A DNA stretch of 27,636 bases from a virus, in the IMG/VR virus record IMGVR_UViG_3300046491_000336, positions 1 through 27,636 of that record. The stretch is one strand, 5' to 3'. Under the pieces are notes generated by a model. That model was not told the DNA's origin. It made no database searches and saw only the letters and a list, made by a program, of their open reading frames with translations. Shown one piece after another: positions 1 to 27,636 of the stretch; within the stretch, counting starts at the first letter, position 1, and every line of letters begins with the position of its first letter. Position numbers and translations under genes: made by a program.

Positions 1-1
1 C

Positions 2-904
2 GGCGTCAGCAGCGTGCTGATTGCCAGCTCGTTCGTCTCGCCCAGTGGCGTCACCGCGTCCCTGAGTCATTTGGTGGACAAACAGGCGGCGTTCCCTAAC
101 GGCTTGTTCGGCTTCTTCGCCGGATTTCAAATGGCGATTTTCTCCTTCGCCGGCACCGAACTGATCGGCACCGCCGCCGCCGAAACCCGCTCGCCAGAGA
201 AGACCCTGCCCAAAGCGATCAACTCGATTCCGCTGCGGATCATCCTGTTCTACGTCCTCGCGCTGACCTGCATTATCGCCGTGACCTCGTGGCAACAGGT
301 TTCTCCAGTCAAAAGCCCCTTTGTCGAACTGTTCCTCGTCGCCGGATTTCCCGCAGCCGCCGGCATCGTCAACTTCGTGGTCCTGACCTCAGCGGCCTCA
401 TCGGCCAACAGCGGCGTGTTCTCCTCGAGCCGCATGCTGTTCGGACTGGCTAACCAGGACAACGCGCCCGGCCTATTCCGCCGACTTTCGAGCAACAGCG
501 TGCCGCTGCTGAGCCTGGCGTTCACCACGCTGTTGATGCTGGTCGGCGTGCTGGTGCTGTTCATCGTGCCGGAAGTCATGACCGCATTCACCATCGTCTC
601 CACCGTGTCGGCGATTCTGGTGATCTTCACCTGGTCGACCATCCTCGCGTCTTACATCGCCTACCGGAAAAAACGCCCGGATCTGCATGCGAAGTCGGCT
701 TACAAGATGCCGGGCGGCGTGCCGATGGCGTGGTTTTCGTTGGCGTTTTTGGGGTTTGTGCTGGGGTTGCTGGCGTTGCGGCCTGATACGCGGATTGCGC
801 TGATGGTCATGCCGGGGTGGTTTGTCTGGTTGGCGATTGCTTACCAGTTGACGCGGTTGAGGAAACCGAAATCTGCGCTTGAGTCGGCTAGTCAGTTTGG
901 CTAG
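2..904 (+). CDS. cycA: D-serine/D-alanine/glycine permease, 3' part (CycA-like)
   Basis: This is the C-terminal part of an inner-membrane APC-family amino-acid permease; the reading frame is open to the left edge, so the start lies outside the window. The translation contains long segments that match what I remember of E. coli CycA, including the stretches around AAETRSPEKTLPKAINSIP, SPFVELF and NFVVLTSAASSANSGVFSSS, and the late YKMP motif. About six hydrophobic segments can be seen. The family imports D-alanine, D-serine and glycine with protons. The gene ends just before a strong terminator and is convergent with the next gene, so it is probably the end of its own transcription unit. Assignment to the CycA subgroup rests on memory of the family; the APC superfamily is certain. 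Confidence 0.9.
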   Translation, partial: GVSSVLIASSFVSPSGVTASLSHLVDKQAAFPNGLFGFFAGFQMAIFSFAGTELIGTAAAETRSPEKTLPKAINSIPLRIILFYVLALTCIIAVTSWQQVSPVKSPFVELFLVAGFPAAAGIVNFVVLTSAASSANSGVFSSSRMLFGLANQDNAPGLFRRLSSNSVPLLSLAFTTLLMLVGVLVLFIVPEVMTAFTIVSTVSAILVIFTWSTILASYIAYRKKRPDLHAKSAYKMPGGVPMAWFSLAFLGFVLGLLALRPDTRIALMVMPGWFVWLAIAYQLTRLRKPKSALESASQFG

Positions 905-915
905 ATCTGCAAGTG

Positions 916-947
916 AAAGCCGTCACCTTAAAGTGACGGCTTTTTGT
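916..947 (+). terminator. Rho-independent terminator of cycA
   Basis: An 11-bp perfect stem (AAAGCCGTCAC at 916-926 with GTGACGGCTTT at 933-943) encloses a 6-nt loop and is followed by a T run. It lies 12 nt after the permease stop. The A tract on its left side means it could also act on transcripts from the opposite strand. Confidence 0.9.
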
Positions 948-990
948 TATCCGTGAAAGAGCATTTCATCTGCCCATGGCGGGACAGGCT

Positions 991-1353
991 TTACGCCTTC
1001 ACCTCAACGTTATCCAACGCCTGATTCACCGCCAACTCCCCCAACATCACCACCTGCGCAATACCCAGCGCGGTTTTGCGGTGCGAGGGGTCGAGTGCGG
1101 CGGCGAAGTTGTTGAGCATTTCCGAGGCGGAACTCAGCGTTTCACTGGCATTGGCCAACAGGGATTCCGAGTCGTACTTCGGGTTGGCGAGGTACATGCG
1201 CTCGGGCTCGTTGACGCTGGCCATGATGTGGCCGGCGGGCAGGAGGTAGTGATCGAGCGCGCGTTCGGCGGCTTCGTGGAGTTTTTTGGGGTTGAGGGAA
1301 TCGTAGGGGGATGCGGGATCGGTTTCTGGTGGATTCGGTGTTGGTTTGAACAT
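991..1353 (-). CDS. DUF6124 family protein
   Basis: A 120-residue protein whose opening (MFKPTPNPP, then SPYDSLNPKKLHEAAERALDHYL) and the later segment LLANASETLSSA are typical of a Pseudomonas family of unknown function that I recognise as DUF6124. No signal peptide or membrane segment is visible; it is probably a small helical cytoplasmic protein. The ATG at 1353 has TGGAG 8 nt upstream, and that site lies in the 3' arm of a hairpin. A long inverted-repeat leader precedes it, so translation may be controlled by RNA structure. Pseudomonads commonly carry several paralogues. Function unknown. Confidence 0.85.
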   Translation of the reverse strand: MFKPTPNPPETDPASPYDSLNPKKLHEAAERALDHYLLPAGHIMASVNEPERMYLANPKYDSESLLANASETLSSASEMLNNFAAALDPSHRKTALGIAQVVMLGELAVNQALDNVEVKA

Positions 1354-1355
1354 AA

Positions 1356-1388
1356 GTGAAACTCCAATGCTATTAGTGGAGCTTTCAC
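1356..1388 (-). promoter_or_regulatory. Hairpin that sequesters the DUF6124 ribosome binding site
   Basis: On the minus strand, GTGAAAGCTCCA (1388-1377) pairs with TGGAGTTTCAC (1366-1356) with one bulged G. The TGGAG of the 3' arm is the only plausible Shine-Dalgarno for the gene starting at 1353, so the folded form should block ribosome access. The effect on translation is inferred. Confidence 0.7.
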
Positions 1389-1425
1389 CCTCTCGCTACC
1401 AAACGATGGGTGGCGGCCATACGAA

Positions 1426-1555
1426 GGTTGGTAGACCGGGCATTGGAACCGGCGCTTCCGAAGAAGCCCTGCGCATGGCCACCATCAAAACAGCCCCCAA
1501 GAAAGGCGCTGTGCTGGGATGACGCAATGCATCAATGCTGCGGGTCTACCAAACC
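1426..1555 (-). promoter_or_regulatory. Structured leader upstream of DUF6124 (candidate cis-regulatory RNA)
   Basis: Two distant segments are strongly complementary: TTGGTAGACC (1428-1437) with GGTCTACCAA (1543-1552), and GCATTG (1440-1445) with CAATGC (1533-1538). Together they close a domain of about 125 nt. A further inverted pair (GGTGGCGGCCAT at 1409-1420 and ATGGCCACCATC at 1474-1485) links the domain to the gene-proximal part. No open frame explains this stretch. It sits immediately upstream of the hairpin covering the ribosome binding site, as in riboswitch-like leaders. I cannot match it to a named RNA family. Confidence 0.5.
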
Positions 1556-2166
1556 CGATCACTGCTTTTCAGTGACCTAGGAACGATAGAACCCGCGAGC
1601 TAGAGGCACAAGCCGGCGGATTCTGTCTTAGGTGTAGGGGGTGGCGCAAGGTGTTGTAGGTGACCAACTACAACAATGTGTCTCATCTAAACATGCGCGT
1701 TTTTCTGTGTTTAAAATCTTAATGAGCACAGAGATCGAACCCAAGCCTGTCGCCATTTGCTAGGCGCTCTGTGCACTTATTTTTCAAGCGCTGTCCGTCG
1801 CACCGATAATGGATTGGAACCACGAACTCTACAGTCCAGTAAAACCGTGGTTTATAGCGAACCTCTGAAAACCCCGTAGCATTTTCGTACCACCATTCAC
1901 CGAATCGCGAGTGGTCCGCAGGCGTGGCGGGGGGACGAATGCACGCCAAGTTGAAATGTCCTATTACCTGCAGCACCACCAACCTTGAGAATTTGAGTGT
2001 CCAGCACTTTAATCGTCCCCGAAGCTACTGACCCACCTAGAGAGTTGGCTGGCCTGAATTTACGAGGTAGTGTCAGTCTGATTTAGAGTAAAACCCTGGC
2101 AGGTACGAATGCTCGCCATTTTAGATGCACAAGCCTCTGAACCGTCGCGGTATGGTTTACTAACTT
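1556..2166. other. Intergenic stretch without a supportable gene
   Basis: There is an open frame of 87 codons on the minus strand (1719-1982), but its only starts are TTG or GTG with no spaced ribosome binding site, and the product resembles nothing I know, so I do not call it. An 8-bp perfect inverted repeat (GCACAGAG at 1726-1733, CTCTGTGC at 1767-1774) encloses a TTCGATC motif on the minus strand. It looks like a shrunken tRNA-like fold without an anticodon arm and could be a remnant or coincidence. Base composition drifts towards A+T compared with the left flank. Confidence 0.5.
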
Positions 2167-2215
2167 GGGAATAGGGAATAGGAAATAGGGAATAGGGAAT
2201 AGGGAATAGGGAATA
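2167..2215 (+). repeat. Seven tandem GGGAATA heptamers next to a start codon
   Basis: Seven contiguous 7-bp units run from 2167 to 2215; the third reads GGAAATA. The last unit ends 3 nt before the ATG at 2219 and supplies the purine-rich ribosome binding site (GGGA). Because the array lies outside the coding frame, a change in copy number would alter promoter-to-start spacing and the number of alternative binding sites, not the reading frame. Confidence 0.95.
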
Positions 2216-2218
2216 GAA

Positions 2219-3316
2219 ATGGGACAGGCGAAATCACGAGGCAGCAAACAAGAGCGAGTAGAACAAGCATTAAATCGCCAGATGGAGGCAGACCGCGCAG
2301 CCGCAGAGCGTCGGCGAGCCGTGGGCCAGCAGATTGCCAGGTTCAACAAGCTTTATCAGACCAAGGTGTGCCTTGCACCACACCAAAATCATGAAGGTCC
2401 AATCGTATCTGCGCACACTCTGTCCCTCGAGGCATTTTTAAGACCAATATCAAGAGACGGTCGCGTTTATGCTATGCGCGGAAACATCAGTGGAGACCAC
2501 TTAAAATTCCCCCTGAATCTCGAGTTGCAAGGTTTGCGAGATGTTTCTGTTTTTAACGGCTTCTGCCGTGCACATGATCGGGATCTATTTGCGTGCATTG
2601 AGACTCGGGCTTTCGAATTCACCTCTGAGCAACTGTTTATGCTTGCATACCGGGCCGTAGCTCGCGAAAGCTATTACAAACGAAAACAGTTTGAGTCCAC
2701 CCCTTCTCTTGAACAGTACGCTGCGATGCATAGCATTCAAGAGGACGTACAGTTCTCAGAGCAATTTGAAAAATATCTTTCAGAGGTTCTCGAAAGCGCA
2801 TCAGACATTGAAGCGCTGAAAAGCCGACTAGATGAAGTACTGATAGCTAAGGATTGGAAAAGGCTTGTGTCTCGGGCTTTGATCTTCCCTGAGCCGCCAA
2901 CTGTAGTAGCGTCTTTCGCTGTTGAGCCAACCGTCGACTTTAACGGAAATCGGCTTCAAGACTTGGCAGACAGAACTGTCGAAATATCCCATGTAATGGT
3001 TTCGATCATTCCCCTGAAATCCGGAAGCGCAGCAATTTTTTCTTGGCTCGATACAGCGAATGACGCTCCATTGAGACTTTTTGAGTCATTGGCACATTCA
3101 GGCTCACCCACCTTAGCCGTAATACACGCAGCACTAGATCTCAGTGAAAACGTTGCGCTTTCTCCTGAGTGGTACGAGTCATTGAAGCCGGCAACCCATA
3201 AATACATCGAGTCTCGGATGTTGAATTTCGCCCAAGACGAAATTTATGCAACCCATGGCAACCCGTTGGCGCGCTCCCCGAACCTTGGTGATTGGGGAGA
3301 ACCAGCCCATTTATAG
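2219..3316 (+). CDS. Hypothetical protein, 365 aa, possible degenerate HNH-like zinc region
   Basis: The product begins MGQAKSRGSKQERVEQAL, followed by an Arg/Ala-rich helix to about residue 45. Residues 50-125 contain C..PH, then HEGPIVSAHTLSLEAFL, and later FNGFCRAHDRDLFACIE. This C/H layout recalls a family of bacterial proteins whose C..C, AH and GFC..HD motifs suggest an HNH-like zinc fold, but I cannot name it and one of the usual cysteines seems to be replaced. The rest is helical with no membrane segment. The ATG at 2219 is preceded by the heptamer array that provides the ribosome binding site. The gene ends 16 nt before an inverted repeat motif that opens the T6SS cassette. Function unknown; a nuclease-related role is only a guess. 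Confidence 0.7.
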   Translation: MGQAKSRGSKQERVEQALNRQMEADRAAAERRRAVGQQIARFNKLYQTKVCLAPHQNHEGPIVSAHTLSLEAFLRPISRDGRVYAMRGNISGDHLKFPLNLELQGLRDVSVFNGFCRAHDRDLFACIETRAFEFTSEQLFMLAYRAVARESYYKRKQFESTPSLEQYAAMHSIQEDVQFSEQFEKYLSEVLESASDIEALKSRLDEVLIAKDWKRLVSRALIFPEPPTVVASFAVEPTVDFNGNRLQDLADRTVEISHVMVSIIPLKSGSAAIFSWLDTANDAPLRLFESLAHSGSPTLAVIHAALDLSENVALSPEWYESLKPATHKYIESRMLNFAQDEIYATHGNPLARSPNLGDWGEPAHL

Positions 3317-3331
3317 AATCAACGCCGTATG

Positions 3332-3348
3332 AAAATAAATCTGCCCCC
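3332..3348 (-). repeat. Inverted copy of the GGGGACAGATTTATTT motif, left of the T6SS cassette
   Basis: Read on the minus strand this is GGGGGCAGATTTATTTT, matching the two plus-strand copies at 5171 and 5235 with one or two differences. Motifs of this form are often seen beside REP-associated tyrosine (Y1) transposase genes. None is present here. The copies face each other across the PAAR-effector-immunity cassette. Confidence 0.7.
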
Positions 3349-3455
3349 ATTTCGCCCCCCATTTCGTTACTTTTTCGTTAAGGTTTCCGCCAGCCATTTC
3401 TCAGAGCAGGTCTGATACAGTTGTTCCCGTTAAATTCTTTGACAGGGAGTCAATC

Positions 3456-4001
3456 ATGGCGAAGCCAGCTGCACGTATCACCGACCCAACCAGTTGCCCC
3501 ATACCTGGGCACGGCCCCAAAGCTATCGCGTCCGGCTCTCCTGATGTGTTCTTCGACGGTCTTGCAGCCGCTCGCAAAGATGACACATGTACTTGCGGCA
3601 GCGCGCTAGCCTCGGAAGTGTCCGGCACCGTGTTTATCAACGGAAAAAATGCCGCATTACTCGGTACTGTGGGCACCCATGGCGACGTTGTGATTGGAGG
3701 TTCGGGTACAGTAATCATCGGCAGCGCCCATACGCCTGCCACCTTTATTCCGCCAACACCCATGGTCATCCACGGAAACTGGATCGGCTTTAATATTCCC
3801 GCAGAAGAAAGCTATGAAGGATTTTCCTGCACCGCTCACTTTGACGATGGCTCCTCGATGCCCGGAGTCTTTGACGCGAACAACTCGGTCAAATTCTCCA
3901 ACCCCACTGGAAAGACATGCCATACCTTGGCATTTGCCCAACACGAGAACACCTGCACAACCGCAGGTATTGACGGACTGCTGAACGATATTTTGGGATA
4001 A
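3456..4001 (+). CDS. PAAR-domain protein (T6SS spike tip)
   Basis: A 181-residue protein with a PAAR domain in residues 1-95: MAKPAARITDPTSCP, then repeated short Gly-rich beta turns with SGSPDVFFDG, TVFINGKNAALLG, GDVVIGGSGTVIIGS. PAAR proteins cap the VgrG trimer of the type VI secretion needle and carry effectors. Residues 96-181 form an extension containing several Cys and His residues (FSCTAHFDDG, GKTCHTLAF, HENTCTT), perhaps an adaptor for the downstream effector. AGGGAG lies 8 nt before the ATG. The effector gene follows after 10 nt, so the two are probably co-transcribed. No VgrG or structural T6SS gene is in the window, so this is an orphan cassette. Confidence 0.9.
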   Translation: MAKPAARITDPTSCPIPGHGPKAIASGSPDVFFDGLAAARKDDTCTCGSALASEVSGTVFINGKNAALLGTVGTHGDVVIGGSGTVIIGSAHTPATFIPPTPMVIHGNWIGFNIPAEESYEGFSCTAHFDDGSSMPGVFDANNSVKFSNPTGKTCHTLAFAQHENTCTTAGIDGLLNDILG

Positions 4002-4011
4002 GGATATTCTC

Positions 4012-4794
4012 GTGACGGAACCGAACCTAGTAACCGGAAGTTATGTTGTCAAAAGCGAACATACGCTTGACCGGTCTCCCCTTGAGATGGCGATTTCAGG
4101 CATGGAGGGGGCGGCCAGCCGTTTTTCCATCGATGCCATCAAGGACGAGCGCGTCCGTGCAAGCTACGAGGGCAATATTCGACGAATGTCACAGCAGATA
4201 TTCGCTGACGTGAGAGCCGGCAATATCAGCGTCGAGGACGCGACAAAGTTCAGCAACGAGATGCGCAACAAAATCATGTACGAACACCGCAAGCTGACCT
4301 CTGCACAGGGCCTGGCCATCGTGCAAAAAAAGAAAAAAACTGGAAAGACATACAGCGAAATCCTCGACGGAAAGTCTCAAACCCAGTTCAACAAAAATTA
4401 CGAACAACTTTCTAAGGCCCAACAGAAAGAAGTCTTATACAAAGCTCTAGAGCGGTCTGGCAGTGCTAATGCCAAATTCTCTGCTGGAACCAAAATCATG
4501 TCTGTTATGGGAAAGGTTGGAATCATCATGACGGCGGTGCTTGCCACATACCAAATACTGAACGCAGACGACAAGGCCAAGGAAACGGCCCGTCAAGCCA
4601 CCATCCTCGGTGGTGGTGCGGCTGGTGGGTTTCTGGCGGGCTTGGGCATATCCGCTCTTTGTGGTCCTGGAGCTCCGGCCTGTGCCATAGCCGTTGTTCT
4701 CATTGGAAGCATCGCCGGCGGGATTGCTGGCGGGATCGCGGCTGATACGTTCGATGCAGAGTTAGAGGAGCTGGCACATTGGGACATATTCTGA
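4012..4794 (+). CDS. Predicted T6SS membrane-active effector with glycine-zipper C-terminus
   Basis: The 260-residue product has a charged helical N-terminal region (1-160, including a KKKKTGK patch near 106-112) and a hydrophobic C-terminal part: segments near 163-183, a Gly/Ala-rich stretch 197-217 and another at 222-246 (GGIAGGIAA). Such glycine zippers are found in pore-forming effectors and colicin-like toxins. Position between a PAAR gene and a DUF7079-like immunity gene supports a secreted antibacterial role at the target inner membrane. The start is GTG at 4012, with AGGAT 6 nt upstream. The C-terminus overlaps the next gene by 16 nt. I cannot place it in a named effector family; Tse4-like pore formers are the closest analogy by architecture only. 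Confidence 0.7.
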   Translation: MTEPNLVTGSYVVKSEHTLDRSPLEMAISGMEGAASRFSIDAIKDERVRASYEGNIRRMSQQIFADVRAGNISVEDATKFSNEMRNKIMYEHRKLTSAQGLAIVQKKKKTGKTYSEILDGKSQTQFNKNYEQLSKAQQKEVLYKALERSGSANAKFSAGTKIMSVMGKVGIIMTAVLATYQILNADDKAKETARQATILGGGAAGGFLAGLGISALCGPGAPACAIAVVLIGSIAGGIAGGIAADTFDAELEELAHWDIF

Positions 4795-5141
4795 CTCCTG
4801 CGGAACGGGCGAGTATCCAGATCGCGCTGGCAGAAGCCTTCGTAGACAGCGCTGTCGACTATTCCTCTATCGCAGAGCGAATTCGGAGCTACGACCCGAA
4901 GGTCGTTGAAGAAATCTTGTACTCAGAAGTTGCGCCTGTGTGTTTCAGCAACCTTGAAACGCCCGTTCCTCCTGTTTGGAGTGGTTTTCAGGATGAGTGG
5001 TTACTTGATGAAATAGCCAAAGAACTCAATGCGCGAGAACACAGTTGGCTTCGACGTAGCTTCGACCTGTTAAAAGTTACATGGCTGCGCTACAGCTACA
5101 GCTATATCTGGAAGGAAATTATGAAATTTCATGATTCTTAA
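4779..5141 (+). CDS. DUF7079-like protein, probable immunity protein of the T6SS effector
   Basis: A 120-residue acidic protein with LTPAERASIQIALAEAFVDS near the start and a central VAPVCFSNL, a pattern I associate with DUF7079, a family of small proteins often encoded next to secreted toxins. The chosen start is TTG at 4779 because AGAGGAG (4764-4770) sits 8 nt before it inside the effector gene; no ATG in the same frame has such a site. The 16-nt overlap implies translational coupling, which would keep immunity matched to toxin. No signal peptide is visible. That makes it unusual for a pore-former immunity protein, which is normally membrane-bound, although the C-terminal LRYSYSYIW stretch might associate with a membrane. 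Confidence 0.65.
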   Translation: MGHILTPAERASIQIALAEAFVDSAVDYSSIAERIRSYDPKVVEEILYSEVAPVCFSNLETPVPPVWSGFQDEWLLDEIAKELNAREHSWLRRSFDLLKVTWLRYSYSYIWKEIMKFHDS

Positions 5142-5170
5142 GTGAGGCGGGCCCCTACACTTCGAAAAAA

Positions 5171-5252
5171 GGGGACGGATTTATTTATATCCCATCCCCT
5201 TAGAGTACTAATGCACACCTCCCCCGGGAACAACGGGGACAGATTTATTTAT
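5171..5252 (+). repeat. Two direct copies of GGGGAC(G/A)GATTTATTTAT after the immunity gene
   Basis: Copies lie at 5171-5188 and 5235-5252 and differ at one base. The first can fold into a hairpin: GGGGACGGAT (5171-5180) pairs imperfectly with ATCCCATCCCC further right. Together with the inverted copy at 3332-3348 they bracket the PAAR-effector-immunity cassette. This motif class accompanies Y1 transposases of the RAYT group in many bacteria; here it may be a remnant or a non-autonomous element. Confidence 0.65.
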
Positions 5253-5325
5253 CTTCTAAAAATTAGCAAACAAATCTATCCCTTTCTACTGTTAGCGAGG
5301 CGTGTTAAACAACAAAGTACCAAAC

Positions 5326-5988
5326 TCAGAAAGATTCAACCGGTTTTTTGGTCTGCTCAACGAGCTTGTTCTCGTCAAGTTTCGGGAAAGAAAACTTGAT
5401 CATGATGACCGATTCCTCGCCCTCGCCCGTGACAATCAGATCAGCCCCCCTGACATTCGCAGGCGCGGCTGCCATCAAACCAGAAACACTAGGGGTGCCT
5501 TTGATCGAGGCGGCACCCTCAATAAACGAGTAAGTTAGATTATTGGCGTTTAGAGCAACACTTTCGTAGTTGGTGAGTTTAGCGGTGTACTCATCCTTAC
5601 TTTTAGCTTTTGCCGCCAGATCGACAAGATCCAGCATGGACTTGCCGTCAGCCAGTGCGACCAGACCGAACGACTTGGCCAGCGCACCGATGGCACGCCC
5701 AAACAGTTCACGCTCATAGGGCGCGAAAAGGGAAACCATAATCAGCTTGTCACCGCTGAACACCAAGCCAGCGGTGAATTTCTGATCAATGAAATCCACG
5801 TCATCAATACACCGGGCGGGCGCGCCCACCTCTTCCGAGCAATCATAGTAACCGCCAGCCTCGGTGTATTTCGTGATTGGCGTATCGTAGCCGTAGCTCT
5901 TGAACAGGTTGTCAGCTGCAACGGCACTCTGCATAGCGCCAACAAGGCCGCCCAGGCAAAGCACTAAAGCATGGATTTTTTTCGACAT
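5326..5988 (-). CDS. Secreted/periplasmic protein of unknown function
   Basis: A 220-residue product with a clear Sec signal peptide: MSKK, hydrophobic core ALVLCLGGLVGAM, cleavage likely after SAVA near residue 24. The mature part has C..E..GAPARC, which may form a disulphide, and alternating beta strands, ending in a Lys/Glu-rich tail. The ATG at 5988 is preferred over an upstream one at 6027 because it places the signal peptide at the N-terminus and has AGGAACGGA about 4-12 nt upstream. It faces the T6SS cassette convergently. I do not recognise a family. A second, periplasmic immunity protein is possible from position, but nothing in the sequence proves it. Confidence 0.75.
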   Translation of the reverse strand: MSKKIHALVLCLGGLVGAMQSAVAADNLFKSYGYDTPITKYTEAGGYYDCSEEVGAPARCIDDVDFIDQKFTAGLVFSGDKLIMVSLFAPYERELFGRAIGALAKSFGLVALADGKSMLDLVDLAAKAKSKDEYTAKLTNYESVALNANNLTYSFIEGAASIKGTPSVSGLMAAAPANVRGADLIVTGEGEESVIMIKFSFPKLDENKLVEQTKKPVESF

Positions 5989-6202
5989 GGATTCCGTTCC
6001 TACAAGGATGTGAATATTGATAGCCACATGCTATCAATCCTGCATTGGATTTGTCTCGCTCAATCCAATGCAGGTTGAGCAAGCTCAGCAGGTCCAGAAG
6101 TAGGACGCTGTAAACCCACTCTGCCATTCCTGCCCCCAAGCCCCCACCTCCCATTCCTGATAAACTCCCCCACCTCCCAGCCACACCGATTCCGTATCCC
6201 TA

Positions 6203-6277
6203 ATGTCCCCTATTCCCGCCACACCCGCCCCACTCTCCCGCCGCTTCTCCGTCGCCCCAATGATGGATTGGTCGTAG
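6203..6277 (+). pseudogene. dusA: 5' fragment of dusA (tRNA-dihydrouridine synthase A), integration scar
   Basis: The 24-codon frame encodes a product that opens MSPIPATPAP and contains RRFSVAPMMDW, followed by S and a stop. RFSVAPMMDWTDRHCR is the conserved N-terminus of DusA, the FMN-dependent enzyme that reduces uridine in the tRNA D-loop. The match stops one residue after MMDW and no further DusA sequence follows. This is the segment that a family of tyrosine recombinases uses as attB, so the break is the expected edge (attL/attR) of an element inserted in dusA. The rest of dusA is not in the window. Confidence 0.8.
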
Positions 6278-6393
6278 TCCCTCTTCTACACCCCGGCCAG
6301 CCTGGCTATGCCCTCAAAAAGACAATGCTTTGTAGCAATTTCTAAGCATCGAGCAACTACCGCCCACAAAGGACACTACCGGTACTATGCTTT

Positions 6394-6410
6394 TCCTTTT
6401 GCGAAAGGAG
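6394..6410 (+). promoter_or_regulatory. Hairpin overlapping the ribosome binding site of the 6419 gene
   Basis: TCCTTT (6394-6399), a TGCG loop and AAAGGA (6404-6409) form a compact hairpin. Its 3' arm is the AAAGGAG ribosome binding site of the GTG start at 6419. As with the DUF6124 gene, folding would hide the site. Confidence 0.6.
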
Positions 6411-6418
6411 TCGAGGCT

Positions 6419-6634
6419 GTGGCTGACGAATATTCGTTATCGGATGTGCTGGAAAGGATCTACCAGAATCAGCTCGGCCTGGAAGCAGCCCTGATGGAGC
6501 TTACGCTTCATGTTGAACAGCAAGGTTTCACCGAAGTCGGAGACAACGTCCGCGGTGCCTTGTGGGCGATTGGCGAAAACGCTGGATATATCAAGCAAGG
6601 ACTTGCCAAGCTGAAGGGAAAGAGTGGGAGCTAG
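6419..6634 (+). CDS. Small helical protein of a Pseudomonas family of unknown function
   Basis: A 71-residue product centred on LERIYQNQLGLEAALMELTLHVEQQGFTEVGDNVRGAL, then ENAGYIKQGLAKL. I recall many Pseudomonas proteins with the pattern IYQNQ..(I/L)EAA(L/I)MEL, RG.TEVG.NVRGAL, but they have no assigned function. The GTG at 6419 was chosen over an in-frame ATG at 6308 because AAAGGAG lies 8 nt upstream and the family proteins begin shortly before the YQNQ motif. No signal or membrane segment is visible; it is probably two or three helices that oligomerise. It is the first gene after the dusA scar. Confidence 0.7.
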   Translation: MADEYSLSDVLERIYQNQLGLEAALMELTLHVEQQGFTEVGDNVRGALWAIGENAGYIKQGLAKLKGKSGS

Positions 6635-6725
6635 CCTCGGATATTGCCGTTCCGAACGAGCACTACTCGGCCGCTTTCGGGCTAAAACAGCATCTGGTGT
6701 CTACAACGTCCAAGGGTCACCTCTC

Positions 6726-7448
6726 ATGCCAACCCAGTTAGAGAAACTTGAGGCTCACGCATCCCACTTGCTCGACGCTTTTATTAAACTGCGTCAAAGG
6801 TATTCGATCCTAGAACCGTTGCTTTTCGATAAAGCTGTGGTGACCACCCTTGGCTCCGGAAAACGAGCTGTGGGATTCAGCATTCTAAAGGACTCACTAT
6901 TCCTCTCTTGCGCGCAGGACATCGCAAAACTGACGCTCGATGACGACACGCGAACTCCTAGTTTAAAAAATATTATTCGAGCATTAGCAGACGACGCGCT
7001 TCGACTCACACTACGTGAGCAGTTTGCTGCCTGGGAACTCCCTCAGGAAGAGGATGAAACCGAGCCTGAAATACTTGAGGCTCTCAGACGCATTGAGCTG
7101 CAAGAGGAGGCTCAACGCGGAGCCCAATTCGACAATTTGTATTCCGAGGCCACCGGCCTGTGGTCAGCTTTATCCGACAGTTCAACGATTAAGTCATTCA
7201 GAACCATCCGTGACAAGGTAACTGCGCATACCGAAGTGCACTTGGTCGTAGACAAATACCAGCTCGTTGATATCGGCACACTGGGCATTAAATGGGGAGA
7301 CATGAAAGCAACCCTAGAGCAGATGCAACGGCTCGTGGAGATCATCGGGATGATAATCCGCAATGCCGGTTTCGCATGGGAATCATTTGATGAGCAACTG
7401 AAGCGTGCGAGCATGGGCCTTTGGGGCGTGGATGAAGTGGCTAGCTAA
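6726..7448 (+). CDS. AbiU2/HEPN-like protein, candidate RNase or toxin
   Basis: A 240-residue all-helical protein with the motif R162-D-K-V-T-A-H168, the R-x(4-6)-H signature of HEPN ribonucleases, in the context FRTIRDKVTAHTE that I associate with AbiU2-type HEPN proteins of abortive infection. The middle part (105-135) is acidic. Arg and His of the motif are the expected catalytic residues. The ATG at 6726 was chosen because the preceding part of the frame, back to 6624, has no family-like sequence; AAGGG about 10 nt upstream is a modest ribosome binding site. No nucleotidyltransferase (MNT) partner or obvious antitoxin is adjacent, unless the small upstream protein at 6419 plays that part. 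Confidence 0.65.
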   Translation: MPTQLEKLEAHASHLLDAFIKLRQRYSILEPLLFDKAVVTTLGSGKRAVGFSILKDSLFLSCAQDIAKLTLDDDTRTPSLKNIIRALADDALRLTLREQFAAWELPQEEDETEPEILEALRRIELQEEAQRGAQFDNLYSEATGLWSALSDSSTIKSFRTIRDKVTAHTEVHLVVDKYQLVDIGTLGIKWGDMKATLEQMQRLVEIIGMIIRNAGFAWESFDEQLKRASMGLWGVDEVAS

Positions 7449-7473
7449 CCACCCATTGCAGCGACTCAATTAA

Positions 7474-7495
7474 GCGGGATAGGGATTCGAACCCC
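7474..7495 (-). other. tRNA-like T-arm and acceptor fragment (possible attachment-site remnant)
   Basis: On the minus strand this reads GGGG, TTCGAAT, CCC, then TATCCCGC, the form of a tRNA T-arm followed by the 3' acceptor strand. No matching 5' half, anticodon arm or CCA is present. Tyrosine integrases often use tRNA 3' ends as attachment cores. Two direct copies of TGCCCTAA (7588-7595, 7599-7606) nearby resemble integrase arm-type repeats. The original tRNA cannot be identified. Confidence 0.4.
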
Positions 7496-7510
7496 TTCTG
7501 GATTCCTTGC

Positions 7511-7581
7511 AGGCCGCTTTAGCCCACCAAAAACGGCGCTTTCGCGCTTCGCCGATGGCGTACAGTGGGCTCAAGCGGCCT
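7511..7581. repeat. Large inverted repeat / hairpin
   Basis: AGGCCGCTTTAGCCCAC (7511-7527) and GTGGGCTCAAGCGGCCT (7565-7581) are complementary at 16 of 17 positions around a 37-nt loop that itself contains GGCG/CGCC pairs. No gene overlaps it. It lies between the HEPN gene and the convergent 370-aa gene. It could be a bidirectional transcription barrier, a recombination site, or part of an attachment region; there is no long T run that would make it a standard terminator. Confidence 0.8.
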
Positions 7582-7703
7582 CCCATATGCCCTAATTTTG
7601 CCCTAAGCCGCAACGGCAGCAACCGGCCAGGAGCAGTCACTCGCTGCCATCAGGGTCATCCTAAGATTCCCCCTCCAGCGCGGTGATCTTTCTCTAGTAT
7701 TTT

Positions 7704-8816
7704 TTACCGGTGAATTCGGTTATCAATTAAAAGCTGATCAGTGACTGGCTGGTTGAGGGCGCCTGTGGCGGCAAGGGCAATGTTTCTTGCCACAGTGTCA
7801 ACTGGATCATCAAGCGTTCCGAGGAGTTGAAACTCAGATGCGCCAACGTAGCGGGCCTTCTGTTCATCCTCGCCGGTGAAGGACTGCTCTGCCCCCGTCT
7901 GTGATGACTGCCTGGAGCGAATCTGGCGCAAAGTACCTGCATCCAATAACTTTGCCAACAGCAATACGTTCTTCCGGTCGCCAATTCTATTTAAGAGATA
8001 GCCCGTTCCAACATTTTTGTTCCAGATGGGCTTCACCATTATCATGTGCAGCGTCTTGATTCCTCGACGTGCTAAATCCTGCATTACTTGCAACTGACCA
8101 TTGTTAATGCCAAAGAAGAGTTTCCCGGAAGGTTTCTCAATACGCGGGTACTTGTGTTTCACCTCTAACTGCATGAGAGAGTTGTCTGGCCATCGCGCCA
8201 AGCTGTCAATGTCCCAGACACCATCGAAAAAAGGTTGTATCGCACAGTTTTTAAACAGCCGATGAAGGACGACATGCTTAAAGAGATCATCGGTATAGTG
8301 GCTAGAAATTCCGGCCCAGAACGCTTGTTGAGATCGATTCTCGTCAATCACCGACGTTGAAGGAATTCTGAACCGAGGAGCCGAATGCCCTCGCTTTTTC
8401 AGCATGAAAGACTGAATCGGGATGTTGGTCTGCTCTCCCCATTTCTTAATGAAGAAATCACGCCTCATCTCGTCGTAGTAGCAATCAAACAGAAAGTCAC
8501 CCTGAGCGGACGAAGGGGCCAGCAGATGGCGCAGGTCCTCTGCTTCTTGACCGGTGTCGGAGTGGTCCCACACCCACCAAGAGTTCACGAATTTCTTGCG
8601 TGGCTTTTCCTTTACCGTCAGGGTCCTTACGAGAGAAACCGGTAAAACATCAATTCCTTGAGCAACCAACTTGCCGAGGTAATCATTGAACACAGCTTCA
8701 ATGACCAATCCTTCAAGCATTCTGCTCTTGTCAGACCGAACAAGTATTTCCTTTAGCTGCTCGATGTTGTCTAGGGGAATATCTCGGAGAGACCCAAAAG
8801 GGGTCAGCAAGCTCAT
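7704..8816 (-). CDS. Hypothetical protein, 370 aa, PD-(D/E)XK nuclease-like
   Basis: The central part has the spacing expected of a PD-(D/E)XK nuclease core: GVWDID (200-204) supplies acidic residues, followed after about 15 residues by LEVK (217-220), and a later GQLQVM helix. An N-terminal helical part (1-150) includes WWVWDH and a Phe-rich FLFDCYYDE segment. No membrane segment is visible. ATG at 8816 is the first start in the frame; AAGGT is a weak binding site. It stands alone: 443 nt separate it from the next upstream gene. It would fit a defence nuclease or a restriction-like effector, but no named family is recognised; Shedu-type proteins share the fold class only. Confidence 0.55.
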   Translation of the reverse strand: MSLLTPFGSLRDIPLDNIEQLKEILVRSDKSRMLEGLVIEAVFNDYLGKLVAQGIDVLPVSLVRTLTVKEKPRKKFVNSWWVWDHSDTGQEAEDLRHLLAPSSAQGDFLFDCYYDEMRRDFFIKKWGEQTNIPIQSFMLKKRGHSAPRFRIPSTSVIDENRSQQAFWAGISSHYTDDLFKHVVLHRLFKNCAIQPFFDGVWDIDSLARWPDNSLMQLEVKHKYPRIEKPSGKLFFGINNGQLQVMQDLARRGIKTLHMIMVKPIWNKNVGTGYLLNRIGDRKNVLLLAKLLDAGTLRQIRSRQSSQTGAEQSFTGEDEQKARYVGASEFQLLGTLDDPVDTVARNIALAATGALNQPVTDQLLIDNRIHR

Positions 8817-9259
8817 TTAGTGTCGACCTTGTACTACACATTAAAGCCGATTTTGGCCAAGCCCTAAAAAATTAGCAACCTCCAGAAAAAATAATCCACT
8901 CCAACTCGGAGACTTGAATAATCGGGTGGACAGACCACGATATTGATCACTGACAAGAGATGTCTGTGACTGACTATATTGGCAGTACGTGACTGTTTTT
9001 GGCAGACTAGCGCCCGGCGCGAAGGACTGCTATGGGTCGTTCCCCGCCACTCGGCGAGAGGTGGAAAAGAACCCAGTCACTCACCGCTCACTAGCGTTGG
9101 TTGCCAACCAAGCGAGGTTAATCGATAGGTTTACCCAATAAAAAAAAAGGTCACGCCAATCATGCCTAAGGTACCAGCTCATGACACCATACATCTCGTT
9201 TATAGTCCAAGGGAGCACAAGATCGGCTCATTAGCTGCCGGAGATAAGGGCGGGTGCTA
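8817..9259. other. 443-nt gene-free stretch with a palindrome and degenerate repeats
   Basis: No gene is supportable. It contains a 15-bp palindrome TTGGTTGCCAACCAA (9097-9111) that resembles an operator. It also has a segment near 8990-9080 (TTTTTGGCAGACTAGCGCC, GAAGGACTGCTATGGGTCG) of a kind frequently scattered through Pseudomonas islands. Promoter elements for the 370-aa gene must lie here but I cannot place them with confidence. Confidence 0.5.
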
Positions 9260-10315
9260 TCAGGCAAGGGAGTCGACTCGGGCAGTATCAATCAAGATCT
9301 CGTCATCAAACTCGAAACAGTCCGGGCTAAGGGAGACGCTATCTACCTTGATATCAAATGGCAGCTTTTCCAGTACCTCGATAGTCTTCACTGCGAGCTC
9401 GCGAACGTTCACGCAAATGCGCAATTTTGCCTGCAGCTTTTGAATATCGTAAATGCGATAAAGGTGATAAGGGTGATCACGCATATGCAGTAGTTCATTA
9501 AATGAAATATGCAGCTTTTGCTGGAAGCTGTACGCAGTTGATTTCACGTCAATCAAAACTGAATCGTCGACTTTGAAGTCGAACGCTTCTATAGCATTAG
9601 CAAGCGATGCCCACTCATAGGTCTGAATTCGTCTGTTTGCTTGCTCTTGGCTGAGGAAGTAGTCAACAAATTCCTCACCTATTTGGCCGGTCGCGTTCGC
9701 ACGTTCTCTGGCTCTGTCAAGCTCTGCCTTATCGATCTTACGACTTGAGGTCCAACCAGTAAGTTGTCGCTGGCCATCAATACCGCCTTGTGCGGCATCC
9801 TCTAGGGCTGCTTCGATACCAAGGCCAGCAAGCTCTTCAGGCGAAAGAGCAGCCATGGAGCGGCCGGCCATCAGATTTTGAAGCCCGGCATGCAACGCCT
9901 CGTCCTTCTCAAGGCTGGCGCTCACCAACGTCATCGTAAGTTCTGTGGGTTCGGGTTCGCCGCGGAACCTCATGATCGCGTAGTCGCCTGAAGCAAGGTC
10001 GTTATAACGCTTCGGCTCATCGGACGGGTTAGTGATAGAGGGGCCGCACAAACGCCAATTTTTACTGGGTTTCGAAATTATTTGCTTTTTAAGGGAGTGA
10101 ATATCCGCTTGGCCAGGGCCATAAATGCTCAAGTCCAAGTGAAAAGGCGACCTTCCTCTTTTGGCCAAAATAGGCAATTCCGGGTACAGCTTTTTGATAA
10201 AGACATCTGCGTTGAGATTGATAGCGATCTGACGACTTCCAACGGTGTTATCGAAATGCCATGTAAACAGGGTCAGATCTGAACTTGTCAGGCATTTAAC
10301 TGCGATCTTGCTCAT
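9260..10315 (-). CDS. DUF3883 (NO VEIN C-terminal)-domain protein, PD-(D/E)XK-like
   Basis: A 351-residue protein. Its C-terminal half carries the DUF3883/NOV_C pattern: GQIGEEFVDYFL (about 211-222), FDFKV (acidic residue near 246), LIDVKST with D256-x-K258, then HISFNELLHM and YHLYRIYD. This is a PD-(D/E)XK-related fold found in restriction and anti-phage proteins. The N-terminal 150 residues (FTWHFDNTVGSRQIAINLN at the start) have no recognised domain and may recognise the target. The ATG at 10315 was preferred to the one at 10321 because AAAGG lies 6-7 nt from it, against 1 nt for the other. No methylase or helicase partner is adjacent; it is single, with long gaps on both sides. Confidence 0.7.
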   Translation of the reverse strand: MSKIAVKCLTSSDLTLFTWHFDNTVGSRQIAINLNADVFIKKLYPELPILAKRGRSPFHLDLSIYGPGQADIHSLKKQIISKPSKNWRLCGPSITNPSDEPKRYNDLASGDYAIMRFRGEPEPTELTMTLVSASLEKDEALHAGLQNLMAGRSMAALSPEELAGLGIEAALEDAAQGGIDGQRQLTGWTSSRKIDKAELDRARERANATGQIGEEFVDYFLSQEQANRRIQTYEWASLANAIEAFDFKVDDSVLIDVKSTAYSFQQKLHISFNELLHMRDHPYHLYRIYDIQKLQAKLRICVNVRELAVKTIEVLEKLPFDIKVDSVSLSPDCFEFDDEILIDTARVDSLA

Positions 10316-10879
10316 GCTCATCCTTTAATATTGCCATCGTCACCTCTGCCATAGCGACCAACCGGTCTCCCGCCATATCCAAATTGAAGGACTGAAGGGC
10401 CGTGGAGCGTTCTTCGCGACTCAGTCACTTGTGGCTACCATTCCCGCCATTAGACCAGCTCGCTCGTCACAATTGCCGAGAATCTTCGTCCCTCTCCAGC
10501 TTGATTGGTGTGTAACGCATGTTTGGGGGTAAGAATAATCTTGCCGCTATTTTCTTAGGCGCATGTTAGTGGTTGCTTTTGGCCGATAGTGGCCGCTTAC
10601 GGCCGTCCGGTTCCGGCCAGAGGCAGACGTCTGAGAGTGGGCGATCAGGCCGTCTAGGGGCGCGGAACTCGACTTCGCTATATAAGCTTAGGTTTTGTAC
10701 GAAAAGTCGACGAGCGGAGGTCAGGCAAGGCGAATACAGCCCAAAGCAAACGACTGCAACGAGCTGATTTCTTTCGTAAGAGACCGACAGGGGTGGGTCA
10801 AGCAGGCTCAACTTCGAGCTTATCCACGCAATGACATTACTTCCAGGAGACGCTGATTGAGAAAAAATAGAATCGACCA
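10316..10879. other. 564-nt gene-free stretch, degenerate repeats
   Basis: Open frames here (for example on the minus strand 10566-10913) run into the downstream gene without a binding site and look spurious. Around 10570-10630 there are clustered GGCC motifs (TTTTGGCCGATAGTGGCCGC, GGTTCCGGCCAG) related to those at 14156-14208. They look like decayed copies of an interspersed Pseudomonas sequence. Confidence 0.5.
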
Positions 10880-11911
10880 TTATCTTATCGATTTTTTGTA
10901 ACCAATGCCCCAAGCAGCAACCATCGACGCTAAGCTGAGAAGCTGACTATCAAGATCAGCATCAAAATGCTCAGCCAGCTTCAGAGTACTCATACTCCCC
11001 ATGATCTCGACACTTCGATCTAAGAAGCTTGAGCCTAGGGGCTCTGAAATCCAATAATCTCCCTCGTCACCCTCCTCATAAAAGGTAGACCAGTGAGGGA
11101 TGTTTAGGGTCCTGTCCAAGTTTCGTGCAACACTAAATTTTAATCCCTCTTTATGGTCAAGAAACTGCCTGGCCTCGGGCGTCAGAACCTTAAATTTTTG
11201 AAGAGCTGAATTGGCGCCGACTTGATGGAGAGCTTCTTCAGCAATTTTCATCGGAACTAAATTTTCGGCTTCAGTACAGTTCAAAATATGCAACCAATAA
11301 CGCTGCCCCCAACCTTTTTCGTACTCTTCAAATCTCAATGCCGTCTCCTTAAGTGAGGCATTGGGGTGGGACTTGTCACTGTCGAGGATGCATATTACCA
11401 AGTTTTTATTTCGAAGGTGGTTTTCAAATGAACTGATTGTCGTATTTCCTCCACCCCCAACTTTAATAAACTTTAAAGCGTACTCCTTGAGTAGCTTTGA
11501 ATCGTTCAAGAAAACCATGCCCGCCAAAATATAAAAATCTATATCAGTAATATTTTCGCATACAAATACAGGCAGTTGCACATGAGCGCTATCTACAAAG
11601 TAATCATAACTTATGCGCAAAGTTTTTGGAGCGAAAAACCCCATAGGCGCGGGTTCATCAAATCCAACATCCACATGAAATTCAAGCCGGTCTAAGTGTG
11701 CTCTTGTAAGACGGCTCTGCTCTCGTACAAAGTACAGAACGTTTAATTGATACCCGCTGATTATATTTTCCTGAATTATCTGATCTGCAAGCTTAGCGGG
11801 CATCCAAAGCACGTGCTTTCCTTCGCCGCACGCCATCAAAATATTGTTTAAAGCTCGAATCTTATCTTTGTTTTGAGCTAATCCGACCATGTCGCTTATT
11901 TTTATCATCAT
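10880..11911 (-). CDS. TOPRIM-like protein, partner of the DUF3696 ATPase
   Basis: A 343-residue protein. Residues 114-220 look like a TOPRIM core: PVFVCENITDIDFY (candidate catalytic E119), a Gly loop VGGGGN (151-156), and CILDSDKSHP with D177-x-D179, followed by HILNCTEAENLVP. TOPRIM domains in OLD-family nucleases, and DUF4435 proteins such as the PARIS effector AriB, use an E plus DxD set to bind metal and cut nucleic acid. Residues 1-113 (beta strands, FVREQSRLT) and 225-343 are not recognised. The gene starts with the ATGA overlap of the ATPase stop, so it is translationally coupled to it. Role inferred: nuclease or toxin effector controlled by the ATPase. A named family cannot be given. 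Confidence 0.6.
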   Translation of the reverse strand: MMIKISDMVGLAQNKDKIRALNNILMACGEGKHVLWMPAKLADQIIQENIISGYQLNVLYFVREQSRLTRAHLDRLEFHVDVGFDEPAPMGFFAPKTLRISYDYFVDSAHVQLPVFVCENITDIDFYILAGMVFLNDSKLLKEYALKFIKVGGGGNTTISSFENHLRNKNLVICILDSDKSHPNASLKETALRFEEYEKGWGQRYWLHILNCTEAENLVPMKIAEEALHQVGANSALQKFKVLTPEARQFLDHKEGLKFSVARNLDRTLNIPHWSTFYEEGDEGDYWISEPLGSSFLDRSVEIMGSMSTLKLAEHFDADLDSQLLSLASMVAAWGIGYKKSIR

Positions 11912-13473
11912 GGCGATAGAAATCCAGCAGGCCAGACTTCTAAATACCCATGTTCATCGAATCCAGAACCGGATGTACTGGTTACTCCGCTGTCGTTTCT
12001 ATCGAACAAAGAGACATTAACATCACTATTTTTAATGATCTTGTCTTCAATACTCTCGCCTATAGAGTCAATAATATGTTTACTGTGCGTTTCCACGACA
12101 AAGCAGAAATCATCCTCACCTTTAAGGTTGGCAATTTTTGCTATTGCTTTACCAAATTTGTGTTGCATGTGAGGATGCAGATGAAGCTCAGGCTGTTCAA
12201 TGGCAAAAACGAGCTGTCGATCTCGTTCTAAAAAGTTAAACATTCCAGAATTTTTCTCACGACTCTCAAGCCATATAGAAACAATAATCGGAAGTAGTTG
12301 TGAATAACCGAAACCCATATCACTTACATTGTAGTACTGCAAGCTTCCGGCATCTTTAATTTTAATAGCATAGTGTGAGCCAGTATTGGTTATTTCAAGC
12401 TCGAACTCAAAATTTTCTAAGATCCATTTATTTAACTCTCTTTTTTCAGAGAGGCCTAATGAGTTTAGTACCATCGGCAGGTTCGATCCAGTATGATCAA
12501 CTTGACCTACTTGAAGATCCTGATAACGATAAAATCGCTCGGCAGATGCCCTGACCGGGCCCAAATAACGAACACCTTTGTAGAAATTTGACAGCGCTTT
12601 ATCAACAGAGCTGAGTAATTTTGAGAGGTTGGCGCTTACTAAATACGCGAACGTAGTTCTAACAATCTCATCTTTTGCTGCAGCAAGATTGGTCAGGAAT
12701 ATCTTATCGTCTGAAAAGGATTTCTTCAGCGCAGAATGTATCTTTGATGGCGGCAGAAACACAATTTCAGCAAGAGCCTTAACAATCGAATCTCTCTTTT
12801 TGTTAGAGTGATGTAGACTCGCTATATATTCGACAAAGGCCTTCCTAAACTCGGCCTTTGAGAGGGCTGGAGGCCATGCCCTAAGATCAGCTTCACTCAA
12901 GAACTCAGTGGGGATTAGGTTTCCCTTAGCATTAATAGTCCGACCTTCAAAACCCTCATAAAGTAATACGTCGTCCAGATAAACAGAAAGGCTAATAACA
13001 TTGCTTCCGGAGTATAATATTGAAATTTTAACGTACTCAATCTCTAGCTGAATACGATTAGTACTCTCCAGACCTGCACCCTTGCGTAGGCCCAGTGTAA
13101 AATCCACATCAAGTTTATAGGTTTTACTATTACCCACAGTAAATCTTTCATTATTGTTCTCTGAGATCTGCTCCCAAAAGTCTATTGAATCATCAATGTT
13201 GACATTGAGTTTGAAGTCGAACATAACTTCATCTGTGTCTGCTCTTACCGCAGTTTGCAGGTCACCGAAATCGACAAAGCTGCCGTACCACAAAATAGGG
13301 CTTCGCGTATCGGCTTCTGCCGATTGCCTTATGAGAGGAAAGGTTCGTAAAAATGTGCTTTTTCCACTGCTGTTTCTACCTACAAGTAGATTTAATTTTT
13401 TTAGAGGAATAAAGTCATTCTCTAGACCAAAGCTTCTGAGATTACGTATTCTAAGAGACTTGATATTTTTCAT
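11908..13473 (-). CDS. ABC/OLD-type AAA ATPase with DUF3696 C-terminus
   Basis: A 521-residue cytoplasmic ATPase. Walker A is GRNSSGKST (32-40), the ABC-like signature is SDMGFGYSQLLPI (384-396), Walker B is LVFAIEQPELHLHP with catalytic E426, and the switch histidine is in ETHS (461-464). YLGPVRASAERFYRY near 303-317 and the C-terminal GFDEHGYLEVWPAGF are typical of the DUF3696 group. Such ATPases sense phage components and drive an effector in OLD, PARIS, Septu and related systems. ATG at 13473 was chosen because the ATPase fold (IKSLRIRNLRSF) begins there; upstream codons up to 13722 overlap another gene and show no family features. AAGGA lies a rather long 12 nt upstream. It is AT-rich compared with the host flanks, suggesting transfer. 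Confidence 0.85.
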   Translation of the reverse strand: MKNIKSLRIRNLRSFGLENDFIPLKKLNLLVGRNSSGKSTFLRTFPLIRQSAEADTRSPILWYGSFVDFGDLQTAVRADTDEVMFDFKLNVNIDDSIDFWEQISENNNERFTVGNSKTYKLDVDFTLGLRKGAGLESTNRIQLEIEYVKISILYSGSNVISLSVYLDDVLLYEGFEGRTINAKGNLIPTEFLSEADLRAWPPALSKAEFRKAFVEYIASLHHSNKKRDSIVKALAEIVFLPPSKIHSALKKSFSDDKIFLTNLAAAKDEIVRTTFAYLVSANLSKLLSSVDKALSNFYKGVRYLGPVRASAERFYRYQDLQVGQVDHTGSNLPMVLNSLGLSEKRELNKWILENFEFELEITNTGSHYAIKIKDAGSLQYYNVSDMGFGYSQLLPIIVSIWLESREKNSGMFNFLERDRQLVFAIEQPELHLHPHMQHKFGKAIAKIANLKGEDDFCFVVETHSKHIIDSIGESIEDKIIKNSDVNVSLFDRNDSGVTSTSGSGFDEHGYLEVWPAGFLSP

Positions 13474-13573
13474 TAGTGCAAAACATCCTTGAGATGACTG
13501 CTGAATATTTAAAGCAAAAATTACGTCAATGAGTATCGGATATCTCTCCGCCGCTGCCCAGCTCTCTAAAGCC

Positions 13574-13906
13574 TTAGCACAGGGAATCTCCTCGCATCCA
13601 CAGAATAAGACGAACAAGCTTCTTTTGAGCATCTGATGTTGACAAGCAACGACAGTGATCGAGAGCCAATCGGCCAAATTTGAAAATGCGTTCTGACCAC
13701 ACCCGAAGGGTGTGCTTTGCAAGAGCGTCGTGTATCTGATGGTGATCCCGAAATGACTTTAGGGAACAAGGCTCAGAAACCGGCTCGTCCAGATCTCGAA
13801 CATCGTGCCTGAACGCCCATTCATGGAATGCATTTGGCAGCGGGCGCACCACTGACAGTGGGATGATTTTTTCCCAAACGCAATGAGGGAAGCTGTCCAC
13901 AGTCAT
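13574..13906 (-). CDS. Small protein, degenerate member of a C/H-rich family
   Basis: A 110-residue product whose LPNAFHEWAFRHDVRDLDE, CSL...RDHHQIHD and RIFKFG match the layout of a family I remember as FAEW...C.LC...RYHF.IHN...LWVGS.CI.KF. Here the second Cys of C.LC is lost (CSLKSF) and the GS.CI segment reads SERIF, so metal binding is probably lost. It may be a decaying gene. ATG at 13906 was chosen because AAGGAGG lies 9 nt upstream, a strong binding site. It is 100 nt upstream of the ATPase on the same strand and could belong to the same transcript, but the family gives no functional hint. Confidence 0.5.
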   Translation of the reverse strand: MTVDSFPHCVWEKIIPLSVVRPLPNAFHEWAFRHDVRDLDEPVSEPCSLKSFRDHHQIHDALAKHTLRVWSERIFKFGRLALDHCRCLSTSDAQKKLVRLILWMRGDSLC

Positions 13907-14155
13907 GGCAATATGCCTCCTTGGCACTCGGGAACGAAGCGCGTTGCGCAGTCCTATGTAGCATGAGTCTACTTAGAACCTAGCAACAAAACGCCTTTGG
14001 TATAAAACCTCCTTGAGGACAAGCTAAATGCTGCACTCTCTACACACCCATGAGTAAGATGAGACGTTTAAACGGGAAGCTGAACCCTTTTTATGCATGA
14101 TGTCCCAAGGCTGGTTCGAACTGCAAGCTTTCCTCTTAGCAGGATATAGGTCTGA

Positions 14156-14208
14156 TTCTGGCCGAAAGCTGACCTGCCATGAGTGTCCGCTTCTGGCCGA
14201 AAGCAGAC
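14156..14208 (+). repeat. Two direct copies of TTCTGGCCGAAAGC(T/A)GAC
   Basis: Copies at 14156-14173 and 14191-14208 differ at one base and have a 35-nt period. They lie just downstream of umuC within the 307-nt gap 13907-14213, which holds no supportable gene. Similar GGCC-rich fragments occur at 10570-10630. Confidence 0.7.
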
Positions 14209-14213
14209 ATTCA

Positions 14214-15491
14214 TTATCTACAACTAATCGTCCACAATTGATCAAGGCGCGTCGTGTAGCTCTGACTCATCATCTCGCGTCGCATTGCCCAATCGGGATT
14301 GATCGGCACACCCGCAGACCGCAGCGTTCCCCTGCCCCACCTCTCGTTGATCTTATCCAGCACCGTCATCAGGTTCGTCGCCTCTGCCGATTGTGTGGTG
14401 GCAAATAGATCCTCGGTGAATTCACCAGGCAGACAAAGATTGACGAGCATCACCTCTGCCTTGCTGTATTTGAATCCCGGCCGGAATACGCGCTCGACAG
14501 CGTTGACGGCGGCCTTGGTCAGCAGACGCACATCATCGGTTGGATATGGCAGTTCGATCAGGACGCCGTTTGCGTACTTGGCCTCGTCCGGATTAAACAT
14601 GCCGGTGCGAATGCTGACGCGGATCTTCTTACACAGCGAGTTCTGGGCCCGCAGCTTTTCCGAGGCGCGCATCACGTGAGTGGCGACGGCCTCCTTGATC
14701 GGTGCCAGTTCTGTGAGGCGCTTACCGAACATTCTGCTGCAGCAGATCTCCTGCTTGGGCGGATCCGGCTCGTCCAACTCAAGACATGCCGTGCCAGCCA
14801 ATTCACGGGCGGTCTTCTCGATCACCACGCTGAAGTTTTTTCGTAGCGTCCAGGCATCTGCCTTGGCCAAGTCCATCGCAGTCTTGATGCCCATACCATC
14901 TAGGTGCAGCTTCATGCGCCGCCCTATCCCCCAGACCTCGGCCACGTCCGTGTTGCGTAACACCCAGTCGCGCTTGATCGGGTCGCAGATGTTCACGACG
15001 CCCCCGGTTTGCGCCTGCAGGCGTTTGGCGGTGTGGTTGGCCAGCTTGGCCAGGGTCTTGGTGTGCGCGATGCCGACGCCGACGGGGATGCCCGTACAGC
15101 GCAGCACCTGGCTGCGGATCTTGCGGCCGAGTCCGTCCACGTCGTTGATGCCGGTGAGGTCGACGAAGGCTTCGTCGATGCTGTAGACCTCGACGGCCGG
15201 CACCATAGACTCGATCAAGGTCATGACACGTTCGCTCATGTCACCGTACAGCGCGTAGTTCGAGGAGAACGGGACAATGCCGTGTTGCTTGAGTTTGTGT
15301 TTGATCTGGAAGTACGGCTCGCCCATTTTTACGTAGGGCTTGGCGTCGTAGCTGCGGGCGATGACGCAGCCGTCGTTGTTCGACAGCACCACGATGGGCA
15401 CCTTCGCGAGGTCTGGACGGAACACGCGTTCGCAACTGGCGTAGAAGCTGTTGCAATCGATCAGGCCGAATATCGGCGGCGCCTTAGACAT
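14214..15491 (-). CDS. umuC: UmuC-type DNA polymerase V catalytic subunit (RulB-like)
   Basis: A 425-residue Y-family polymerase. It begins IFGLIDCNSFYASCERVF (catalytic Asp in LIDCNSFYAS), with YSIDEAFVDL (the DE pair of the active site) near 100-110, GIPVGVGIAHTKTLAKLAN, the helix-hairpin-helix part VWGIGRRM, and the little finger. The conserved tail MSQSYTTRLDQLW is followed by only four more residues, so the gene is full length with a slightly altered end. It inserts nucleotides opposite lesions after SOS induction together with processed UmuD. ATG at 15491 overlaps the umuD stop by 8 nt, so the two are coupled. The island genes begin directly beyond its 3' end. Confidence 0.97.
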   Translation of the reverse strand: MSKAPPIFGLIDCNSFYASCERVFRPDLAKVPIVVLSNNDGCVIARSYDAKPYVKMGEPYFQIKHKLKQHGIVPFSSNYALYGDMSERVMTLIESMVPAVEVYSIDEAFVDLTGINDVDGLGRKIRSQVLRCTGIPVGVGIAHTKTLAKLANHTAKRLQAQTGGVVNICDPIKRDWVLRNTDVAEVWGIGRRMKLHLDGMGIKTAMDLAKADAWTLRKNFSVVIEKTARELAGTACLELDEPDPPKQEICCSRMFGKRLTELAPIKEAVATHVMRASEKLRAQNSLCKKIRVSIRTGMFNPDEAKYANGVLIELPYPTDDVRLLTKAAVNAVERVFRPGFKYSKAEVMLVNLCLPGEFTEDLFATTQSAEATNLMTVLDKINERWGRGTLRSAGVPINPDWAMRREMMSQSYTTRLDQLWTISCR

Positions 15492-15909
15492 GGCTGCGCA
15501 CGCTGCTGGTGACGACACCCCAGATCGCCAGTTCGTCACCTTCAAGGACGTACCGCGGCGGATACTTGGGGTTTTCTGACATAAGGATGACTTCTCGACC
15601 GCGAAGGCACAGACGCTTGCACACGGGCTCATTGTTCAACAACGCAATGACTATGTGTCCGTGGGCTGGCTCGATTGATCGATCGACAATGGCCAAGTCT
15701 CCCTCATAGATCCCGGCGCCCTGCATGCTTTCACCTGTGAGCGAAACCAGGTAGACGTGGGGCGCACTAATGTTAAGCACCTCATCCAACGAGATCTGGG
15801 CTTCGATGTGATCCGCTGCCGGCGACGGAAACCCGGCCGGCACACGGAAGAGGCACAGCGGCACCTTTAAGCCGCCCTCACTGATGGGGCCTAGAATTGA
15901 GTAACTCAT
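15484..15909 (-). CDS. umuD: UmuD-type translesion polymerase subunit, self-cleaving (RulA-like)
   Basis: A 141-residue S24 peptidase-fold protein. The cleavage site is probably Ala-Gly in PAGFPSPAADH near residue 25, the catalytic Ser is in GESMQGAGIYEGD, and the catalytic Lys is in VCKRLCL. RecA filaments trigger self-cleavage to UmuD', which joins UmuC to make polymerase V. The ATG at 15909 lies about 20 nt from a perfect LexA box. The promoter overlaps that box, so expression is SOS-controlled. Confidence 0.96.
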   Translation of the reverse strand: MSYSILGPISEGGLKVPLCLFRVPAGFPSPAADHIEAQISLDEVLNISAPHVYLVSLTGESMQGAGIYEGDLAIVDRSIEPAHGHIVIALLNNEPVCKRLCLRGREVILMSENPKYPPRYVLEGDELAIWGVVTSSVRSHV

Positions 15910-15927
15910 GACGCACGACTTCCAATA

Positions 15928-15943
15928 CTGTACGAATATACAG
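15928..15943 (-). promoter_or_regulatory. LexA (SOS) box of umuDC
   Basis: On the minus strand CTGTATATTCGTACAG is a full CTG-N10-CAG palindrome of the gamma-proteobacterial LexA type, 18 nt upstream of the umuD ATG. Confidence 0.93.
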
Positions 15944-15970
15944 TTAACTTTTTGAAAGCCTGTCGGTCAA
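15942..15970 (-). promoter_or_regulatory. Sigma-70 promoter of umuDC
   Basis: On the minus strand TTGACC (15970-15965), a 17-bp spacer and TTAACT (15947-15942) form a good promoter. The -10 element touches the LexA box, so LexA binding would block RNA polymerase. Confidence 0.65.
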
Positions 15971-17285
15971 TTCTTGCGGGAAATATCAGACCAGCGGGAG
16001 CACCCTAAACCTAAGCATCACTACATCCGATAAGCGCCCCCTCCCCAACCTCGCGCCATTAACCCGCAACCTGGAGACCGTCCGGCAAACGATGCATACC
16101 CTTCTGGCGAGCGATTCACCCGCCCCATTCAGGTCAGCAGAGCTGATTGACCAACGACGAAGGACGCGGATACGACGCAAAAAATCGATCGAAAGCGGTT
16201 TTTTTCAAAAAAAATAATTTTTTTTCGAAGAAGGGGGGGATTTGGAGAATCTAGATACGAGGAGGGAGCTGGAAAATAAACGTTTTGGACAAAGCTACCG
16301 CTAGGGGTCCCAAGAACGAGGGATTGCGTATAGTGCTAAAAATGACCAAAGCTAGGTCTTTGAGGCGATTGTGCTCTAAAAAACGCATTCGTGCAAGTTT
16401 TTTATTTCTTGGGGGGGCTTGAGTATGTCTTAAGGGTATATCTAGCGAAGCCAATCACGCTACAAGCCACGGATTACGTGGCCTTCAGCGCGATGACTGA
16501 TTATCAAAATGTACTTAAAAAACAAACTAACCTCTATACGCAAATATTCCGACCAACTTAAAACAACAAATCAACTTAAATACCCTGATAACAAATCCGA
16601 CGAACGAAACTCCTTCCTTTTTAACAGTAGATCCAATACTGCAAGCACAAACAAAAAAGTGGTCAACAACAAGAAAGAACATTAAATTGAAGTTCGTATA
16701 AGCAATACCAAAACAGCAAAAAAAAAACCAGAACAAAAAATCGCAAAACCCTTTAAAATCAAGGCCTCCAGCCACTTCAATCCGAAACAAAAACATATAA
16801 GAAAGCGATTTTTTAAGTGCCTCACTTTTCCCACTACAGGTCTGTGGTCGCGATTGACGAGTTTTAAAGCCCGCTCTAAGATCACTCCCATCAGCCACAC
16901 AGAACCAAAACGCCACGTCTCATTCGAGATTCCGGCGACGGCCCCTGTCGGTTTGATGAAAGGAAAAAACGAAAGTAAGAAAAAAAAGCAAAAAAAAGCT
17001 GAAGGGCGGCAACCCTCCAGCCTTGCTGCAAAACCACGGATCGTTAACGCTTAGGACGATTCGGCACCGAAATGATGCTGGCTTCACAGATTCTCGCGAA
17101 TCAAAAGTAGCACAGATCATGGATGGTGAGCCATGGCCCTTGGTCGCTTGCGACTAAGGGCTTGGCGACTGAGCATCACGAATAGGATGCAAAAATGTCC
17201 ATTAGCCATTTGATGTTGATCTTGGCAATTGAGGTAGTTCGTCTGCTTCAAGACGTACTGCCGCTGTTGCTTGTCTGATAAAAGA
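15971..17285. other. AT-rich stretch of about 1.3 kb without a supportable gene
   Basis: Homopolymer A and T runs dominate 16195-16240 and 16680-17000. Minus-strand frames at 16527-16916 and 16682-16900 encode Phe/Ile-rich products that look like translated AT-rich DNA, with no binding site or family, so I leave them out. Near 17137-17160, CCCTTGGTCGC and GCGACTAAGGG form an 11-bp hairpin with a 2-nt loop and one G-A mismatch. The stretch separates the SOS operon from the end of the tail cluster. Confidence 0.6.
16984..17021 (-). terminator. Rho-independent terminator, minus strand
   Basis: On the minus strand GCTGGAGGG pairs with CCCTTCAGC (one mismatch, 6-nt loop) and is followed by eight T residues. 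It could be a back-up stop for transcription leaving the tail/lysis operon, or mark the end of a lost gene. Confidence 0.75.
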
Positions 17286-17306
17286 AGCCGGGGAAACCCG
17301 GCTTTT
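17286..17306 (-). terminator. Terminator at the end of the tail/lysis operon
   Basis: AAGCCGGG and CCCGGCTT form a short GC-rich stem directly after the spanin stop codon, with T-rich sequence on both strands, so it may act in both directions. Confidence 0.75.
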
Positions 17307-17307
17307 T

Positions 17308-17847
17308 TCATTGGAAAGTGATCGCTTTGACATAACCTTGGCACGCAGCCAGTGCGATCAGTCCCCGATCACCGTCATCGGTGATACTGACAATTCGTTG
17401 AGCATGCGCTGGGTCAATTTCGGCTCTTGTGGGGCCATGAACCACGCCGCCGGTGGCGGTGGTGGCCGACAGCGATCCGTTGTCGGCGCCGGGGGTGGCG
17501 TCGAGTAGGACTGACAGGCGCAGATCAGCAGTGGCAAGGCGGTCGCGCAGGCGACCTTGATCACGTTGGACATCACTCAAGGCTCGGTAGTGGGTTTGTT
17601 CGCTGGTAGCCAGGCGCTGCTCGAGCGCAAGGCGTTTGTCTTGTTCGGCACGCTGCTGCGCAACCGTGGCCAGAGCCAACTGGTTGAGGGTTTCGGTGTG
17701 GAGTCGGGTTTGCTCTGCGAGCTGTTTGCCGTAGCGCCAGTCCTGTAATTGCCAAGCGATGGCTGCGGAAGCACCGGCTAAAACGGCCAGCAGCACACCT
17801 TTGGCCACCAGTCGATACGGTGTCGGGATCAGTTCGCCGAGACGCAT
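17308..17847 (-). CDS. Rz-like inner-membrane spanin
   Basis: A 179-residue protein with one N-terminal membrane segment (LVAKGVLLAVLAGASAAIAW) followed by a long Gln/Arg/Ala-rich coiled coil (about 35-115), the layout of phage i-spanins. With the outer-membrane lipoprotein encoded inside it, it would fuse inner and outer membranes in the last step of lysis. The ATG at 17847 has GAGGG upstream and overlaps the lysin gene by 19 nt; the longer frame to 18003 lies wholly within the lysin gene. Position after the lysin matches R-pyocin clusters. Confidence 0.88.
   Translation of the reverse strand: MRLGELIPTPYRLVAKGVLLAVLAGASAAIAWQLQDWRYGKQLAEQTRLHTETLNQLALATVAQQRAEQDKRLALEQRLATSEQTHYRALSDVQRDQGRLRDRLATADLRLSVLLDATPGADNGSLSATTATGGVVHGPTRAEIDPAHAQRIVSITDDGDRGLIALAACQGYVKAITFQ
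17358..17573 (-). CDS. Rz1-like outer-membrane spanin lipoprotein, nested in Rz
   Basis: A 71-residue product read in another frame entirely inside the Rz gene. It has a lipoprotein signal (MSNVIKVACATALPLLICAC, lipid-bearing Cys near residue 20) and a Pro-rich mature part (TPPPAPT, RPPPPPAA), exactly the Rz1 style. The -2 position of the lipobox is a Cys, which is unusual. Start is ATG at 17573 or the adjacent GTG at 17576. Nested Rz/Rz1 pairs are the lambda arrangement. Confidence 0.85.
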   Translation of the reverse strand: MSNVIKVACATALPLLICACQSYSTPPPAPTTDRCRPPPPPAAWFMAPQEPKLTQRMLNELSVSPMTVIGD

Positions 17848-18392
17848 AACACCGCCCTCGCCCGCCCCCACAACTCCAGCCGGTCCTGCAGGCCATTGAG
17901 GCCGCCATTGATCCTGCGGGTGATAGTGTTGAATTCGTTTTGATCGGCCAGCGCGTTCAGCCCATTCACGGACCAGAACCATGCGGCCGATTCCGCGGCC
18001 CACTGCGGCAGCTCCAGCAGTTCAGGCGTACGCAGCAATCGCTCGTCGCCAAACAGCGCCAAGCTGCAGCGCAGGTAATTGTCGTGGCCGGTGACCTGGA
18101 TCAGGCCGCGACCGCGATAGCGCTGGCCATCACCATCTGCTGCCGGCGTGTTGCCCAGTTTTGCAGCCAGGTTGCCGGTGTCGTATTTGCTCAGGTACTG
18201 ATCGCCACCCAGCTCCCGGACGTACTGCAGCTGACCCGACTCGTGACCGACTTGCGCCAGAAACGCGGCTTGACGTTTCGGCGTGTTGATCTGTCGATGA
18301 GCCATGGCTGCGTTGAGGGCGGATACAAAAACGCCCGCTTGGCGGCGGGCGTTGGGCATGATGCTTTGCAGCTGTTGCTCAGTGATGGACAT
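17829..18392 (-). CDS. GH19 chitinase-like endolysin
   Basis: A 187-residue glycoside hydrolase of family 19. AFLAQVGHESG carries the catalytic Glu, RYRGRGLIQVTGHDNY is the family signature, and TRRINGGLNGLQDRLELW closes the domain. It cuts the glycan chains of peptidoglycan to release particles. No signal peptide is visible, so it needs a holin, which is not in the window. ATG at 18392 has GGAG 7 nt upstream and is preferred to the in-frame start at 18407. R-pyocin clusters carry the same enzyme at this place. Confidence 0.93.
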   Translation of the reverse strand: MSITEQQLQSIMPNARRQAGVFVSALNAAMAHRQINTPKRQAAFLAQVGHESGQLQYVRELGGDQYLSKYDTGNLAAKLGNTPAADGDGQRYRGRGLIQVTGHDNYLRCSLALFGDERLLRTPELLELPQWAAESAAWFWSVNGLNALADQNEFNTITRRINGGLNGLQDRLELWGRARAVLCVSAN

Positions 18393-18407
18393 ACAAACTC
18401 CAGACAT

Positions 18408-18428
18408 AAAAAAACCGCACTCAGGCGG
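18408..18428 (-). terminator. Possible terminator between gpD and lysin
   Basis: On the minus strand CCGC, a 6-nt loop and GCGG precede a run of seven T residues. The stem is short, so it would probably attenuate and not fully stop readthrough into the lysis genes. Confidence 0.5.
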
Positions 18429-18441
18429 CGATGGGATGTGG

Positions 18442-19491
18442 TTACTGCTTCTCGATGTTCACAACCTTGAGTGGTGGTTTCGGCCCTTTCTTTTTCTTGC
18501 CCTTGGATTTACCGGCTTTGCCGGCGTTGCATTCGACCGTGGTGGACCACCCGGACTGGGTGAACACCTGCTCGACCGAATCCGCCAGGTATTCGCCATC
18601 AAGCCCGACCTTGAAACCCTGAGCGATGATGGGACGCTCGGCAAAGATGTCCGTCCGGCCGGGCATTTCAAGCCGCACATCGGCGGTCGAGCGGTTGAAC
18701 GCCGACAGACGTGCCTTTGCCGCCGCTTCAGCAGCGCCCTTGTCTGGGTAGATATGGCGGTCGGTATGCACTGCCGGCAATCCGTCCGGAGCGTCATCGT
18801 TGTCGATGGTAACCACCGCGAGCTTGCCGTTCTTTTTGTTCTGATGCTTGGTGGCCACTGCCTTGTGCGAATTGCGATCGCCGAGACTGAATTGCCAGCG
18901 GCTAAGGTCACTGCGGGTCAGCGTGATAGCGCCAAATGCTTTACCGCTGGCCGTCTGGCCACCTTGGCGCGGCATCACCAACAGCTTGCCGTCGGCCACC
19001 TTGGCCGTGCAGTCGTATTGCTTGGCCACACGGGTTATGAAATTAAAATCGGACTCGTTGAGCTGGTCGACGCGGGCGACCTTGGTCGACACCGGGCACA
19101 CCGGCTGCCAGCCATTACGCGCCGCGACGTCAGCCACGATCTTCGACAGCGGCACGTCTTCCCAGCTTCCGCTACGGATAGTCTTGCCACTGCCACGCAT
19201 GTCGCTGGCCTTACCCTTGATCACGATGGTATCCGGCGGGCCTGACACCTCGACCGTATCCACGGTGTAACTGCCCATGCGCGCCAAGGTCGTTTCGGCG
19301 TAACCCAAGTAGATCTCGATTGAGCTGCCACGCCGTGGCAATTGCACTTGCCCATCACGGTCGTCGATACGCAGCTCAAATTCGTCGGACTCCATGCCCG
19401 GCTTGTCAGAGGTACGCAGCAGCAACAGCCGATCATTGATCTTGGCCGTGACATCGGCCCCGTCGGCGACGATTCGAAACATCGGAGTCAT
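18442..19491 (-). CDS. Phage late control gene D / gpD-like baseplate hub protein
   Basis: A 349-residue protein of the P2 gpD family (contractile-tail hub, VgrG gp27-like). FRIVADGADVTAKINDRLL at the start, LRIDDRDGQVQLPRRG, and the DFNFITRVAKQYD segment typical of hub proteins are visible. The C-terminus is Lys-rich (GKSKGKKKKGPKPP). ATG at 19491 has GGAAAAG just upstream; the longer frame to 19602 has no family sequence. In R-pyocins it lies between gpX and the lysin, as here. Confidence 0.92.
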   Translation of the reverse strand: MTPMFRIVADGADVTAKINDRLLLLRTSDKPGMESDEFELRIDDRDGQVQLPRRGSSIEIYLGYAETTLARMGSYTVDTVEVSGPPDTIVIKGKASDMRGSGKTIRSGSWEDVPLSKIVADVAARNGWQPVCPVSTKVARVDQLNESDFNFITRVAKQYDCTAKVADGKLLVMPRQGGQTASGKAFGAITLTRSDLSRWQFSLGDRNSHKAVATKHQNKKNGKLAVVTIDNDDAPDGLPAVHTDRHIYPDKGAAEAAAKARLSAFNRSTADVRLEMPGRTDIFAERPIIAQGFKVGLDGEYLADSVEQVFTQSGWSTTVECNAGKAGKSKGKKKKGPKPPLKVVNIEKQ

Positions 19492-19504
19492 GATCTTTTC
19501 CAAT

Positions 19505-19525
19505 AAAAAACCCGCACGAGGCAGG
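19505..19525 (-). terminator. Weak terminator-like hairpin between gpX and gpD
   Basis: On the minus strand CCTGC and GCGGG (one mismatch) form a short stem followed by TTTTTT. Too weak to be sure. Confidence 0.35.
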
Positions 19526-19576
19526 TCAGAAAAATAGCGGTCGTTACGTGTTACGCGGCGGCGATATCGCCCTGAG

Positions 19577-19783
19577 TCAATCCCACAAGCTGAGGCCTTC
19601 ACTGGTCGGACTCGACAGATCCGGCAGGACGATAATCACGCCCAACCGGAACGGCTGAGGCTCATCGGCCAGCCCCTGATTGGCATCGAGCACGGCCTCG
19701 ACGCTGCCATTCAGATGGCCGTAAACGTTGTTGCAAATGACATCGAGCATGTCGCCGTCAGACGTCCTGCATGTCGTCGCCAT
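19577..19783 (-). CDS. gpX-like tail protein
   Basis: A 68-residue protein matching the small P2 gpX tail proteins: MATTCRTSDGDMLDVIC, then YGHLNGSVEAVLDANQGLA and GVIIVLPDL, the LysM-like pattern used to bind tail or peptidoglycan. The ATG at 19783 lies inside the end of the gpU gene (26-nt overlap), with GGAG 10 nt upstream, so it is coupled to gpU. Confidence 0.9.
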   Translation of the reverse strand: MATTCRTSDGDMLDVICNNVYGHLNGSVEAVLDANQGLADEPQPFRLGVIIVLPDLSSPTSEGLSLWD

Positions 19784-20603
19784 AGCGCTCAAACTCCAGA
19801 GTGAAGCCCTGTTTGCGAGCAATCCCGCCGTGCAGCAGCGCGGACTGTTCCTCGTTGATGTTTTTCAGGCACCACGTCCCGATCACCTCGCCATAGCCCG
19901 TGGTCAGGGTCAGCGGTTGCAGCCTGGCCCCGATGGAGCGCAGCGTGTCGAGCTGCTTTAAACCGCCTTTGAAGCCCGGATAGATCGTGCCCTTGAGCGT
20001 CAACTTTTCATCGCCCATACCGATGGCCTGCTTCGCCGGGCGGCGCGTCAGCCGCTCCTGCGAAGCCCAGCGGAATTCGGTCGAACGGCTCAGCTCGTCG
20101 AACGCTGCCGTGTCCAGGTTGAAGTAATACGGCTCAATCTTCGGATCGCGCGGCTGAATAATCATCAAATGCGGGAACGGCTTCACCGCCTCCGGCGCCG
20201 GCGTAGCCTCACCGGCAAAGGAACTGGTGGGCACGATGTTGGCCAGCGACGGGATGACCTTACCGGCGACGTTGTTGATTGCCGTGGCCGCCTTGCCCGC
20301 CTGCTCCTTCAACGTGCCCAGCCGATCCTGCACTTCAGCCGCCGCCCGGGTGGCGCGGCCGTACACCGCCGCCACCTGACCGACCTTGGCCTGAGCCGCG
20401 TCGACGCCGCGCATCACCCGCTGAAGCTTGGCGCCGATGGCCGGCCCGACAAACGGGATGTTCTCCAGCTCGGACGCAGCGCCGGTCAGTTCGCGGATCG
20501 CACCGTTGACCGGGGTCAGCATGCCGTCCGCACTGCGCCGCCCGGTTTCCGCCGCATCGACCAGGTACTTCAGGCTCGATTGCATCTGCTCCATGTAAGC
20601 CAT
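19758..20603 (-). CDS. gpU-like tail terminator protein with N-terminal extension
   Basis: A 281-residue protein. Residues from about 140 are the P2 gpU domain (HLMIIQPRDPKIEPYYF, FRWASQERLTRRPAKQAIGMGDEKLTLKGTIYP, ending FTLEFERYG), which caps the tail tube. P2 gpU itself is about half this length; the first 135 residues are an Ala-rich helical extension. AGGAGG sits 4 nt before the ATG at 20603. It follows the tape-measure gene after 9 nt. Confidence 0.87.
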   Translation of the reverse strand: MAYMEQMQSSLKYLVDAAETGRRSADGMLTPVNGAIRELTGAASELENIPFVGPAIGAKLQRVMRGVDAAQAKVGQVAAVYGRATRAAAEVQDRLGTLKEQAGKAATAINNVAGKVIPSLANIVPTSSFAGEATPAPEAVKPFPHLMIIQPRDPKIEPYYFNLDTAAFDELSRSTEFRWASQERLTRRPAKQAIGMGDEKLTLKGTIYPGFKGGLKQLDTLRSIGARLQPLTLTTGYGEVIGTWCLKNINEEQSALLHGGIARKQGFTLEFERYGDDMQDV

Positions 20604-20612
20604 GAAACCTCC

Positions 20613-23261
20613 TTAGACATGGGGTTCGTCGTAAAGCCTGGCAGCGTTACTCTTCGCCGCGTCCGCCATCATTCGTTGCATGTGCGGCATCAGATCCTGC
20701 GCCAAGGCTTGCGGGTCTTTCACGTCCCCCTGCACCGTGACCGGCATATTCAGCGAGTACTGAAACTGCTGATCCACCTTGGCCGGAACCGGCTTCTCCG
20801 CCTCCTTGGGCTGGATAGCCAGCGCGGCCGACTTGAGCGGCGCCGTCACCGCCATCGAGCGCGCGACATCTCCCAACACCGGGCCTTGCTGCGCCGCTGA
20901 CGCCATCATGAGCGGCGTGACTGGCACCGGCGCCTTTGCCGTTTGTTCGGGCTTTTCATCCTCGTCACCGAACAACGACTTACCCAACGACCCGCCCAGC
21001 ACCGCACCACCCTGACTGCCCAGGTAAGCACCGATCAAGCCGCCGATGGCCGGGCCGATAATCGGCACCATCAAACCAATGGTGGCCCCAGCTGCTGCGC
21101 CGGCCATGGTGCCGGCCAGGTTGCCAGCGGCCGAACCGTAACCTTCGGCTTTTTCGTTCTTGGTCTTGGCGTTTTGAAAGGTTTCAAAAGCCATCGCGCC
21201 GGACTCCAGCAGCGTGCCGCCAGGAATGACCTTGGCCACCTTGCCGGCCTTGCCGACGGTTTCGGCGACGACGCCGAGCTTGGACAATGCCCCAGGGACT
21301 GATGGCGACGGGATCGAAACAGGTGGCCGCGAAACCGGAACAGATGGACGTGAAACCGGAACAGATGGACGAGGCACAGATGGGCGAGTACCTCTCGAAC
21401 TCGGCAACGATCGGCGCCGCGCGCTGCGCCTTGACCCACGTCCACGTCGGCGCGATTCGCCCGACGCATCCACACCGCCACCCATAGCGCCGGCATTGAC
21501 GACGAAAACCTTCTTGACGCCGTCGTTACCTGCACCACTTTCAGTACCAAGGCCACCGCCTGTTGCCGCATCCTTCACCCGCGAAACAACATCCAGGCCA
21601 GTCGCTACCAGATCAAGCTCTCCGGGGTTTTTATTTGGGGCTTCGCTCCCATTCCTGCCACCGCGCGACCCACGCGCAAGGTTTAGCAGTCCCTTGCTGA
21701 TCTTGATCGTGCTGAAGATACCTTTTAAGGCAATCAGCCCCGCCCCGACCGTGGCGATACCGGCAACCACCCCGGGCGCGCTATCAGTCAGCGACGTAAT
21801 GCCTTTAGTAACCTTGGTCAACGACTCGGCCACGGTGTCCGTCACCGGGCGCAGCGCATCACCGATGCTGCGCATGGCGTCATCCATCGACTGGGCCATT
21901 TCCGCCCATTTCTGCGATGACGACTCGCGCCGCTCGGCGAGGTTCTTGTCGAGGATCCCGGTCGCGTCACGCGAATCGTTTTTGAGCTGGCTGTACAGCG
22001 CCTTGTTCTGCATGTAGGCCGACAGTGCGGCCTTGACCTGCATGTCGGCGAACAGGTCGCCGGTGCGCAGGGATTCTTCCAGCGAGGCCATCATGGCCTT
22101 GGCCTTCTCCGGGTCGGCTTCCTTGCTGATTTTTGACGTGGCTTCGGCCATGGCCGCCGCACGCTTCGGATCGGTCGCCTGAATGTACTTCTGAGCCAGC
22201 GACATGCTGGTCTCAAGCGTCGACATGCCGTTTTGCAAACCGGTCTGCATCGATCCCTTGTAATCAATCCCGGCTTTTTCGTAGGCCTTGACCGTATCAG
22301 TCGAGCCGATTTTGCCCATCCAGTTTTTCAGGTTGTTGGCCGCTTCGTCCGAACTGCCAGCCTGCTTCATCTGCACCTGCAACATGGCGCCCAGTTGCGT
22401 CACCGCATCCAAGCCGGTGATGCCGTTGCTGGCCATGTTCGCCAACAGCTCCGGAAACCACTTGGCCATGTCGGCCGCTTCAAAGCTGCCTGCCTGACCT
22501 TGGTAGGCGATCGCTTCCAGCGCCTGCTGCATCTGCTTGGGATCGGTGATCTTGGCGTTCTGCCCCAAGGCGTTGATCATCTTCGCCGTATCGACGCCAC
22601 TGGATCCCTGCCCCACGACAAACTTGGCTGCGACAGGCGCGTATTCCAGCGCCTTGCTCAGGTCCATACCGGCACCGACCAACTGATTGACCACGTCGGC
22701 CACATCGTTGCGCGCCATGCCGGTGTCGCGTGAAGTGTCGATGATCTTGCGCGACATCTCCTGCTCTTGCGGCTTGTTGGCAATGCCGGCCTTGATCGCG
22801 ATGTCACGCACAATCGCGCCAAAATCCGCGCTGACCTTGGCCGGTACCGCCATGGCACCGACACCGACCACCGCCGCACCGACAGCGCCCTTCATGCCCT
22901 TTACACCAGAATCGATCTGCTGATGACCCTTGGCTTTCAGCTCGGCTTTGTTGGCCATCTGCCCCATCGAGCGATAGGCTTTTTCCAGCCGGCCGACCTC
23001 GACCCCCTGCTTTTTCAAGCTGTCGAGGTTCGAGTTCAAACGGCTGAGTAATTTGGACGCACCGGCAGCGCCGGTGTCGTGAGCCTTTTTCCATTCTTCA
23101 CGCAGGCGGATGGTGTCGCCAATCGTGCGCTGCAGCACACGCGCTTTGTTGCCTTCTGCCTCGAGGCGCTTGATACGCCCGGTCACATCCTTAAACGCGG
23201 TGCCGACCGTGGAACTGACGGCGCCGCCGATCACCAGCCCGAGGGCGATTTTGTTCGCCAT
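20613..23261 (-). CDS. Phage tail tape-measure protein
   Basis: An 882-residue protein that sets tail length and is packed inside the tube. The N-terminal 120 residues are a coiled coil (LKKQGVEVGRLEKAYRSMG). The TP901-type tape-measure core follows (GGAVSSTVG, AFKDVTGRIKRLEAEG, GMARNDVADVVNQLVGAGMD, ITGLDAVTQLGAMLQVQM). Residues about 605-655 are a Ser/Arg/Pro low-complexity linker with PSVPVSR repeats. A Gly/Ala-rich hydrophobic part near 715-765 (GLMVPIIGPAIGGLIG) may help insert into the target membrane. Start ATG at 23261. Confidence 0.93.
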   Translation of the reverse strand: MANKIALGLVIGGAVSSTVGTAFKDVTGRIKRLEAEGNKARVLQRTIGDTIRLREEWKKAHDTGAAGASKLLSRLNSNLDSLKKQGVEVGRLEKAYRSMGQMANKAELKAKGHQQIDSGVKGMKGAVGAAVVGVGAMAVPAKVSADFGAIVRDIAIKAGIANKPQEQEMSRKIIDTSRDTGMARNDVADVVNQLVGAGMDLSKALEYAPVAAKFVVGQGSSGVDTAKMINALGQNAKITDPKQMQQALEAIAYQGQAGSFEAADMAKWFPELLANMASNGITGLDAVTQLGAMLQVQMKQAGSSDEAANNLKNWMGKIGSTDTVKAYEKAGIDYKGSMQTGLQNGMSTLETSMSLAQKYIQATDPKRAAAMAEATSKISKEADPEKAKAMMASLEESLRTGDLFADMQVKAALSAYMQNKALYSQLKNDSRDATGILDKNLAERRESSSQKWAEMAQSMDDAMRSIGDALRPVTDTVAESLTKVTKGITSLTDSAPGVVAGIATVGAGLIALKGIFSTIKISKGLLNLARGSRGGRNGSEAPNKNPGELDLVATGLDVVSRVKDAATGGGLGTESGAGNDGVKKVFVVNAGAMGGGVDASGESRRRGRGSRRSARRRSLPSSRGTRPSVPRPSVPVSRPSVPVSRPPVSIPSPSVPGALSKLGVVAETVGKAGKVAKVIPGGTLLESGAMAFETFQNAKTKNEKAEGYGSAAGNLAGTMAGAAAGATIGLMVPIIGPAIGGLIGAYLGSQGGAVLGGSLGKSLFGDEDEKPEQTAKAPVPVTPLMMASAAQQGPVLGDVARSMAVTAPLKSAALAIQPKEAEKPVPAKVDQQFQYSLNMPVTVQGDVKDPQALAQDLMPHMQRMMADAAKSNAARLYDEPHV
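21331..21372 (-). repeat. Two tandem 21-bp units in the tape-measure gene
   Basis: GAAACCGGAACAGATGGACG recurs at 21331 and 21352 (plus-strand reading; the 21st base differs) and encodes PSVPVSR repeats on the minus strand. Units are in frame, so copy number changes would lengthen or shorten the linker. Confidence 0.85.
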
Positions 23262-23299
23262 GTGATGGCCCCCATGTGCCCAGCACTACCCAAAGCGGC

Positions 23300-23404
23300 T
23301 CAATCCGTGAGCCACCACACCATTTCCGCAAACGGCATCGACTGGATCTCAGCGGCGGAAAAACCGGTTTCCGCCGCCAGACGTTTCGCCGCCGACTTGA
23401 TCAC
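23300..23404 (-). CDS. GpE-like small tail protein, possibly made by +1 frameshift
   Basis: A short frame of 34 codons ending GFSAAEIQSMPFAEMVWWLTD, which matches the P2 GpE family (a short helix, then M.F.E...W). Reading from the GTG at 23404 gives it alone, but the ribosome binding site is poor. In this frame the sequence stays open upstream across the end of the preceding chaperone gene. A +1 slip at its final CTT TAA would make a fused longer product (F-N-P-S and onward), the form such tail chaperones usually take. Confidence 0.7.
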   Translation of the reverse strand: MIKSAAKRLAAETGFSAAEIQSMPFAEMVWWLTD

Positions 23405-23411
23405 GCTGGGG

Positions 23412-24011
23412 TTAAAGCCCGTCGTCGTTGTCCATGCGAAAATAGCCGGCCTGCAAGCGGTTAAAATCCAACAGCTTCAGCCCCTCCAGATCCGCGACAG
23501 GCGCACCGGACAACGCGGCAAACAACACCAGTTCGCGCTGCTCATCGTCACCACCCACTTCACGGTTGGCGGCTCGCACGTCGCCCACGGTCGGCGAACG
23601 CAAGGCCAGCTTGTCGACGGTCACCCCGTTGATTTCACTCGGGCACGACAGCGTCACCAGCACCTGATCGGTGGTCAGCGACAACCATGCCGGCATCGAG
23701 TCCGAATAATCGGTTTTCGGCACCAGGTGCGTATACGCCGCCTGCACGCGTCGATAGTCGGCCATCTTGAGGCCTTCAAGATCCTTCAGCCCGACTTCAG
23801 CCAGACCGGCGAACAACATCAGCTCGCGCTGTTCGTCGTCACCATTGGCGGCGCGGTCGGCCGCGCGTACCGCACGCACGGTCGGGGCACGCAGGGTCAA
23901 CGCCTCTACGTCGACGCTGTTTGCTTGACTGGGACGGGTCAGCGTTACGACGGCACCGATTGCACTGAGCGACAGCCAAGCCGGCAGGTTTTTAGCGATT
24001 GCTTGAGTCAT
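23412..24011 (-). CDS. Tail-assembly chaperone with two tandem copies of the domain
   Basis: A 199-residue protein made of two homologous halves. The first starts LPAWLSLSAIGAVVTLTRPS, the second MPAWLSLTTDQVLVTLSCPS; both continue with (A/S)PTV..VRAA, GDDEQREL.LFA and DLEGLK..D..R.QA. The unit resembles the Mu gp41/P2 GpE-type tail assembly proteins, about 80-100 residues alone. It lies between tube and tape measure, the expected place, and ends in MDNDDGL with CTT TAA as last codons, next to a GpE frame (see the preceding entry). Start ATG at 24011. Confidence 0.85.
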   Translation of the reverse strand: MTQAIAKNLPAWLSLSAIGAVVTLTRPSQANSVDVEALTLRAPTVRAVRAADRAANGDDEQRELMLFAGLAEVGLKDLEGLKMADYRRVQAAYTHLVPKTDYSDSMPAWLSLTTDQVLVTLSCPSEINGVTVDKLALRSPTVGDVRAANREVGGDDEQRELVLFAALSGAPVADLEGLKLLDFNRLQAGYFRMDNDDGL

Positions 24012-24024
24012 CTGAATCTATTCC

Positions 24025-24528
24025 TTACATGCCGAGTGCTTGGCGCACTTCAAGCAGTTGGTCTTTGCCGTCGATCACCTGAATGCCGGCGACCATGTCG
24101 ATCTCGTACATCAGGCGCCCGTCGATTTCGAGCTTGTAGTACGTGACCGAAACGGCGTGTTTAATCTCGGCCGCATCACCGGCTTTCCAGTCACCGAGAT
24201 CGACCTCTTTGAGGCGACCGCGCAGGGTGGCAACGACTGCTGTCACAGCGCCCTTTTGGCCCTTGAAGGCACCTCTGAACGTGGCGTTGAACGCCGTGCC
24301 GTCGGCCAGGCCGAAGTACTTCAGCGACTCGCGGCGCACGCCCTTGGTGACAAACGAGGCTTCCATTTTTTCAAGCCCCTGATCCATATCGATGGGGCCA
24401 GCCATGCCGCCGCCACGATATTCGTCGGTCTTGGTGGTCAGCTTGGGCAGCGTCAGGCTCGGCACGTCGCCGGAGAAGTTCACGCCGTCGACGAACAGGT
24501 TGGTGTTGTACAAAGTCTGAGGAATCAT
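24025..24528 (-). CDS. Major tail tube protein (FII)
   Basis: A 167-residue protein of the P2 FII family: LYNTNLFVDGVNFSGDVPSLTLPKL, EYRGGGMAGPIDMDQGLEKMEASF, and a C-terminal TYYKLEIDGRLMYEIDM. It builds the inner tube that is driven through the target envelope. It follows the sheath gene by 13 nt on the same strand, so the two are co-transcribed. Confidence 0.95.
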   Translation of the reverse strand: MIPQTLYNTNLFVDGVNFSGDVPSLTLPKLTTKTDEYRGGGMAGPIDMDQGLEKMEASFVTKGVRRESLKYFGLADGTAFNATFRGAFKGQKGAVTAVVATLRGRLKEVDLGDWKAGDAAEIKHAVSVTYYKLEIDGRLMYEIDMVAGIQVIDGKDQLLEVRQALGM

Positions 24529-24541
24529 TGGTTACGCCCCC

Positions 24542-25708
24542 TTAGGCTGCTTCAAGCACTTCGGTCATCCACTGATCGGTGACTTCGAAAAGGAAATTCG
24601 GGTTCTCTGCCGGCGGCACGTCGGTGAAACGGATGCGCCAATACACCTTGCCCTGGGCGATCTGGCTGGCCGTGTTCAGTTCGGTGTCGGCGAACACTTC
24701 AAAGTTGATGATCGCGCCCTGGGCTTTCAGGTCGCGCATGAACGCATCCAGACCGTTGGTGACATCGGTCACGTAGGTCTTGGTGATCGAACGGTCGACC
24801 GCCCACTTGTGCCCCGCCTGCACCGCATCCATGAGGATGAACAGCGTGCGAACGCGGGTAACGAAGGCCCACTTCGGATCGCTCGACAGCGTGCGGTTGC
24901 CCCACAGGCGATAACCGTCATCGCGAATGATGGTGGTGATATTGGCGTTGTTGAGCAGGTTGGCCCGGCAGGTCTCGTCGCCGTCCAGGTACTCGACCGC
25001 GCGGCCGGTACCGGTGATGCCGGTCAATTCCTTGTTCGATGGCGAAGCCCAGAAGCCGTATTCAGCATCCGTCCAGGCAAACAGGCCTGCCGCCCAAGCC
25101 GAGCCGGGCGCGTCGACCGTCGAACTGGTGCCCGTGTCCCAATACTTGACGCCCGGGTCGACCATGAACAGGTTGCGACTGCCGAAGTTCTCGGCGTAGG
25201 CAATAGCGGCCTCGTCGGTCGTACCCGGGCCGTCGATGATGCCGATCGCGCGCAGCTTCTGCGCCACGCTGTCGAGCGCCGTAGCCACCGCCTGAGTCGC
25301 GGTGTGGCCCGGTGCGATCAACAACCGCGGCTGAGCGTTGAACAGGCTTTTACCGTCGAGCAGCGCCTGCAGGCCGGTACGCTGACCCGAGACCAGTTCA
25401 CCGCCAATGATCGCTGAGGTCTGCAGCGCCGCGTCCTCCAGCTTGGGCACGCCGATGGCGACGATCACCGCCTTGGCTTTGACGTAGATCGCCTTACACG
25501 CCTTGGTGATTGCCGAATCGGCGCCGAAGGCGGCAATGGCCTCGCGCTCGGTAGTGATTAACTTCAGTTCGCCAGCTTTCGCCGTGCCGCCGCCGAGAAC
25601 GCCCGGGGTGAAGGTGTCGCACAGACCGATAATCGACGACGAGGGCAGCGAGATGGTGCGCGCGCCAGTGTCGACCGACGTGGTCGTGACGCCGTGGAAA
25701 AAACTCAT
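24542..25708 (-). CDS. Contractile tail sheath protein (FI)
   Basis: A 388-residue sheath protein with the conserved opening (MSFFHGVTTT, IIGLCDTFTPG), AYAENFGSRNLFMVDPGV in the middle and the C-terminal DLKAQGAIINFEVFADTELN. It forms the contracting outer layer around the tube. Contractile architecture distinguishes this cluster from F-type (non-contractile) particles. ATG at 25708; two hairpins with T runs separate it from the fibre assembly gene. Confidence 0.96.
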   Translation of the reverse strand: MSFFHGVTTTSVDTGARTISLPSSSIIGLCDTFTPGVLGGGTAKAGELKLITTEREAIAAFGADSAITKACKAIYVKAKAVIVAIGVPKLEDAALQTSAIIGGELVSGQRTGLQALLDGKSLFNAQPRLLIAPGHTATQAVATALDSVAQKLRAIGIIDGPGTTDEAAIAYAENFGSRNLFMVDPGVKYWDTGTSSTVDAPGSAWAAGLFAWTDAEYGFWASPSNKELTGITGTGRAVEYLDGDETCRANLLNNANITTIIRDDGYRLWGNRTLSSDPKWAFVTRVRTLFILMDAVQAGHKWAVDRSITKTYVTDVTNGLDAFMRDLKAQGAIINFEVFADTELNTASQIAQGKVYWRIRFTDVPPAENPNFLFEVTDQWMTEVLEAA

Positions 25709-25729
25709 AAGGGTCAGTCTCCAGAAACG

Positions 25730-25754
25730 AAAAAGCCCCGCGATGAGCGAGGCT
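25730..25754 (-). terminator. Terminator 2 between fibre assembly and sheath genes
   Basis: On the minus strand AGCCTCGC, loop, GCGGGGCT and a T run; eight-base stem with one mismatch. It lies about 20 nt upstream of the sheath start. Confidence 0.7.
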
Positions 25755-25779
25755 GTGTAGGGTGTTGGTGTTACGCGTA

Positions 25780-25813
25780 ACGGAAAAGAAAACGCCCCGT
25801 CAGTGCGGGGCGT
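25780..25813 (-). terminator. Terminator 1 after the fibre assembly gene
   Basis: ACGCCCCG (25792-25799) and CGGGGCGT (25806-25813) form a perfect 8-bp stem directly after the fibre assembly stop; on the minus strand TTTTCTTTTCC follows. Confidence 0.85.
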
Positions 25814-26356
25814 CTATTGCAGCTCTGCAGGATCAGGCGGCGAGGAATCCGGCCAGCCCTGCGACAGCATGTCGTCGCGATACTCGCCGGCCTCGATCGC
25901 CCGCAACAGCGTCAGCTCGCGGTCAAAGCAGGCTTGAACATGCGCCCGCACGGCCTTGGCGATTGCGATGATTTGCGCCGATCCGATCTCGACAAACCCG
26001 CCTACCGTTTTGAAGTTGCAGCGGTATTCAGGATCGAGAACGGCGGACAATCCGGTACTGGCAATCAGCGCCTGGCTGTCGCGCGTTGTCTCGATCAATA
26101 AGCCTTCAACAGTGACACCGGTCGCCTCACGCTTGTAGCGCTCGACGGCAACCAACTGCGTATAGTCCGGTACCACTTCGGCAAACGGCAGCTTAACCAC
26201 CTCTCCGTCGACCAACCGCCAAACGCCATCAGTCTCGTTCATGGTTGCAAACCAGAGGGCGTCCGTTAGCGCTACGGCGCCTTCTGGAACGGCCGAATGA
26301 GCGTCGTCATGGCGCCCCACAAGCTCGCCAGCATCAGTAAAGGTTGCGTACTTCAT
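25814..26356 (-). CDS. Tail fibre assembly protein (DUF4376-type)
   Basis: A 180-residue protein with an N-terminal WRLVDGEVVKLPF repeat-like domain and a C-terminal helical DUF4376-type part (VERYKREATGVTVEG, IGSAQIIAIAKAVRAHVQACFDREL). Such proteins help the tail fibre fold and are encoded directly after it. In this group the fibre and its assembly protein vary together because they set host range. ATG at 26356 is 27 nt after the fibre stop. Confidence 0.85.
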   Translation of the reverse strand: MKYATFTDAGELVGRHDDAHSAVPEGAVALTDALWFATMNETDGVWRLVDGEVVKLPFAEVVPDYTQLVAVERYKREATGVTVEGLLIETTRDSQALIASTGLSAVLDPEYRCNFKTVGGFVEIGSAQIIAIAKAVRAHVQACFDRELTLLRAIEAGEYRDDMLSQGWPDSSPPDPAELQ

Positions 26357-26383
26357 ATATCCCGCCCTTTTTAAGTAGAAGAT

Positions 26384-27448
26384 CTAACGCCCGATCGCGA
26401 GATAGTTGTACTGAGCCGGCGACGGGCCTAAATTTCTTACCGTCACATTAGACAGAGTGATCGCCTTCAACTGCGCAATGTAAGTCTCGCCCTTTACCGC
26501 ATCGATCGAGTTATTGGTAAACGAACCAATAACGATCGGAAGAGCGCCTACAAACGCCGTAGGGAAGGCATGCAACAGGTTTGCGCCCGAACCAACAGAA
26601 GCCGTATACCCCCACTGAATCATCAGCCCCCCTAGCCAGCTTGGGAAAATAATGTAGTTGGCGCCGCCACCCGTAATATTGAACGAAAACCCCCAGCGCA
26701 GTTTTTTCGGGGTCACGATCGCGGCGTCATTGGTGCCGGCATCCGTCATCGCCTGCGTGGCAATCTTGGCCGTGCCGAGCTTGATTTCCGTAGCCTGGGC
26801 CGTCATCGCGTCGACCTCGTCTTTCGTGTAACTGTCCTTGATACCCATCTTGGCCAGCGTGTCCGGGTTATCGCCGGACACCACTACACCGCGATCATTG
26901 ACCTTGACCCGCGTGTATTCGCCGGGGAGTTTGTTCTTCGGCAGCACTTCCAGAATCGCCGCGTCGACGTAGGCCCGCGAGGCCAGCACAATCGCCGGGT
27001 CAATCTTGAGCTGAATATTGCCGGTATTGGTAACGACGAAATTGATGCGCACGATTTGCGTGCGGCCCGAGCCTTGAGCCAAGTTTGGCTTGAAGCTCGG
27101 CGCGCAGTTGGCCACCGCCACCAGATCGCCGTCCGCATCGTACAGACCGATTTCGCGAATCCACTTACCGCCGTCATCGGCCGGAATGATTTGCTCGGCG
27201 ATAATCACCGCCGGGTTGACCGGGTCGATCTTCAGTTGATTGAGCGGCTTACGGCGCCACTCGTTGAGGAGCTTGCTCTGACCTGCCGAGGGGATCGGGT
27301 TAGGCGGATCAGCCAACCCGCCCGGGTTAGCATCCCCCACGCCCAACTGTGTGAGCAGCCAGGGAATGCCGAGCGCGTCGGCGTTCGCCTGCTTGGCCAT
27401 CCCCACATTCGTGAGGATCGCGAAAAACTGCGAATTCGCATCAATCAT
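26384..27448 (-). CDS. Tail fibre protein (host-recognition)
   Basis: A 354-residue fibre. The N-terminal part (ANSQFFAILTNVGMAKQANA, LTQLGVGDA, KWIREIGLYDADGDLVAVANC) is the conserved DUF3751-type attachment domain to the baseplate. The middle has Tyr-Thr-Lys-rich fibre repeats (DSYTKDEVDAMTAQATEI). The C-terminus (from about 275, FNITGGGANYIIFPSWLGGLMIQWG) is the receptor-binding tip of the gp53-like type. It is short for a fibre. ATG at 27448 overlaps the preceding gene by 8 nt. Confidence 0.9.
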   Translation of the reverse strand: MIDANSQFFAILTNVGMAKQANADALGIPWLLTQLGVGDANPGGLADPPNPIPSAGQSKLLNEWRRKPLNQLKIDPVNPAVIIAEQIIPADDGGKWIREIGLYDADGDLVAVANCAPSFKPNLAQGSGRTQIVRINFVVTNTGNIQLKIDPAIVLASRAYVDAAILEVLPKNKLPGEYTRVKVNDRGVVVSGDNPDTLAKMGIKDSYTKDEVDAMTAQATEIKLGTAKIATQAMTDAGTNDAAIVTPKKLRWGFSFNITGGGANYIIFPSWLGGLMIQWGYTASVGSGANLLHAFPTAFVGALPIVIGSFTNNSIDAVKGETYIAQLKAITLSNVTVRNLGPSPAQYNYLAIGR

Positions 27449-27636
27449 AATAAACGTCCAGGGTATCTATGGTGTGTTCGCGGCCGACCACGCCGAAGCT
27501 GCCGGTGACTTCGATGTCACGCATGACGGGTGGGTAAACGTCGATTTCGTCGCCCTCGTAAAGGGACACGGCGATGTTTAAATTGCCTTGGGTTTCCAGG
27601 CTGATCGCCAGCCCGGTCAGATGGCGGGTGACGGGC
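27441..27636 (-). CDS. Baseplate or tail protein, 3' part (place of gpI)
   Basis: The last 64 codons of a gene that runs off the right edge; its TGA overlaps the start of the fibre gene by 8 nt. Visible sequence includes AISLETQGNLNIAVSLYEGD and FGVVGREHTIDTLDVYYD, beta-rich and without a family I can name. In P2 and R-pyocin order the gene before the fibre is tail protein I, so that is the positional guess. Confidence 0.6.
   Translation of the reverse strand, partial: PVTRHLTGLAISLETQGNLNIAVSLYEGDEIDVYPPVMRDIEVTGSFGVVGREHTIDTLDVYYD

Follow-up and report, generated by a model that had tools for sequence, protein, structure and literature searches.

The window (the whole stretch of DNA analysed, 27,636 nucleotides) carries on its minus strand a set of phage tail genes in which the chaperone gene sits between the tube and tape measure genes, as in tail-chaperone frameshift pairs, with gpU-like, gpD-like and lysis genes after the tape measure gene. 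The features discussed below are, in the order in which the minus strand is read:

24542-25708, minus strand: sheath gene (PF04984/PF17482)
24025-24528, minus strand: tail tube protein FII gene, upstream of the chaperone gene (PF04985, E 9.8e-59)
23412-24011, minus strand: tail assembly chaperone gene, 199 aa (PF10109 profile match)
About residues 22-97 and 105-193 of the chaperone: two tandem TAC_7 domains
23418-23444, minus strand: codons -10 to -2, TAT TTT CGC ATG GAC AAC GAC GAC GGG, with low synonymous variation in relatives
23415-23417, minus strand: putative slip codon CTT (Leu), read from the sequence; NTT in all relatives
23414-23416, minus strand: predicted +1 re-pairing codon TTT, read from the sequence
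23412-23414, minus strand: zero-frame stop TAA abutting the slip codon, read from the sequence; TGA, TAA or TAG in relatives
23300-23413, minus strand: GpE-like extension in the +1 frame, 37 codons and TGA, read from the sequence; length the same in relatives
23402-23404, minus strand: GTG, sole candidate for an independent start ahead of the GpE core; replaced by GTT in many near relatives
20613-23261, minus strand: tape measure protein gene, directly downstream of the chaperone gene and the small ORF (PF10145, E 8.7e-25)

The chaperone matched Phage_TAC_7 (PF10109) in two stretches (E 2.9e-41, 139.8 bits; gathering cutoff 25) and phrog_166 (tail protein) over residues 105-193, and the tape measure protein is presumed from its gene position to be the chaperone's partner. 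The TAC_7 domain is duplicated in tandem in the window chaperone (23412-24011), with the frameshift site after the second copy only; the two-domain chaperone is common to many prophages of the P. fluorescens group, and P. protegens-type tailocins have one domain. In Pseudomonas neuropathica P155 (L096, around 3001-3325) a two-domain chaperone is broken, the first domain running out of frame into the second, like a recombination between repeats. UmuD/UmuC-like genes, called from the sequence only, lie just past the lysis genes in the window (14214-15909) and in a P. chlororaphis prophage (L258, 8336-10031).

On the minus strand the chaperone gene of the window ends GAC GAC GGG CTT TAA CCC, with C as the base after the stop (23411), and a 37-codon ORF, NPSVIKSAAKRLAAETGFSAAEIQSMPFAEMVWWLTD (23413-23303, stop at 23302-23300), begins at the second base of the TAA, giving a predicted fusion of 199+37 = 236 aa. 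The window sequence thus bears out the first-pass annotation, which had described a CTT-stop junction followed in the +1 frame by an open frame with a GpE-like sequence. Profile searches with the small ORF returned no Pfam match above cutoff, no NCBIfam match and a weak match to phrog_10636, a family of unknown function (E 2.5e-4); the name 'GpE-like' is used because of its position and motif. A strong inverted repeat with a 10-bp stem lies inside the small ORF of the window (23352-23378), and this structure is not kept across relatives.

Relatives of the chaperone, gathered from viral contigs, isolate genomes and genome searches, form a large Pseudomonas phage and tail-like family in which 183 loci, the window counted, have a complete junction (143 unique). 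The last codon of the chaperone in the unique junctions is CTT (120), GTT (21) or TTT (2), the stop is TGA (84) or TAA (59), and the GpE ORF lies in the +1 frame with exactly 37 codons in 143 of 143; C follows the stop in the window and in 109 of the 143 unique relatives. A second search was made by the GpE peptide alone, so as not to select on the chaperone; some of its contigs overlap the first set, and NTT-stop stands exactly at the junction in all 78 loci that could be read (65 unique), one with TAG as the stop and two with TTT TGA. The slip site is therefore conserved as NTT-stop in all +1 members examined. After reduction to 64 non-redundant sequences (under 92% identity), CTT ends the chaperone in 50, GTT in 13 and TTT in 1. 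Because NTT makes up 4.2% of codons in the window tail genes, its presence before the stop in 143/143 and 65/65 unique loci is more than chance; elsewhere in the same genes CTT accounts for 24 of 625 Leu codons and GTT for 35 of 439 Val codons. A tree from which the site was left out puts the number of changes at nine or more for the last codon and seven or more for the stop, with NTT-T kept every time. Such turnover of last residue and stop around a constant NTT-T is expected of a +1 slip site but not of an ordinary gene end. The pattern GACGACGARSTTTGAYCC was present in 5 of 57 Pseudomonas-group genomes, in one copy each and at TAC junctions only, and its reversed control pattern had zero occurrences in the same genomes. 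At the end of a distant chaperone from a phylum-wide genome search (L296) the sequence is TCC TTT CGA TCC, which gives FDP in the +1 frame; this may be a +1 site in which a rare CGA codon replaces the stop.

The first residue after the junction is D, N, E or K, followed by Pro in 141 of 143 unique junctions, and position 6 is Lys or Arg; third codon positions in this stretch vary more than first and second positions. Residues conserved directly after the stop, together with third positions that vary most, indicate that the stretch is translated in the +1 frame, and the conserved Pro at position 2 lies upstream of nearly every possible start. These observations bear on a rival reading, which we regard as very improbable: that GpE is a separate gene initiated at a codon of its own (GTG 23404 in the window), its translation perhaps coupled to chaperone termination. 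Compatible with a separate gene are the GTG in the window, GTG or ATG at codon positions 4, 5 and 7 in the single-domain P. protegens group and, in the R-pyocin sister clade, a conserved ATG together with the lack of NTT-stop. However, the GTG, proposed in the first-pass annotation as a start without a good binding site, indeed has no good Shine-Dalgarno sequence before it in the window and is GTT in many near relatives, including two with 97% identical chaperones (L006, L007) in which the GpE peptide is otherwise the same. ATG, GTG and TTG are all missing from the first 16 small-ORF codons in 56 of 143 unique junctions and in 30 of the 64 non-redundant sequences, which excludes a separate start in those 30, and the presence or absence of an early start changes at least nine times on the tree; the second ORF is thus startless in some members while its phase, in the other frame, is conserved. 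A separate gene would also leave the invariant NTT before the stop, and the Pro upstream of the start, unexplained. A strong separate start in homologues, which the first-pass annotation had said would count against the frameshift, was accordingly not encountered within the +1 family (56/143 startless; GTG replaced by GTT). In relatives with an early ATG in GpE, separate translation may occur.

Other routes into the same frame fit the junction poorly. A -2 slip, as used by phage Mu (PMC5009743), would reach the frame that a +1 slip reaches and make a fusion with one extra residue, but the codon on which the P-site tRNA would land varies among relatives (GGC, AGC, AAC, GGG, AGG, AAG, GCG, ACG) and mismatches it, whereas the +1 re-pairing codon is TTT in every relative; a stop right after the slip codon is, moreover, typical of +1 shifty stops, and we give the -2 route very little credence. 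RNA polymerase slippage, or a sequencing or pseudogene artefact, could account for the frame change itself and has no other support: the run is of three T only in most relatives, and the layout repeats, with flanking frames intact and conserved, across 183 loci drawn from both isolate genomes and numerous metagenomes, making either explanation exceedingly improbable. The chaperone and the GpE-like ORF are, on the sequence evidence, very probably joined by a programmed +1 frameshift as one recoded gene.

Under this +1 frameshift, most ribosomes would end at the TAA and release the 199-aa two-domain TAC_7 chaperone. In a few, halted at the stop, the tRNA of the last codon would still occupy the P site and would move one base forward from CTT to TTT, AAC being read next; the slip would yield the 236-aa chaperone-GpE fusion as a minor product. 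By analogy with lambda G/GT, the short form would coat the tape measure protein and the rare fusion would recruit tail tube subunits. Slippage in cells, its rate and the role of the fusion are what we infer from these comparisons, and by analogy with other chaperones a few percent would do. Among +1 shift sites that precede a stop, CUU_U is reported to be much the most efficient (PMC5009743). GTT, the last codon in 13 of the 64 non-redundant sequences, re-pairs to TTT with a first-position mismatch, so that its efficiency is doubtful and such members may slip less.

An upstream Shine-Dalgarno stimulator was absent from the 15 bases compared with the 16S tail (duplex energies from -0.7 to -4.1 kcal/mol; the prfB control, a P. 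fluorescens-like element described in PMC13245932, gives -9.9 kcal/mol). The lambda chaperone:fusion ratio is 30:1 (PMC5009743), and since tail chaperones need the fusion as a minor product only, an unstimulated CUU-stop may suffice. The ten codons ending at the slip codon (23415-23444) have the lowest synonymous variation of 238 codon windows in the tube and chaperone genes (0.29 of expected; 0.38 with 64 sequences). However, the R-pyocin sister clade retains much of TTTCGCCTGGTG without having NTT-stop, and the low variation is for this reason not creditable to frameshifting; an upstream cis element for frameshifting was rejected, as the low variation is partly shared by R-pyocins that lack the site. 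A conserved downstream stem-loop was likewise discarded, the consensus structure of a 46-sequence alignment being no better than column shuffles; the window alone folds well downstream of the junction (z -2.0).

Within the TAC_7 family, the second ORF lies in the -1 frame in Burkholderia phage Mica (where it is annotated as a frameshift product), Jilinvirus, Persinger and P2/phiCTX-like prophages of Pseudomonas and other Proteobacteria. In a tree of the chaperone domain the +1 and R-pyocin types grouped together, separated from the -1 types with 89/98 support; a single change of direction is the suggested reading, although the domain is short, one long branch lies on the wrong side and the R-pyocins can be placed either inside or outside the +1 group. 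R-pyocins of the P. aeruginosa type have lost NTT-stop: their chaperone frame runs on past the junction, and an in-frame ATG is conserved in the small ORF. The first-pass annotation's other counter-indication, that relatives with these genes might lack CTT-stop, thus applies to this type only; in the rest of the +1 family, exchanges among CTT, GTT and TTT and among TAA, TGA and TAG preserve the slip. GpE may be made separately in the R-pyocin sister clade. Seven R-pyocin-type contigs (L239, L248, L249, L251, L252, L254, L255) keep GAG CTT but have TGC or CGC, both sense codons, in place of the stop, and in these the chaperone overlaps GpE and a conserved ATG lies within GpE; GAG CTT followed by a sense codon looks as if a stop had been lost.

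The records of close relatives of the window include a GpA-type terminase, and in P. chlororaphis EA105 the tail genes of the homologous locus are preceded by terminase, portal, lambda-type decoration and capsid genes. The window itself ends at the fibre gene, its head genes being judged from near relatives, and with the terminase of those relatives and the EA105 head genes the window most likely represents the tail portion of a complete prophage. Among more distant relatives, P. protegens FD6 has a single-domain chaperone that ends GAG CTT TGA with GpE in +1, in a cluster that adjoins mutS and precedes a second tail cluster; no head genes were seen in this mutS-adjacent cluster, which matches the R-tailocin locus described for CHA0 (PMC7815802). 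The tailocin label of the first-pass annotation is thus apt for the P. protegens relatives, which are mutS-adjacent and headless, and probably not for the window, given the terminase in near relatives. With carriers of both the prophage and the tailocin type, the site seems to serve phages and tailocins alike.

Frameshifting in tail chaperones is textbook knowledge, and the shift in the P2 tail chaperone is -1. The window resembles lambda G/GT, P2 E/E' and Mu 41/42 in having a chaperone between tube and tape measure genes, with a small out-of-frame ORF that overlaps or abuts its end, and in the fusion as a minor product, here a predicted one; PF10109, the family of the window chaperone, is described as taking in chaperones of the E, 41 and 14 types. 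Unlike these systems, the window family would shift +1, and at a stop codon. Lambda shifts by -1 and Mu by -2, and tail-chaperone cases of -1, -2 and +1 are known (PMC5009743). With the shifty stop of prfB (CUU_UGA), the junction shares CTT before a stop, the predicted +1 re-pairing to TTT and, usually (109/143), C after the stop. It differs in that no AGGGGG-type Shine-Dalgarno sequence stands 3 nt upstream of CTT, the stop may be TAA or TAG, the slip codon may begin with G or T, the site is at the gene end and not near the start, and autoregulation is not expected. The earlier comparison with release factor 2 therefore holds for the slip codon, the stop and the usual C and fails for the upstream stimulator. 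In the RECODE set every one of the 295 CUU-stop sites belongs to prfB, and the CUU-stop motif is omitted from a recent frameshift predictor (PMC10885494). Tail genes with a +1 frameshift are found in Listeria phages PSA, A118 and A500, in SPP1 and in the haloarchaeal virus HSTV-2 (PMC5009743, PMC8718954), and in the Listeria phages the shift is also directly before a stop (CCC_UGA); in Listeria phages and SPP1, however, it is the major tail protein that is extended and not the chaperone, and the Listeria slip codon is a Pro codon. The nearest tailocin counterpart is the P. protegens R-tailocin (mutS-cinA, CHA0 type), represented by the FD6 homologue; it is headless and has a one-domain chaperone, whereas the window has two domains and nearest relatives with head genes. 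In the literature searched, outside of which most subscription journals fall, we found no report of the site in Pseudomonas tail genes.

Frameshifting of tail chaperones being already known, the CUU-stop +1 site in these Pseudomonas genes would be a new form of it, and a natural, widespread user of CUU-stop +1 shifting outside prfB. Its slip-codon and stop variants, in a natural set that has no Shine-Dalgarno stimulator, would suit measurement of the bare site. Neither Pfam nor NCBIfam picks up the conserved 37-residue tail protein domain, and standard annotation of Pseudomonas prophages and R-tailocins probably overlooks it as well. The slip would compete with recognition of the stop codon, and it is conceivable for that reason, if rather unlikely, that the chaperone:fusion ratio, and hence tail or tailocin assembly, is tied to host release-factor activity; were this so, tail production would respond to translation-termination stress as prfB does. 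The comparison across the TAC_7 family further indicates that the frameshift direction of a tail chaperone has switched within one protein family.
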